64,000 nt of DNA. Origin: Methylomicrobium sp. wino1 (lineage in GTDB: Bacteria; Pseudomonadota; Gammaproteobacteria; Methylococcales; Methylomonadaceae). The notes below the pieces were generated by a model that did no database searches, was not told the DNA's origin, and worked only from the letters and a program-made list of their open reading frames with translations. Shown piece after piece: positions 1-64,000 of the stretch; position 1 is the stretch's first letter; the number at the start of each line of letters is the position of its first letter. The DNA lies in NCBI RefSeq assembly GCF_003932755.1, contig NZ_CP024202.1, positions 124,001 through 188,000 of the forward strand, written 5' to 3'. The position numbers were made by a program, and so were the translations under genes.

Positions 1-2153
1 GATTTCTGAGTAACCTGATTGCCATTAGCATCTTCGATTTCCTCTACGCCCAAACCATCCATCATGACTTTCGCGACTTGATCATTTGCATGAGACCAGA
101 TGTCAACTACCTTATTGTATCGCTCACCGTCTGTTACCAGACCTGACGAGTATTGACGTTGTATCTCGTTAACTTCCGCATTAGCCGTATTAATGATTTC
201 TTCTTTCTTAGCCGGTATCTCCATATCTTCTATACCGAAGGATACACCGGAACGAGTTGCATAACGAAAACCAAGATACATCAATTGGTCGGCCATAATG
301 ACCGTTTCCTTAATACCTAAATGCCGATAGCAATAATTGATCAGTCGCGATATATTTTTCTTCGTCATATCACAATTGACTATCTCATACGGCATGCCTT
401 CTGGAACAATTTCCCAGATCAATGCTCGTCCAACCGTCGTTTCGACACGATAGGTTTTTTGTTCAGCAACCCCTCTATCGGTCTTTATTCTTTCAGTAAT
501 CCTTAATTGAATCTTGGCTTGTAAGTCGACGCTTTTAAATGCCAAGGCTTTATGGATTTCATCTATGGAAACAAAGATCGAACCGTTGCCTTCTGCATTG
601 ACTTTTTCTCGGCTTATAAAATAGAGCCCTAAAACCACATCCTGAGACGGGTTGATAATCGGCTCACCGCTTGCCGGCGACAAAATATTATTGGTTGCCA
701 TCATCAACGTTCTGGCTTCAAGCTGAGCCTCTATCGATAACGGGACATGTACCGCCATTTGGTCGCCGTCGAAATCGGCATTGAAAGCACTACAAACCAA
801 AGGATGCAACTGAATCGCTTTACCTTCGATCAAGATTGGTTCAAACGCTTGTATCCCCAAGCGATGCAGGGTCGGCGCCCTATTTAACAATACCGGATGT
901 TCGCGAATGACTTCTTCGAGAATATCCCAAACCTCAGCGCCTTCCCGCTCAACCATTTTCTTCGCGGCTTTAATCGTTGTCGCGAGTCCTCTTAACTGCA
1001 ATTTGCTAAAGATAAACGGCTTGAATAATTCCAAAGCCATTTTTTTAGGTAAACCGCATTGATGCAAACGCAACGTTGGTCCGACCACGATAACGGAACG
1101 TCCGGAATAGTCGACACGCTTACCCAACAGGTTTTGACGAAACCGGCCTTGCTTCCCTTTGATCATGTCAGCTAGGGATTTAAGCGGTCTTCTGTTAGTA
1201 CCGGTGATTGCCCTGCCTCTTCGGCCATTATCGAGTAATGCGTCGACTGACTCTTGCAGCATTCGCTTTTCGTTACGAACGATAATATCCGGGGCGTTTA
1301 AATCTAATAAGCGATTGAGCCGGTTATTTCTATTGATAACGCGGCGATATAAATCGTTTAAATCCGACGTGGCAAATCGTCCGCCATCCAAAGGCACTAA
1401 AGGTCTCAATTCCGGAGGCAAAACCGGCAATACTTGCATAATCATCCATTCAGGACGATTTTTAGAGCTCAACAGCGACTCGATTACTTTTAAGCGTTTT
1501 GAAAACTTTTTAATCTTAGTTTCAGAATTGGTACCGTTGATCTCTTCCCGTAAACGATTAATTTCGCCATTAAGATCTATCGCTTTGAGCAAATCAAAAA
1601 CGGCTTCGGCACCCATTTTCGCAACGAAATCATCGCCAAATTCCTCGACAGCATCGAGATACTCGTCATCGGTTAGCAGCTGCCCTTTATTGAGCGGCGT
1701 TACACCCGGATCAAGCACAACGAATGACTCGAAATACAAGACGCGTTCAATTTCGCGAAGCGTCATATCTAGCAACAGCGCAATGCGCGACGGCAAGGAC
1801 TTCAAAAACCAAATATGAGCGACCGGGCTGGCCAACTCAATGTGCCCCATTCTTTCTCGGCGCACTTTCGAAAGCGTTACTTCAACGCCGCATTTTTCAC
1901 AGATGACGCCTCTGTGTTTCAGCCTTTTATATTTGCCGCACAAACATTCATAATCGCTCACAGGGCCAAAAATTTTGGCGCAAAACAATCCATCTCGTTC
2001 CGGCTTAAAAGTTCGATAATTGATCGTTTCAGGCTTTTTAACTTCTCCATACGACCAAGAACGAATCATGTCAGGAGATGCCAAGCCTATACGAATTGAA
2101 TCGAAATCATCGGCGCGGCCTTGGCGCTTTAAAAAGTTCATTAAATCTTTCAA
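1..2153 (-). CDS. rpoC: DNA-directed RNA polymerase subunit beta' (partial, N-terminal ~717 residues)
   Basis: Largest catalytic subunit of RNA polymerase; the 3' end lies beyond the left edge. Reading the minus strand from 2153 gives a continuous frame with the N-terminal zinc-ribbon cysteines (CLCGKYK...GVICEKCG, about residues 71-88) and the catalytic NADFDGDQM motif, which binds the active-site magnesium (its reverse complement is near 755-782). The start is taken as TTG at 2153-2151. It gives [11 protein letters not shown], matching the family start MKDLLN, and has an AGAGGA ribosome site 7 nt upstream; the first ATG (2141) would cut four conserved residues. It lies 72 nt downstream of rpoB in the usual rpoBC operon. 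Identification is certain; the start codon is well supported but inferred. Confidence 0.97.
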
Positions 2154-2225
2154 GAGTTTATCCTCTCCAAATGGTTTCCGGCGCAAGTCCGGAACGGGCA
2201 ATCAAATTAAGGTAAATTATCGAAT

Positions 2226-5200
2226 TTAATCGCTTTCTAACTCAATATTGACACCGAGTGAACGTATTTCTTTGATCAGGACGTTGAACGATTCCGGCAT
2301 GCCAGCTTCCATCTTATGGTCGCCATCAACGATATTTTTATACATTTTGGTTCTACCAGTTACATCATCGGACTTCACTGTCAACATTTCCTGCAAGGTA
2401 TAAGCCGCCCCATAAGCCTCTAGAGCCCAGACTTCCATTTCACCGAAACGTTGTCCGCCGAATTGAGCCTTACCACCCAACGGTTGCTGGGTTACCAGAC
2501 TATATGGGCCGGTAGAACGAGCATGCATTTTATCATCTACCAAATGGTTCAATTTCAGCATATACATATAACCAACCGTGACTTCGCGTTCGAACGGCTC
2601 GCCGGTCAAGCCGTCATAAAGTAAGGTTTGACCATGCTCGGGGTAATCTGCTAGTCTCAACATGGTTTTAATTTCATCTTCGGTAGCGCCATCGAACACC
2701 GGAGTAGCCATCGGCACTCCTCCGACCAAATTATGTGCTAGCTCGAGAATCTCTTTATCTGACAAAGCATTCAAGTCTTCCTTACGACCGCTGCTATTAT
2801 AGATTTTTTCTAAAAATCCTCTAATTTCAACGATTTTTGCTTGTGCCTCAAGCATTTTACCAATCTTGATACCCAATCCTTTGGAAGCCCAACCCAAGTG
2901 CGTCTCCAATACCTGACCTACATTCATACGAGATGGGACCCCTAGAGGGTTCAATACGATATCGACCGGATTGCCATCGGCCGTGTAAGGCATGTCTTCG
3001 ATCGGTCTTATCATGGAAATTACCCCTTTATTTCCATGTCGTCCAGCCATTTTATCGCCCGACTGAATTCTCCTTTTGACCGCAAGATAGACCTTAACCA
3101 TTTTCAGAACACCAGGAGGTAAATCATCGCCCATAGTGATCTTTTTGCGTTTTATATCAAACTTGACATCGAAATCCTTTCTCTGCTGCTCGATTTGCTC
3201 GATGACTCCCTCCAATTGGACATTGATGCTTTCATCATCCATTTTGATTTGCAGCCACTGAGAAGGTCTCAATTTATTCAGATATTCTTGATTTACGACG
3301 GTACCCGACGCTAAATTATCCGGCCCTGATAAAGCTTTCTTGCCGACAATCATTCTAGCGATTCGCGCAAAAATGTCTTTTTCGACAATTTTCAGCTGAT
3401 CGTCCAGATCTTTTCTGTAACGCTTGATTTGGTCTTCTTCGATTTCGAGCGCACGTTTATCCTTCTTGACACCATCCCGCGTGAAAACTTGGACATCGAT
3501 AACCGTTCCTTCAACGCCGTTCGGCACTCTTAATGACGTATCTTTGACATCGGCCGCCTTCTCACCGAAAATCGCACGCAATAATTTCTCCTCAGGTGTT
3601 AATTGCGTTTCACCTTTCGGAGTCACTTTTCCGACCAAAATATCACCGCCTTTGACCTCGGCACCGACATAAACGATGCCCGACTCATCTAATTTCGATA
3701 GCGCTTCTTCGCTGACGTTTGGAATGTCTGCGGTAATCTCTTCCGGATTATATTTAGTATCCCGCGCGACACAGGTTTTTTCTTCAATATGAATGGTCGT
3801 AAAACGATCTTCTTTAACAACCCGCTCGGAAACCAAAATTGAATCCTCGAAGTTATATCCATTCCACGGCATGAACGCCACAAGCATATTTTGACCCAAA
3901 GCCAATTCGCCGATATCGGTCGAAGGTCCATCGGCCAATATATCGCCCACGTTGACGATGTCTCCTAGCTTAACCAATGGTTTTTGGTTAATACAGGTAT
4001 TTTGGTTTGATCGTGTGTACTTGGTTAGGTTATATATATCGACCCCAGGTTCACCTGCCTCGGTTTCCGCATCGTTCACTCTGACTACAATCCTGGCGGC
4101 ATCGACGGCCTCGATTGTTCCGCCTCGCGTTGCCACGACAGCCACTCCGGAATCCTTTGCCACCGTGCGCTCCATACCAGTACCCACTAGCGGTTTCTCG
4201 GCTCTTAACGTTGGAACCGCTTGACGTTGCATATTCGAACCCATTAACGCCCGATTCGCGTCGTCGTGCTCCAAGAACGGGATAATAGACGCGGCAACCG
4301 ATACTATTTGTTTAGACGATACGTCCATGTATTGCACGGTATCGGACATCGATAATGTAAATTCGTCTTTATAACGGCATGATACCAATCCTTCTTTTAG
4401 GCGGCCGTCCGCATTGACCGGCACAGCAGCCTGAGCGATTACAAACTCCCCTTCTTCGATCGCCGAAAGATATTCAACCTGATCGGTTACTTTACCATCG
4501 ACAACCTTTCTATAAGGCGTCTCAAGAAAACCGTATTCGTTGGTGCGCGCGTACACTGCCAATGAATTGATCAGGCCGATATTCGGTCCTTCCGGCGTTT
4601 CGATCGGGCAAACACGCCCGTAATGCGTGGTATGAACGTCGCGCACTTCGAAGCCAGCACGCTCGCGCGCCAATCCACCCGGACCCAAAGCCGATACCCG
4701 GCGCTTATGCGTGACTTGGGAAAGCGGATTATTTTGATCCATGAACTGAGACAGTTGGCTTGAACCAAAAAACTCCTTAACCGCTGCCGATACCGGTTTG
4801 GCGTTAATAATTTCCTGCGGCATCAAGCCTTCGGAATCGGCCAATGTCAATCTCTCTTTAACCGCTCGTTCCACTCTGACCAAACCAACTCGGAACTGGT
4901 TCTCGATCATCTCGCCAACGGAACGGACCCTTCGGTTACCCAAATGATCGATATCATCGACATTACCGTTTCCGTTTCGAATATTGATTAATTCTTTTAA
5001 TACATCAATGATATCTTCCTTGCTGAGAGTCCCCTCTCCGGTTGTTTCTTGACGGCCCAGGCGGCGATTGAATTTCATACGTCCAACCGTCGATAAATCG
5101 TAACGATCTTCGGTAAAAAACAAGTTTTGAAACAGATTTTCCGCTGATTCTTTTGTCGGCGGTTCTCCCGGCCTCATCATGCGGTAAATTTCTACTAACG

Positions 5201-6302
5201 CTTCCAACTGCGTGCTACTCGTGTCCAAGCGCATCGCATTCGAAATATAGGGCCCTCTATCCAGGTCGTTCACATAAATCGTGTTTAGTTCTTGGATACC
5301 GTTGTCTATGATTTTATCGAGCAACTCCTCGGTAATTTCGTCATTAACATTGGCAATAAGCTCACCAGTCGATTCATCGATCAGGTTATGGCTTAACACT
5401 TTTCCGTGTAAATAATTTTTAGGGACTTCGATTTGAGTGACGCCCGCTTCCTTTAATTGACGTATATGTTTTGCAGTAATCCGACGCCCTTCTTCGATAA
5501 GAACCTTCCCGTCATGCTTAAAATCGAAGGCGGCAATTTCGCCTCTTAGACGCTCTGGCACTAAATCAAATAAACAGCTACCATCAGCCAAGACAAAACG
5601 ATTGGTTTCGAAGAATATGCCCATCATTTCTTCGTTGTTATAACCCAGCGCTCTTAGCAAGATCGTTGCGGGAATTTTTCTACGTCTATCTATTCTGACA
5701 TAGACACAGTCTTTGTGATCGAATTCGAAATCAAGCCAAGAACCGCGATAAGGAATAACTCTTGCGTTGAATAACAATTTTCCTGATGAATGCGTTTTAC
5801 CTTTATCGTGATCAAAAAACACGCCCGGTGAACGGTGCAACTGAGAAACGATTACCCGCTCGGTTCCATTGATGACGAAAGTACCGTTATCGGTCATTAA
5901 CGGTAACTCACCCATGTAGACTTCTTGCTCCCGGATATCCTTAACGACTTTCGTGCTTCCAGGTGCGTCTTTATCGTAAATAACTAAGCGCACTAAAACT
6001 CTCAGTGGCGCGGCAAAAGTTGCACCCCTTTGTTGACACTCCCTGACATCGAATGTCGGCTCTCCTAACCGGTATTTTACATATTCAAGAACCGCATATC
6101 CGGAATGACTTTCTATTGGAAAAACACTGGAAAAAGCGGCATGCAAACCTACGTTCAGCCGTTTTTCCGGTGACATACCGGATTGTAGAAAACTTGCGTA
6201 GGAATTGATCTGCGTCGCTAAGAGATAAGGCACATCAAGTACTTCTGTACCTTTGCCAAAATTGTTACGAATGCGTTTTTTTTCGGTAAAAGAGTAGGCC
6301 AT
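2226..6302 (-). CDS. rpoB: DNA-directed RNA polymerase subunit beta
   Basis: Second catalytic subunit of RNA polymerase, 1358 residues, close to the gammaproteobacterial length (E. coli 1342). Visible landmarks are the N-terminal [17 protein letters not shown], the rifampicin-pocket stretch around [21 protein letters not shown], the [12 protein letters not shown] active-site region, and a C-terminus with [19 protein letters not shown]. It is transcribed with rplJL upstream and rpoC downstream. The 127 nt between rplL and rpoB is longer than other gaps in the operon, which fits the attenuation or processing known at this junction in enterobacteria. No anomaly seen. Confidence 0.99.
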
Positions 6303-6429
6303 ATTGCTTCCATACCTATTTCATCAGGAATTATTTTTTGTCGCTAATTGGTAAGCGGCAAAAGGCCGATGACAAAATGTCACCAGCCGTACTAAGAGGC
6401 TTAATGCCTTAAAAATCGTGTCAAAATCG

Positions 6430-6798
6430 TTACTTAATTTCGACTGAAGCGCCTGCTTCTTCAAGATCCTTTTTGACCGCTTCGGCTTCGGCTTTACTAA
6501 CGCCTTCTTTCACCGTAGTCGGCGCCCCTTCAACAGCGTCTTTCGCTTCTTTCAAACCAAGACCCGTGATTCCGCGAACCGCCTTAATCGCGGCCACTTT
6601 ATTGGCGCCGGCTGCAGTCAAAATAACATCGAATTCGGTTTGTTCCTCAACCGCTGCTGCAGTTGCTGCCGCTGGAGCCGCTGCCATGACAGCCGCCGAT
6701 ACGCCGAACTTCTCTTCCATCGCCGAAATTAAATCAACGATTTCCATAACCGTCATGTTAGAGACCGCTTCCAAGATATCTTCTTGTGAAATTGCCAT
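6430..6798 (-). CDS. rplL: 50S ribosomal protein L7/L12
   Basis: Acidic stalk protein (122 residues) that recruits translation factors to the ribosome. The N-terminal dimerisation helices ([18 protein letters not shown]), the alanine-rich hinge (about residues 38-52) and the conserved C-terminal domain ([18 protein letters not shown]...[17 protein letters not shown]) are all present. It sits 43 nt after rplJ, with which it forms the L10(L12) complex, and before rpoB. ATG start at 6798. Confidence 0.99.
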
Positions 6799-6841
6799 TA
6801 TGTATTTCCTCTAAAATAGATTAAAACTGGTTAAAAAAAGG

Positions 6842-7336
6842 TTATGCCGCTTCTTTAAGGTCTTTAAGTGCAGCCAATGTCCGTGCAAGCTTACCAACCG
6901 GTGCCTTCATGACAGACATCAACATGCTAATTCCTTGATCGCGTGTTGGCAGTTTTGCCAGTCTTTCAAGTTCATTAGCATCATATGCTTGTCCACCGAT
7001 AGCCACTATTTTAGTGACCAGCTTGTTATGACTTTTTGAAAACTCGTGGATCAATCTCGCCGAACAACCAGGATCTTCCATCGAAAACGCCAGCAATAAC
7101 GGACCAACCAAGCCCTCTTGCATGCATTCGAATTCTGTCCCGGCTATGGCTCTTTTTGCCAATGAGTTTTTCACAACCCGCAGATAAACACCCGTTTCTC
7201 TAGCAGTTTTCCGTAATTCGGTCATTTCCGATACGGTCAAACCACGATATTCCGCCGCGACGGCGGAATGGGCTTTAGCGGCGAATTCGGCAACCTCTTC
7301 GACGACAGCTTTCTTGCTATCTAAATTTAGTGCCAC
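6842..7336 (-). CDS. rplJ: 50S ribosomal protein L10
   Basis: L10 anchors the L7/L12 stalk to 23S rRNA and usually represses its own operon. 164 residues, normal for the family, beginning MALNLDSKKAVVEEV. The start is GTG at 7336, preceded by a strong CCGGAGGT ribosome site; no ATG lies at an equivalent place. It is preceded by a 188-nt leader that carries the L10 leader signature, so autogenous control by L10-L12 binding is likely. Confidence 0.98.
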   Translation of the reverse strand: MALNLDSKKAVVEEVAEFAAKAHSAVAAEYRGLTVSEMTELRKTARETGVYLRVVKNSLAKRAIAGTEFECMQEGLVGPLLLAFSMEDPGCSARLIHEFSKSHNKLVTKIVAIGGQAYDANELERLAKLPTRDQGISMLMSVMKAPVGKLARTLAALKDLKEAA

Positions 7337-7375
7337 AATTTACCTCCGGTACATTTCTGATTTTTTAGTCAGAAT

Positions 7376-7484
7376 CAATAAAACGCATCTTTAGTAGATG
7401 CCCCTTACGGTCCCTTTCACCAGCTTTGCGGTTCCAGCTCCCGTCTACGCAGGACAATTAAGTTTTACAACACCTGCGGTCTTT
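7376..7484 (-). promoter_or_regulatory. Ribosomal protein L10 leader (autoregulatory mRNA element)
   Basis: On the minus strand, the region between rplA and rplJ contains CCTGCGTAGACGG (7441-7453), the conserved segment of the L10 leader that mimics the L10/L12 site on 23S rRNA, followed by a GCTGGAACCGCAAAGC hairpin. By analogy with E. coli, L10-L12 binding here represses translation of rplJL. Limits are approximate; a covariance-model search would fix them. Confidence 0.7.
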
Positions 7485-7487
7485 GAC

Positions 7488-7510
7488 GGTTGCCGGCTTT
7501 TCCGGCAACC
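7488..7510 (-). terminator. Strong hairpin just downstream of rplA
   Basis: A perfect 9-bp stem (GGTTGCCGG / CCGGCAACC) with a short loop starts about 15 nt after the rplA stop. The downstream side on the transcribed strand (GTCAAAGACC) lacks a T-run. It may be a partial terminator, an RNase-processing site or part of the L10 leader fold rather than a full intrinsic terminator. Confidence 0.45.
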
Positions 7511-7524
7511 CAAAGTTTCTGCCT

Positions 7525-8220
7525 TTAACCGGCAAGTCCGCTCTGATCGATCCACAGCCCTGGGCCCATGGTCGAAGACAGCGTAATTTTTTTCATATAA
7601 ACACCTTTCGCAGCACTCGGCTTAGCTTTACGCAAATCGGCCAATAACGCTTCCAGGTTTTGCTGAATGGCTGTCGAATCAAAATCCACTTTACCGATTG
7701 AACAGTGGATGATTCCCGACTTGTCAGTCCGATAACGTACCTGCCCTGATTTTGCGTTTTTAACGGCGGTTACAACATCCGGCGTAACCGTACCGACTTT
7801 GGGATTTGGCATTAAGCCCCTTGGGCCTAAAATCTGTCCAAGCTGACCAACCACTCTCATCGCATCGGGAGAAGCAATCACTACGTCGAAATTCATCTCA
7901 CCTTTTTTAACCTGATCGGCTAAATCGTCCATACCGACGATGTCGGCACCCGCTTCTTTAGCCGCATCTGCATTGGCGCCTTGAGCAAACACCGCGACTC
8001 TTACTGTTTTCCCGGTTCCATTCGGCAACACAGTAGCGCCACGCACATTTTGATCGGATTTTCTTGGATCGACGCCTAGGTTGACACTGACATCAATCGA
8101 CTCGACAAACTTGCTGTTTCCTAGCTCTTTCAATAAACCAACCGCTTCGTTGACCGAATATTGTTTGCTTCTGTCTACTTTCGTCTTGATCAGTTTTGCT
8201 TTTTTAGTCAGCTTTGCCAT
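7525..8220 (-). CDS. rplA: 50S ribosomal protein L1
   Basis: L1 binds 23S rRNA at the L1 stalk (E-site tRNA release) and represses the L11 operon. 231 residues, the normal length, with the family segments [35 protein letters not shown] and GKVDFD. Its ATG (8218-8220) overlaps the last base of the rplK stop codon, so translation is coupled to rplK. No anomaly. Confidence 0.99.
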
Positions 8221-8651
8221 TACACGCCCTCCACATTCAGGCCCATACTACGAGCACTTCCGGCTATGGTTTTAACTGCCGCATCCAAGCTTGCCGCATT
8301 TAAATCTTCCATTTTTGTTTTAGCGATTTCTTCAAGCTGTTCGCGCGTCACTGTTCCAATTTTTACTTTATTCGGCGTACTGCTGCCGCTCTTCACACCA
8401 ACCGCTTTTTTCAACAAAATCGAAGCAGGCGGGGTTTTAGTAATAAAAGTGAAACTACGATCGCTATAAACGGTGATAACAACCGGAATCGGCAACCCTT
8501 TTTCGAGTTCTTGAGTTTTTGCATTAAAGGCTTTACAAAACTCCATAATGTTGACACCATGCTGACCTAATGCTGGGCCGACAGGGGGACTGGGGTTCGC
8601 TTCGCCTGCTTTCACTTGCAACTTTATGTATGCATTAATTTTTTTTGCCAT
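8220..8651 (-). CDS. rplK: 50S ribosomal protein L11
   Basis: L11 (143 residues) binds the GTPase-associated centre of 23S rRNA and is needed for the RelA stringent response. The N-terminal [24 protein letters not shown] segment (the proline-rich thiostrepton-site linker) and the C-terminal rRNA-binding domain are intact. First gene of the rplKA pair, separated from nusG by about 100 nt that contains a terminator-like hairpin. Confidence 0.99.
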
Positions 8652-8698
8652 TATTTACTCCAAATCGGGTGCAATCGCTTTTCAGCTCCCCTAATAAA

Positions 8699-8738
8699 CA
8701 AAAATCCCGGACATAGTTATATCCAGGATTTTAAAAAA
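8699..8738 (-). terminator. Terminator-like hairpin between nusG and rplK
   Basis: On the minus strand, after the nusG stop, AAAATCC-tGGATA / a loop / GTCC-gGGATTTT forms an A/T-flanked hairpin ending in TTTTTGTTT. This resembles an intrinsic terminator or attenuator separating secE-nusG from rplKA. Confidence 0.55.
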
Positions 8739-8752
8739 TTTTTTGACGCTTT

Positions 8753-9286
8753 TTATGATTTTTCAACTTGATTAAAGTCTAGCTCTACCGGTGTCGATCT
8801 ACCGAAAATTAAAACCGAAATTCTAAGTTTGCTCTTTTCGTAATTAACTTCTTCTATCGTTCCGTTGAAATCCTTAAATGGACCGTCGTTTACTCTTACG
8901 ACCTCACCGACTTCAAATAAAACTTTCGGCCTTGGCTTGTTAACACCTTCCTCGACTCTATTTAAAATAGACATCGCCTCTTTTTCTGAGATAGGCGCCG
9001 GTTTATCGGAAGTTCCTCCAATAAATCCAAGCACTCTAGGAACATCTCTAACCATATGCCACGTTTCATCGGTTAACTCCATCTGCACAAGTACATAACC
9101 GGGAAAAAACTTACGCTCGCTTTTGCGCTGTTGGCCCATGCGCATTTCGACAACTTCTTCTGTCGGCACCAGAATTTTACCGAAATACTGTCCTAGACCC
9201 TCTCTTTTTATCCTTTCCTCTAGCGCTTCTTTAACTTTATTTTCAAAGTTTGAATAAGCATGAACGACATACCAACGTAGTGCCAT
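8753..9286 (-). CDS. nusG: Transcription termination/antitermination factor NusG
   Basis: NusG binds elongating RNA polymerase through its NGN domain and Rho or S10 through its KOW domain. 177 residues (E. coli 181). The NGN domain begins [18 protein letters not shown]; the C-terminal KOW has [22 protein letters not shown]. It lies 3 nt after secE, the conserved secE-nusG pair. Confidence 0.99.
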
Positions 9287-9289
9287 TTA

Positions 9290-9667
9290 TTATCCTCCTT
9301 GACCGGTCAATAAACGCACACCCCAGAATAAAAACATATCAAGCAACCAAAGTATCACGCCAACGATAAGAACCATTGCAAACACCATTAAAGTCGTCCG
9401 CATTGTTTCTTGGCGAGTCGGCCAAACCACCTTTCTTACTTCCTGCTTTGATTCCAGTGCAAAAGTCCAAAATCCTTGACCTAGCCGGGTAGTTAACATG
9501 AGCCCCATCGCAATTAGAACGATCACGACTAGTGAGAGAACCCTATACAATAAGGCATATTCGGAAAAGTAGTAAAAGCCTGCAAGACCAGCAATAACAA
9601 AAACAATTGAGAAAACTTGCTTAACAACATCACCTACCGATGCTGAGGGTTCAACTTGTGTACTCAT
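9290..9667 (-). CDS. secE: Preprotein translocase subunit SecE
   Basis: Essential clamp of the SecYEG channel in the inner membrane. 125 residues with three predicted membrane segments (about 18-35, 40-60 and 90-113), like the three-TM SecE of enterobacteria rather than the one-TM form. The conserved cytoplasmic stretch before the last TM (SKQEVRKVVWPTRQET) is present. Followed 3 nt later by nusG. Confidence 0.98.
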   Translation of the reverse strand: MSTQVEPSASVGDVVKQVFSIVFVIAGLAGFYYFSEYALLYRVLSLVVIVLIAMGLMLTTRLGQGFWTFALESKQEVRKVVWPTRQETMRTTLMVFAMVLIVGVILWLLDMFLFWGVRLLTGQGG

Positions 9668-9705
9668 GATTGTTATTACGTTTTATAGTTGTTGTATTTT
9701 TCTGA

Positions 9706-9781
<76 letters not shown>

Positions 9782-9819
9782 AATTCAGAAAAAATTAAAA
9801 TTGTTATCAAGCGCTTCCG

Positions 9820-11010
9820 TTATTCAATAATCGAAGCAACAACGCCCGCGCCAACGGTACGACCACCTTCACGAACCGCGAAACGCAAACCTTCTTCCAT
9901 CGCAATCGGAGCAATTAATTTTACTTCAACGTTGACGTTATCGCCCGGCATCACCATCTCTACGCCTTCCGGAAGATCGACCGCTCCAGTCACATCCGTT
10001 GTTCTGAAATAAAATTGTGGACGGTATCCGTTAAAGAACGGAGTATGACGTCCGCCTTCGTCTTTTGATAATACGTAGATTTCCGCCTTGAAATGGGTGT
10101 GCGGCTTTATGGTGCCTTTGTGCGCCAATACTTGTCCGCGCTCGACGTCGTCTCTTTTGGTGCCTCTCAACAAGACCCCTACGTTATCGCCTGCTTGGCC
10201 TTGATCCAGTAATTTGCGGAACATTTCCACGCCGGTACAGGTGGTGACCGTTGTCGGTCTGATACCGACAATCTCAACCTCTTGACCGACTTTTATGATG
10301 CCGCGCTCTACACGACCGGTAACCACGGTGCCGCGACCCGATATCGAGAACACGTCTTCAATCGGCATCAAGAATGGCTGATCGATCGCACGCTCAGGCT
10401 CCGGAATATAGGTATCTAACGCTTCAACCAACTTGATGATCGACGGCACGCCAATATCGCTGGTATCCCCTTCCAGGGCCTTTAATGCCGAACCGACGAT
10501 TAACGGAGTATCGTCGCCCGGAAATTCGTACATGTCCAATAATTCTCTGACTTCCATTTCGACCAATTCAACTAACTCGGCATCATCCACCATATCGGCT
10601 TTATTTAAATAAACAACGATATAAGGAACACCTACCTGACGCGCTAGCAATATATGCTCACGGGTTTGCGGCATCGGACCGTCGGCCGCCGAACAGACCA
10701 GAATCGCTCCATCCATTTGCGCCGCACCGGTAATCATGTTTTTGACATAGTCAGCATGACCCGGACAATCCACATGCGCATAGTGACGTGCTTCTGATTC
10801 ATATTCCACGTGAGCCGTTGCAATGGTAATACCACGCTCGCGCTCTTCGGGAGCGTTATCAATTTGATCGTAGGCCTTGTAGATGCCGCCACGCGCATCC
10901 GCCATGACTTTTGTCAATGCCGCGGTTAATGTGGTTTTACCATGATCGACGTGACCGATGGTCCCTACGTTTACGTGTGGTTTTTTACGTTCGAATTTTT
11001 CTTTGGACAT
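9820..11010 (-). CDS. tuf: Translation elongation factor Tu
   Basis: GTPase that delivers aminoacyl-tRNA to the ribosome; 396 residues. The start is ATG at 11010 ([19 protein letters not shown]): an in-frame extension upstream runs into the tRNA-Thr gene and is not coding. G1 GHVDHGKT, G3 DCPGH and G4 NKAD motifs are present, with the domain 3 ending [10 protein letters not shown]. It lies directly after tRNA-Thr and before tRNA-Trp, the tufB-type tRNA context. Confidence 0.99.
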
Positions 11011-11049
11011 TTTACTTTCCCGAAAAAGCTTTTTATTGTTGCAAATATA

Positions 11050-11125
<76 letters not shown>

Positions 11126-11142
11126 AGGAACCACCGATCATC

Positions 11143-11216
11143 TGGAGCGGGTGATGGGAATCGAACCCACGTGACCAGCTTGGAAGGCTGGAGTTCTACC
11201 ATTGAACTACACCCGC
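11143..11216 (-). tRNA. tRNA-Gly (anticodon TCC)
   Basis: Minus-strand cloverleaf: acceptor GCGGGTG/CACCCGC (one wobble), anticodon stem CCAGC/GCTGG with loop CTTCCAA, and an encoded CCA. 17 nt from tRNA-Thr. Confidence 0.97.
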
Positions 11217-11236
11217 AATTCTAAATTCAAACAGGA

Positions 11237-11321
11237 TGGTGGAGGGGGGAGGATTCGAACCTCCGAAGGCGGAGCCGGCAGATTTACAGTCTGATCCCTT
11301 TGGCCACTCGGGAACCCCTCC
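11237..11321 (-). tRNA. tRNA-Tyr (anticodon GTA)
   Basis: 85-nt tRNA with a long variable arm, acceptor GGAGGGG/CCCCTCC, anticodon loop CTGTAAA and an encoded CCA. First gene of the tRNA-tuf transcript. Confidence 0.97.
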
Positions 11322-11339
11322 AAAACCAGGAAGCAGGCC

Positions 11340-11368
11340 ATTCTCACAAAACCCGATGATTTTGTCAA
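11340..11368 (-). promoter_or_regulatory. Sigma70 promoter of the tRNA-Tyr/Gly/Thr-tuf transcript
   Basis: On the minus strand, TTGACA (11368-11363) is followed after 17 nt by GAGAAT (11345-11340), about 18 nt before the 5' end of tRNA-Tyr. A perfect -35 with a 4/6 -10 at ideal spacing is what a strong tRNA promoter should look like. Confidence 0.7.
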
Positions 11369-11489
11369 CAAGAAAAGCCTATTTTTTTTATGTCTTTGCC
11401 ATCATTCAACCCGACAAAACACAACATATTAACTTTTTACCGCTTTAATTCCCCGCACGTTAATCCATGCGCGGAACTATATTAACTAA

Positions 11490-12110
11490 TTATTCTTCAG
11501 ATTCTGACGGTGCCTCGCTTTTCTCAACCCTTGGCGCCACTATCGTGACCACTGAAACATCCGCATCATGATCGTCGCCGTGTGACAAAGCCAAAAACTC
11601 AACACCTTTCGGCGCAATCAACTGAGAAACATGCAATGTCTCGCCAAGATCCAAATTCGATAAATCCACCTCGATATACTCTGGCAAATCCCCGGGCAGA
11701 CAAGCGACTTCTATATCGACTAAATTATGCATAACCACACCGCCTAATTTTGCACCGACACAGACATCTTCATTGATAAAATGAAGAGGAACTTGCGCTT
11801 TTAGCTTCTCATTAGAATTCACTCGCAAAAAATCCAAATGTAACACTTTAGGTTTAGCAGGATGCCTTTGAACAGCCTTGAGAATTGCTTTTTGCACCCT
11901 TCCCGCAACAACCACATCCAAGATATGCGAATAAACAGCCTCATGTGCGAGATGCTTAACAACTTCATTGTGATCCATAACCAACATTTCAGGATCAGCT
12001 TCTCCGCCGTAAATTACCGCCGGCACTTTTCCTTGTCGACGAACCGACTTAGCATAAGCAGTTCCCGGTTTTTTCCGAGCTTCCGCCACGAATTCAAATA
12101 CGCTTGACAT
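11490..12110 (-). CDS. rplY: 50S ribosomal protein L25/general stress protein Ctc
   Basis: Binds 5S rRNA. 206 residues, the long Ctc form: an N-terminal L25 domain (FEFVAEARKKPGTAYAKSVRRQGKVPAVIYGG) plus the C-terminal TL5-like beta domain. The start is ATG at 12110 (MSSVFEF), which has a GGAGAAGG ribosome site; a longer in-frame start at 12140 adds ten non-conserved residues. The tail is acidic (SEAPSESEE). It follows prs, a common pairing (prs-rplY-pth). Confidence 0.96.
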   Translation of the reverse strand: MSSVFEFVAEARKKPGTAYAKSVRRQGKVPAVIYGGEADPEMLVMDHNEVVKHLAHEAVYSHILDVVVAGRVQKAILKAVQRHPAKPKVLHLDFLRVNSNEKLKAQVPLHFINEDVCVGAKLGGVVMHNLVDIEVACLPGDLPEYIEVDLSNLDLGETLHVSQLIAPKGVEFLALSHGDDHDADVSVVTIVAPRVEKSEAPSESEE

Positions 12111-12152
12111 TACCTTCTCCAAATCTGTGCGTCTATACACTTCGCTAATTTA

Positions 12153-13106
12153 TCAATCCACATACAACGAGCTAACCGACTCACCAACAGCGATACGCCT
12201 TATCGTTTCCGCCAACATTTCAGCAACACTAAGCTGCCTAATTTTACCAATTCGACTTGCTTCCAAGCTTAACGGTATCGTATCGGTTACGACCAATTCG
12301 TCCAAAACCGAATCTCGCAAATTATCAATTGCTCTTCCGGAAAGAACAGCATGCGTACAGTAAGCTACAACCCTGACTGCACCATGACCCTTCAATGCTT
12401 CCGCCGCATGACACAGGGTACCGGCAGTATCGACAAGATCATCGATCATGACACAGGTACGACCTTCAACATCGCCGATGATATGCATTATCTCGGAGAC
12501 ATTGGCTTTCGGACGCCTTTTATCTATTATAGCTAAATCGGCATCATCAAGCCGTTTAGCCAGAGCCCTCGCTCTAACAACTCCACCCACATCGGGCGAA
12601 ACCACTATAAGATTCTTATATTTTTGCCGCCAAACATCACCCAGTAAAATTGGCGACGCGTAGACGTTATCAACCGGGATATCGAAAAAACCCTGAATTT
12701 GATCCGCATGAAGATCAACGGTCAACACTCGATCCGCCCCAGCCTCGCCTATCATTTTAGCGACCAACTTAGCACTGATAGGAACCCTCGCCGAACGCGA
12801 ACGCCTATCCTGTCTTGCATAACCATAATACGGCATAACCGCCGTAATCCGAGATGCCGATGCGCGACGAAATGCGTCGATCATCACTAGCAACTCCATT
12901 AAATTCTCATTAGTCGGCGAACAAGTCGGCTGAATGACAAACACATCCTTGCCTCTTATATTCTCCTCAACTTCAACCGCGACCTCTCCATCACTGAATC
13001 GACCTACCGTGGCCATCCCGAGCCGCATACTAAGCTTTTTAACAATACCTTCCGACAATGCCAGATTCGCATTACCGGAAAACACCATTAAAGAGGCGTC
13101 ACTCAT
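12153..13106 (-). CDS. prs: Ribose-phosphate pyrophosphokinase
   Basis: Makes PRPP from ribose-5-phosphate and ATP, feeding nucleotide, His and Trp synthesis. 317 residues, the class I length. Visible are the ATP-site stretch [21 protein letters not shown] (about 96-116), the flexible loop, and the PRPP-binding loop [12 protein letters not shown] (about 218-229). ATG at 13106 with [16 protein letters not shown]. Cotranscribed with ispE (through tRNA-Gln) and rplY, the usual lolB-ispE-prs-rplY order. Confidence 0.98.
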
Positions 13107-13146
13107 TCAGACACTCCCAGATTGAATTAATTCGCTGTTTAGGTAA

Positions 13147-13221
13147 TGGCTGGGCCGCCAGGATTCGAACCTGGGTATGCGGGGATCAAAACCCCGTGCC
13201 TTACCGCTTGGCGACGGCCCA
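13147..13221 (-). tRNA. tRNA-Gln (anticodon TTG)
   Basis: Minus-strand cloverleaf: acceptor TGGGCCG/CGGCCCA, anticodon stem CGGGG/CCCCG with loop TTTTGAT, T-arm CCAGGTTCGAATCCTGG, and an encoded CCA. Lies between ispE and prs, as in many gammaproteobacteria. Confidence 0.97.
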
Positions 13222-13236
13222 ATTACTTAGATATAC

Positions 13237-14094
13237 TTACCAGTCTTTAGCTTCATTCAGACTTGAGTACAACGGAGATCTATTTATTCCTTTACACAGA
13301 TAAGATTGCCACTTTCCGCAAAGCGACAAATACGCTTTTTTAGCTGCCAACTCTGTATCAAACTGAGCAAAAACGCATGCTCCTGTACCTGTCAATCTTG
13401 CTTCGGAGAATTCTGATAACTCTCGCAAAGCCCCATCAACAGACGGGTAAAACTTGCGAACAACGTCCAAACAATCGTTTTGATACTGCCCCGCAATAAA
13501 GTCGGCTATTTTGATTGATTTACTATCCCTTGTCAAATTTTTTGATGAAAAAATTTCCTTGGTATCGACATGACAATCCGGCTTCAGCACCACGACCCAA
13601 TGCTCCGGGATTTCAATTTCCTGAAGAACCTCACCGACGCCTTCCGCCCAGGCGCTATGCCCGAAGACAAAAATCGGCACGTCCGCACCCAATCGTAAGC
13701 CTAATTGCATGAGCCGCTCACGGGAAAGCCCTAACCGCCACAAATCGTTAAGCGCGACCAAAGTCGTTGCCGCGTCGGAACTCCCCCCACCTAAACCGCC
13801 CCCCATAGGCAGGTGCTTTTCAATCTCGATGACTACACCACCCTCATAACCGGTTTCATCTTTTAACAAACGAGCGGCCCTATAGGTTAAGTCCTGATCT
13901 TCCGGAACCCCGGGAAGCGGATTGCGCAACGAAATCTCCGAATCACTTACCGGGCGAAATACTAGCCAATCACACAAATCAATGAATTGGAAAACCGTTT
14001 GTAGCAAATGATACCCATCTTTCCTTTGCCCTACAATTCTTAGCATTAGATTCAATTTTGCCGGCGCAGGCCATTTTTTATACACTTCACTCAT
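13237..14094 (-). CDS. ispE: 4-(cytidine 5'-diphospho)-2-C-methyl-D-erythritol kinase
   Basis: Fourth step of the MEP isoprenoid pathway, an ATP-dependent GHMP kinase. 285 residues. The N-terminal WPAPAKLNLMLRIVGQRKDGYH and the GHMP ATP loop PMGGGLGGGSSDAAT (about residues 92-106) are intact, as is the C-terminal LTGTGACVFAQF. Its start overlaps the lolB end by 8 nt, so the two are probably coupled. Confidence 0.97.
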   Translation of the reverse strand: MSEVYKKWPAPAKLNLMLRIVGQRKDGYHLLQTVFQFIDLCDWLVFRPVSDSEISLRNPLPGVPEDQDLTYRAARLLKDETGYEGGVVIEIEKHLPMGGGLGGGSSDAATTLVALNDLWRLGLSRERLMQLGLRLGADVPIFVFGHSAWAEGVGEVLQEIEIPEHWVVVLKPDCHVDTKEIFSSKNLTRDSKSIKIADFIAGQYQNDCLDVVRKFYPSVDGALRELSEFSEARLTGTGACVFAQFDTELAAKKAYLSLCGKWQSYLCKGINRSPLYSSLNEAKDW

Positions 14095-14674
14095 GCGTAT
14101 TCCATTGATCTATGATTAGTTTTAATTTCACTTCCGGATTGGAAACATCGATTTTATAGGGCAACATCCCTCGATCGGTTTTTTGCATCTTTCTATACCG
14201 GATCGTCCAGTTATCCTGGATAAAACCATTACCGATATTTTCGAACGACTCATTCGGATCAGTCAAGCCTACCACCCAGTAGCGTAATGATCTCAATGGC
14301 ACATAAAATCCCAATTGTTCGGTTATAAACTCATCGGACCGATCATAGTATCTAACCGCACCTTCGCCGCGGTCGACATCGACATAATCATCGGCAATAT
14401 GAATATCAATCGCCCCTTGACCGAAAGGCCCCGAAATACGAATCATCTCATCGCTATCTGCACGTCGCCACTCTATAGCGGCCGCCCACGAATCACTCCG
14501 GGCCGTTAACGACAGACGTCCATCCAAGCGCCATTCCTGCAATTGATAAAACTCATCGTGACCTAACTCCGAATAAGCCGCCAAATCTTTAATCGGCGAG
14601 GTTGAACATCCCGTCAAAACCGATAGAACCACTACAAGCCATCCATAGCGGTATTTTTTGTATTGATATTTCAT
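14087..14674 (-). CDS. lolB: Outer membrane lipoprotein LolB
   Basis: Receives lipoproteins from LolA and inserts them in the outer membrane. 195 residues with a lipoprotein signal ending VLSVLTGC (Cys23) followed by STSP. The mature part has the LolB-like EWRLDGRLSLTARSDSWAAAIEWRR and a C-terminal LKLIIDQW. Its ATG overlaps the upstream TPR gene's TGA (ATGA). Order TPR-lolB-ispE-(tRNA)-prs is typical. Confidence 0.92.
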   Translation of the reverse strand: MKYQYKKYRYGWLVVVLSVLTGCSTSPIKDLAAYSELGHDEFYQLQEWRLDGRLSLTARSDSWAAAIEWRRADSDEMIRISGPFGQGAIDIHIADDYVDVDRGEGAVRYYDRSDEFITEQLGFYVPLRSLRYWVVGLTDPNESFENIGNGFIQDNWTIRYRKMQKTDRGMLPYKIDVSNPEVKLKLIIDQWNTHE

Positions 14675-16428
14675 TCAGCATTAAGAATGCGCCGCTGAAA
14701 ATCCAAAAGATATTCATCGTCCGGCGATTTTTTTATCGTCTGTTCGAATAACTTCCTAGCTTCATTCTTGCGACCTATGACCCACAAGACTTCCGCCAAA
14801 TGCGCCGCAATTTCGTTTTCCTGCTGCTTGGAATAAGCCTTCTGTAAATATTCTAAAGACTTTTCATAATTACCCAGCTTAAATTGCAACCATCCGTAGC
14901 TATCGATAATGACAGCCTCATCAGGCTGTAATTTCAGAGCCTTTTCAAGATACACCCTCGCTTCCTCATACCGATCGGTTCTATCCACCAAGGTATAGCC
15001 CAAGGCATTCAAAGCACTCACATCATCGGGATACTGAGCCAGTATCTTTCTTAAATCTTGTTCCAGCACATCGAGACGATCAATACGCTCCGACACCAAA
15101 GCCCGGGCATATAGCAATTCCTTTTGTTCAGGCATTTCCTCAATTGCCTTACTCAACAAATCGAATGACTTGATATATTGCTTTTGTTCGTTATAGAACT
15201 CCGCCTCTAGCAACAGCGCCCGCATCTTTTCATCGGCAGACCGCGTGCGAAGTCGGTTTAACCGTTCGGAGGCCTCGTCAAACTGCTTATCTTTTATCAG
15301 TAACGATATCCCAGCTGCTGCGGCATCGAAGCGTAAACTACCCCTGGTAACTCTATCGAACCAAACCAGCGCATCGCTATTTCTGCCATCTCGAACCGCA
15401 ATTCTGCCCAGATAAAAGCTTGCCTGGTCACTCCATTCGGAATAAGGAATCAAGCCTTTAAACAAAGACTCCGCTTCATCGTCTCGCTCCATCTGCAAAT
15501 TAACCAGCGCCAAAGAGAAACGCGATTCAAAATCTTCCGACTCCTCATCAATGATATCAAGATAAAGCTTGCCGGCCTCTTCATACTCACCCAGCTTAAC
15601 CAAAACTTGGGCCAACAATTTTTTGACCTTCAAACTATCTTGATTTTGCTCCAATAAATCCGTTAGATAAACCCTTGCATTAGCCAAATCACCTGAAAAA
15701 GCCGCAATTTGCGCCCTAAATAACAAAGCCTTTTCCCAATCCGGTCGCAATTCAATGGCTTGATCAATTTTTCGTTGCGCCAACACATTACTGTTTAACT
15801 GCATAGCCAACATGGCTTGAATAAAAAAAACAGTGGCTTCTTCCTGCCTTTGCTCAGCAAGATCTTCCAATACATCATATACGAAAGCGGTATTACCTTT
15901 TTGACCCAATGCTCTAATCAACTCGACAACCGCATCCTCAAAACCTTCCGAATCCATGTCCAATAAAAACAGTGCGTGTTCAATAGCCGACGGCTTTACT
16001 TCTTTTCTTAAGGCCGATAGTAAGGCAATTTTTCTAGCCGTCAAATTATCAGGTTCTTGTTTCAACCAAAGCGCAACAGCCTCATCACCCCGTTCGCTGT
16101 CTTTAATATAGAGAGCAATCTTCGCCGCACGCTCGGTCAACCTAACATCATTAACCCGTTTTGCGGCTTCAAGATACCCTTCCAGAGCAACATCGTACTG
16201 TCCTCGTTGTCCGGCAATTTCAGCAGCCAGCAACATATACATGATATCCGGCTCAATAGCTGTCTGAGGCTCCGCAGAATCGACGCCTTGCTCGTCACGA
16301 GAGCTCTGTGAAAACTCGTCAAGCTCATCCATGGCTCGCCCTCTTTCCTGAGAGGAACCGCAACCACTAAGAAAAACAAGGGCTATTACGGCAATTAACT
16401 TATAATTCGACACACTCACATCCTTCAT
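14671..16428 (-). CDS. TPR-repeat lipoprotein (tetratricopeptide)
   Basis: 585-residue protein starting MKDVSVSNYKLIAVIALVFLSGC: a lipoprotein signal with lipobox LSGC (Cys23), then an acidic linker and about a dozen TPR-like helical pairs through the rest (for example YLEKALKLQPDEAVIIDSYGWLQFKLGNYEKS split around 500-530). The family is found upstream of lolB-ispE in many gammaproteobacteria, with no fixed function; a role in envelope assembly is inference. The start is taken as ATG 16428; a TTG nine nt upstream is less likely. Overlap with lolB suggests coupling. Confidence 0.85.
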   Translation of the reverse strand: MKDVSVSNYKLIAVIALVFLSGCGSSQERGRAMDELDEFSQSSRDEQGVDSAEPQTAIEPDIMYMLLAAEIAGQRGQYDVALEGYLEAAKRVNDVRLTERAAKIALYIKDSERGDEAVALWLKQEPDNLTARKIALLSALRKEVKPSAIEHALFLLDMDSEGFEDAVVELIRALGQKGNTAFVYDVLEDLAEQRQEEATVFFIQAMLAMQLNSNVLAQRKIDQAIELRPDWEKALLFRAQIAAFSGDLANARVYLTDLLEQNQDSLKVKKLLAQVLVKLGEYEEAGKLYLDIIDEESEDFESRFSLALVNLQMERDDEAESLFKGLIPYSEWSDQASFYLGRIAVRDGRNSDALVWFDRVTRGSLRFDAAAAGISLLIKDKQFDEASERLNRLRTRSADEKMRALLLEAEFYNEQKQYIKSFDLLSKAIEEMPEQKELLYARALVSERIDRLDVLEQDLRKILAQYPDDVSALNALGYTLVDRTDRYEEARVYLEKALKLQPDEAVIIDSYGWLQFKLGNYEKSLEYLQKAYSKQQENEIAAHLAEVLWVIGRKNEARKLFEQTIKKSPDDEYLLDFQRRILNAE

Positions 16429-16735
16429 ATTTTGCAATACAGTTTTGCAATAGATTAGCAGAAAAACATTTCAGTTCGGATAGTTGTTTTACTGTATTTG
16501 AATAAAACTTAATTATTTAATTAAAATATTAAAAAATTTGACTAAAAAAATATTTTTGGCAAACAATGGCCCGCCACGGAAAACCAACCTATGACGAAAC
16601 CGAAATCCGCTAAGTTCAATCGACAAGTTTCCACACGCATAATCGCGACAGCAACTTTAAACGATTTCAATAGCCTAATGAGCCTGACTTACCAAACTAA
16701 AAACCACATTCGCTCCGAACTCTAAATCTAAAACA
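16429..16735. other. Divergent intergenic region (TPR lipoprotein / hemA)
   Basis: 307 nt with a very AT-rich core (about 16480-16560, runs of A and T). It must hold promoters for the leftward TPR-lolB-ispE unit and for hemA. No convincing paired -35/-10 could be fixed by eye, and no repeat or ORF is seen. Confidence 0.5.
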
Positions 16736-17995
16736 ATGACACTTCTTGCCGTAGGGATAAATTACAACACCGCCCCCGTTTCCATCCGAGAACGACTAGC
16801 TTACCCTGCCGAAATATTGGATTCATCGCTCAAGGATCTCTGGCGTTTAAGGGATATTTCCGAGGCAGCCATTCTATCGACCTGCAACCGAACGGAGTTT
16901 TATTGCGAGTCATCCAACGAAAATAAACATATTTTGATCGATTGGGTCATTCAAACCCGAAACATTAAGCCTAACGATTTAACCCCTTACCTTTATACCT
17001 ATAACGACAGCCAGTTAATTCGGCATATGTTTCGAGTTGCATGCGGCTTGGATTCAATGGTCCTCGGCGAGCCGCAAATATTGGGTCAAATGAAAGCCGC
17101 TTATCAAGCCGCTAATGAAGCGGGGACCTTGGGCAAATATTTAGGCAAACTCTTTCAGCACACTTTCGCTGCGGCAAAAAAAGTCAGGACCGATACCGCT
17201 ATCGGATCAAGCCCTGTTTCAGTAGCCTTCGCCGCTGTGCAACTGGCACAACAAATCTTCGACAAATTAAGCGAACAAACCGCGATCCTAATAGGGGCGG
17301 GCGAAACCATCGAATTGACGGCACGGCATTTGGTTCAACACGGCATCGGACGCATTATCATCGCTAATCGAACCTATGACAAAGCCCACGCCTTGGCGAC
17401 ACGCTTTAACGGTTATGCCATCGCGCTATCGGAATTACCGATGCACTTGGCCGAGGCCGATATCGTCGTTTCGTCAACAGCAAGCTCACTGCCGATTTTA
17501 GGGAAGGGCCGAGTTGAAAGTGCCATCAAAAAACGCAAACACAAGCCGATGTTCATGGTCGACTTAGCAGTACCGCGCGATATAGAATCCGAAGTCGAAC
17601 AACTTAACGACGTCTATCTCTATACGGTCGACGACCTCAAAAACACGATCGACCAAAACATGGATAACCGGCGCAAAGCCGCCGAACAAGCGGAAGAAAT
17701 CATCGATACTCAGGTCGAACATTTTCTTTCCTGGTTGCGCTCGCAAGGCGCATTGAGCACAATCAAGGATTTCCGGATACAAGCCGAAAAAACGCGTGAC
17801 GAAACCCTTGAAAGAACCTTAGCCCTTATGAGAAATGGCTTGTCCGCCGAAGAGGCGCTGCAAAGACTCGCTCATACGTTGACAAACAAGCTCATCCATA
17901 CTCCCAGCTCGCAAATTAGGGAAGCCGGCGCCAACGAAAGACACGACTTAATAGCGGCGGCCCGCGAAATTTTCAAATTAAACCATACACAATGA
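16736..17995 (+). CDS. hemA: Glutamyl-tRNA reductase
   Basis: Reduces glutamyl-tRNA to glutamate-1-semialdehyde with NADPH, the first committed step of C5 tetrapyrrole synthesis. 419 residues. The catalytic cysteine is Cys50 in [11 protein letters not shown]; the signature [22 protein letters not shown] and the Rossmann [13 protein letters not shown] follow, and a C-terminal dimerisation helix region ends the protein. Overlaps prfA by 4 nt (ATGA), as in the conserved hemA-prfA-prmC operon. Confidence 0.98.
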
Positions 17996-19077
17996 AGCCA
18001 TCCATAGAGCACAAATTAGCCAACTTAAGCGAACGATTCGATGAAATTACCGCCTTATTGGCCGAACCTGAAGTACAAGCCAATCAGAATAAATTCCGCT
18101 CATTGAGCCAAGAATACGCACAAATCAACCCGATTGTCACATGCTATAAACGCTATCTCGATACCGCCGAAAATCTAGCCGGGGCGCAAGAAATGGCCAA
18201 AGACCCGGACCTGGATCTGCGCGAAATGGCCCGCGAGGAAATACTCGCGGCCGAAAAACAACAAGAGGTCATCGAGCAAGAACTGCAGGTTTTATTATTG
18301 CCGAGAGACCCTAATGACAACAGAAACATTTTCCTGGAAATCCGCGCCGGGACCGGCGGCGATGAAGCGGCGATATTTTCAGGCGATCTCGCGCGCATGT
18401 ATCAGCGCTATGCCGAGAAAAAAGGCTGGAAAACCGAAATCATCAATGAAAACGAAGGCGAACACGGCGGCTACAAGGAAATCATTCTGCGCGTAACCGG
18501 CCAAGACGTTTATTCGCAACTCAAATTCGAATCGGGGGCGCATCGAGTTCAACGCGTTCCAGAAACCGAATCTCAAGGTCGTATCCATACTTCAGCCTGC
18601 ACCGTTGCAGTCATGCCCGAAGTAGAGGAAGTCGATGCCATCGACATCAATCCGGCCGACCTACGAATCGACACTTATCGCTCGTCTGGCGCAGGCGGTC
18701 AACATGTCAACAAGACCGAATCGGCAATCCGCATCACGCACATCCCGAGCGGTATCGTCGTCGAATGTCAGGATGAACGCTCGCAACACAAAAACCGGGC
18801 CCGAGCGATGTCGCTATTGCAATCTCGACTATTATCGGCCGAACAAGAAAAGCACCAAGCAGAACAACAAGCGAACCGCAAACTTCAAGTCGGCAGCGGC
18901 GATCGTTCCGAGCGGATTCGCACCTACAACTACCCCCAAGGCCGCATGACCGACCACCGGATCAATCTGACGCTTTATAAGCTTGACGAAATCATGGAAG
19001 GCGGACTCGAGCATGTCATCGAGCCGTTGATCAACGAGCATCAGGCTGAGCTGTTGACGCAATTGGGCGAAGAATAA
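17992..19077 (+). CDS. prfA: Peptide chain release factor 1
   Basis: Terminates translation at UAA and UAG. 361 residues, standard. The peptidyl-tRNA hydrolysis motif GGQ is in [15 protein letters not shown] (about 230-244), and the N-terminal coiled region, the [14 protein letters not shown] segment and the stop-codon-reading domain are intact. Downstream prmC methylates the GGQ glutamine, so the pair is functionally linked. Confidence 0.98.
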
Positions 19078-19082
19078 AACCG

Positions 19083-19928
19083 ATGCACACCGTCCAATCG
19101 GCACTGGATGATGCCGTTCAACGCTTGATCTCGGTTTCCGAATCGCCCTTGCTCGACGCCGAAATTCTACTCTGCCTCGTGCTTGAAAAAGACCGCTCTC
19201 ATCTGCGCGCATGGCCGGAAAAAAAGTTATTGCCTGAACAGAATAGCCATTTCGAATCAGTGCTGCAAAAGCGCGTTTCCGGCATGCCGATCGCCTACAT
19301 CACCGGCAACCGCGAATTCTGGTCGCGTGATTTCGAAGTTGGTCGCGATGTTCTGATCCCGAGACCCGACACCGAACTGTTGATCGAGCTGGCCTTGAAA
19401 CTGATACCGGAACGGCAACCTTACCGACTGATCGATTTAGGCACCGGTTCCGGCATCATCGCCATTACCCTGGCCGCCGAGCGCGCCGATTGCGACGTTA
19501 TTGCCACCGACCGCAGCGAGGGAGCGTTAATCCTAGCTCGGCGCAATGCCCAAAAACACAATGTGAGGAATATTCAATTTGTGCAAAGCGATTGGTTTGT
19601 GGCGATAAGCGACTCGGCGCTGTTCAATCTTGTCGTCAGCAACCCGCCTTATATCGCGGATAACGATCCGCACTTGACCGAAGGCGATGTCAGATTCGAA
19701 CCCATGTCCGCGTTGATTGCGGACAATCACGGCCTGAGTGATATCGAGCGCATCGCAACCGCCGCCAGGCGACATTTGCTTCCTCAAGGTCATTTATTGA
19801 TCGAACACGGCTACAATCAACAAGATCAAGTCCAGGCTATCTTCAGCCAATTGAATTACCGTAATATCGTCACTTATCCCGATCTTTCAGGACATCCTCG
19901 GGTCACCTATGGACAATGGCGCTCGTAG
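19083..19928 (+). CDS. prmC: Release factor glutamine methyltransferase
   Basis: SAM-dependent N5-methylation of the GGQ glutamine of RF1 and RF2. 281 residues: an N-terminal helical domain, the SAM-binding IDLGTGSGIIAITLA, and the NPPY motif (VVSNPPYIADND) that holds the target amide. 5 nt after prfA. Confidence 0.97.
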   Translation: MHTVQSALDDAVQRLISVSESPLLDAEILLCLVLEKDRSHLRAWPEKKLLPEQNSHFESVLQKRVSGMPIAYITGNREFWSRDFEVGRDVLIPRPDTELLIELALKLIPERQPYRLIDLGTGSGIIAITLAAERADCDVIATDRSEGALILARRNAQKHNVRNIQFVQSDWFVAISDSALFNLVVSNPPYIADNDPHLTEGDVRFEPMSALIADNHGLSDIERIATAARRHLLPQGHLLIEHGYNQQDQVQAIFSQLNYRNIVTYPDLSGHPRVTYGQWRS

Positions 19929-19969
19929 CGATTAAATTTAAACCCTCCTCACGCCGACAGCGAATCACG

Positions 19970-20383
19970 ATGCAAATTTCAGAAATTCATATTCCCAGAA
20001 AAATCACCAATCAACTGCTGCATCTCGCGCAATTGTCACCCGAAGCCGAGGTCTGCGGACTGATCGGAAGCCTGAACGGCATTCCGAACCATTGCTACCC
20101 GGTCGACAATAGCGCCGATCACCCTGAAAACCGGTTTTTATTGGATCCCAAACAGCAAATCGCTGCGATGGGGCAAATGCGCGAAAACGGCGAGGAATTG
20201 TTCGCGATTTATCACTCTCACCCGACAACGCCGGCATTTCCTTCAAAAATCGATTTGGAAATGGCAAACTATCCTGAAGCACTCAATTTGATCATTTCGC
20301 TTAACACGAAAGGCGTACTGGAAATGCGAGGCTTCCGGATCGACGAACAAAAGGCAGAGGAAGTCCCGTTGATTTTGGGCTAA
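19970..20383 (+). CDS. M67-family JAMM/MPN metalloprotease
   Basis: 137 residues from ATG 19970 (MQISEIHIPRK). It carries a complete JAMM zinc site: Glu27 in EAEVCGLIG, then H82-x-H84-P...S92-x-x-D95 in YHSHPTTPAFPSKID. Bacterial members of this family (Mec/RadC-like MPN) remove C-terminal residues from ubiquitin-like sulfur carriers or act in cysteine and molybdopterin pathways; the substrate here cannot be told. It overlaps nothing but follows prmC by 41 nt and may share its transcript. The longer in-frame start at 19916 overlaps prmC and adds non-conserved residues. Confidence 0.88.
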   Translation: MQISEIHIPRKITNQLLHLAQLSPEAEVCGLIGSLNGIPNHCYPVDNSADHPENRFLLDPKQQIAAMGQMRENGEELFAIYHSHPTTPAFPSKIDLEMANYPEALNLIISLNTKGVLEMRGFRIDEQKAEEVPLILG

Positions 20384-20413
20384 TGCTTCGTTTTGGCGCA
20401 ACATAATCGCTCC

Positions 20414-21141
20414 TCAGCCATCGCCGCCAAGGCATAAGCCCTCATACATATCACCGATATCGGCGACCCAATCAATCGATGCAAAAAAGACGGCCTGGCC
20501 TTGCTGAAACAACTGCAAATCCCATTGTTCATCGCGCCGGTAACATTCGACACGCTGCGTATCCTAAGCGATCAACACATACTCTTCGAGACTGGTTAAT
20601 TTCCGATAGTGATGAAATTTCTCGGAGCGATCGTAACGCTCGGTTGCGTCGGAGAGTATCTCGACGATCAATTTCGGCTGAGTATTAAAATGCTCATGAG
20701 TATCGTCAGCCGAACAGGTAAACTCATCGTAGATGAAAATTCGGCCTCGGGGTGCCCGTTAAAGGACGCCGTAAATACGTCCATGTTGGCTCTATGCCAG
20801 CTCCATGCTGGCAAAGCCTTTATCGAGCACCCCGAGGCCTCCCCCGGCACTGCCGAAATTTGAAGTGCGAAAGGTCTAACATGCAGATCGGGATAGAAAA
20901 AATTATCGTCCGTTTCGGTTTGCACCCGGACCTTCATTTCGCCTGAATGAACTCGGCAAGGCGAACCGCGCAAATGTGCATGCACATGAGCGATCAGGTT
21001 CATTGCGATCGTGTCATGCGCACGCTTAACGCCGACCACCGCATTAACTTCTCCCCCGACATACTCATGCTTGATATCACTGAGTAATTCGCCTTGCAAA
21101 TAATCCTCTATGCTTATCTTGAGTTTTTCCGCAAATGCCAT
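20414..21141 (-). pseudogene. Uma2-family (DUF820) protein, disrupted by an element-A insertion and a nonsense codon
   Basis: Minus-strand reading from ATG 21141 gives MAFAEKLKISIEDYLQGE...FYPDLHV, a Uma2-type PD-(D/E)XK-like start. It is broken at 20722-20876 by a 155-bp element flanked by TAA duplications. Removing the element and one TAA restores the frame exactly: ...PDLHV-TCSADDTHEHFNTQPKLIVEILSDATERYDRSEKFHHYRKLTSLEEYVLIA. A second lesion follows: a TAG (about 20562) replaces what should be a Gln codon (YVLIA*DTQRVECYRR), and the frame then continues to the natural stop at 20414. So the gene is dead twice over but hardly diverged. Confidence 0.85.
20722..20876. mobile_element. Element A copy 1 (MITE-like), inside the Uma2 pseudogene
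   Basis: 155 bp, non-coding, with imperfect terminal inverted repeats (ACTCATCGTAGATGAAAATT... / reverse complement GACCTTTCGCACTTCAAATT...), bounded on both sides by TAA (20719-20721 and 20877-20879). The same ends occur at 25436-25607, 35398 onward and 44597-44769. The host-gene reconstruction makes the boundaries firm. No transposase inside; presumably moved in trans. Confidence 0.85.
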
Positions 21142-21194
21142 GTAAACCGCGCCTATTCCGTTGGATGGGCCGGAATTCCGCCCATCCATAAATC

Positions 21195-22634
21195 TTACCT
21201 TTTCAATTTAGTTTTCAAAATCTTATTGACCTCGGCCGGATTCGCCTTACCTTGCATTTCCTTCATGACTTGGCCGACAAAAAAGCCGAAGACTTTATCC
21301 TTACCGCCGAGATATTGTTCGACTTGACCAGGATTGTCGGCGATGATTTTATCGATGATCGCCTCGATCGCGCCGGTATCGGTAATTTGCTTTAAACCTT
21401 GGCTTTCGATGATTTGATCGGCCGTTTCTTGGCCTTGCCACATCGCCTCGAAGACTTGTTTTGCGATTTTGCCCGAAATCGTGTCATCGGCGATACGTTG
21501 CAGCAAGCCCGCCAAACGCTCGGCATCGACCGGACATTGACCGATTTCCAAACCGGCCTTGTTCAGAGCGCCGAGCACGTCGCCGGTCACCCAATTTGTA
21601 CAAATCTTCGCTTCGCCGCCGGATGCTTCAACCAATGCTTCGTAGTAATCGGCTAATTGCCTCGACGAAGTCAACGTAGCCGCACTCTCATCGTCCTGAC
21701 CGTATTGCTCGATAAAACGCCGCTTCTTCGCATCGGGCAATTCCGGTAAAGTGGCGCGCACTTCGTCTTTGAAAGCTTCGGTAATCTCGACCGGCAATAA
21801 ATCGGGGTCGGGAAAATAACGATAGTCGTTCGCCTCTTCTTTGCCTCGCATCGAGCGGGTTTCATCTTTGTTCGCATCGTAAAGCCGCGTTTCCTGAACG
21901 ACCTTGCCGCCGCTTTCGATCAGATCGATCTGACGTTCGATTTCGTGATTAATCGCTTTTTCAACGAAGCGGAACGAGTTGATATTTTTGATCTCGGCGC
22001 GCGTGCCGAATTCCGCTTGTCCTCTCGGACGCACCGACACGTTGGCATCGCAACGGAACGAACCTTCCTGCATGTTGCCGTCGCAGATTTCCAGATAGCG
22101 CACCAGTTCGTGCAGCTTGCGCATATAGGCGACCGCTTCCTTCGCCGAACGCATGTCGGGTTCCGAAACGATTTCCAATAATGGCGTGCCGGCACGGTTC
22201 AAATCGATACCGGTCAGGCCATGAAAATCTTCATGCAGGGACTTGCCAGCGTCTTCCTCCAAATGCGCGCGCGTCACGCCGATGCGTTTCGTAGCCCCGT
22301 CGAGGTCGATATCCAGGTGTCCATTGCCGACGATCGGCAACTCGAACTGACTGATCTGATAACCTTTCGGCAGATCCGGATAAAAATAGTTTTTGCGCGC
22401 GAAGACCGAATAAGGCGCGATTTCCGCCTCGATCGCGAGACCGAATTTGACGGCCATGCGCACGGCCTCTTGATTTAATACCGGCAACACGCCGGGCAAA
22501 CCTAAATCGACCGCGCAAGCCTGCGTGTTCGGTTCGGCGCCGTAGGCTGTCGATGCGCCTGAAAAAATTTTGGATTTTGTCGCGAGTTGTGCATGAATTT
22601 CCAACCCGATGACGACTTCCCATTGTGAATTCAT
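21195..22634 (-). CDS. gatB: Aspartyl/glutamyl-tRNA(Asn/Gln) amidotransferase subunit B
   Basis: GatB binds misacylated tRNA, phosphorylates the Glu or Asp side chain and transfers ammonia channelled from GatA. 479 residues, starting [17 protein letters not shown], with the family signature [23 protein letters not shown]-type kinase region and the C-terminal YqeY-like tail ending [11 protein letters not shown]. It is split from gatA by a Uma2-family gene. Confidence 0.98.
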
Positions 22635-22652
22635 TGCTTGTTCCTTATTGAT

Positions 22653-23258
22653 TTATTCGGCAAAAACTTCGGCCAAATCGATTTTTAGTTCGGGAAAAAG
22701 ATAGGGCTGTGCCGTTTCGTCGCCTGCATAGAGGGCATGGAGCCGATAGGCTTCGCCGTCCCGATCCAACACGAATTGCTGCACGGCGCGTTCATACGGA
22801 AACACCAACCAGTATTCGTCGACGCCGCTTTCCTGATACAGATCGTATTTGAAGCGAAGCTCCTTCTTATTATTGCCCGGAGAAAGCACTTCGATGATCC
22901 AGTCGGGCGCGCCGTCGCAGCTTTGCTCGGTCAGTTTGTTTTTATCGCAAATCACGCACAAATCGGGCTGTACGACACTGAAAACTTCGCAGTCGCTCAA
23001 TTTCGATTTGCGGCGATCATAAAGCTTAACGTCGAACGGCGCGGCAAAAACTTCGCAGGACTTGCTCTTGAAATAAGCACCCAAATCCAGAAATAATTTG
23101 CCGGAAATCCGCTGATGCTTGACATTCGGCGCTGGCGACATCGTAAAGATCTTGCCTTTGATCAACTCGACCGTTTGATCCAAACGCCACGTCAAATAAT
23201 CGGCGTAGCTGTAACTCCCGTCCATATCCAATTGCGACAATTCGGTAACTTTGGCCAT
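22653..23258 (-). CDS. Uma2-family (DUF820) putative endonuclease, lodged in the gatCAB operon
   Basis: 201 residues from ATG 23258 with an AGGAGG-type ribosome site 7 nt upstream. The restriction-endonuclease-like core shows VELIKGKIFTMSP, then VQPDLCVIC, then PDWIIEVLSPGNNKKELRFKYDLY, the usual PD...(E)-VLSP pattern of Uma2 proteins. These are abundant in cyanobacteria and some methanotrophs, with no settled function. It sits between gatA (12-nt gap) and gatB (18-nt gap) on the same strand, so it must be cotranscribed; the location looks like an insertion into a conserved operon. Confidence 0.85.
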   Translation of the reverse strand: MAKVTELSQLDMDGSYSYADYLTWRLDQTVELIKGKIFTMSPAPNVKHQRISGKLFLDLGAYFKSKSCEVFAAPFDVKLYDRRKSKLSDCEVFSVVQPDLCVICDKNKLTEQSCDGAPDWIIEVLSPGNNKKELRFKYDLYQESGVDEYWLVFPYERAVQQFVLDRDGEAYRLHALYAGDETAQPYLFPELKIDLAEVFAE

Positions 23259-23270
23259 ACCCAACCTCCT

Positions 23271-24722
23271 TTATTCGAACCCTTTCGGCACCTGCTTGTG
23301 CCAATCAGTATTCATCTGATAACGATGGGCTACATTCAACAACCGATCCTCGGCAAAATAATTCCCGATGATTTGCAAACCGACCGGTTTGCCATCGACG
23401 AACCCAGCCGGAATCGACATAGCCGGAAGGCCGGCCAAATTGACCGCGATCGTATAAATATCGGACAAATACATTTGAATCGGGTCGCCGGTTTTTTCGC
23501 CGAGACCGAACGCCACCGTCGGCGACACCGGCCCCATCAGAACATCGACCTCGGCCAATGCACTTTTGAAATCGTCGCTGATCAAACGCCTGACTTTTTG
23601 AGCTTTTAAATAATAGGCATCGTAATAACCGGCCGACAAGGCATAGGTTCCGATCAAGATGCGACGCTTGACTTCCTTGCCGAATGTCTCGCCACGCGAG
23701 CGCGTATACAAATCTGACAAATCAGCCGGATTGTCGCAGCGGTAACCGAAACGAACGCCATCGAAACGCGACAGATTGGCCGAGCATTCGGCCGGTGCAA
23801 TCACATAATAAGCCGGAATCGCGTGTTTCAGATTCGGCATCGAGACTTCTTTGACCTCGGCACCCAATTTGCGATATTCATTGACGGCTGTTTCGATGAC
23901 TGTTGCGATTTCGCCGTTCAATCCTTCGCCGAAAAATTCTTTCGGCAGTCCGATTTTCAAGCCGCTTAAGGGTTGATTCAGCCCGGACGAATAATCGGGA
24001 ACCGGCCTATCGACGCTAGTCGAATCCTTCTCGTCGAAACCGGCCATCGCTTGCAACATGATCGCGGCATCCTCGGCAGTACGCGTCATCGGACCTCCTT
24101 GGTCGAGGCTTGAGGCATAGGCAATCATGCCATATCGGGAAACGCGCCCGTAAGTCGGCTTCAAACCGGTAATACCGCAGAAAGCCGCCGGCTGACGTAT
24201 CGAACCGCCGGTATCCGTTCCTGTCGCTCCGGCCGTAAGTCCTGCGGCAACCGCCGCGGCCGACCCGCCCGAAGAACCGCCCGGAACGCACGAAACATTC
24301 CAAGGGTTTTGTACCGAACCATAAAAACTGGTTTCGTTCGACGAGCCCATTGCAAATTCGTCCATATTCGATTTACCGAGCATCACTGCACCGGCCGCAT
24401 TGAGTTTTTCGACGACGGTTGCATTGTACGGCGAAATGAAATTATCGAGCATCTTCGAACCGCAAGACGTTTTTACGCCGTCGGTACAAAAAATATCTTT
24501 TTGCGCCACCGGTATTCCGGTCAATAAATCGGCCGTTCCTGCCGCCAACCGTTTATCCGCGGCTTCGGCTTGGGCAAGCGCCTGCTCGGCCGTCACGGTA
24601 ATGTATGCATTGAGCACCGAAAACTGCCGAATCCGTTCTAAATAGCCTTGCGTCAACTCCACGCTGGAAAATTCGCCGGCGCGCAAGCCTCTCGCTAGTT
24701 CAGCGATGGTTTTATTATTCAT
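23271..24722 (-). CDS. gatA: Aspartyl/glutamyl-tRNA(Asn/Gln) amidotransferase subunit A
   Basis: Amidase-signature enzyme that releases ammonia from glutamine for GatB. 483 residues. The Ser-cisSer-Lys triad is visible: Lys75 (PVAQKDIF), the glycine/serine loop [14 protein letters not shown] and the nucleophile region [17 protein letters not shown]. Follows gatC by 16 nt. Confidence 0.98.
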
Positions 24723-24738
24723 AACCTTTCCCCATCCT

Positions 24739-25026
24739 TCATTCGATCACCTTAGGGACTAAATACAATCCCGCTTCGACTTGAGGCGCAATCGCTTGAA
24801 ATTTTTCTCTCATATTCGTTTCGGTTACCCGGTCCGGCCTCAGCCTCTGACTTTGCTCCATCGGATGCGCCATGGGCGCGACTCCCTCGGTATTTAATTG
24901 GCTCATTTGCGTAACCAAATCGAGTATCCCGGATAAATCATGCGCATAAGTATCGACATCTTGAATATCGACGCCTAACCTTGCTAAATGCGCGATTTTA
25001 TTTACATCGTCGGTCGTTAAAGACAT
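24739..25026 (-). CDS. gatC: Aspartyl/glutamyl-tRNA(Asn/Gln) amidotransferase subunit C
   Basis: Small 95-residue subunit that clamps GatA to GatB. Typical [19 protein letters not shown] start and a C-terminal [20 protein letters not shown]...[10 protein letters not shown]. First gene of gatC-gatA-Uma2-gatB, divergent from mreB across about 1 kb of repeats. Confidence 0.96.
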
Positions 25027-25235
25027 TTTCCAACTCCATTAATCATCAATCCGAAAACATGGCTATTCGCAATTCAAAATCCGAGCGTTTCATGATTTTT
25101 TGGGTAACTATTCAGCATGAGCTTGCTATTTGGCGCCGAGCATTGATTGCTAAGGATTCGGTCATAAATAACTTCCCCATTATTAATGCGAAGTAAGCAA
25201 GTTCGGTTGCTCGATTGACATCTGTCGGCGGCAGG

Positions 25236-25383
25236 GCAGATTTTTGCTCCTGCAAAATCCGCATTCACGCCATCCATGGCGTTTGCAGATTTTTGCTCCT
25301 CGGCAATTGCTCCTGCATTGCCCTAATACACGCCATCCATGGCGTAATGCAAAATCTGCACTCATGCATCCCTGGCAATCAGT
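25236..25383. repeat. 49-bp hairpin-forming direct repeat
   Basis: GCAGATTTTTGCTCC begins at 25236 and again at 25285 (49-bp period), each unit carrying GCAGATTTT/AAAATCTGC-type arms and CACGCCATCCATGGCG; a degenerate third unit follows. The same unit occurs at 39879 and 39928, also 49 bp apart. Confidence 0.7.
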
Positions 25384-25435
25384 CACCGCCGTCAAGCCTA
25401 CATGGACGTATTTACCCAGCACCTAAATTATCTAT

Positions 25436-25607
25436 ACTCATCGTAGATCAAAATTCGGCACCGGGGTGTCCGTCAATGGACGCCGTGAATACATCCCTGT
25501 AGGCTCTATGCCAGCTCCATGCAGGCCCCTCACCTAGCGTTAGGTGAGGGGCCGCACACCCCCCGGCGTCTCCTTAGGCACTGCCGAAATTTGAAGTACG
25601 AAAGGTA
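25436..25607. mobile_element. Element A copy 2, nested inside element B copy 3
   Basis: 172 bp running from ACTCATCGTAGATCAAAATT to ...ACTTCGTAC-type end GAAAGGTA (reverse complement TACCTTTCG), flanked by TAT on both sides (25433-25435, 25608-25610). It includes an internal hairpin CCCCTCACCTA/TAGGTGAGGGG. It splits the core of an element B. Confidence 0.75.
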
Positions 25608-25968
25608 TATGTAATCAATCATGGCCAATAGGCTATGGAATTTAGGTGCTGGGTGAATACGTCCATGTAGGCTCGACGGCGGCTGTCCCTGCCGCCGACA
25701 CCTGTCGATCGAGCAACCGCACCCTCTCCGGAACCGGCATTTTCTCTGCCGAGCTTCTTATATCGAAAAATTAGATAAAGAGCCAAAATCTACGAACTTT
25801 CACAGTAAGTTATTTTCACGAATTCCTAAAGACGCGTGACTGAAACGTCATGTCCACGCTGCCTTATAAATCAACTCTCGACTTATCGCCTCCCCTTACA
25901 GGGGGAAAGCGTTTAATTACAGAACGGCGACAAGCAAAAAATGAAACGGAATTTTAAATTGCGTTAAG

Positions 25969-25974
25969 TATAAT
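25969..25974 (+). promoter_or_regulatory. Putative mreB promoter -10 box
   Basis: A perfect TATAAT lies 75 nt upstream of the mreB ATG, beyond the last repeat. The -35 side at 17-bp spacing (ACGGAA) is weak, so this is only a candidate. Confidence 0.4.
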
Positions 25975-26049
25975 ACTTTATATCTTGCTCAATTACCCGC
26001 TTGATTGATAAAGTAATACAATTTATTCGCTCAGGATACAGGTTAATAA

Positions 26050-27093
<1,044 letters not shown>

Positions 27094-27194
27094 CTTCAAC
27101 CGCAAAACAATACTCGCCAAGCTATTTGGTTCGGCTGATTCGAAGCTTTAAATTGCTTACCAAAGTAGTTTCCAAGGATGGAACATCGATTCGA

Positions 27195-28151
27195 ATGATA
27201 CGCGATCGAACTATCCAAATAATATTCTGTCCTTTATGGCCTACACGGTTCATTTTCGAGGTAATCGTTATCAATCCTTTATTTGCCACCGGCCCTTCGA
27301 TTAATACGCGACTGCTGGTGGCGGTAGTGGCTTCAATCGCGCTTCTGGTCGCTGAACGCAAAAGCTCGCAACTAGACAAACTTCGTAGCGTACTATCAAT
27401 GATTACCTATCCGATTCAATCAATTACGGACTGGCCTCTACATCACTCAAAAGAAACCGTAGAATCGATAAAATCACTTTATAGTCTAAAAGAAGAAAAT
27501 GAACAGCTACGCCAAGAACAATTGATTTACAAATCCCAATTGCTTAAATATGAAGCTCTGGAGAAGGAAAATATCCGGCTAAGGGCATTACTGGAAAAAT
27601 CCTTTAAACTGGGCGAACAGGTACTCGTGGCCGAGTTATTATCCGTTAACTTAGCCCCTTTCGAACATATCGTCGTCGTCGATAAAGGAACGCGGTTCGG
27701 CGTGCATGCTCAGCAAGCGGTTTTGGATGCTTACGGCGTGGTCGGCCAAGTATACCGTGCGCTTCCGCTCAACTCCGAGATCATGCTAATTACCGATCCT
27801 GGCCATGCAATTCCGGTACAGATCAATCGCAACGGTTTACGTACGATCGCGGTCGGCAGCGGGCGAATCAACAGGCTGATATTGCCTTATTTAGCGAACA
27901 ACGCCGATATCGAGGAAGGCGATCTACTTATTAGCTCAGGCCTAGGCGGTATTTTTCCGCAAGGCTATCCGGTCGCTGTCGTCGAAAAAATAATCCTCCA
28001 GCCTAACAAACCTTTTGCCGAAATATACGCGACCCCCAAGGCACAATTAAATCGAAGCCGGGAGTTGTTGATCGTATGGAAAAGCGAAGCGCCTATCCCG
28101 CTGGAAACTCAAGAAACAGAACAAGCGGACGAAAACCATGCCGAAGAATAA
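27195..28151 (+). CDS. mreC: Rod shape-determining protein MreC
   Basis: Bitopic protein that activates the PBP2-RodA synthase from the periplasm. The family core begins NPLFATGPSINTRLLVAVVASIALLVAER (cytoplasmic tip plus one TM), followed by a coiled coil (SLKEENEQLRQEQ) and a C-terminal beta domain. The start is uncertain. No ATG, GTG or TTG lies at the expected position just before NPLF; the nearest in-frame ATG is 27195 (adds about 25 unusual residues) and a TTG is at 27126. A GAGG ribosome-like site sits 8 nt before an ATC codon. Overlaps mreD by 14 nt. Confidence 0.9.
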   Translation: MIRDRTIQIIFCPLWPTRFIFEVIVINPLFATGPSINTRLLVAVVASIALLVAERKSSQLDKLRSVLSMITYPIQSITDWPLHHSKETVESIKSLYSLKEENEQLRQEQLIYKSQLLKYEALEKENIRLRALLEKSFKLGEQVLVAELLSVNLAPFEHIVVVDKGTRFGVHAQQAVLDAYGVVGQVYRALPLNSEIMLITDPGHAIPVQINRNGLRTIAVGSGRINRLILPYLANNADIEEGDLLISSGLGGIFPQGYPVAVVEKIILQPNKPFAEIYATPKAQLNRSRELLIVWKSEAPIPLETQETEQADENHAEE

Positions 28152-28626
28152 TGCTTTCGGCTACGGCCGTTATCTTCTCTCGATTATATTTGCCATGAGC
28201 CTAAATATCGCCGCCTGGCCCCAACCCTTGACGCCATTCAATCCCAATTGGATATTACTCGTGGTTATTTACTGGGTATTGGCAGCACCCGATCGAGTCG
28301 GCATATTCAGTGCTTGGACCATCGGCTTACTGACTGACGTATTAACCGGTAGAATGCTGGGTTTAAATGCGCTCATCAACTCGCTGGTTGCCTTCCTGTG
28401 CCTGAGGCTACACAAGCGACTCAGACAGTACCCAATTCTTCAACAAGGCCTATTTATCTTTTTTTGCCTACTCTTATCTCAATTTTTGATATTTTGGATC
28501 ACTGATAGCCAAACTATCGCACGCGCTTCTTACACTTTTTGGTTACCCGTACTAACCGGCACCCTTTTCTGGCCTTTAGTCTTTTTTTCTTTGCGTGCAA
28601 TACGGCTCTACCGACGCATTCGTTGA
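28138..28626 (+). CDS. mreD: Rod shape-determining protein MreD
   Basis: Inner-membrane partner of MreC; 162 residues, nearly all hydrophobic, with about five membrane segments and the family's WPQPLTPFNPNWILLVVIYW near the N-terminus. Start ATG 28138 lies inside mreC, indicating coupling. Confidence 0.95.
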   Translation: MPKNNAFGYGRYLLSIIFAMSLNIAAWPQPLTPFNPNWILLVVIYWVLAAPDRVGIFSAWTIGLLTDVLTGRMLGLNALINSLVAFLCLRLHKRLRQYPILQQGLFIFFCLLLSQFLIFWITDSQTIARASYTFWLPVLTGTLFWPLVFFSLRAIRLYRRIR

Positions 28627-28638
28627 ACCGTTTGTCAC

Positions 28639-30498
28639 ATGCCTCGCACCTACACCATTAAAAACCCGGCGGAGGAAAACCGCATTTTTACGGGTCGTGC
28701 CATTGTTGCGATGATCTTCATTCTGCTTCTATCGATCGGTTTAATCGTCCGTTTGGTTTACTTGCAGATTGTCGGTCACGAACATTACGCGACCCTAGCT
28801 AAGAACAATCACATAAAAATATCGCCGCTGCCACCGACCCGCGGCATCATCTTCGACCGAAAAGGCAGAGTGTTGGCCGATAATGTTCCGACCTATAGCC
28901 TTGAACTGATACCCGAACAAATCAAAGATCTCGACGACACGCTCGCACGATTACAAGAATTACTGGATATTCCCGAAGATAAAATCGAGCAGTACCAAAA
29001 ATTGCGCAAACGCGAAAAACGTTTTACCAGCACACCGCTATTACTGCGTATGTCCGAGGAAGAAATCGCCAAATTCGCTGCAGTTAGACCTTATTTTCCC
29101 GGTGTCGATATTCATGCACGCCTAGTCAGACATTATCCCTACGACATTCTAACCTCACATGTCATCGGTTATGTTGGCCGCATCAACGAAAACGAATTAA
29201 AAAGACTCTCGGTCTCCGAATATCGCGGCACTCACCATGTCGGCAAAGTTGGGATCGAGCTAGCTTATGAAACCGAACTACACGGCAAGGCCGGCTATGC
29301 TGAAATAGAAACCAACGCACAATCCCGAGCGATCAGTACTTTAAAAACAGTCGATCCGACTGCAGGATCGAACCTACACCTAACCCTTGATATCGATCTA
29401 CAAAAGATCGCTTATGATGCACTCGATATTTATAACGGGGCGGTCGTGGCCATCGAAATAAAAACCGGGGGCGTCTTAGTTTTTACCAGTCGCCCCAGCT
29501 TCGACCCCAATCCGTTCGTCTACGGTATCGACAGTAAATCTTATAAAGAACTGCAAACTTCGGATGCCCAGCCGATGTTTAATCGGGCGCTGAGAGGACA
29601 ATATCCACCCGGCTCCACGATCAAACCTTTCATGGCCTTGGCCGGGCTTGAATATCAAGTGACCCACCCTGGCCAAAAAACTTATTGCCCCGGTTATTTT
29701 CAACTTCCCAATGTCAAACATAAATACCGGGATTGGAAAAGAGGCGGCCATGGTACGGTGGACCTGAATCTTGCAATTGTGCAGTCTTGCGACGTGTACT
29801 TTTACAGTCTGGCCTTATCGCTCGGCATCGACAACATCCACCGTTTCTTCACGAAGTTTGGCTTCGGAGAGAAATCCGGCATCGACCTAGTTGGCGAACT
29901 ATCAGGCCTACAACCCTCTAAACAATGGAAGCGCAAAGCCCGTAATCAATCCTGGTATCCCGGCGAAACGGTTATTACCGGAATCGGTCAAGGTTATACC
30001 CAAGTTACTCCGCTGCAACTGGCTCGAGCAACTGCAACGCTAGCCAATAGAGGCAAGGTCGTCCATCCGCATCTGGTGGGTTCGTTTACCGACAATGGTA
30101 TTCTAAAACCCGTGGAAGCCAAACCGGAAACATCCCTCGCGCTAAATCCCAGAAATATCGATGCGGTCGTCTCCGCGATGATCAATGTCGTACACAGTGC
30201 CAGGGGTACGGCGAGGGCCATCAGCCGCGGCATCGATTATCAAATTGCCGGAAAAACCGGGACGGCCCAGGTCTTTACCGTCAAACAAGAAAAGCGCTAT
30301 AACGAAAATGAAATCGCTTTTAAACTGCGCGACCATGCGCTATTCATGGCATTCGCGCCAGCTCACGATCCACAAATCGCGGTTGCCGTCATTGCCGAAA
30401 ACGGCGGTCATGGCGGTTCAGTTGCGGCACCGATAGCCGGAAAAATTATACGTCAATATTTACAGGAATCCAGCGATGAAGACCGAAACGCGCAGTGA
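28639..30498 (+). CDS. mrdA: Penicillin-binding protein 2 (peptidoglycan DD-transpeptidase)
   Basis: Class B PBP of the elongasome, paired with RodA. 619 residues: an N-terminal TM (about 19-40), the pedestal domain, and the transpeptidase with SxxK (PPGSTIKPF), SxN-type (SCDVYFY) and KTG (AGKTGTAQVF) motifs. Overlaps rodA by 23 nt. Confidence 0.98.
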   Translation: MPRTYTIKNPAEENRIFTGRAIVAMIFILLLSIGLIVRLVYLQIVGHEHYATLAKNNHIKISPLPPTRGIIFDRKGRVLADNVPTYSLELIPEQIKDLDDTLARLQELLDIPEDKIEQYQKLRKREKRFTSTPLLLRMSEEEIAKFAAVRPYFPGVDIHARLVRHYPYDILTSHVIGYVGRINENELKRLSVSEYRGTHHVGKVGIELAYETELHGKAGYAEIETNAQSRAISTLKTVDPTAGSNLHLTLDIDLQKIAYDALDIYNGAVVAIEIKTGGVLVFTSRPSFDPNPFVYGIDSKSYKELQTSDAQPMFNRALRGQYPPGSTIKPFMALAGLEYQVTHPGQKTYCPGYFQLPNVKHKYRDWKRGGHGTVDLNLAIVQSCDVYFYSLALSLGIDNIHRFFTKFGFGEKSGIDLVGELSGLQPSKQWKRKARNQSWYPGETVITGIGQGYTQVTPLQLARATATLANRGKVVHPHLVGSFTDNGILKPVEAKPETSLALNPRNIDAVVSAMINVVHSARGTARAISRGIDYQIAGKTGTAQVFTVKQEKRYNENEIAFKLRDHALFMAFAPAHDPQIAVAVIAENGGHGGSVAAPIAGKIIRQYLQESSDEDRNAQ

Positions 30499-31606
30499 AC
30501 AATTCGTACCGCACTCGCTCCTCGGCAATCTATTGAGAAAACTGCATATCGACATTCCCTTGCTGATATGTTTGTTGCTAGTTCTTAGTCTAAGCTTTCT
30601 AATTTTGTATAGCGCGAGCGGACAAGATATCGACATCTTGATCCGTCAGGCCACCCGCATGCTGATTGCCTTTGTCCTGATGATCGTGCTTGCGCATATT
30701 AACCCTTATCAATTCAAACGCTATTCGACGATTCTTTACGGAATCGGCGTAACCTTGCTGGTTGCCGTGCTGATCATGGGTCAAATCGGCAAAGGCGCAC
30801 AGCGTTGGCTCGATTTAGGCTTCTTTCGCTTTCAACCATCGGAAATGCTTAAGATTACCGCACCGATGATGATTGCCTGGTATTTATCGGAAAACACTTT
30901 GCCTCCGAAGTGGAGGCAGATGGGAATTGCCGGCTTGTTGATCCTAATACCGACGCTACTGATTGCAAAGCAACCCGATCTCGGCACCTCGATATTGGTG
31001 TTCAGCTCGGGAGCCATGGTCATCTTTTTTGCCGGATTGTCATGGCGATTCATCATCAGCATCGGCGCCATCATTGCTTCGCTGACTCCTATCATTTGGC
31101 ATTTCATGCGCGATTATCAACGCGCCCGGGTTTTAACCTTTCTCGACCCGGAAGCCGACCCACTCGGGCGAGGCTATCATATCATCCAATCGAAAATAGC
31201 CATCGGCTCCGGCGGCATCTACGGCAAGGGCTGGCAAGGCAGCACCCAGGCCCAACTCGATTTTCTGCCGGAAAGCTCGACTGATTTCATTTTCGCAGTA
31301 TTTGCCGAAGAGTTCGGTCTCTCCGGCTGCCTGGTGTTAATTGCGCTCTACATTGTTATTATCAGTCGTTGCCTGTATATTTCAATACAAGCGCAAGACA
31401 GTTACAGCCGATTATTGGCGGGAAGTCTCAGCTTTACCTTTTTTGTCTACGTCTTTGTTAACATAGGCATGGTTATCGGCATCCTACCAGTTGTCGGAGT
31501 CCCATTACCGCTGATCAGCTACGGCGGCACCTCAATGGTTACCCTGCTCGCAGGATTCGGCATCCTGATGTCCATCCACACCCATAAAAAATTCTTACCG
31601 ACTTAA
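30476..31606 (+). CDS. mrdB: Peptidoglycan glycosyltransferase RodA (SEDS family)
   Basis: Polymerises lipid II with PBP2. 376 residues with about ten TMs; the SEDS signature GSGGIYGKGW...STQAQLDFLPESSTDFIFAVFAEEFG (split over about 240-280) and the C-terminal LPLISYGGTSMVTLLAGFGIL are clear. Its start lies within mrdA. Confidence 0.98.
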   Translation: MKTETRSEQFVPHSLLGNLLRKLHIDIPLLICLLLVLSLSFLILYSASGQDIDILIRQATRMLIAFVLMIVLAHINPYQFKRYSTILYGIGVTLLVAVLIMGQIGKGAQRWLDLGFFRFQPSEMLKITAPMMIAWYLSENTLPPKWRQMGIAGLLILIPTLLIAKQPDLGTSILVFSSGAMVIFFAGLSWRFIISIGAIIASLTPIIWHFMRDYQRARVLTFLDPEADPLGRGYHIIQSKIAIGSGGIYGKGWQGSTQAQLDFLPESSTDFIFAVFAEEFGLSGCLVLIALYIVIISRCLYISIQAQDSYSRLLAGSLSFTFFVYVFVNIGMVIGILPVVGVPLPLISYGGTSMVTLLAGFGILMSIHTHKKFLPT

Positions 31607-31608
31607 CG

Positions 31609-32937
31609 ATGAAGCAAACCTCAATAGCCACTTTAATGCTCTGCGGAGCTCTGATACTGAGCCCCTCCTTCCCTTCTTCGGCGCAAGCGGCCGCACCAGT
31701 CTCCCAGCCCGAAACATTGCCCGAAAACATGTCGACATTCATACGCACGATGTCGGCTAAGCACGGCTTCGACAAAAACAAACTGAACACCTTATTTCGA
31801 TCGGTCGAATTGCAACCGCGCATCATCGAGGCCATCACACGTCCAGCTGAGGCGATGCCTTGGTACAAATACCGGAAAATATTCATGACCGACGCGCGCA
31901 TCGAAGGCGGCGTTAAATTTATGTACGATAATGCCGCGGCCTTGGCCGTTACTGAACAAAAATACGGTGTTCCGCCGGAAATCATCACGGCAATCATCGG
32001 CGTCGAGACCTCCTACGGAAAAAATACCGGCAGCTACCGGGTCATCGATGCCTTATCAACATTGGCTTTCAACTACCCGAAACGGAGCCCGTTTTTCACC
32101 GGCGAGCTTGAAAACTTTTTATTGCTATGCCGCGAGGAACATATCGATCCGTTACAACCGACCGGATCTTATGCCGGCGCAATGGGCATCCCGCAATTTA
32201 TGCCGAGCAGTTTTCGCAGCTACGCAGCCGATTTCGAAGGAGACTATCACCGTGATATCTGGAACAACCCGGCTGATGCCATTGCCAGCGTCGGCAATTA
32301 TTTTTACAAACATCACTGGCAACGCGGACAACCGGTGGCTTTTCAAGCGGCCGCGCAGGGCAACGCTTACCGTAAAGTTCTTGGGGGAGACCTGAAACCG
32401 GACCGTACTATAGCTCAACTTAAGACTTTAAATGTCGAATCAAGAGAAACTGGGAGTTCCGACCGGAAAGCCAAACTCCTCGCTTTCGAACTGGAGCAGG
32501 GAGAAGAGCTTTGGCTGGGCTTGGACAACTTCTACGTCATCACCCGTTACAACCATAGCCCTCTCTATGCCATGGCGGTTTATCAACTCAGCCGCGCGAT
32601 TGCCGAACACTCGAAAACTCCAAAGATAAGCGCCAGCCTACCGAACAACCCAACCGCTGCCCCTTCCCTCCAGGAAATCGGTCAAGAGGCCGCCATCTAT
32701 ATCCAACTGGGTGCTTTCGGTAATGAAGCCAACGCTCAAGCTTTACGCAAAAAAATCGCCGAACACAGCCTCCTTCCGCTACCTAAAATTAAACCCGTTA
32801 CTCAAAACGGAACAACGCTCCACAAAGTACAAATCGGCCCGCTCAAATCCGCCGAAGATGCCGAACTGTTGAACGCCAAACTGAATGAAATCGGCATCGA
32901 TCAGACACGGTATATCGTCGAAAGCATCGGAAATTAA
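31609..32937 (+). CDS. mltB: Lytic murein transglycosylase B with a C-terminal SPOR domain
   Basis: Cuts peptidoglycan glycan strands to 1,6-anhydro ends. 442 residues with a signal peptide (to about Ala27) rather than a lipobox. The catalytic glutamate is Glu133 in GVETSYGKNTG, followed by SYAGAMGIPQFMPSSF. Residues about 364-440 (AIYIQLGAFGNEANAQALRK...VQIGPLKSAEDAELLNAKL) form a SPOR domain, which binds denuded glycan at septa. Many MltB proteins lack this domain, while a SPOR-bearing rlpA is the usual neighbour; here no rlpA is present and the SPOR is fused on. 2 nt after rodA. Confidence 0.93.
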   Translation: MKQTSIATLMLCGALILSPSFPSSAQAAAPVSQPETLPENMSTFIRTMSAKHGFDKNKLNTLFRSVELQPRIIEAITRPAEAMPWYKYRKIFMTDARIEGGVKFMYDNAAALAVTEQKYGVPPEIITAIIGVETSYGKNTGSYRVIDALSTLAFNYPKRSPFFTGELENFLLLCREEHIDPLQPTGSYAGAMGIPQFMPSSFRSYAADFEGDYHRDIWNNPADAIASVGNYFYKHHWQRGQPVAFQAAAQGNAYRKVLGGDLKPDRTIAQLKTLNVESRETGSSDRKAKLLAFELEQGEELWLGLDNFYVITRYNHSPLYAMAVYQLSRAIAEHSKTPKISASLPNNPTAAPSLQEIGQEAAIYIQLGAFGNEANAQALRKKIAEHSLLPLPKIKPVTQNGTTLHKVQIGPLKSAEDAELLNAKLNEIGIDQTRYIVESIGN

Positions 32938-32990
32938 CCAATCACTGTTACAATATGACCTTCTGTTTTTGTATACCCTCACCGCGAATA

Positions 32991-34154
32991 ATGACCTCCT
33001 CAAAAGTTTACCTCAGCCTGATTGTTTATCTATTTTTTAGCTTATTGCAAACGGCAAACGCGGCTTCCGATAAGACCGATCCGATCATGATTCCTTCGCC
33101 GCCGAGTATCGCTGCGAGCAGTTATATTTTGCTCGATGCCGATAGCGGCAAAGTGCTGGGCGAAAACAATGCCGACGTCAAGCTGCCCCCCGCCAGTCTG
33201 ACCAAAATCATGGCCGTTTATGTCGTATTCACCGAGTTGAGTAAAGGCCACCTGAGTCTCGGCGAAAATGTCACGGTCAGTCAAAAGGCTTGGCGCACCC
33301 CGGGCTCGCGCATGTTCATCGAAGTCAACAAACAAGTCACGGTCGAAGAGTTGCTCAAAGGCATCATCATTCAATCGGGGAATGACGCGAGTGTCGCACT
33401 AGCCGAACATGTCGCCGGAGACGAAGCCACTTTCGCCGAAATGATGAACCAACAAGCCGCCATACTTGGCATGAAAAATAGCCATTTCGTCAATAGCATG
33501 GGACTGCCCGATGACGACCATTACACAACGGCACAAGACTTGGCAATATTAACGCGTGCAATGATTCGAGAATTTCCGGATTATTATGCGTGGTTTTCAG
33601 AAAAAGAATACACCTATAATAAAATCACGCAACGCAATCGTAACAAACTTCTGTGGCGCGACCCCAGCGTCGATGGCGTCAAAACAGGCCATACCGAAGC
33701 GGCCGGTTACTGCTTAGTCGCATCAGCGGTTCGCGATGGCATGCGCCTGATTTCAGTCGTCATGGGAACCGGCAGCGAACGCGCTCGTGCCAATGAAAAC
33801 CAGTCCTTGTTGAATTACGGTTTCCGCTTCTATGAAACTCATCGACTGTACAAGGGCAATGAAGCCTTGACCGAGACCCGCATCTGGAAAGGCGCGGATA
33901 AAAACTTGGCTTTAGGCTTGACCGAAGATCTTTATGTTACGATTCCCCGTCGCCATTACGAAGACCTAAAAGCCGTCATTAATTTTGAACAAAACATCAT
34001 AGCGCCGGTCAACCAAGGCGACAATTTAGGCACCGTCAGTGTGACGCTGGCCGGCGAACCATTAATTGAAAAAAAACTGATCGCGCTGACTACCGTAGAA
34101 AAAGGCAACTTAATGCGCAAACTTTACGACACTGTTCTCATGCTGGTGAAATAA
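32991..34154 (+). CDS. dacC: D-alanyl-D-alanine carboxypeptidase (PBP5/6 family)
   Basis: Trims the terminal D-Ala of stem peptides in the periplasm. From ATG 32991: a signal peptide ending about LLQTANA, SxxK at Ser69-Lys72 (PPASLTKIM), SGN (IQSGNDASV) and KTG (VDGVKTGHTEAAG) motifs, and a C-terminal beta domain plus an amphipathic anchor (MRKLYDTVLMLVK). 387 residues. Order mltB-dac-dat-ybeD-lipB-lipA is classical. Which PBP paralogue (dacA or dacC) is not determined. Confidence 0.95.
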   Translation: MTSSKVYLSLIVYLFFSLLQTANAASDKTDPIMIPSPPSIAASSYILLDADSGKVLGENNADVKLPPASLTKIMAVYVVFTELSKGHLSLGENVTVSQKAWRTPGSRMFIEVNKQVTVEELLKGIIIQSGNDASVALAEHVAGDEATFAEMMNQQAAILGMKNSHFVNSMGLPDDDHYTTAQDLAILTRAMIREFPDYYAWFSEKEYTYNKITQRNRNKLLWRDPSVDGVKTGHTEAAGYCLVASAVRDGMRLISVVMGTGSERARANENQSLLNYGFRFYETHRLYKGNEALTETRIWKGADKNLALGLTEDLYVTIPRRHYEDLKAVINFEQNIIAPVNQGDNLGTVSVTLAGEPLIEKKLIALTTVEKGNLMRKLYDTVLMLVK

Positions 34155-34159
34155 AAAAA

Positions 34160-35005
34160 ATGAGTGATAACCCGACAGTTTATTTAAACGGCCAATATCT
34201 TCCGCTCAATCAAGCCAAAATATCAGTGCTCGACCGCGGCTTTTTATTCGGCGACGGCATTTACGAAGTCATTCCGGCTTATGCCGGGCACTTATTCCGC
34301 CTGCCGGAACACATCGACCGTCTCGAAGCCAGCCTGAAAAGCATTCGCCTAAATAGCCCTCTCAGCCGCGAGCAATGGGCCGGTATTCTAGAACCGCTAC
34401 TCGAACCGGGACAGGATCAATACATTTATTTGCAAATCACACGCGGTGTAGCGCCGAAACGCGACCATGCATTCCCCGAGCATATCGAACCAACCGTGTT
34501 CGCCATGTGCTCGCCTATCGTACCTTTACGCGGCCGCGACAGTGGCGTCAAAGCTATCACGCTCGACGACACCCGCTGGGCATTATGTCATATCAAGGCT
34601 ATTACCTTACTAGCCAACATTTTGCTTAGACAAAATGCGGTCGACCAAGGTTGTACCGAAGCGATATTAGTCAAAGACGGCTACGTGACAGAAGGGGCGG
34701 CCAGCAATATTTTCGCGGTCCTCGATGGCGTTTTGGTGACGCCGCCGAAAGGCGAAGAAATTTTGCCCGGCATCACCCGCGATGTCATCCTGGAACTCGC
34801 TAAAACCAACGACATTCCCTATAGCGAAGATATTATTTCGCTCGAAGCCCTGAAAACCGCTGACGAAATCTGGCTTACCAGCTCGACTCGCGAAATCATA
34901 CCAGTGGTCGAACTCGACTCGGAACCGGTCTCGGATGGTAAACCGGGAGCGGTTTGGCAAAAGATGCATCAACTTTATCAAGAGTTCAAGAAAGCCCAGT
35001 CATGA
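34160..35005 (+). CDS. dat: D-amino acid aminotransferase (class IV, PLP)
   Basis: Fold-type IV PLP aminotransferase, 281 residues, with the start VYLNGQYLPLNQAKISVLDRGFLFGDGIYEVIP, the PLP lysine in ALCHIKAITLLANIL, and the cofactor loop TEGAASNIFAV. The location between dac and ybeD is where D-alanine transaminase-like genes lie in many gammaproteobacteria, so a D-alanine/D-glutamate role fits; branched-chain or aminodeoxychorismate lyase activity cannot be excluded from sequence alone. Confidence 0.85.
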   Translation: MSDNPTVYLNGQYLPLNQAKISVLDRGFLFGDGIYEVIPAYAGHLFRLPEHIDRLEASLKSIRLNSPLSREQWAGILEPLLEPGQDQYIYLQITRGVAPKRDHAFPEHIEPTVFAMCSPIVPLRGRDSGVKAITLDDTRWALCHIKAITLLANILLRQNAVDQGCTEAILVKDGYVTEGAASNIFAVLDGVLVTPPKGEEILPGITRDVILELAKTNDIPYSEDIISLEALKTADEIWLTSSTREIIPVVELDSEPVSDGKPGAVWQKMHQLYQEFKKAQS

Positions 35006-35268
35006 GTGAACAAGAAGATATACTGAAATTCCCCTGCCGCTTTCCAATCAAAGCGATGGGCATGAGCAGCATTGAATTAGATATTCATGTCGTCGAAATC
35101 ATTCGACGCCATGTCAACGATCTTCATGAAGGCGCAATCACATCGCGCCCTAGTAAAGGCGGAAAGTACACTTCAGTAACCGTAACGATCACCGCGACCA
35201 GCAAACAACAACTGGATGCGATTTATCAAGATTTAACCGACTCACCGCTCGTATTGATGGCTTTATAG
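35002..35268 (+). CDS. ybeD: YbeD/DUF493 family protein
   Basis: 88 residues from ATG 35002, which overlaps the dat stop (ATGA). The small ferredoxin-like DUF493 domain is recognisable (ILKFPCRFPIKAMG...RPSKGGKYTSVTVTITATSKQQLDAIYQDL). In E. coli ybeD also lies between dacA and lipB and has no firm function; a link to lipoate metabolism is only positional. Confidence 0.93.
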   Translation: MSEQEDILKFPCRFPIKAMGMSSIELDIHVVEIIRRHVNDLHEGAITSRPSKGGKYTSVTVTITATSKQQLDAIYQDLTDSPLVLMAL

Positions 35269-35318
35269 TGACAAACGTATAACGCTTTTCAATGAAGACT
35301 TTCCATGAAATACCGTTG

Positions 35319-35350
35319 ACCCTAAGTTCGGTAGTTCAACCATGAAGCGT
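35319..35350. repeat. Short dispersed repeat E, copy 1
   Basis: CTAAGTTCGGTAGTTCAACC and flanks recur at 42959-42992 and, on the other strand, at 54195-54229. Copies keep about 30 nt and lie 3' of genes. Function unknown. Confidence 0.6.
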
Positions 35351-35397
35351 ATTAAGTTAATGAAGTCTTTTAATGACTTGCCCTAATATTTTGAATA

Positions 35398-35550
35398 TAC
35401 CTATCGCACTTCAAATTTCGGCATTAAGGTATGGAGGCGTCGGGGTGTTCGGCCCCTTCACCTAACGCTAGATGAGGGGACAGCAGGGATGCTGTCATAG
35501 AGCCTACATAGACGTATTCACGGCGTCCTGTCGGGCGAGTGACCGCACCC
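35398..35550. repeat. Chimeric element: left part A, right part B
   Basis: From 35398 it follows element A (TACCTATCGCACTTCAAATTTCGGCA, then the TCACCTAACGCTAGATGAGG hairpin and CATAGAGCCTACAT). After the shared word CGGCGTCCTGTC it continues as the right end of element B (GGGCGAGTGACCGCACCC). It fills much of the 509-nt gap between ybeD and lipB. Confidence 0.6.
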
Positions 35551-35655
35551 TAACTACGCCTCGCACTTTCATTTGCCGTGGCGATTGCCTAACCTTCATG
35601 AACGTTAGGTGAGCAATAATGGTTTGTATAGGCAAAATAAGCTATGGAATTCACT

Positions 35656-35692
35656 TCTTATTCTTCATGATCTTCAAGGTGAAATGTTTTTT
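35656..35692. repeat. Short dispersed repeat D, copy 1 (ATGAAGATCATGAAG type)
   Basis: Reverse complement reads GAAAAAACATTTCACCTTGAAGATCATGAAG; near-identical copies lie at 53821-53851 and 56732-56769. The rest of 35269-35777 holds the lipB promoter region and no ORF. Confidence 0.55.
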
Positions 35693-35777
35693 CTAGGTTG
35701 ACGGAAATGGTAATAAAAAAATCGGCGATAATGCGCCCTATCTTTATAATCCGCGTTCGATTGCATAAGATAACACG

Positions 35778-36386
35778 ATGACACTGGCGATCCGCAAGCT
35801 CGGCCTGCTACCCTACGAAGGGGTTTGGCGCGACATGCAAACGTTCACGCAGCAACGCGACACCCATACTCCGGATGAACTGTGGATCGTCGAGCATCCA
35901 CCGGTTTATACGCTCGGTTTAAACGGCAAACGCGAACACCTCTTGCAAGCCTGCAACATTCCTGTCGTACAAACCGACCGAGGCGGCCAAGTTACCTACC
36001 ACGGTCCGGGACAACTAATACTATATACATTGCTGGACATCAAGCGCTTGAACCTGGGTATCCGAGCACTGGTCACAACGCTCGAGCAAGCGATGATAGA
36101 AACGCTGGCCCAATACGGCATCCAAGCATCGTCGCAAGCCGACAAACCCGGCGTTTATGTCGCAGACAAAAAAATCGGCTCAATCGGACTACGGATAAAA
36201 AAAAACTGCAGCTATCACGGACTGAGCTTGAATAACCAAATGGACTTAAGGCCGTTCGACCGAATCAACACTTGTGGCTATGCAGACATGCAAGTCACGC
36301 AATTAGCCGACTTCGGCATCGAAATCGAAACTAGCGAACTGGCCGTACCGGTCGCTCACGCCATCACTCAGGCAATATCACGATGA
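35778..36386 (+). CDS. lipB: Octanoyl-[acyl-carrier-protein]:protein N-octanoyltransferase
   Basis: Transfers octanoate from ACP to lipoyl domains. 202 residues. Signature [23 protein letters not shown] and the later [10 protein letters not shown]...YHGLSLN; the catalytic cysteine lies in [14 protein letters not shown]. Overlaps lipA by 4 nt (ATGA). Confidence 0.98.
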
Positions 36387-37348
36387 CTTTACAAGCCCCC
36401 TCACGAAACACGCCGGAGTCGCATCAACGCAACTCCGTCAAGCTCTCTCGAATTCCGGTCAAAGTCGAACCGGTTGCAACGCCACTACGCAAGCCCGATT
36501 GGATACGCATTAAAGTCTCGGCGAACGACGAAATCAACCGTATCAAAAAACTGCTTCGCGAAAACAATCTGCACACGGTCTGCGAAGAAGCCGCTTGCCC
36601 GAATCTCGGCGAATGTTTCAGCCACGGTACCGCGACCTTCATGATCATGGGCGACCTATGCACCCGGCGTTGCCCTTTCTGCGACGTTGCGCACGGCAAA
36701 CCGAAACCGCTCGATCAAAACGAACCGCTACATTTGGCGCAGACGATCAAATTAATGAAACTGAACTATGTCGTGATTACATCGGTCGACCGCGACGATT
36801 TGCGAGACGGCGGTGCAGGACACTTTGCCGATTGTATCTCCGCAATCCGGCAAGAAACGCCGATCACCAAAATTGAAATACTGGTCCCCGATTTTCGCGG
36901 TCGCTTCGACAAGGCCGTCGATATACTGAGCAGGGAGCCTTGCGATGTGTTCAACCACAACCTGGAAACCGTTCCGAGACTGTACAGAGAGGCGAGACCG
37001 GGCGCCGATTATCAAGGCTCGCTCGATCTACTCAAACGTTATCACGAAGTCTGCCCGAAAACGCCGACCAAATCCGGCATAATGCTGGGCCTCGGTGAAA
37101 CGCACGACGAAGTCGTCGAAGTCATGAAAGATTTAATCGCTCACGGCTGTTCAATGTTGACACTGGGCCAATACCTACCACCCAGCAAGGATCACCTGCC
37201 GGTCAAGCGCTATTGGGCGCCCGAGAAATTCGACGAACTGGCAGAAACGGCTTACCATCTCGGATTCAAGCAAGTCGCAAGCGCACCGCTGGTCCGCTCT
37301 TCCTACCACGCCGACCTGCAAGCCAAAGCGGTGGTATCGATAGACTAA
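36383..37348 (+). CDS. lipA: Lipoyl synthase (radical SAM)
   Basis: Inserts two sulfurs into protein-bound octanoate. 321 residues. Auxiliary cluster cysteines Cys67, Cys72 and Cys78 ([12 protein letters not shown]) and the radical-SAM CxxxCxxC, Cys93-Cys97-Cys100 (CTRRCPFC), are all present; a C-terminal RSSYHAD serine that ligates the auxiliary cluster is also seen. Followed by a hairpin terminator. Confidence 0.99.
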
Positions 37349-37352
37349 CAAT

Positions 37353-37386
37353 AAAACCCATCGACCGGAAGCTCTCGATGGGTTTC
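37353..37386 (+). terminator. Hairpin terminator after lipA
   Basis: AAACCCATCGA / TCGATGGGTTT forms an 11-bp perfect stem around a short loop, starting about 5 nt after the lipA stop and preceded by an A-run. The downstream side is only moderately T-rich. Confidence 0.65.
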
Positions 37387-37491
37387 ACTCTGTCCAGCCA
37401 AATCCTACGCTAACGCAAAAATCCGTTCGTTGGAAACTAACCGAATCTTAACCAATCCATTCACTTTTTACGATTCACTATTCACCAAAAT

Positions 37492-39768
37492 ATGGACATC
37501 ACTCAACGCATTGCCGAAGAATTAGCCGTCAACCCGAAACAAGTCAACGCCGCGATTTCGTTACTAGACGAAGGCGCGACCGTACCTTTTATCTCACGTT
37601 ACCGCAAGGAGGTCACCGGCGGCCTCGACGACACGCAACTGCGTAACTTGGAAGAACGCCTGATTTATTTACGCGAGTTGAACGACCGGCGCAACACCAT
37701 TCTCGAAAGCATCAAATCACAAGGCAAACTGACACTTGAACTGGAAAAGTCCATCCTAGATGCCGACACTAAGACACTACTCGAAGACCTTTATTTGCCG
37801 TATAAACCGAAACGCCGCACCAAGGCGCAAATCGCGCGCGAAGCAGGCCTCGAACCGTTGGCCGATGCGATACTGGACGACCGCAGTCTCATCCCGAATG
37901 AAGCCGCGCTTAGCTATATCGATCAAGATAAAGGTGTTCCCGATACCGCTGCAGCGCTTGACGGCGCGCGCCAAATCATCATGGAACGCATTTCCGAGGA
38001 CGCCGACCTGCTCTACGAATTGCGCGAACGCATCTGGCAAAAAGGCATCATTCACTCGGCCGTCGTAGCCGGCAAAGAACAGGAAGCCGCCAAATTCAAG
38101 GACTACTTCGATTATCATGAAGCCATCAACAAGATTCCATCGCACCGCGCGCTCGCCTTATTTCGGGGCCGCAACGAAGACTTGCTCAGTATCACATTGA
38201 AACCCGCTCAAGAAGCCCCGGAGGAACATCGTTTATGCGAACAATTCGTCGCGAAACGCTTGAATATCACCGACACTTCCAAACCGGCCGATGCTTGGCT
38301 CGCAGAGACCGCGCGCTTCGCGTGGAAAATCAAATTATTCACGCGCATCGATCTGGACTTGAAACTGCGCCTTCGCGAGGCGGCCGAATTTGAGGCAATC
38401 CGCGTATTTGCCAGCAACTTGAGAGATCTCTTATTGGCCGCCCCGGCCGGCCCGAAGGCGACGATGGGTCTCGATCCCGGCATCCGCACCGGCGTCAAAG
38501 TCGCGGTCGTCGACCCGACCGGAAAACTGCTCGCAACCGAAACAATCTATCCACTTCAACCACGTAATCAATGGGATCAGTCTATCGATACATTAGCCCG
38601 ACTGATCGCGCAACATCGAGTCGATTTAGTTAGCATCGGCAACGGCACCGGTTCGCGCGAGACCGATCAACTGGTCGGCGATTTAATCAAGCGACACCCG
38701 GAGCTGAAAGTCACGAAGTTGACAGTCTCGGAAGCCGGCGCGTCGGTCTATTCGGCATCGGAACTGGCCGCAAAGGAATTCCCCGGTCTCGACGTCTCGC
38801 TAAGAGGCGCGGTCTCGATTGCGCGCCGCCTGCAAGACCCGCTCGCCGAACTGGTCAAGATCGATCCGAAATCGATCGGCGTCGGTCAATATCAGCACGA
38901 TGTCAATCAAGCGCAACTGGCTCGCATGCTCGACACCGTCGTCGAGGATTGTGTGAACGCGGTCGGCGTAGACGTCAATACCGCCTCAGTCGCATTGCTC
39001 AAGCAGGTATCCGGCTTATCGGCCAGCGTCAGTGAGAATATCGTCGCGTTCCGCGATCAAAACGGGCCGTTCAAAAACCGCAAGCAATTGAAGAAAGTCC
39101 CGCGCCTCGGAGACAAAGCCTTCGAACAGGCGGCAGGCTTCCTGCGAGTCATGAACGGCGACAACCCGCTCGACGCTTCCGCCGTGCATCCCGAAGCCTA
39201 TCCTGTCGTCGAAGCGATCATTGGCGACACCGGCAAATCGATTCGCGACTTAATCGGCCAAAGCACTAATCTACGTTCACTGAACCCAGCCAACTACACC
39301 GATGACACCTTCGGCCTGCCGACCATAACCGATATTTTGCAAGAACTCGAAAAACCGGGACGCGACCCGCGCCCCGAGTTCAAAAGCGTGCAATACAAGG
39401 AAGGTGTCGAAAAAATCACCGACCTGAAACCCGGAATGATGCTCGAAGGTGTCGTGACCAATGTCGCGAACTTCGGCGCTTTTGTCGATATCGGCGTACA
39501 TCAGGACGGCCTGGTGCATATTTCGCACTTGGCGGATGTCTTCGTCAAAGACCCTCGCGATGTGGTCAAAACAGGTGATATGGTCAAGGTTAAAGTATTA
39601 GAAATCGATGTACCGAGACAACGCATTTCGCTGACTATGAAAAAAGAAGAATACAAAGCGGAAATAAAGCCGCCATCTTCGCCCCGCAAACCTTCAAAAC
39701 AGCCCCAGCAAGCCCAGAAACCTCAAGGCGCGATGGCAGACGCATTAACCAAAGCGTTGAAAAAATAA
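37492..39768 (+). CDS. RNA-binding transcriptional accessory protein Tex
   Basis: 758 residues. N-terminal helical Tex domain ([47 protein letters not shown]), a YqgF/RNase H-like domain ([17 protein letters not shown]-type, about 324 on), helix-hairpin-helix segments ([19 protein letters not shown]), and a C-terminal S1 RNA-binding domain ([31 protein letters not shown]). Homologue of eukaryotic Spt6; it binds nucleic acid and affects transcription. Normal length. Confidence 0.97.
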
Positions 39769-39812
39769 ACTTTAAATCCTCTGCTATACTGAAGCGAAAA
39801 ATTAAATCAACC

Positions 39813-40036
39813 CAGCAATTCCCAATATGGAAATCAACGAGGGTGAGAAGTGTGCTTGGCAAGGATGTCGGCAGCGGGGCAGATTTTTGCTCCTGCAAAA
39901 TCTGCATTCACGCCATCCTTGGCGCTTGCAGATTTTTGCTCCTGCAAAATCTGCATTCACGCCATCCATGGTGCTCCTCGACAAGCATACTTCTCTCCCT
40001 AAATACGTCGATAAATGCTTAAATTGGGAATTGCTG
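39813..40036. mobile_element. Element C copy 1 (MITE-like)
   Basis: 224 bp bounded by CAGCAATTCCCA and TGGGAATTGCTG, perfect 12-bp inverted repeats. Inside are two 49-bp hairpin units (39879, 39928). A second element with the same ends is at 47336-47501. Its right end is 22 nt upstream of the next start codon, so the downstream gene's promoter must lie inside or upstream of it. Confidence 0.7.
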
Positions 40037-40058
40037 AAATCAACCGGCAGGACTTGCT

Positions 40059-40616
40059 ATGACATCATCTAATCGCACCATGATCCCAGTGTTATTGGTC
40101 AGTTTTTTGACCGCCTTCGCGCCCGAGTCTCAGGCTCAAAACACCCATCCACGCGTTTGCGGCAGCTATGGCGAAATAGTCGGCCATAAAGCGCTTAATG
40201 CTTTCGGTAACCTTGGTGGCTCGGTCCTTGAATTACCGAAGAATGTCATCAATACATCGAATCAAAGCAACGTCTTTTACGGCTTCACCGGAGGACTTTT
40301 TAAAGGCATCGTCAACATGGCAGGCCGGATAGGTGTCGGCGTCGCCGACTTGGTAACGATTCCGCTTCCGACCAAACCCATCGCTTATCCTCTCTATGTT
40401 TGGGATGATTTTGACATCGACACGACCTATGGCGAAGCTTACCGTCTCTACCAATGCACACCGAAACCGAAACCCATCGTCCAAGCCACGGAACCAGAGC
40501 CAGTCATTGAACCCGAACCGGCGATATACACTCCGCAGCCATTAGAAACACCGGAAGTCTATCAAGACACCACACGAAAAATCGACCGGTTATTCAAAGA
40601 GGAAATGCACAAATAA
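40059..40616 (+). CDS. Exosortase-system-associated protein, TIGR04073-like
   Basis: 185 residues with a signal peptide (cleavage about SQA-QN). The core GHKALNAFGNLGGSVLELPKNVINTSN...YGFTGGLFKGIVNMAGRIGVGVADLVTIPLPTKP matches the TIGR04073 family, secreted proteins seen in genomes with exosortase/PEP-CTERM systems. The C-terminus is proline/glutamate-rich (EPEPVIEPEPAI). It stands alone here, with no exosortase gene nearby. Family call from remembered pattern, not a search. Confidence 0.75.
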   Translation: MTSSNRTMIPVLLVSFLTAFAPESQAQNTHPRVCGSYGEIVGHKALNAFGNLGGSVLELPKNVINTSNQSNVFYGFTGGLFKGIVNMAGRIGVGVADLVTIPLPTKPIAYPLYVWDDFDIDTTYGEAYRLYQCTPKPKPIVQATEPEPVIEPEPAIYTPQPLETPEVYQDTTRKIDRLFKEEMHK

Positions 40617-40942
40617 CGAAACCAGGCGGAAACGAATAAAAACGTTCCGCCGACTATTCACAATAGGTCAGTACATCCACCGAATAAACACCGCCCCCTC
40701 ATAAAGCAACTTTTTCATCGCCCGAAGTAATAGAATTTTTAAATGGTTAATCCCTCAATGTCCTTAAGTTAAATCATTGATGGTCAGTCTGTCGAACTAT
40801 GAACGGCTTAACTCAACACCTCAGAGTACTATCCCATACCTCCATAAAGTTAGCTAATTTATGAGTATAAATGGAGTAGAAAGGGCATAGAAGTAACGCT
40901 CATCAGAAAGATTACCGATTACTTCATGTGATTTATGGATGA

Positions 40943-40972
40943 ACTGCCGAAATTTGAGTAGTAAAGAGTATA
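40943..40972. repeat. Solo end of element A
   Basis: CTGCCGAAATTTGAGTAGTA and following AAGAGTATAT resemble the right end of element A (CTGCCGAAATTTGAAGTACG). No partner end is nearby, so this is a remnant. Confidence 0.5.
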
Positions 40973-41017
40973 TCTTCCAAGAGCTTTTTTACTGTGAACG
41001 TTGGCGAACCGAAGAGG

Positions 41018-41182
41018 GTGCGGTTGCTCGACCGACCGGCGTCGGCGGCAGGGAGCCGCCGTCGAGCCTACATGGACGTATTCACCCAGCACCTAAATTC
41101 CATAGCCCTTTGGCTATGGTAACTATCTTGCGTAATTTAGGTGCTGGGTTCACGGCGCCCTGTCGGGCGAGTGATCGTACCC
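41018..41182. mobile_element. Element B copy 4, short form
   Basis: GTGCGGTTGCTCG on the left and CGGGCGAGTGATCGTACC on the right enclose the B core: the GGCGGCAGGGAGCCGCC hairpin and the large CCCAGCACCTAAATT/AATTTAGGTGCTGGG stem around CCATAGCC/GGCTATGG. It lacks the outer about 40 nt of copies 1 and 2. The remaining 40617-41337 holds no credible ORF. Confidence 0.7.
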
Positions 41183-41337
41183 TAGCCATCCCTCTCACTT
41201 TCACTTGCCGGGGTGATGACGGCTTCTTCATGATCGTTAGGATTCTTCATGAATTCAGGGACTGAAATTTAAGCCGGAAATTCTTCTGACGAAGACTTTA
41301 GCTTTGCAGACGCAGAAGCTTGAATATTAAGCAACTC

Positions 41338-42510
41338 TTATTCAACGCCGGCGGCATGCGTCAATTCCGCAACATTTTGTTTAGTGAAAAAACCATCAAA
41401 ATCGCCAAATCGCTGCACATATTCAATGATTAACGACGAATGCTCCGAAGCACTTGAAAATATCTGCTTAATACCTTCTTCTTTCGAACCGATAACATCC
41501 AACAAAAACTTTTTTCCCTGACGAGAAATCTCACTCACCACGTAGTCGATATTTTCCATGCCGTTATATTCGCCGTCATTAACACCGATCGCTAAATGAT
41601 GCAGGCGAGGCCCGTAGTTACGGACGAAGGTTTCAGTCGGCGAAGGTAACTTTTCCAAGTGATTAACAAAATACGGCGTGTTGTTAGCCGTAAACACTTT
41701 TGCAGGACTATTGATCTCATCCGCAAAATGCGCGCTTTTAGTCACATTGGTTGAAGAATTTTGGTCTTTGATATCGTATGAACCCCAATAAAAATAACTC
41801 GACAGCGATAGCCATTCGAGAATTGCGGTTTCGCGATTCTGGCAATAAATACGTGTTGCCAAGTGATCAATGGGATTCAATAACTTGTCGATACCGAGTT
41901 CTTCCTGCAGTTCTTTGGCTTGCCGATAAGCAGTTTATACATCGTCTCGAATCTGGGAAAGTCCCAATGAATACACCCTGATCTGGTTTTCCGGCCGCTC
42001 CATATAAGCGACAATATTATGGCTATAGGGTGAAGGCTTACTGATCGCCAAATTACCCGGCAGCTCCAATCGACGAATCTCATCTTGCGAAAAAAAGCGA
42101 AATTCACGCTCTTGTTGCAAACGTGTCACTTCGCTCATGTTTTCCACTCGAAGAATTTCACCCATATAACGACTGTTCGGCTTACTTGCCCCAATCGGAT
42201 AGACTTCATTCAAGCTTCGAAAAATACCCATGGTCGACGGGTCTTTAACTTCTCTAATCAGCAGGTCGGGCGAATTCATATCGATACGCAAAATATGCGT
42301 CCAATGGGATTCGCTTTCCAGCGTCACGAGATAGTGATAAGGCGTCATTAAGCAAAGTTCGCCGACATAGCGAATAGAGTGGACAGGATCAACGGTAATC
42401 ATTAGCGCGTCGATCTACCCTATCATGTCGGTCAAAAGCTCGCGCAGGTAATGTTCGAAAAAATCGGAATTCTCTTTGTCGCCATGCCGTGGGAAAGAAA
42501 GTGATTTCAT
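41338..42510 (-). pseudogene. VOC-superfamily (4-hydroxyphenylpyruvate-dioxygenase-like) gene with two in-frame stop codons
   Basis: One uninterrupted frame of 391 codons from ATG 42510 (MKSLSFPRHGDKENSDFFEHYLRELL) to a stop at 41338, broken only by TAG at 42417-42415 and TAA at 41937-41935; no frameshift. The C-terminal half keeps likely metal ligands of an HPPD-type extradiol/VOC dioxygenase: His in NPIDHLATRI, His in RLHHLAIGV and Glu in SLIIEYVQRFG. HPPDs are of similar size. So it was lost very recently, or the stops are decoded. Substrate unknown. Confidence 0.75.
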
Positions 42511-42683
42511 GGTTCGCCTTTCTGAAATTTGTTATTGCATCAGGCCGTTAACGACCCATTTAACAAATTTATTACGCATAAGACATACCATATCGCGACA
42601 ACACCTATTTTTATTCAATATCAATTACGTATAAAAACATCCTCTGAAACTAACGAATTGTTTTTGCGTCAAGATTGTGCATT

Positions 42684-42943
42684 AGGATTTGGTCATAAAT
42701 AACTTCCCTATTTTTCATGCAAGGTAAGCAGGTTCGGTAACTCGATTGTCAGGTGTCGGCGGCAAGGAAAGCCGCCGCCAAGCCTACATGGACGTATTCA
42801 CCCAGCACCTAAATTCCATAGCCTTTTGGCTATGGTAACTGTCTTGCATAATTTAGGTGCTGGGTTCACGGCGTCCTGTCAAGCGAGTTACCGAACCTGC
42901 TACAAAACCCATAGCTCCAGAAAGTTATTTTTCAAGAAATCCT
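42684..42943. mobile_element. Element B copy 1 (best-preserved)
   Basis: 260 bp from AGGATTTGGTCATAAATAAC to the inverted end AAGTTATTTTTCAAGAAATCC, with inner inverted repeats GCAGGTTCGGTAACTCG / CGAGTTACCGAACCTGC and the core stem around CCATAGCCTTTTGGCTATGG. No ORF. A repeat E copy follows at 42959-42992. Confidence 0.8.
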
Positions 42944-42958
42944 TAAAAGACTTTTCCG

Positions 42959-42992
42959 CTTCATCCTAAATTCGGTAGTTCAACCATAAGGT
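42959..42992. repeat. Short dispersed repeat E, copy 2
   Basis: CCTAAATTCGGTAGTTCAACC and flanks, as at 35319 and 54195. Lies just downstream of the symporter gene's 3' end. Confidence 0.6.
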
Positions 42993-43009
42993 ACATGAAG
43001 ATACTTGCA

Positions 43010-44434
43010 CTAAGAAACGTTCACTTTATGTTTATTCCATAAATGCCGGAATAACTCGGCTAAACAAAGAATGATCAACCCCGTAACTATCCCGACCAAA
43101 CCTTCGTAAGCTTTCTCGTGCCAATCCAGATAACGCCATAATATGGCGGCCGCCAAGCCGCTCGCGACTGCAGCAAGACTCGCGAATTGAGTGGGCCGCA
43201 TTCCCACGCATAACACCAACAGCAAAGGCGCAAAGGCGCTTGCCAATCCGGACCATGCCATGATTACCAAGCTGAACACACTATGATTATTTGCTAAGGC
43301 ACCGAGTAAAGCCAAGAATGTCACGACAATGGTTACCCCTTTGATCAAATACTGGTTTTCGATTTGATGCGGCAAGATATCATGAGTCAACGCCGCCGAA
43401 CAGCTTAACACCACCGAATCGGCAGTGGACATAGTGGCTGCAAATAAGCCCGCTAAAATCAAACCGACCAGGGCTGGAGACAACAACTCCATAGCCATCG
43501 TCGGCAACGCCAACTCGGCATCGAAAGCCTCCGTATCGACGAGATAAATGCGGGAAAGTAGCCCTACGCCGGTGGCCGCCAAGTAAAACGCAATATACCA
43601 AAGGTAATACCACAAACGTGCTTTGTTCATACTGGCGGTATCGTCAAGCGTCATGAAGCGCACCATGATATGAGGCTGACCGATGACCGACAATCCGGCA
43701 AAAAGCCAACTGATTGCGAATAATAAACCGCCGGCAATACCTGGCAAGGCCAAAGACTTGGGGAACCAGTCTAAAAAACCGTCAATCGCTTGCATTTGCA
43801 TTAGGGTCGATTCGATCCCACCCATCGCCTGAGTGGCTGTCATTAATAACACACTCATTGCAACGATCATCACTATCGATTGCGCAGCATCCGTCCAGAT
43901 AGAAGCCCGAATACCGCCCGCGAAACAATACAAGGTAACTAATATGCTACCCATAACCGCCCCTGCCCATGACGGCCATCCGAAAAGCACATGCAATGCC
44001 TTGCTACCGGCGACCAGTTGCGCGCTGGCGTAAGCCAATAGAAAAACTAACGAAATCACACCGATAACCCGTTGCAGTGCCGGCTGATTGCCCCCTGCGC
44101 TCCAGACGCTCAACACACCGGCGTAACTGACTTCACCGGTGGTTGTGGCCGCTACTTTGAGTCTTTTGTGCACCAATAGAGATGCTAAAAAATCCCCGGC
44201 AATCCACCCTATCATCAACCAAATGGCAGCGAGTCCGGTGACATAGGTATAACCGATAACGCCGATGAACATATAGCCACTGTTATTCGTAGCCACCGCC
44301 GATAAACCAACCAGCCAAGGTTTGACATTGCCGCTAGCCAAGTAATAATCTTGCTTGGTGCCACGGCTTTGCCAATAGGACGCCAAGCCAATCAGCGTAA
44401 ACAGCAGTAAAAAAAAACTAAACGAGAGAACCAT
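43010..44434 (-). CDS. Sodium:solute symporter (SSS/PutP-like)
   Basis: 474 residues, almost all membrane (about 13 segments), with the SSS pattern: TM1 then LASGNVKPWLVGLSAVATNNSGYMFIGVIGY, GGIRASIWTDAAQSIVM (the conserved DxxQ signature region), and SWLFAGLSVIGQPHIMVRFM. Closest in style to proline/PutP-type carriers. The organism makes ectoine and the gene lies beside ectD and the TPR gene, so compatible-solute uptake is a reasonable guess, but element A and 430 nt separate them. Substrate not determinable. Confidence 0.85.
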   Translation of the reverse strand: MVLSFSFFLLLFTLIGLASYWQSRGTKQDYYLASGNVKPWLVGLSAVATNNSGYMFIGVIGYTYVTGLAAIWLMIGWIAGDFLASLLVHKRLKVAATTTGEVSYAGVLSVWSAGGNQPALQRVIGVISLVFLLAYASAQLVAGSKALHVLFGWPSWAGAVMGSILVTLYCFAGGIRASIWTDAAQSIVMIVAMSVLLMTATQAMGGIESTLMQMQAIDGFLDWFPKSLALPGIAGGLLFAISWLFAGLSVIGQPHIMVRFMTLDDTASMNKARLWYYLWYIAFYLAATGVGLLSRIYLVDTEAFDAELALPTMAMELLSPALVGLILAGLFAATMSTADSVVLSCSAALTHDILPHQIENQYLIKGVTIVVTFLALLGALANNHSVFSLVIMAWSGLASAFAPLLLVLCVGMRPTQFASLAAVASGLAAAILWRYLDWHEKAYEGLVGIVTGLIILCLAELFRHLWNKHKVNVS

Positions 44435-44596
44435 TAATACTCCTATCTGATCGAAAAAACTCTAATTTTCAGGAGGTGCAAGGATATTCGGCAAAGGTGT
44501 AGAAGAGCGCTGCTGAACAGACACGCCTCACACCTTCACCAAACTTGAACGATTTTTCAGCATGAGCCTAAAAAGAGCAGCCGGCATGTGTTGTAT

Positions 44597-44769
44597 ACCT
44601 TTCGCACTTCAAATTTCGGCAGCATCTAAGGAGGCACCGGGGGTGCTCGGCCCCCCTCACCTAACGCTAGGTGAGGGACCAGCATGGATGCTGGCATAGA
44701 GCCTACAGCCTGTATCCACGGCGTCCTTTAACGGGCCCAAGGTGCCGAATTTTGATCTACGATGATGGG
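44597..44769. mobile_element. Element A copy 4 (complete)
   Basis: Starts ACCTTTCGCACTTCAAATTT, ends TTTTGATCTACGATGATGGG, with TAT on both sides (44594-44596, 44770-44772). Internal CCCTCACCTAACGCTAGGTGAGGG hairpin. The opposite end carries a few extra bases compared with the other copies. Confidence 0.75.
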
Positions 44770-44774
44770 TATAG

Positions 44775-44824
44775 ACCGTTCGTGCTGAGCCAAGTCGAAG
44801 CATGAATGACTCAGGGCGAACGGT
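44775..44824. repeat. REP-like hairpin (ACCGTTCG...CGAACGGT)
   Basis: ACCGTTCGTGCTGAGC ... GACTCAGGGCGAACGGT forms an imperfect stem of about 16 bp. This is a widespread environmental-bacterial intergenic repeat type; here it could serve as terminator of the minus-strand TPR gene ending at 44865. Confidence 0.6.
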
Positions 44825-44864
44825 AGTTTGAAGCACTCAACTGGCTCTTATTAGGATGAAGGGA

Positions 44865-45755
44865 TTAGTGAGTGTTATCCTCGCGAGGCAACAGCTCTAT
44901 AAACGGCGCAAAGTCTTTTAATGCTTGCAGCGCAGGGTCATCGGCAAACTTATCGCGATAATCCTCGGTGCGCTCCAGCGCCTCGGATAAACAGTTAACG
45001 GCCTCTTCATATTGATTCAATGCGGTATACGCACAAGCCAATTGGTAAAAAGCATGGCCGTTTTCAGGGTCGATTTTCAACGCTTGCTGGCATAAATTGA
45101 CGGCCCATTGGGGCTCGCCCATATCGAGCACTGCATCGGCCTTATAAGTCAATGCTTCGCAATCCTCGGGACGCAATTTTAAAATTTGATCGTAAATGGC
45201 AATTTTATTGGCCAAGCTGCTTGCTTGCCCTGCCCTGAGCCACAGTGATTGCACATCTTGCGTCCGCTCGATATCCTCGCCGATTTTCTCAATCAATTGC
45301 GCTTCTTTGTTGAGCTGTTGCTCAACAATTGCCAAACGCTCTTCATATTCATGGACCAGTTTCGATACTTTCTTATCCGCCATGGACTGTACACGCTCTT
45401 TGATATCTCTGAGCGAGGTCCAACCCAACAGCACCAAAATAGTACTGGCACCGGCAATCAAGTAGAAAAAATAAGTAACGGTGTTAGTGGCGTAAGTGAC
45501 GCCTCTATCGACCGAGCTGAGCTCTCTATCCACAATTTGCTGGATCAGCTCATTCCTCTGCGCCGCCATATCCATACGCAACTGCTTGAGTTCATCCAGC
45601 ATATAGCGTTCGATGAACGGACTATATAAGGGCTTATCCAAAGACTCAATCGCCTCTAAGCGTTCTTGTTCTTGAATCTCCAACTCATCGTCGACGGCCT
45701 CGCCCAACACGGAACAAGGCGCCAGCACGATCAACACCATTAACATTCTAAGCAT
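44865..45755 (-). CDS. TPR membrane protein translationally coupled to ectD
   Basis: 296 residues from ATG 45755, which lies inside the last codons of ectD (tATGCTTAG; ectD's stop TAG at 45748). Earlier in-frame codons overlap ectD and are not conserved. Layout: signal-like MLRMLMVLIVLAPCSVLGEA, about 90 residues that include LDKPLYSPFIERYMLDELKQLR, one TM (TVTYFFYLIAGASTILVLLGW, about residues 96-116), a coiled coil (YEERLAIVEQQLNKEAQL), then three TPR-like units (SLANKIAIYDQILKLRPED, PQWAVNLCQQALKIDPENGH, YEEAVNCLSEALER). A shrunken paralogue starts inside ask. Function unknown; association with hydroxyectoine synthesis is inferred from coupling. Confidence 0.85.
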   Translation of the reverse strand: MLRMLMVLIVLAPCSVLGEAVDDELEIQEQERLEAIESLDKPLYSPFIERYMLDELKQLRMDMAAQRNELIQQIVDRELSSVDRGVTYATNTVTYFFYLIAGASTILVLLGWTSLRDIKERVQSMADKKVSKLVHEYEERLAIVEQQLNKEAQLIEKIGEDIERTQDVQSLWLRAGQASSLANKIAIYDQILKLRPEDCEALTYKADAVLDMGEPQWAVNLCQQALKIDPENGHAFYQLACAYTALNQYEEAVNCLSEALERTEDYRDKFADDPALQALKDFAPFIELLPREDNTH

Positions 45756-46707
45756 AAGTTGATTGATCGGCAGCAGCGATAAAAGGCCGCGGCTCGATAC
45801 CACGTATAGCCTTGCGACTACAAAGATATTCGGGACGAGGCGATAAACCGCAAAACGGCCATGTGACTTGATTACTGATCGCGTTATAGACGAAAAAGAG
45901 ATTAGAGCGATGCCATGGAGTGATATTACTATTCGAACCATGCATGACATTACTGTCGAAAATTAAGACACTGCCGGGATTTCCAGTAGCCGATACGACG
46001 CCGCCATCGGCAACTAAGCTAGCCAAGCATTCATCGCTGGGTATGCCGTACTCCTGCTTTTTCAACGAGACCGAATAATGATTCTCCGGCGTTTCCTCTT
46101 CGCAAACGACAAATTTTTTATGCGATCCGGGAATCAACATTAAAGGTCCGTTATGCTGGTCGTTTTCGGTAAGAATAATGGACATGCTGAGCGCACGCAT
46201 TCTGGGCATGCCGTCTTCTACATGCCAAGTTTCAAAGTCCGAATGCCAGTAAAATTCCTTGCCGCGAAAACCCGGCTTATAGTTTAAGCGCGACTGATGA
46301 ATGTAAACCTGGTCGTTCAAAAGATGTTGAGCCAGTCCCGCTAACCGATTATCGGCAGCTAACCTTTTAAAAACCGGGCTGACTTCATGAATTTTAAATA
46401 GTGAACGGATTTCGTCGCTGGATAATTCAGTTATTGCTTCCGCTGAGGCTTTTATCTCTTTATCGTCATTCAAACGATTGAGTTCTTGCTTGAAACAATC
46501 GACTTCCCGCTCATTAAAAACATTATTAATAACAAGAAAACCCTGTTTTTCATAACGTGCTTGCAAGTCCTCGGCAATGAGACTCGGGTTAGCGGTTTGC
46601 GTATAAACCACAGGGTCTACGCGTTGAATTATTTTCGGTTTATCACCGTTTCGAGATTGATATAAATCTTCGCTTTGTTCGAACTGTGCGGCATTCTCGG
46701 TAATCAT
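45748..46707 (-). CDS. ectD: Ectoine hydroxylase
   Basis: Fe(II)/2-oxoglutarate dioxygenase that converts ectoine to 5-hydroxyectoine. 319 residues (typical about 300). The EctD signature FYWHSDFETWHVEDGMPRM is present, with iron ligands His155, Asp157 and His256 (FDSNVMHGSN) and the 2OG arginine in TPWHRSNLFFVYN. It is 188 nt downstream of a decayed ectC and carries the TPR gene on its 3' end. It is not in the ectABC-ask operon itself, so may have its own promoter in 46708-46895, or be part of a lost second ect operon. Confidence 0.95.
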   Translation of the reverse strand: MITENAAQFEQSEDLYQSRNGDKPKIIQRVDPVVYTQTANPSLIAEDLQARYEKQGFLVINNVFNEREVDCFKQELNRLNDDKEIKASAEAITELSSDEIRSLFKIHEVSPVFKRLAADNRLAGLAQHLLNDQVYIHQSRLNYKPGFRGKEFYWHSDFETWHVEDGMPRMRALSMSIILTENDQHNGPLMLIPGSHKKFVVCEEETPENHYSVSLKKQEYGIPSDECLASLVADGGVVSATGNPGSVLIFDSNVMHGSNSNITPWHRSNLFFVYNAISNQVTWPFCGLSPRPEYLCSRKAIRGIEPRPFIAAADQSTYA

Positions 46708-46895
46708 TGAACATTTAACCCATATTGATTAAAGACTTCGCGACAACAGATAGGCCCCTGATCATCGGCCATTCCCAACTTACGCAGGGCTTACCCGTAT
46801 TTATTGAAAAATAGACGGTTAAGTCATTCATTGCTCGACTGAATGCCTTACCATGAACGACCTCACCTTGGACGAAAATTGACTTGCGACTCGCC

Positions 46896-47300
46896 TTAAT
46901 CCGCTACCACTTCAGCTGTCAACTCGTAATCGCCCTAAGCGTTATATACCTCCTTGTCGTTCAGTAGAAGATTGAAGTCGAAAGCCAATTTCATTTCTAT
47001 GAAGGCGCGTAAGATGTGTTTGTCATGTCGGTCGAGAAGATAAAGTGTTCTCGGACGAATCGGATAACCTTTACCATTATCAAAGAACCTGTACTGTACT
47101 CTCCCGACATGCAGTACACCGATTCCAAATGATTTTGATAATGCATTTGAAAACTCACGCCTTCGTATTTGGTCGTGGTGTGAAAGAAGAACCCATATTG
47201 TCATCTTTTAATAACAAGCGAGTAATCTACCAGTTAGTATCCGGAAAAAAAATAAGGCGTTCGGTTTTATTGGCTTCTTCAGATCATCTAACTATATCAT
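46896..47300 (-). pseudogene. ectC: Decayed second ectC (L-ectoine synthase)
   Basis: Exactly 405 nt, the same length as the intact ectC at 49323-49727. Minus-strand reading begins ATG ATA TAG (MI*LDDLKK...), shifts frame more than once ([12 protein letters not shown], then [14 protein letters not shown]), resumes [27 protein letters not shown] and ends KEVYNA*GDYELTAEVVAD*. Compare intact [42 protein letters not shown] and [11 protein letters not shown]. At least two stops and compensating indels make it non-functional. It lies directly upstream of ectD. Confidence 0.85.
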
Positions 47301-47335
47301 ATTAAAACATTGTAATACCAAGGGGTCCACCCAAG

Positions 47336-47501
47336 CAGCAATTCTCAGTTTGAGCATTTATTGCCTTATTTAGGGTGAGAAGCATGCCTGTCGAGGAACG
47401 CAGTGAACCCATCCATGGAGGCTTGGCGGCAGTCTGATCGCCATGGATGTCGGCAAGCACACCCCACACGCCCTTTTTGATCCACAAAGTGGGAATTGCT
47501 G
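47336..47501. mobile_element. Element C copy 2
   Basis: 166 bp with ends CAGCAATTCTCA and GGGAATTGCTG, an inner GGTGAGAAGCATGCCTGTCGAGGA like copy 1's GGTGAGAAGTGTGC. It separates the two ectoine modules (psi-ectC on one side, psi-TPR on the other). Confidence 0.6.
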
Positions 47502-47619
47502 AAGACATTATCTTTTTCACGCTATCATTAAATTCCTCCCCTACTTTCTCTGGCACACGACTATCAAAGCGATTTTTTTATAAACCGTACGCCGCACTTC
47601 TTCAGCTTGAGCCGATGTA

Positions 47620-47835
47620 TCATTTAACCCAATTGAAGAAGGGGTTCAACAACTCCGAACCCTTGGTGTTATCCAGCACATAGCGCTCAATAAACAACGA
47701 ATAAATCGGCTCTTGCAGCGCTTCGATTGTACTTCGAACTGGCCTGCTGCCAATTCAGACTACGCAATAGCGGTTTCAGCAACCAGCGGGAACGGGCTGT
47801 GTCAGCAGCATCAGTACAATCAGGACGCGAGGCAT
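47620..47835 (-). pseudogene. Remnant of a TPR gene coupled to ask
   Basis: ATG 47835 lies inside ask (ATATGCCTCGCGTCCTGA) and reads MPRVLIVLMLLTQPVPAGC*, matching the intact paralogue's LRMLMVLIVLAPCSVLGEA. After stops and a shift it continues IEALQEPIYSLFIERYVLDN, compared with LEAIESLDKPLYSPFIERYMLDE. The rest is lost and replaced by a small hairpin repeat ending WVK*. So the same coupling (ectoine gene followed by overlapping TPR gene) existed here too. Confidence 0.75.
47637..47664. repeat. Small REP-like hairpin with loop TTCAACAACTC (copy 1)
   Basis: AAGGGGTTCAACAACTC followed by CGAACCCTT: stem AAGGG(G)TTC/GAACCCTT. The loop sequence recurs at 52873-52895 in another stem, a sign of structural rather than sequence conservation of the arms. 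Here it cuts off the psi-TPR. Confidence 0.5.
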
Positions 47836-49262
47836 ATTGCAATGCCGTGATCATGGACCTCCACCAGATGGCTGTGCAAACTTTTTATCGCATCAGTATA
47901 GGTATCTTCATCAATCACAAACTGCATATCGACTTGACGCATTGACTGGTGCATAGCCAGCACACTGATCTGTTTCTCTGCAAGTGCCGCGACAGTTTTG
48001 GCCAGAATGCCCGGGATTTTCATATCACTGCCAATGGCGGAAACAATCGAAACTTTTTGCTGATTGATTTCGGCATCCGGATAGATCTCTTGCAAGGCAT
48101 CGCGAATGCGGCGGATTTTTTTCAGACTGGCAGATAAATAATGGGTAATGGTATTGGCATTAATGTCTTTAGAAACAATATGCGCTCTGAAGCGGTGAAT
48201 CAGCGCCAGGATTTCCCGGTCGTAATTGTGAATCTCGCCAGCCATGTTTTGATCAAATACTTCGAAAGCATAGACACCATTGCACCCGGCAATAATCTCC
48301 ACGCAAGGATTACTGCTGACATAGTCGCCGGTGATCAGTGTCCCGGCATGATCCGGCTCAAAGGTGTTTCTGACGCGGAGCGCTATCTCATTCTGACGCA
48401 AGCCTTTTGCTGCCTTGGGATGAATCGCCTCCATGCCCAGGTTCGCAAGTTGGTCGGCCACATCGTAATTGGTGCGGCCAATCGGTACGGCCTTGTCTTC
48501 ACCTACCAGACGTGGATCAGCGCTGCTGAGATGAAATTCCTTATGAATGATAGCTTCATCTGCCTCGGTCAGCACCGCAATCCGGCTGAAGGTCATTTCA
48601 CTATACCCCCGGTCAAACGTTGACATCAGCCCGTCAATGCTGTGCGCATAGCCCGTGGCGATTGGTAGTTGCCGGCTCAGATCAATCTCAGCAAAGGCCT
48701 TTTTAATGCGCTCATCGAGCGTCATGTGTTTATCTGTCTGCCAACCGGTCAGATCCACAAAGACTGCGTTAACACCGTCTTGCTGCAGCAACTGGACAGT
48801 GTTCCACGCGCTGTGCGCCTCACCGATACTGGCCAGCATTTCCCGAACGGTAGAAAGATGTGCATCCAGTGAAAAATGACCGTGCTGACAAAGACGCTGC
48901 AAATCTGCCAGACAGCGCTCTGTGTCATCAAGCCGTTCGCCAATAAACGCGTCGGCTTTTTTGATGGCTTCAGCAGTATCAAAAATGTTGGCATTAATCG
49001 CAAACATTTCCTGCTTAAGTGTTACCAACGAAGCCTGCCAACCGTCATCGTTTAGACTGTTGGCAAACTGACCATAAATTCCGGCATGACCGTTTTTTTT
49101 GTGCTCTAGCAACATATCGGTGATGCCACCGTAGGCGGAGACCACAAAAATACGCTGATACAGATCCTGACGATGGACCGGTTTGAGAATGATATTGTCG
49201 CGCACTGCAACATAATCGCTCATGGATGTGCCGCCGATTTTTTCAACGGTGTGAAACGTCAT
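47820..49262 (-). CDS. ask: Ectoine-operon aspartate kinase
   Basis: Phosphorylates aspartate to supply aspartate semialdehyde for ectoine synthesis; specialised Ask_Ect form. 480 residues from ATG 49262 (MTFHTVEKIGGTSM), preceded by GAGAGG; the longer frame to 49313 lacks conservation. N-terminal kinase motif VEKIGGTSM and FDRGYSEMTFSRIA; C-terminal ACT domains (KVSIVSAIGSDMKIPGILAKTVAALAEKQISVLAMHQS). Codon choice (many CTG, CAG) differs from neighbours such as tex. 60 nt after ectC. Confidence 0.95.
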   Translation of the reverse strand: MTFHTVEKIGGTSMSDYVAVRDNIILKPVHRQDLYQRIFVVSAYGGITDMLLEHKKNGHAGIYGQFANSLNDDGWQASLVTLKQEMFAINANIFDTAEAIKKADAFIGERLDDTERCLADLQRLCQHGHFSLDAHLSTVREMLASIGEAHSAWNTVQLLQQDGVNAVFVDLTGWQTDKHMTLDERIKKAFAEIDLSRQLPIATGYAHSIDGLMSTFDRGYSEMTFSRIAVLTEADEAIIHKEFHLSSADPRLVGEDKAVPIGRTNYDVADQLANLGMEAIHPKAAKGLRQNEIALRVRNTFEPDHAGTLITGDYVSSNPCVEIIAGCNGVYAFEVFDQNMAGEIHNYDREILALIHRFRAHIVSKDINANTITHYLSASLKKIRRIRDALQEIYPDAEINQQKVSIVSAIGSDMKIPGILAKTVAALAEKQISVLAMHQSMRQVDMQFVIDEDTYTDAIKSLHSHLVEVHDHGIAICLAS

Positions 49263-49322
49263 AACGTCCTCTCTTACTTCGTGGATGCCGAAGGGCTTCA
49301 ACCGCCCTGCCATGATTGAAAA

Positions 49323-49727
49323 TTAGTCACTGACTGTTTCGGCTTCCAGTTCATAGGCACCTTCTGCGTTGTGTACTTCCTTACCGTTCAGAGGAGGGTT
49401 AAAGACGCAAGCCAATTGCAGCTCCTTGAAAGCACGCAGGATATGCCGATCGTGCTGATCCAGGTTATAGAGTGTACCTGGGGTGATAGGGTACTTTTTG
49501 CCATCGTCCAGAGTTTCCACTTCGCCTTCACCACTGATGCAATACACCGACTCAAGGTGATTCTGGTAATGCATGCGAAAATCGGCACCGGCGAAAATGG
49601 TGGTGATATGAAAGGAATAGCCCATACCGTCATCCTTCAGCAGCATGCGGGTGCTTTCCCAGTTGCCGTCAGGTGAAACGATGCGTCTGTTGGTCTGCTC
49701 TGCGTCTTGTAACTGTCTTACGATCAT
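49323..49727 (-). CDS. ectC: L-ectoine synthase
   Basis: Cupin enzyme that cyclises N-gamma-acetyl-diaminobutyrate to ectoine. 134 residues. Start [16 protein letters not shown], the metal-site region [22 protein letters not shown] and [18 protein letters not shown] are intact. It lies downstream of the element B insertion, 311 nt from ectB, so its expression may depend on read-through across that element or on a new promoter. Confidence 0.97.
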
Positions 49728-49779
49728 GTTAGTTCTCTTCAGTAGATTCTCGAATAGGCTGGTTGGCTCAACAGGCTTT

Positions 49780-50039
49780 AGGATTTCGTGAAAAATAACT
49801 TCCTGGAGCTATGAGTTTTGTAGCGGGTTCAGTAACTCGCTAGACAGGACGCCGTGAACCCAGCACCTAAATTATGCAAGACAGTTACCATAGCCAAAAG
49901 GCTATGGAATTTAGGTGCTGGGTGAATACGTCCGTGTAGTCTTGACGGCGGCTTTCCCTGCCGCCGACACCTGTCAATCGAGTTACCGAACCTGCTTACC
50001 GTGCATTAAAAATAGGGAAGTTATTTATGACCGAATCCT
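49780..50039. mobile_element. Element B copy 2, inserted between ectB and ectC
   Basis: 260 bp, inverted relative to copy 1: left end AGGATTTCGTGAAAAATAAC, right end GTTATTTATGACCGAATCCT, with the same core stem CCCAGCACCTAAATT/AATTTAGGTGCTGGG and inner CGGTAACTCG-type arms. Its right end abuts the ectB stop codon (50039-50041). Confidence 0.85.
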
Positions 50040-51370
50040 TAGTGCCCCGCTTTGCTGACCTCTTTACTGACCGAGTAGTCGCCTTCAAAAAAGTCTTTGC
50101 CTTCTGGGATTGTGTCTGCTTTATCACAGACCTCTTTAATGGCTTGTTCCAGAATGTCGATGCCATTTTCCAGCTCCGCATCAGTAATGATCAGCGGGCA
50201 CAGGAACTTCACAACATGATCGTCTGCACCACTGGTTTCAATGATCAGACCTTTCTGAAAACATCTGCGGGTTATCTGGCCGGCCAAATCACCGCTGACA
50301 CAGTTAATGCCTCGGAACATACCACGTCCATGCGAGTTGAAATTGCCCTCGCCATACTTGGCGACAATGACATTTACACGATCGGCAATGTACCGACCTT
50401 TGCGCTGGATATCTTTGGCAAAGCTGTCGTCCTTCCAGAAGTGATCAATAGCCGCCTTGGCGGTGACAAAGGCATGATTATTGCCTCGGAAGGTGCCATT
50501 GTGTTCACCCGGCGACCATTCATCGATTTCGGGTTTCATCAAAACAATGGCTAACGGCAAACCATAACCGCTCAGCGATTTCGACAAAGTCACAATATCA
50601 GGATAAATTCCGGCTTCTTCAAAGCTGAAGAAAGTGCCGGTGCGGCCACAACCGGCCTGGATGTCATCAATAATCAGCAACACATCATGTCGTTTGCAGA
50701 TTTCCGACAGGCTTTTTAACCAAGTCATTGACGCGGCGTTGATACCCCCTTCGCCCTGTACCGTTTCAACAATGACGGCTGCCGGCTTGTCGACACCGCT
50801 GCTGGAATCCGACAGCATTTTGTCGAGCAAATTGGTGGTATCAAAATCATCACCCAGATAGCCGTCATAGGGAATACGGGTTGAGCCATGCAAGGCAATG
50901 CCGGCACCGCCACGATGAGTGGAGTTGCCGGTAACCGACAATGATCCCAGCGTCTGGCCATGCCAACCATTAGTAAACGAAATAATGTTTTCACGACCGG
51001 TTTTTTTGCGGGCAATCTTCAGTGCCGCTTCAACCGCGTTGGTGCCGGTGGGGCCGGTAAACATCACAATATAGTCCAAGTTCCGCGGCTTTAAAATGTA
51101 CTCATTAAAGCTTTCCAGAAACTCACCCTTGGCACGGGTATGCAAGTCCAGACCCTGCGTGATGCCATCATTCTGGATGTACTCAAGCAGCTTTTCCTTA
51201 AATACCGGGTGATTGTGGCCGTAATTTAGGGAACCTGCACCAGCGAGAAAATCCAGATATTCGTTGCCTTCATGGTCATAGATTTTTGCGCCTTGGGCAC
51301 GATCAAACACGCGTGGAAAAGCGCGGGCATACGAACGGACTTCTGATTCAATTTCTTCAAAGATCTTCAT
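50039..51370 (-). CDS. ectB: L-2,4-diaminobutyrate transaminase
   Basis: PLP class III aminotransferase converting aspartate semialdehyde to diaminobutyrate with glutamate. 443 residues. IIDDIQAGCGRTG (Asp235-236 region) and the PLP lysine Lys264 in TLSKSLSGYGLP are present, as are MFTGPTGTNAVEAALK and the C-terminal SGADDHVVKFLCPL. The stop TAA falls exactly at the edge of the inserted element B, so the C-terminus (EVSKAGH) is intact or nearly so. 41 nt after ectA. Confidence 0.97.
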   Translation of the reverse strand: MKIFEEIESEVRSYARAFPRVFDRAQGAKIYDHEGNEYLDFLAGAGSLNYGHNHPVFKEKLLEYIQNDGITQGLDLHTRAKGEFLESFNEYILKPRNLDYIVMFTGPTGTNAVEAALKIARKKTGRENIISFTNGWHGQTLGSLSVTGNSTHRGGAGIALHGSTRIPYDGYLGDDFDTTNLLDKMLSDSSSGVDKPAAVIVETVQGEGGINAASMTWLKSLSEICKRHDVLLIIDDIQAGCGRTGTFFSFEEAGIYPDIVTLSKSLSGYGLPLAIVLMKPEIDEWSPGEHNGTFRGNNHAFVTAKAAIDHFWKDDSFAKDIQRKGRYIADRVNVIVAKYGEGNFNSHGRGMFRGINCVSGDLAGQITRRCFQKGLIIETSGADDHVVKFLCPLIITDAELENGIDILEQAIKEVCDKADTIPEGKDFFEGDYSVSKEVSKAGH

Positions 51371-51411
51371 TCTAATTCTCTCTTCAGCAGATGGGATAAT
51401 AGTGTAGTGAA

Positions 51412-51930
51412 CTAAGCCTGAACCGCTTTGAACGGACCGACCTTCACCAGCATTTCGGTTTCATGTTGATCTGCAAAATGGCGAGTCTTGTCAAACATCA
51501 CAGCACTGCCAATTTGGGTGTCCAGTTTTTTTGCCAGCCCCTCAAATAGAGCCCATGAGGCCTGATTATTCGGGGTGATGGTCGTCTCGATACGGTTAAT
51601 ATCCTGATTGGCCGGTCGAGCCAGAATGGCTAAGAGCATCCGCGTGGCAAGCCCTTGACCACGGGCTTTTTCGCCGACAGCCACCTGCCAGACAAACAAT
51701 GTATCCGGATGTTGCGGAATACGGTAACCCGAGACAAAACCAACCAACTCATCGCCAATACTGGCCGCCACCGCCGTTTCAGAAAAATGGCTGCTCTGCA
51801 ACAGATTGCAGTACATCGAATTAGGATCCAAGGGCGGACACTCGCTAATCAGCCTGTGTACCTGTGCTCCGACCTCGGCAGTAGGCTGACTAAGAGTAAT
51901 GGTCGGTGAAGCAGTTTTAGCAGATAACAT
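51412..51930 (-). CDS. ectA: L-2,4-diaminobutyrate N-gamma-acetyltransferase
   Basis: GNAT enzyme acetylating diaminobutyrate. 172 residues from ATG 51930 (MLSAKTASPTITL); the TTG 33 nt upstream is unlikely. Acetyl-CoA loop VAVGEKARGQGLATRML and LDPNSMYCNLLQSSHF, typical of EctA. First gene of the operon, with the EctR operator 124 nt upstream. Confidence 0.96.
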   Translation of the reverse strand: MLSAKTASPTITLSQPTAEVGAQVHRLISECPPLDPNSMYCNLLQSSHFSETAVAASIGDELVGFVSGYRIPQHPDTLFVWQVAVGEKARGQGLATRMLLAILARPANQDINRIETTITPNNQASWALFEGLAKKLDTQIGSAVMFDKTRHFADQHETEMLVKVGPFKAVQA

Positions 51931-52053
51931 ATAAACAACTCTATTATTTAGCTTTCTGTACAATACATTCGGTTTTGATTGGATAAGCCGGGCTTAAATT
52001 TTGATTTTTATTAGAGTTCAGCACAAATATTCTGGCTTCATTGAAAAACATAA

Positions 52054-52071
52054 TATATAGTACACTAAATA
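52054..52071. promoter_or_regulatory. EctR operator overlapping the ect promoter
   Basis: TATATAGT-AC-ACTAAATA, two 8-bp half-sites in inverted orientation with a 2-bp spacer. This equals, on the other strand, the EctR1 site I recall for M. alcaliphilum (TATTTAGT-GT-ACTATATA). On the minus strand a TTGAAA (about 52077-52072) and a TATTAT-like -10 lie across it, so repressor binding would block ectA transcription. The 251-nt ectA-ectR gap holds this site and probably a second promoter for ectR. Confidence 0.8.
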
Positions 52072-52181
52072 TTTCAAATGTCCAGACCACGTACATTTAC
52101 CATAGATTGATTAGATGTCATATCAAATTACAGTAATGGCTTTGTAACGCAACGGTCTCTATTTAGATAGATTGGTGATCA

Positions 52182-52724
52182 ATGATGCAAAACCCACAAC
52201 CACACGCCCCCCATTCGCTGGATACGCTCGACTTAAATCCGGTTGAAAAAGAACATTTGCTGAATCAAATTGAAGAAGTACTGGTCGCATTACGCAGAGT
52301 CATACGTGCCACAGACTTACACTCAAAATATCTGGCAAAAACTACCAGCCTGACCGCACCGCAGATTCTTTTATTGCAGACACTGCGCGCCAAAGGTCAA
52401 CTGACCATTGGGGAGCTAGCTCAGGACATGAGTCTCAGCCAGGCAACTGTGACAACAATTCTGGATCGCCTGGAAAAACGTCAACTGGTGTTCCGGCAGC
52501 GCTCCCAGACGGACAAGCGAAAAGTCCATGCCTACATGACCGAGGCGGCCACGGAAATGCTAATAAATGCGCCTATCCCTTTGCAGGATCGCTTTACACG
52601 GGAATTCAGTAAACTACAGGAATGGGAACAGTTGATGATTATTGCATCACTCCAGCGTGTTGCTCAGATGATGGACGCGCAGGATATCCCTGTCACTAAA
52701 GAAGCATTTGATTTTCCAGTTTAA
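52182..52724 (+). CDS. ectR: MarR-family regulator of the ectoine operon
   Basis: 180 residues, MarR winged helix (KGQLTIGELAQDMSLSQATVTTILDRLEKRQLVFRQRSQTDKRKVHAYMTEA, residues about 85-135 in pieces) with an N-terminal helical extension (NPVEKEHLLNQIEEVLVALRRVIRATDLHSKYL). Divergent from ectA. EctR1 is a salt-responsive repressor of ectABC-ask in methanotrophs; position and operator support the same role. Confidence 0.92.
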   Translation: MMQNPQPHAPHSLDTLDLNPVEKEHLLNQIEEVLVALRRVIRATDLHSKYLAKTTSLTAPQILLLQTLRAKGQLTIGELAQDMSLSQATVTTILDRLEKRQLVFRQRSQTDKRKVHAYMTEAATEMLINAPIPLQDRFTREFSKLQEWEQLMIIASLQRVAQMMDAQDIPVTKEAFDFPV

Positions 52725-52869
52725 GCTCTGATGATTCGGCTCAGCTGCAACCAGTCATTGACCAAGTGCGCCGCCGGGGTCACAGAGGTCCTCACTAGAC
52801 ACATCCCATACCTTTTATTCTTAGACGGCTTTTCAATCAAAAGGGAGCAATGCATTGTTTAGCCTAATT

Positions 52870-52895
52870 GGACCAGGGCTTCAACAACTCTGCCC
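52870..52895. repeat. Small REP-like hairpin with loop TTCAACAACTC (copy 2)
   Basis: GGGCTTCAACAACTCTGCCC: stem GGGC/GCCC with the loop shared with 47637. It sits 3' of the minus-strand flippase gene. Confidence 0.5.
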
Positions 52896-52907
52896 TATTA
52901 ATTGCAT

Positions 52908-53795
52908 TTACTTTTTCAACAAAAAAAACAAGCCCAGGAGTGTCGTCAACGAGTAGCTGAAACCGTAGATGATCGATATCGCCGCACTCTCCTCTGCCGG
53001 CAAACCGGCAAACGATAAAACATATACGGCGAATATTTCTCTCGTCCCCCAATCCGAAATAGAAATAGGCAACAATGTCAACCCAACGAAAATAAGCGGT
53101 AATAATGTAAACAGCGTAAACGGCAGCTTCGGGGCGCCCAAACCGTAAGCCGCCAATAAAAAGCCAAGCATCAATAATAATTGAATCAACGACGATAACT
53201 CATAATGCGACTGCCCGAGACTCATGACGTCACTGATTTTATTACGATCCATCAAGACTCGAATTTTCGTAGAAAACACGACTCTAAACAGAACAACACC
53301 TGAAATCGCTGCGATCGCCAGACTTTGCAGCAACGTCGCGACCGGAATCATTTCGGCAAATAGCGGCCAATTCAACGGCAACGCCAGTAGCAGTATAAAT
53401 ACTAAAGCAACCAATCCCGATAAACGGTCAAGCACTTGACTACCGATCAGCGATTGGTTATCACCATAATCTTGAAGTACTTTGAACCGAGCCACTTCGG
53501 AAAAAATCAACGGCGGCCCGATTTGACCGCTTAACGCACCAATCCATATTGCTTTCAAATAATCCGTATAAGCAGCCTCAACATTGAATTGTTGAGCAAT
53601 GAGGCGCCATCGGTAAGCCATCAACATCAGCACGGCAATATGGCAAACCACCAAGAGCAATCCGAACGCCGGATTAAAGCCACGCAAAGTTTGCCAGAGT
53701 AAATCGCTATCGGTTTTATTCAAAATGAACACCAACAAGCCGATAGCGACAAACCATCGAAAAATTACTGTTAGCCACTGTTTTGATTTATGCAT
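52908..53795 (-). CDS. UPF0104/lysylphosphatidylglycerol-synthase-TM-like membrane protein
   Basis: 295 residues from ATG 53795 (MHKSKQWLTV), with AGGTGG ribosome site. About eight membrane segments in the AglD/MprF N-terminal flippase-like arrangement (FNPAFGLLLVVCHIAVLMLMAYRWR, ALSGQIGPPLIFSEVARFKVLQDYG, LPISISDWGTREIFAVYVLSFAGLP). Members act in flipping or transferring lipid-linked headgroups; the next genes (glycosyltransferase, CDP-alcohol transferase, methyltransferase) suggest a lipid-modification set. Substrate unknown. Confidence 0.8.
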   Translation of the reverse strand: MHKSKQWLTVIFRWFVAIGLLVFILNKTDSDLLWQTLRGFNPAFGLLLVVCHIAVLMLMAYRWRLIAQQFNVEAAYTDYLKAIWIGALSGQIGPPLIFSEVARFKVLQDYGDNQSLIGSQVLDRLSGLVALVFILLLALPLNWPLFAEMIPVATLLQSLAIAAISGVVLFRVVFSTKIRVLMDRNKISDVMSLGQSHYELSSLIQLLLMLGFLLAAYGLGAPKLPFTLFTLLPLIFVGLTLLPISISDWGTREIFAVYVLSFAGLPAEESAAISIIYGFSYSLTTLLGLFFLLKK

Positions 53796-53820
53796 CGTAC
53801 CCACCTACTCTCTTGAACTT

Positions 53821-53851
53821 AGAAAAAGCATTTCACCATGAAGATCATGAA
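53821..53851. repeat. Short dispersed repeat D, copy 2
   Basis: GAAAAAGCATTTCACCATGAAGATCATGAA matches 56732-56769 and (inverted) 35656-35692. Confidence 0.55.
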
Positions 53852-53861
53852 AGACTTGAAG

Positions 53862-53985
53862 ATACAGGGTTTTCAATTTAAATGAGCTACTAACCATTAA
53901 TAGCCTATGTCATCATTACTGCACTCCAGTCCCCGCCATTGGTTTGATATTTTTTAGTCATTAACTGGATTTGAAAACCCTGTAT
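53862..53985. repeat. Inverted-repeat element bounded by ATACAGGGTTTTCAA
   Basis: ATACAGGGTTTTCAA at 53862-53876 and its exact reverse complement at 53971-53985, 124 bp in all, non-coding. It looks like another short mobile or REP-like element; only one copy in the window. The rest of 53796-54219 has a further ATGAAG-rich stretch (54060-54085) and repeat E at its end. Confidence 0.55.
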
Positions 53986-54194
53986 TACCGCATTGAATTT
54001 ATCTATTAAGCTCATCTGTGATATTGGGACAGTTCATAAAGCACTCAATTCTCTTTCCTTCATTATCTTCATGCCCTTCATGGTAATAAAAAACAAACTA
54101 TAAACATTGTGCCGCATCAGCGCCCTATTGTATAAAACTTTCATTTATCCAATAGGTTAGCGGAATAGTTAGGTAATCCCTTAAAATACCTTAT

Positions 54195-54229
54195 TTGCTT
54201 CATGGTTAAACTACCGAATTCAGGATGAC
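54195..54229. repeat. Short dispersed repeat E, copy 3
   Basis: GCTTCATGGTTAAACTACCG and ATTCAGGATGA, matching the reverse of copies at 35319 and 42959. The glycosyltransferase stop codon (54220) lies within it. Confidence 0.55.
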
Positions 54230-55254
54230 CATTGGCTCGACAAGCAAAATGCTTCCCTACATAACCGTTCAAAAATCGTGAAGCTATGCCCCCACGACCG
54301 ACCATTAAAACATTGCCGACTCCGGAAACTACACCGTAATCTCTTCTTGCTAATCAGCCTTGCTAAATGAACGCGCAGCGCATCAACATCACCGGCGACA
54401 AACAAAAAGCCGTTCACTCCATGTTGAACAATTTGCCCGGCCGCGCCTGTCTGTGAAGAAACGATCGGCAGGCGCATCGCCGCAGCCTCGGCCAGTGCGA
54501 TGCCATAAGATTCATAATGGCTCGCTGAGACAAAGACATCCGAAACACGCATCAATTCGGCGACTTGCTCCGAAGTCAACACGCCCTCGTAACGAATGCG
54601 GTCGAGTAGATTCCACTCGCCGGCAGAACGCCAAAAATGCCGGGTAAATTCCGCATCATCTGTATCGCTCCCGCAGAAATGCCATCGCCACGGCCATTCG
54701 GTCAAGCCGGCCAGCGCTTCAAGAATATCGAGATAGCCTTTTTCCGGCAATAAATTGGCGACACTTAGCATGCGAACGATTAAATCATTGGCCTTTATAG
54801 ACCGTAATTCAGGTTTGAATGCTTCGTCTATGCCCGACTCGCATAAGCCGACCGATTTGCTTGGAAACCGTTTTTGAATCTCGTCGAAAACCGCTTGCCC
54901 GGTTACAATGACAAAACGCATCGACTCGATCGCTCGGCATTCAATCTCGCGCCAAACGGCCCGCTCACGTGTCGCCGCCAACGGGTTCTGAGACGGCAAA
55001 TAATGACATAAAAGACAACAGGGACTGTTCTTCAGAGTTTCAGCCATGCCTGCCAACTCTTGCCAGAATAGACTATCCCAAATCAACAACTCGTAATTTT
55101 CCTGCCATTCGGCCAGCCGTTCGCGATCGATAGCCGAGACAGTGACCGAATGCAACGGAAAACGGCACAGGCGTGCTTGATGTAGTATATTCCGATTATA
55201 GAGATTGCCTCCCGAGATTTCGCCGAGAGGTGGATGTAACAACGCTAACTTCAT
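54220..55254 (-). CDS. Glycosyltransferase family 1 (GT4-like)
   Basis: 344 residues from ATG 55254 (MKLALLHPPLGEISGGNLYNRNILHQ). GT-B fold: N-terminal acceptor domain, then MLSVANLLPEKGYLDILEALAGL, WRWHFCGSDTD and the sugar-nucleotide motif VFVSASHYESYGIALAEAAAMRLPIVSS. Adds a sugar to an unknown acceptor. Its start codon is only 27 nt from that of the divergent CDP-alcohol transferase, so promoters must lie within the opposing genes. C-terminal residues run into a dispersed repeat. Confidence 0.85.
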   Translation of the reverse strand: MKLALLHPPLGEISGGNLYNRNILHQARLCRFPLHSVTVSAIDRERLAEWQENYELLIWDSLFWQELAGMAETLKNSPCCLLCHYLPSQNPLAATRERAVWREIECRAIESMRFVIVTGQAVFDEIQKRFPSKSVGLCESGIDEAFKPELRSIKANDLIVRMLSVANLLPEKGYLDILEALAGLTEWPWRWHFCGSDTDDAEFTRHFWRSAGEWNLLDRIRYEGVLTSEQVAELMRVSDVFVSASHYESYGIALAEAAAMRLPIVSSQTGAAGQIVQHGVNGFLFVAGDVDALRVHLARLISKKRLRCSFRSRQCFNGRSWGHSFTIFERLCREAFCLSSQWSS

Positions 55255-55281
55255 CGCAACACTCCGAATGAATTCGACACC

Positions 55282-55974
55282 ATGATAACGGAACCCTCGA
55301 TACAAGCTAAATTGATTCGTTGGAGCAACCTGCATTCGACAGTCTTGTTAGCGACCAGCACTGCAATGCTGCTGTTCTCATGGCCTATTGAACTATTGCT
55401 AGGCTCTGCGACGTTGTCGTTTGCCTGGTTCATTGTTCGCGGCCAAGGCAATTGGACATCAATAGGTCAATTCGGCCCGGCCAATGCCGCGACCTTGTTC
55501 CGCTTGCTGCTGATCTTTAGCTTGGCGGCTTTCGCCGACCGGCCCGACTCGATAATTCTCCTGGCATTACTGATCCTATGCCTCGACGGCATCGACGGCT
55601 GGTTGGCCCGCAAATTCGACTGCGCTTCGGAATTCGGCGAATATTTCGATAAGGAATCCGATGCTTTTTTCATGCTGGTACTGTGCTGGCTGATCGTGCT
55701 CGATCAGCGCCTGGGTTTGTGGATACTCATACCGGGATTGATGCGCTATGTATTCGTGTGCTTTTTAATGATCTCAAAACCGCCAACCTACAAAGAACAA
55801 CAAACAACCACAGGCAAGATCGTTTTCGTCGTCACGATGCTGTTTTTAATCGCCTGCTTTACCGACTATCCAGCGATCTATCGCCCCTTGGCGCTCGTCA
55901 TCACGTTGCTGCTCAGCTATTCGTTTATCGCCTCGATCCGCTTGATTTACCGCCACGACCGCGATGATGAATAA
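55282..55974 (+). CDS. CDP-alcohol phosphatidyltransferase
   Basis: 230 residues with about six TMs. The family signature D-x2-D-G-x2-A-R-x8-G-x3-D-x3-D is perfect: Asp102, Asp105-Gly106, Ala109-Arg110, Gly119, Asp123, Asp127 (LDGIDGWLARKF...FGEYFDKESD). It joins a CDP-activated lipid or alcohol to an alcohol headgroup. Overlaps the downstream methyltransferase by 11 nt. Confidence 0.88.
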   Translation: MITEPSIQAKLIRWSNLHSTVLLATSTAMLLFSWPIELLLGSATLSFAWFIVRGQGNWTSIGQFGPANAATLFRLLLIFSLAAFADRPDSIILLALLILCLDGIDGWLARKFDCASEFGEYFDKESDAFFMLVLCWLIVLDQRLGLWILIPGLMRYVFVCFLMISKPPTYKEQQTTTGKIVFVVTMLFLIACFTDYPAIYRPLALVITLLLSYSFIASIRLIYRHDRDDE

Positions 55975-56752
55975 GCTTAAAACCCGACAAGTGGCCGATT
56001 CAGCCGATATTCGCGCGTTTTTCGACCGCCTCGCCGCCACTTACAGGGAAGCGCACGGTCGTGCCGACCGCCTTTTAGCTTACCGCCTTTCAATCATCCG
56101 GCCATTGCTCGGCAAACAACACGGCACATTGCTCGAAATCGGCTGCGGCACCGGCCTGCATTTATTCGAATTGACCGGCCTTTATGAACAAGCCATCGGC
56201 ACCGATCTCTCATCAAGCATGATTTCGGAAGCCGATACCCTACGCGAACGACATCCAAATTGTAAATCCATTCGATTCGCGGTCGACCCCGCCGAACAAT
56301 TAAGCACTATCGAATCCGGACAAATCGATACGGTACTGTGCGTCGGCGCCTTGGAACACATGCCGGACAAGCCGAAAGTGCTTAGGCAAATCGCGCGCGT
56401 CTTGAAACCCGGCGGCGAATTCATCTGTCTGACGCCGAACGGCGCTTATTGCTGGTACACATCGATCGCCCGTTGGTTTCATTGGGACACCCGGCACTTA
56501 AGCAGCGACTGCTTCGTGACGCGGCAAGAGCTATGCGGGTTACTGAGCGACGCGGGACTGATGCCGGAAACGATAGGCTATTGGACTTTCATCCCAAAAG
56601 GCGACATGCCTTCGCCCATTTATTGGCTGCTGTCCGGTTTGAATATTATCGGTGAAAGGCTGAAAATACCGGCATTGCGCGGCGGAATATATCTGAAAGC
56701 CGTTTTTAAGGAGGGGCAAAGCAATGAACCTGGAAAAAGCACTTCGCCATGA
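55964..56752 (+). CDS. Class I SAM-dependent methyltransferase
   Basis: 262 residues; motif I LLEIGCGTGLHLFEL (about 57-70), acidic end of beta-2 (AIGTDLSSSMI), and VLCVGALEHMPDKPKVLRQIARVLKPGGEFICLTPNG of the UbiE/lipid methyltransferase type. A C-terminal hydrophobic stretch (SPIYWLLSGLNIIG) suggests membrane contact. Start in the CDP-alcohol gene implies coupling. The last residues (EPGKSTSP) are encoded by dispersed repeat D. Confidence 0.85.
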   Translation: MMNKLKTRQVADSADIRAFFDRLAATYREAHGRADRLLAYRLSIIRPLLGKQHGTLLEIGCGTGLHLFELTGLYEQAIGTDLSSSMISEADTLRERHPNCKSIRFAVDPAEQLSTIESGQIDTVLCVGALEHMPDKPKVLRQIARVLKPGGEFICLTPNGAYCWYTSIARWFHWDTRHLSSDCFVTRQELCGLLSDAGLMPETIGYWTFIPKGDMPSPIYWLLSGLNIIGERLKIPALRGGIYLKAVFKEGQSNEPGKSTSP

Positions 56753-56769
56753 AGATCATGAAGAATAAG
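56732..56769. repeat. Short dispersed repeat D, copy 3
   Basis: GAAAAAGCACTTCGCCATGAAG and on; overlaps the methyltransferase stop (56752). Same as 53821 and 35656. Confidence 0.6.
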
Positions 56770-56773
56770 CAGC

Positions 56774-56806
56774 GTAGCCCGGATGAAGCGTAGCGCAACC
56801 CGGGAA
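56774..56806. repeat. REP-like hairpin (GTAGCCCGGATGAAGCG type)
   Basis: GTAGCCCGGATGAAGCGTAGCGCAACCCGGG is a common gammaproteobacterial intergenic repeat with CCCGGAT.../...AACCCGGG arms. No gene in 56753-56979; further downstream AGCCAC/GTGGCT arms may act as a terminator for the converging genes. Confidence 0.6.
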
Positions 56807-56979
56807 GCCCGGAGCCACGCCATTCCCGTATTCCGCTATGCTGCTTACGGGCTAGTGGCTGAACATATCCATGAGGACGTGAGGTAGAACAATTCTAGGC
56901 GGATAATGTTCCTGTATTTTTCCGCCTTCACACCATCTTTGTCGCTTAGCAATTGCCGAAGAACAAAATCAGTCTCCCA

Positions 56980-58578
56980 CTAAGCTCTGAGCGCGCGTCG
57001 AACGGACAACGGATGCTTGGCGACGGCTTGGTGTTTGTGTAAGCCGGTTATTTCGCAAGTACCGCCTGATCTTTGATACTCGGCGCGAAAGTGATAGATA
57101 AATTCCAATACCGTGCTATCGATCAAATTGGCTTCACTCAAATCGAAAATCACTTGCTTGGCTTTAGGTAAAGTGCCGGCCATGCTTTTTAGCGCAAGAA
57201 AGTTTGAAAACACGGCGGCGCCGTGGACCTGCACATGAAAAATGCCGGGTTCTTGTTCATCAATACGATAGGCGGCCTGAAAAATCTGGGCAGGCTTAAG
57301 CCCCCTCAAGCCATGCAGCGCCAGTTCACTGACAATACCTATCAATACTCCCAACAATAGATCCGTCAGTAAAATACTGACTAGGGTTATGATAAACACC
57401 AGAAAATGACCAAAACCAATACTTAAGGTTTTGGCAAACTCCATCGGCGAGGCGAGTCTGAATCCTGTATAAACCAACAATGCCGCTAATGATGCCAGCG
57501 GAATCTCTTGTATCAGATTGGCGCCTAAGCTGATAAATAGCAGCAGGAATACGCCATGAAAAAAGTTCGACCAGCTGCTTTGCGCGCCATAAGTGATGTT
57601 TGACGAACTGCGCACGATTTCCGCAATCATCGGCAAACCGCCGACCAGCCCGCAGAGCGTATTACCCATGCCGATGGCCATCAAATCGCGGTTCAAATCG
57701 GAACAACAATGTTTGGGATCCAACTTGTCCACCGCCGCGGCGCTCAGCAAGGTTTCTAAACTGCCGATAAGGGTGATGTTAAAAACGCAGAACCAAAAAT
57801 TAGCCGTGCCGATCAGTGCAAAGTCCGGCAGATACAGCGCATCCATCGGATTGTTTGGCATATTGAGCAAAAAAGCAGGACCGATTAAAAACTCGTTCTG
57901 TGTCAAAAATTGCGTTACTACAGAGTGATAACGATGAAGATGATCTAAATCGAAGTAATACGTCAACAGCAAACCGGAAAACAAAACCCAAAGCGGCGCC
58001 GGTAACATACGGCTGAATTTAAATGGAAGACGGGGCCAAAAGATCATGACGGCCAACCCGACCAAGCCAATCATCGCAATAGGGACATTCATATTGATTA
58101 TTGCCTTCGGTATAGCCATCGCTTGTTGCACAATAGAGCCAGCCTCCGCTGGAACTCCCAGCAAAACATAGCTTTGTTTGACCAGAATAATAATACCGAT
58201 GGCCGCCAGCATCCCGTGTACTACCGATGAAGGAAAAAAGGCACTGAGCTTACCGGCACGCAATGCGCCTAGGGCAATTTGGATCAAGCCCGAGAACACA
58301 ATGGCCGCCAGTGTATAGGCAACGCCGGCGGCAGTATTGCCCGCACCCAAGGTATGCACGGAATCCAACACCACCACGATTAAGCCTGCCGCCGGCCCGT
58401 TAATCGTGAGTTCGGTACCACTCACGCGAGACACCAAGAGCCCGCCGATGATCGCGGTAATCAGGCCGCTCATCGGAGGAAATCCCGAGGCCATCGCGAT
58501 ACCTAGACACAACGGCAAGGCAATCAGAGAGACAAAAAAACCGGCACGAAGATCGTTATAGACAAGTGATTGAGGCAT
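56980..58578 (-). CDS. SulP-family anion transporter with STAS domain
   Basis: 532 residues from ATG 58578 (MPQSLVYNDLRAGFFVSLIALPLCLGIAMASG); the longer TTG start lacks support. SulP membrane core (FPPMSGLITAIIGGLLVSRVSGTELTINGPAAGLIV, about 10-14 TMs) and a C-terminal STAS domain (VHGAAVFSNFLALKSMAG...QVIFDLSEANLIDSTVLEFIYHF). Relatives move sulfate or bicarbonate (BicA). With the divergent LysR/NhaR-like regulator, bicarbonate or sodium-linked transport in an alkaliphile is plausible but not shown. Confidence 0.9.
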   Translation of the reverse strand: MPQSLVYNDLRAGFFVSLIALPLCLGIAMASGFPPMSGLITAIIGGLLVSRVSGTELTINGPAAGLIVVVLDSVHTLGAGNTAAGVAYTLAAIVFSGLIQIALGALRAGKLSAFFPSSVVHGMLAAIGIIILVKQSYVLLGVPAEAGSIVQQAMAIPKAIINMNVPIAMIGLVGLAVMIFWPRLPFKFSRMLPAPLWVLFSGLLLTYYFDLDHLHRYHSVVTQFLTQNEFLIGPAFLLNMPNNPMDALYLPDFALIGTANFWFCVFNITLIGSLETLLSAAAVDKLDPKHCCSDLNRDLMAIGMGNTLCGLVGGLPMIAEIVRSSSNITYGAQSSWSNFFHGVFLLLFISLGANLIQEIPLASLAALLVYTGFRLASPMEFAKTLSIGFGHFLVFIITLVSILLTDLLLGVLIGIVSELALHGLRGLKPAQIFQAAYRIDEQEPGIFHVQVHGAAVFSNFLALKSMAGTLPKAKQVIFDLSEANLIDSTVLEFIYHFRAEYQRSGGTCEITGLHKHQAVAKHPLSVRRALRA

Positions 58579-58737
58579 GGACGTTATGAAAAATGATAGG
58601 GTTGTGATAACTGCCAATAGACTATCCTTTCGAACTACTTTAATCTAATAGATAATTTCTGTAGTTTCGTTATATTTTATATATCGATACCGGTAATTCC
58701 GCACCCTTTCCTACATATGTTGCTTAATTGAACGATC

Positions 58738-59643
58738 ATGGCCATCTTAAACTATCACCACCTGCGTTACTTCTGGGTCATCGCCAATGAAAACAACTTG
58801 ACCCGAGCCGCAGAAAAACTACACATCTCGCAATCCGCGCTGAGCATACAGTTGCGTAAACTCGAAGAAAGCTTGGGACAAAAATTATTTGAACGCGAAG
58901 GCCGGCAGTTGATCTTGACCGAAGCGGGTCACATTGCCTTGGATTATGCTCAAGCCATTTTCCACGCTGGTGATGAGCTGTTGAGTGTCATGCAGCGCCG
59001 CGAAGCGGGTAGTCGGCGTTTATTGCGTGTCGGAGCGGTTTCCACCCTCTCACGCAATTTTCAGTTGGATATGATCAAACCGCTGCTAGCTTTGGAAGAT
59101 ATTGAGTTGGTACTGCACTCCGGCAGCCTTAAAACCTTGATGCAGCAAATGCAGGAACATACCTTGGATTTGATCTTGTCCAATCGCCCGGCTCCCGACG
59201 CTATGGATCGAAATTGGCAATGTCATTTACTGGATGAACAGATAGCTAGTCTCGTCTGCCATGCGCTGACGGCCCCTGCCAACTTGCGTTTTCCGGACGA
59301 TTTACACCATGCCGAATTATTAGTCCCCAGCATGGAGAGCGAAATTCGAACCGCTTTCGATTTCTTGCTCAACCAAGCCGGCGTTCGGCCCAAAATCATT
59401 GCGGAAGTGGACGACATGGCTATGCTCAGACTGTTGGCGCGTGAATCCGGAACGCTGACACTGGTACCCCCCGTGGTGGTGCGTGACGAATTGATCAGCG
59501 GGCATTTGGTCGAATGCGTGCAGATCGAAGAAGTCAAGGAACGCTTCTATGCGATCACCCCTGACAGACACTTTCCCAATCCGCTCTTGAAAACCCTATT
59601 TGATAATTTTAAGCCCTCCCATAAGGGAAGATCAATACCGTAG
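58738..59643 (+). CDS. LysR-family regulator, NhaR-like
   Basis: 301 residues. LysR winged helix: NYHHLRYFWVIANENNLTRAAEKLHISQSALSIQLRKLEESLG, the NhaR-type opening (HLRYFWVIA), then an effector domain. NhaR activates sodium/proton antiporter genes in E. coli. Divergent from the SulP gene with a 159-nt AT-rich gap, so it probably controls that transporter. Confidence 0.88.
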   Translation: MAILNYHHLRYFWVIANENNLTRAAEKLHISQSALSIQLRKLEESLGQKLFEREGRQLILTEAGHIALDYAQAIFHAGDELLSVMQRREAGSRRLLRVGAVSTLSRNFQLDMIKPLLALEDIELVLHSGSLKTLMQQMQEHTLDLILSNRPAPDAMDRNWQCHLLDEQIASLVCHALTAPANLRFPDDLHHAELLVPSMESEIRTAFDFLLNQAGVRPKIIAEVDDMAMLRLLARESGTLTLVPPVVVRDELISGHLVECVQIEEVKERFYAITPDRHFPNPLLKTLFDNFKPSHKGRSIP

Positions 59644-59803
59644 GTCGCGCACCACCTACCCTTTCTCAATGACTCTCGTCATAGCATGCCTATCGATGGA
59701 GCGAGTACGACTTGAGCGCACTGAAAGATTTTTCCGATAGCTGAATTTGACGCGTCGTGTCCTAAGGAATATAGTGAATCGTGTTATTTATAGGGCAATA
59801 GAA

Positions 59804-60052
59804 ATGATTACCGCAAACGATTTAAAAACCAAAGGTATTGCTTGTTTAGAAGAAAGTCTTGCCAATCAACCGGAGGCCGTGATTACTGTCCGAGGTAAAG
59901 AGTCTTTTGTCGTGATGAAGATCGATCATTATCACTACCTGCGTGAAATGGAGCTGGAGGCCGCGCTCTATGAAGCGAAACAGGATGTTTCGTCAGGCCG
60001 TTTCAGCAAGGACAATATTGACCAACATATAACCGAGTCATTTGTGGAATGA
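59804..60052 (+). CDS. Phd/YefM-type antitoxin
   Basis: 82 residues from ATG 59804 (MITANDLKTKGIACLEESLANQPEAVITVRGKESFVVMKIDHYHYLREMELEAAL in sequence), with the small Phd/YefM DNA-binding fold and a C-terminal toxin-binding tail. The in-frame extension to 59747 is not typical. Overlaps the toxin by 4 nt, as in type II toxin-antitoxin pairs; usually autoregulatory. Confidence 0.8.
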   Translation: MITANDLKTKGIACLEESLANQPEAVITVRGKESFVVMKIDHYHYLREMELEAALYEAKQDVSSGRFSKDNIDQHITESFVE

Positions 60053-60330
60053 CTTATAGCCTGATCTTTACCGACAGTTACAAAAAACGTGCTCGGCGTT
60101 TTGCAAAGCAACACCCGGAATTAAAGGAGCAATACCGAAAAACCTTGCTATTACTGTCTCAAAACCCTTTTCATCCGGCACTACGGTTACATGCACTCAA
60201 AGGCAAATTAGCCGATTTGCATTCGGTATCGATCAATCTCAGCTATCGGATAACCATTGAAATGATCATTTCCGAAAAAGAAATCATTTTGGTTAATGTC
60301 GGTAGCCATGATGAGGTTTATCAAGGTTGA
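60049..60330 (+). CDS. RelE/YafQ-type toxin
   Basis: 93 residues, RelE/ParE fold: YSLIFTDSYKKRARRFAKQHPELKEQY, then HALKGKLADLHSVSINLSYRITIEMI and EIILVNVGSHDEVYQG, with the basic and Arg/His positions of ribosome-dependent mRNA interferases. First gene of the accessory island at the right end. Confidence 0.8.
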   Translation: MTYSLIFTDSYKKRARRFAKQHPELKEQYRKTLLLLSQNPFHPALRLHALKGKLADLHSVSINLSYRITIEMIISEKEIILVNVGSHDEVYQG

Positions 60331-60336
60331 CCCTAA

Positions 60337-60555
60337 TTGATCGAACGTGTTTTGTTAACTATCGATAACTCACTGCCACGCCTAACGCCGAGCGAAAACA
60401 CCTTTAATTCGCCGTTCTCAGGATTGGGCTCGAAAGTCGGTTTCGACGAAACCAACAAATGGTCCGGCGAAACCAACCGCTAATGGGGCCGGCCGACTGT
60501 CATGTCGAAAGTGGTGATGCAGAAGGTCGACGCGATTTGGGACGAATTTTTTTAA
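60337..60555 (+). pseudogene. Decayed ORF of unknown origin
   Basis: One frame of 73 codons with a single internal TAA (about 60481): ...[39 protein letters not shown]. The last part loosely resembles the start of some type I restriction methylase subunits (VDAIWDEF), but too short to name. The remainder of 60331-60802 holds nothing recognisable except promoter space for the next gene. Confidence 0.25.
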
Positions 60556-60802
60556 CATGACTTTCGTCTCTTGAGAATCGGCACGGTTTTGTTGCAGAGG
60601 TGTTTAGCGGTATCGGCCTATTCCGGTCGTTCACAATATGGTTTTGGCATTATCCCGACCTGTTTATTACAAATGTAATGTGTGTTAGACCGTTTAGTAA
60701 ATCCTCAATGGAAGCGCATTCTTGACGAGTTTGTTTGAAAAGACGTGTTAGCCAGACCTAGATAATAACTAGCTGCGGATAGCATCCTGAACAGGAAGAT
60801 AA

Positions 60803-62182
60803 ATGTCTAAACAAGATGGATTGATAATTCATTTCGATGAAGAGCAACGAAATGACCTTATTAGGGGTAATGAAGATAATTTAACATTTTCAGATGCGCT
60901 TAGTGTAAGCGACTGGGAAATGAAACAACTCCAGGTCGTTCTAATTTCTTTCACTGGAAAAACTATTGATTTTATAAGTTTGGCAAGCAAGGGAAACAGA
61001 GTTGCTACTGCTAAATCAAGAGTAGAGTTTTCAGATTTGGTTAACCTGAACTCTGTGCCGTTAGATAAAGTAGAAAGACTTCTTGAGCCCAATACAAAAC
61101 TTCATTTCATGAGAAGTTCTGGTGGGCGTGGTGGACGAATTCCAAATAAAACATGGACTTCTGTTTTGAGTGCACTAAAAAAGCTTAGGCCAAATAAAGC
61201 GAGCGAAATAGATCGCCTCACCGCGTTAAAAGAAATATCAAGGTATAACTTAACGGGTGAAAAAGCCGAGGTATTCTTGCAACAGAGAGAGGCATTAGGG
61301 GCTGCTCTTGATATCTTCAGTGGAACAAATCAACTACGAAAAAACGTACTAAAGTCATGGGCCCCTAAGTTAGAAGAGATTACTGATCGTAACGACGATA
61401 CAATGGAGGCAATGCTATCATCAAGCGATGACGGATATAGCTTTATGAATGGCTTACAGGCGAGGTACATTCAGGAAGAGTCCGCAATTCAGCATGATTT
61501 ATTCAATTGGGAGGGTGTAAGGGCATCACTTCATCAGATGGGTGTTTCTCGATTCGAGCAAGGTAATAGGGAGCTCGAAATTGTATACGCCAACAAGAAC
61601 TCTCTAGAGCATACTTTAGGTATCGACCTTATTTACTATAATAAGTCATATCACTCATTTGTTCTTGTGCAATACAAGCTTATGAAAGAAAAAAATGACA
61701 AAGAAGGTTATTTCTATCGACCGGATGAGCAGTTAGAAAAAGAACTAAAACGCATGAATGAATTTCATGATAACTACCCGAATAGTAGTGAGCTTTTAAA
61801 GCACGAATTTTATCGTCTTAATTCGGATGGATTTCTCTTTAAGCTGGTGCCATCTAGAGGATTGCAGGCCGCCTCAGAAAAACTAATATCAGGCATGTAT
61901 ATACCTCGTGAATATATGATGTTTCTCCTGGGAATAAATGGACCTAAAGGTGAAAAGGGAGGGAGAATAATCAGTTTTAATAACTCACCAAGGTATTTAA
62001 CAAATACAGAGTTTAGCAGTTCTGTAAACAGAGGCTGGATCGGAAGCACCAGCTATCAGAGTGACATTCTGTCAGCTGTAATAGCATCCTACCTTGAGAC
62101 AGGCCGGGCGATTATGGTAGCAGTCGAAGTTGATACAGCTAACAATTCAATGCAACCGACCGCTAACGCGTCGGCTGATTGA
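60803..62182 (+). CDS. Hypothetical protein with a possible PD-(D/E)XK-like nuclease core
   Basis: 459 residues, not recognised as a named family. AT-richer and with different codon use from the chromosome core, which suggests transfer. Residues about 260-300 read IVYANKNSLEHTLGIDLIYY then SFVLVQYKLMKEK: Glu269, Asp275 and Gln290-x-Lys292 fit the E...D...(E/Q)xK arrangement of restriction-like nucleases, and QxK is seen in Mrr-type enzymes. The N-terminal 200 residues (an RSSGGRGGRIPNKTW basic stretch) could bind DNA. Neighbours are a toxin-antitoxin pair and transposases. A defence nuclease is inference. The tail NNSMQPTANASAD is encoded by an attC-like sequence. Confidence 0.7.
   Translation: MSKQDGLIIHFDEEQRNDLIRGNEDNLTFSDALSVSDWEMKQLQVVLISFTGKTIDFISLASKGNRVATAKSRVEFSDLVNLNSVPLDKVERLLEPNTKLHFMRSSGGRGGRIPNKTWTSVLSALKKLRPNKASEIDRLTALKEISRYNLTGEKAEVFLQQREALGAALDIFSGTNQLRKNVLKSWAPKLEEITDRNDDTMEAMLSSSDDGYSFMNGLQARYIQEESAIQHDLFNWEGVRASLHQMGVSRFEQGNRELEIVYANKNSLEHTLGIDLIYYNKSYHSFVLVQYKLMKEKNDKEGYFYRPDEQLEKELKRMNEFHDNYPNSSELLKHEFYRLNSDGFLFKLVPSRGLQAASEKLISGMYIPREYMMFLLGINGPKGEKGGRIISFNNSPRYLTNTEFSSSVNRGWIGSTSYQSDILSAVIASYLETGRAIMVAVEVDTANNSMQPTANASAD
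62138..62180. other. attC-like (integron cassette-type) sequence at the 3' end of the hypothetical gene
   Basis: GCTAACAATTCAATGCAACC then GACCGCTAACGC and GTCGGCTG: the CTAACAATTC start and the CAACCGAC/GTCGGCTG stem resemble the left half of cassette recombination sites. A matching R' (GTTAGC) is not found downstream, so it is partial or only look-alike. It encodes the gene's last 13 residues. Confidence 0.4.
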
Positions 62183-62301
62183 CCCGATGGCCCTTAACCC
62201 ATGTTTGACACTCAGATTTAAAATGCTTTACGAATCAATATATTATTGATTCAAAAATCGTCCTTAGGCACTACAAGCGCGTTTTCTGCGCGATTTTCGA
62301 T

Positions 62302-62505
62302 TTAGATGAGCGTTCTTTGCACACCTCTGGGCAGCGGATCAAGATTCAGAATGCGGTAAATTTGCGCCAACTCGGTTTCCGGGCGCGTGGTTTTGCGGAT
62401 GTGCAGAGTGCCGCCGTCGGCGCGCCGGAAGGAAGCGGTGACGCGTCGTTGGACGGACAGAATGCCGCGCAGGGTTGTCCACCGGTCGCGGAAAAAAGGG
62501 GTCAA
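62302..62505 (-). pseudogene. IS1634-like transposase, C-terminal fragment
   Basis: Minus strand reads TTLRGILSVQRRVTASFRRADGGTLHIRKTTRPETELAQIYRILNLDPLPRGVQRTLI, a typical end of IS1634-type transposases. Only about 60 residues remain; the upstream part is missing and replaced by tandem repeats. It is not the other end of the transposase at 63064, which runs in the opposite direction. Confidence 0.6.
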
Positions 62506-62542
62506 AAAGGCAAAAAGGGGTCAGGCAAAAAGGGGTCAGGTT
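62496..62542. repeat. Tandem AAAAAGGGGTCA repeats
   Basis: Three near-copies of a roughly 15-nt unit (AAAAAGGGGTCAGGC type) at the edge of the transposase remnant. GGGGTCAGG words often flank REP-associated transposases. No RAYT gene is visible here. Confidence 0.55.
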
Positions 62543-62759
62543 GAATTATTAATTCACCCTGATAATCATCTAGCCTGTCTCCCCGATCGGGACCCTAAGT
62601 GATATAAAAAGGGTGATGATCGAAACAACCGAGAAAGAAAGAGGTAGGTTCTGAGGTATCCCCATAAAATAGCCATAAAAAACAATTTGCTATAGATAAA
62701 ACGGTTTTTCGGGTCTCCCTGCTGTAATTTTTAATCTTTCAGCTTTGTCGGGAGTCCCT

Positions 62760-62882
62760 ATGTCGAACCTAAGTTTACTCCATAATTCGATCATGCAAGC
62801 GCTTCCCGAGCTTCATCGAACCCGGCTTAAAGTGCTTATGACTACCGAAGAGGCCGGCTTGAAAGGCACCTCGGGTCGCTAA
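62760..62882 (+). pseudogene. Short ORF, possible transposase N-terminal remnant
   Basis: 40 residues, MSNLSLLHNSIMQALPELHRTRLKVLMTTEEAG and on. The opening is like the N-terminus of some IS4-type transposases. Too short to be sure. The rest of 62183-63063 shows no other coding sequence. Confidence 0.3.
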
Positions 62883-63063
62883 AGGCCTTAGCCCACCTTT
62901 AACATTTTCTAGTAAATATCTATCATTCGCAAAAATTATTAATTTTTTAACTAATTGATATCATTGGACGATAAAAATCGACTTCCTCGAAAATGGCTAA
63001 TGTAGTGCCATAAAATGCCTCTGGTCTCTTGCGCCGCCTCGCGGTTTGCGCTAAGTTGACGGC

Positions 63064-64000
63064 ATGTTTATTCGACGCACTCAAACCCGCTGCAGAGCCA
63101 CCGGCGAACCTCATGTAACTTATCGACTGGTTCATTCCGAACGCATCGGTCACCAAGTTAAACAGGTCACACTGCTGAATCTAGGCCGGCATTTTTCGAT
63201 CCAGCCCACTTTTTGGCCGGCCTTATGTCGCCGTGTCCTGGAGTTGTTATCGTTGCAAACGAGTTTATTCGATCCGGACTTACCTCAGACGGTGGCCTTG
63301 GCCGCGGAACATATCGCCGCGCGCTTGTTGGCGGAAAGCGCGCCATTGCTCGTGAGACTTTCGTTGATCCCGACCCCAGCCATGCCTGTCGTCAATGACG
63401 CCGCACAGGCGGCTTCGGAATCGGTTTCGTCGGAGCCACCGGAGTCCCGGACTCCGGCTGAAATATATACCATTGATGCGAACTCGCTGGAATTAGCGCG
63501 GCCCCGTTCGATCGGTGTCGAGCAGGTCGGTTTGGCGGCGATGGACTTGGTCAATTTTACCTCGCTGCTGATGGGATTGGGTCTGTCCGGGCCGCTACGG
63601 GCGGCGGTTGTGGGTTCGATCATCGGGCGCATGGCAGCGCCGGCTTCTGAGGCCGCCACGCACCGTTGGCTAGGTCAGCGCAGCGGTTTGGGCGAGCTGT
63701 TGGACGTCGATTTCGAACGCATGAAGCCGATCACGTTGTATCGGGCTTCAGACGCTTTGATGAAGCACCGGGACGTCATCGAACGCACGCTGTTCAACCG
63801 GGTGCACGATCTGTTCGGTTTCGAGACCACGGTTACCTTATACGACTTGACCAATACGTATTTCGAAGGCACGGCGGCCGCCAATCCGAAAGCGCAACGG
63901 GGCCGCTCCAAAGAAAAGCGCCGCGACTGTCCACTGGTCACGCTGGGCTTGGTGCTCGACGGCAGCGGTTTTGTCCGCCGTTCCCAGACCTTCGACGGCA
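63064..64000 (+). mobile_element. IS1634-like transposase, partial (runs off the right edge)
   Basis: From ATG 63064 (MFIRRTQTRCRATGEPHVTYRLVHSERIG) an open frame continues to the window end, about 312 residues so far. Family stretches YTIDANSLELARPRSIGVEQ, TLYDLTNTYFEGTAAANPKAQ (DDE-domain first Asp region) and SKEKRRDCPLVTLGLVLDGSGFV are clear. The left end of the insertion sequence is probably near 62995, where GTAGTGCCAT lies. Looks intact as far as it goes. Confidence 0.85.

Follow-up and report, generated by a model that had tools for sequence, protein, structure and literature searches.

A decaying ectC beside live ectoine genes in Methylomicrobium sp. wino1 points to displacement of a resident cluster by a Methylophaga-like cassette

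The ectoine locus of Methylomicrobium sp. wino1 (genome G000; G001 to G005 are relatives in its genus) raises the question of how parts of two ectoine gene sets came to lie side by side in one genome. In the stretch of DNA analysed here (64,000 nucleotides of contig NZ_CP024202.1; hereafter the window), a dead ectC stands before a live ectD and a live gene for a TPR-repeat protein, and a live ectC-ask pair is followed by the beginning of a dead TPR gene. An earlier note on this DNA read the arrangement as an ect cluster, duplicated or twice acquired, whose two modules had decayed reciprocally into a single functional set. The features of the locus, from the regulator to the symporter, are as follows.

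52182..52724, plus strand: ectR, MarR-type regulator, divergent from ectA; incoming cassette
51412..51963, minus strand: ectA, live; incoming cassette; TIGR02406 above cut-off
50039..51370, minus strand: ectB, live; incoming cassette; TIGR02407 above cut-off
49777..50039, no strand assigned: 263-nt dispersed repeat with terminal inverted repeats, in the ectB/ectC gap
49323..49727, minus strand: ectC, live; incoming cassette; Pfam Ectoine_synth 200.7 bits, NF009806 above cut-off
47820..49313, minus strand: ask, ectoine-type aspartate kinase, live; incoming cassette; NF006614 above cut-off
47662..47835, minus strand: TPR gene scrap (5' part), overlaps ask at its 3' end; tblastx similarity to TPR genes
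47322..47661, no strand assigned: junction filler of about 340 nt, pieces of dispersed repeats
46896..47300, minus strand: resident ectC, pseudogene; similarity to G004 spans 46894-47321
46708..46799, minus strand: conserved leader 5' of ectD, probable promoter or 5' UTR
45748..46707, minus strand: ectD, ectoine hydroxylase, live, resident; TIGR02408 363 bits, above cut-off
44865..45755, minus strand: TPR-repeat protein gene, live, resident; TPR family matches
43010..44434, minus strand: sodium:solute symporter (SSS) gene of the resident cluster; Pfam SSF 174.7 bits

EctA, EctB, EctC, the ectoine-type Ask and EctD all score above the curated NCBIfam cut-offs, and the true start of ask probably lies near 49277. 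Within the same window, 41338-42402 holds two adjacent minus-strand reading frames of no clear family; a reading of these as one split gene found no support, their two Pfam matches being below cut-off (E about 0.1) and to different families.

Positions 46896-47300 of the minus strand do contain a dead ectC, which adjoins an intact ectD and then an intact TPR gene, as the earlier note stated; tblastn, Pfam, indels and stops agree on this. The live EctC matches the region in three pieces in tblastn (E 7e-28 for two linked pieces and 3e-16 for the remaining one), and the open piece 46938-47204 by itself is recognized by Pfam Ectoine_synth (E 8e-10; 39.5 bits, cut-off 27) and by the NCBIfam ectoine synthase model at E 5e-9, though with 36 bits where the curated cut-off is 128. 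Compared with the intact ectC of G004, the dead gene has four indels, two of them insertions (2 and 1 bases) and two deletions (1 and 2 bases), and its codons 5, 24 and 122 of 135 are premature stops. Its length of 405 nt is indeed that of the live ectC; because the indels of +3 and -3 cancel, however, this equality is a coincidence. Differences from G004 are flattened over the codon positions of the dead gene (18/134, 23/135 and 35/133), and between the live ectC and that of G004 they number 23, 13 and 82 of 135.

The live genes from ectR to ask have close relatives in Methylophaga. Among the matches listed, the nearest Methylophaga proteins are 75-90% identical in EctA, EctB, EctC, Ask and EctR; for Methylophaga L065 versus G004, identities are 90% versus 73% in EctB, 90% versus 80% in the live EctC, 75% versus 56% in EctA and 80% versus 75% in EctR (99% to G003 and G005), and Ask is 81% identical to Methylophaga, among the best 80 of at least 520 relatives. 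In the trees, the live genes of G000, G002, G003 and G005 form a 10-row clade with six Methylophaga rows, with SH-aLRT values of 100 for EctB, 99 for Ask, and 96 each for EctA and EctR; the grouping with L065/L066 receives 99 for EctB and EctA, 88 for Ask and 85 for EctR. The live ectC groups with L065/L066 in the DNA tree (88/83) and, as a protein, is one of 14 rows, with Methylophaga and Marinomonas, in a set (98/95) that is not resolved further. These trees took loci L057-L117 and L171-L182 and the window, with rows covering less than 75% of the query dropped, and left out 27 of the 80 loci (L118-L144; 25 of them Marinobacter), the 80 loci being the best 80 of at least 520 relatives; those of EctB, EctR, Ask, EctA, EctD, TPR and SSS were quick searches assessed by SH-aLRT only. 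The phylogeny of the replaced genes is at odds with that of the species as given by rpoB and gyrA, EctB, EctA, Ask and EctR being placed inside Methylophaga. On these sequence comparisons, a Methylophaga lineage is indicated as the source of the cassette, which we therefore call Methylophaga-like; its direct donor is not among the sequences compared.

The surroundings of the cassette are of a different origin. In G004 the locus reads ectR / ectABC, a gap of 742 nt, TPR and SSS, and the products of the SSS, TPR and 52908 genes, which flank the cluster on both sides, are 90-96% identical between G000 and G004, against the 56-80% given above for the ectoine proteins and EctR. The TPR gene is 93% identical in G004 and the SSS gene 96-98% in G002-G005; trees of both keep the genus together, though in another order than rpoB. 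The two species carry their ectoine genes at the same locus. The remains of a displaced gene are also present, namely the dead ectC of G004 type. EctD has no match in the genome of G004, in which ectD is reduced to two scraps (nt 111-143, then nt 915-960) that adjoin the TPR gene and are joined by an internal deletion. These scraps indicate that the resident cluster had ectD beside TPR without ask. The stretch of G004 with these scraps (L060:5274-6038) also shows, in the gap towards ectC, short tandem repeats and terminal pieces of the 263-nt repeat family.

Three other histories have to be set against displacement. Short indels, of 1-2 bases, are a common fault of some long-read sequencing, and the dead ectC does contain indels of this size; that faulty sequencing or assembly alone makes an intact gene look broken is nevertheless scarcely conceivable, because the four indels come together with premature stops at three codons and with many substitutions, spread over all codon positions, and because the same place shows a decay series in other genomes, G000 retaining 405 nt of the resident ectC, G002 about 106 nt and G005 48 nt, with none found in G003. 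That one ect cluster was duplicated locally in tandem, and that the copies then decayed reciprocally, might be suggested by the presence of the same gene families, adjacent and on the same strand. Such a history would require the two ectC copies to be mutual nearest relatives, and on DNA they are not. With the intact ectC of G004, which stands at the same locus, the dead copy shares 79-80% of its bases, and with the live one 61-61.5%; with the latter it gives no blastn match at the default word size, and with words of 7 a match of 65% over 300 nt (E 2e-13), a weak similarity. Over 403 shared columns the dead gene agrees with G004 alone in 92 and with the live gene alone in 20, a difference that stays positive in 10000 of 10000 resamples. 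In a DNA tree of 18 chosen ectC sequences it joins G004 at 100/99, and the approximately unbiased (AU) test rejects a clade of dead and live ectC (p-AU 1.4e-5), as well as one of dead, live and four Methylophaga sequences (p-AU 0.0019). The tree of 69 EctC proteins likewise unites the dead copy with G004 (100/97), although the AU test on protein, taken alone, does not reject dead and live EctC as one clade (p 0.179). With the live genes grouping with Methylophaga, a local duplication is rejected by the DNA identities and the DNA tree and is very improbable overall; of the two origins once proposed, a double acquisition fits.

A less improbable history, though still an unlikely one, is that the ancestor of the whole genus carried both modules next to each other, after which G004 lost the Methylophaga-type module and the other species lost the resident ectABC. 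The SSS and TPR trees could be taken in its favor, since they put G004 among the other species of the genus, with G002 as its neighbor in SSS (SH-aLRT 93), and the G004 locus has evidently been unstable, having lost most of its ectD. By contrast, a tree of rpoB and gyrA unites G000, G002, G003 and G005 at 98/98 and excludes G004 and G001 (the latter placed by gyrA alone), so that G004 lies outside the cassette clade; moreover, the 12-kb locus of G004 contains no Ask match, and its genome no match to the ectD leader. The conflict between the SSS and TPR trees and those of rpoB and gyrA means that the flanks may have recombined, which makes the timing less sure. The incomplete genome of G001, in which neither EctC nor a close EctB was found, cannot place the event, its contig stopping just before ectD. 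The earlier note looked to relatives for a strain with both modules intact; no such genome was seen among 237 of the family, 21 of which have EctC matches, more than one being found only in G000 and G002, where the extra matches are remnants. Instead, one congener (G004) has the resident ectABC alone and three have the cassette with partial or no remains of the resident ectC. The reciprocal loss that the note proposed is indeed real, but it is seen on comparing species: ectABC survived and ectD was lost in G004, with the opposite outcome in the line of the window.

Displacement in situ, in which a Methylophaga-like cassette replaced the resident ectR-ectA-ectB and left a chimeric pathway, is therefore very probably the correct account. 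A feasible course of events begins with an ancestor of the genus that would have held ectR / ectA-ectB-ectC-ectD-TPR-SSS and would already have lost a dedicated ask. A cassette of ectR / ectA-ectB-ectC-ask, with the start of a TPR gene, would then have entered the same place in the line leading to G000, G002, G003 and G005, a single entry in the ancestor of these four being the simplest history, and would have displaced the resident ectR, ectA and ectB, of which no traces beyond the live copies were detected in the 64-kb window with the G004 proteins (E up to 1). The resident ectC, left without its promoter and partner genes and made redundant, would have decayed at a species-specific pace, and the resident ectD-TPR-SSS would have been kept because the cassette brought no ectD and just a scrap of TPR. 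Two modules of separate history have thus come to make one working set, each supplying what the other lacks, as the earlier note supposed; its picture of two symmetrical modules does not hold, one being the resident cluster and the other the Methylophaga-like cassette. At present, foreign EctB, EctA, EctC and Ask would make ectoine under a foreign EctR, and the resident EctD is predicted to convert part of it to hydroxyectoine in this strain.

The resident ectD is a maintained gene. It is intact in the five genomes of the genus that have it, with dN/dS values of 0.07-0.18 (10 pairs), and is under purifying selection that is looser than that on most of the cassette, the five genes of which give 0.006-0.144; the corresponding values for the TPR gene are 0.04-0.11 (10 pairs). 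Directly 5' of ectD, the leader of G000 shares 96% of 95 positions, the start codon among them, with that of G001 and likewise with that of G003; the DNA further 5' decays. Of 21 genomes searched, the leader is present in five, which are those of the genus with ectD, and gave no match in the other 16, G004 included. This segment of about 92 nt is probably a promoter or 5' UTR, and ectD would probably be expressed from it or else by read-through from ask. Rfam returned no match at the leader, its two miRNA-type matches lying elsewhere and far below the gathering scores. The promoter and terminator scan was given no weight because its counts are near expectation (11 promoter-like sites against 11.6 expected; 7 terminator-like sites against 8.4).

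Other clusters suggest where ectD belongs. In two genomes of the same family (G140 and G144), ectABC-ectD-ask-TPR stand together with ectR, and in G021 a scrap of ask lies between ectD and TPR; this arrangement and the ask scrap point to ectD as part of the older cluster order. In Methylophaga, EctD found no match at any of the six loci (L065-L070).

Xenologous gene displacement in situ, the replacement of operon genes via horizontal transfer, is known as a kind of event and is usually inferred from tree conflict alone. Like known instances, the present one shows a homologous set from a distant lineage in the place of the resident genes, with the flanks retained; unlike them, it retains the decaying footprint of the resident ectC and stages of decay in sister species. 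Because the displaced copy is still present, its decay can be followed in the sisters and G004 has kept the original, the order of events is readable from the sequences, which makes the locus a clear case of textbook quality. Reshetnikov and co-workers reportedly proposed in 2011 that ect genes were transferred horizontally among methylotrophs and described two cluster types, with and without ask; their account is said to include neither a pseudogene footprint nor a chimera with a resident ectD. Among the literature titles listed there was no paper on a dead ectC, and it may be reported elsewhere.

The same gene order as in the window is reported, in excerpts of a review, for M. alcaliphilum 20Z, with ectR upstream of ectABC-ask-ectD (PMC5924519); excerpts of others indicate that EctR represses ectABC-ask in this strain (PMC3979721) and that ectD is active, since a derivative of 20Z contains hydroxyectoine at about 4-8% of ectoine and none after deletion of ectD (PMC8759281). 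Another group, by an excerpt of its paper, failed to prove the function of the hydroxylase gene (PMC7192451). Neither a dead ectC nor separate origins for ectABC-ask and ectD are mentioned in these excerpts on 20Z. Displacement would explain, in a way open to test, why the production of hydroxyectoine by M. alcaliphilum 20Z is low and disputed, in that the hydroxylase gene would stem from the displaced cluster. It is tempting to speculate further that the chimera is held by selection, the cassette having given a dedicated aspartokinase and its own repressor and the resident ectD having moved onto its own conserved leader and thereby become independent of EctR. This proposal is tentative and, in our estimate, rather doubtful; if true, an EctR-independent ectD would explain both the few percent of hydroxyectoine in 20Z and the failure of one group to find any.

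The junctions of the cassette bear traces of repeats. Between the modules the earlier note had placed an inverted-repeat element; short pieces of dispersed repeats are all that is recognized there (47322-47661), and the full 263-nt repeat lies between ectB and ectC instead. A 41-nt direct repeat occurs near both cassette ends in G000 (47615-47655 and 52850-52890, 78% alike); among the loci of relatives compared it was found as a single copy (79%), after ask in G005, and for this reason it is not claimed as the mechanism of entry. The dead TPR gene that the note saw after ectC-ask is a genuine remnant with two in-frame stops, but at 174 nt (47662-47835) it covers just the start of a gene that measures about 890 nt in full. 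Its best match is Methylophaga L069 (73%), with the resident TPR gene at 64% and several others between, and it is too short for its source to be assigned by sequence alone; we take it as the tail of the cassette on the basis of the adjacency of ask and TPR in five of the six Methylophaga loci (L065 and L067-L070). The 263-nt repeat has a further copy at 42684-42946 and at least 70 matches in its own genome among the matches listed (40 of 384 candidates scored); the ectB/ectC gap of G005 contains a copy that is 98% identical, and the corresponding gaps of G002 and G003 are short and gave no match. More widely, a TPR protein accompanies ectoine clusters: among 47 ectC-linked loci in which ask is followed by at least 1 kb of sequence, a TPR gene follows ask directly in 23, an SSS gene lies within 2.5 kb in 20 and an EctD match is present in 10.
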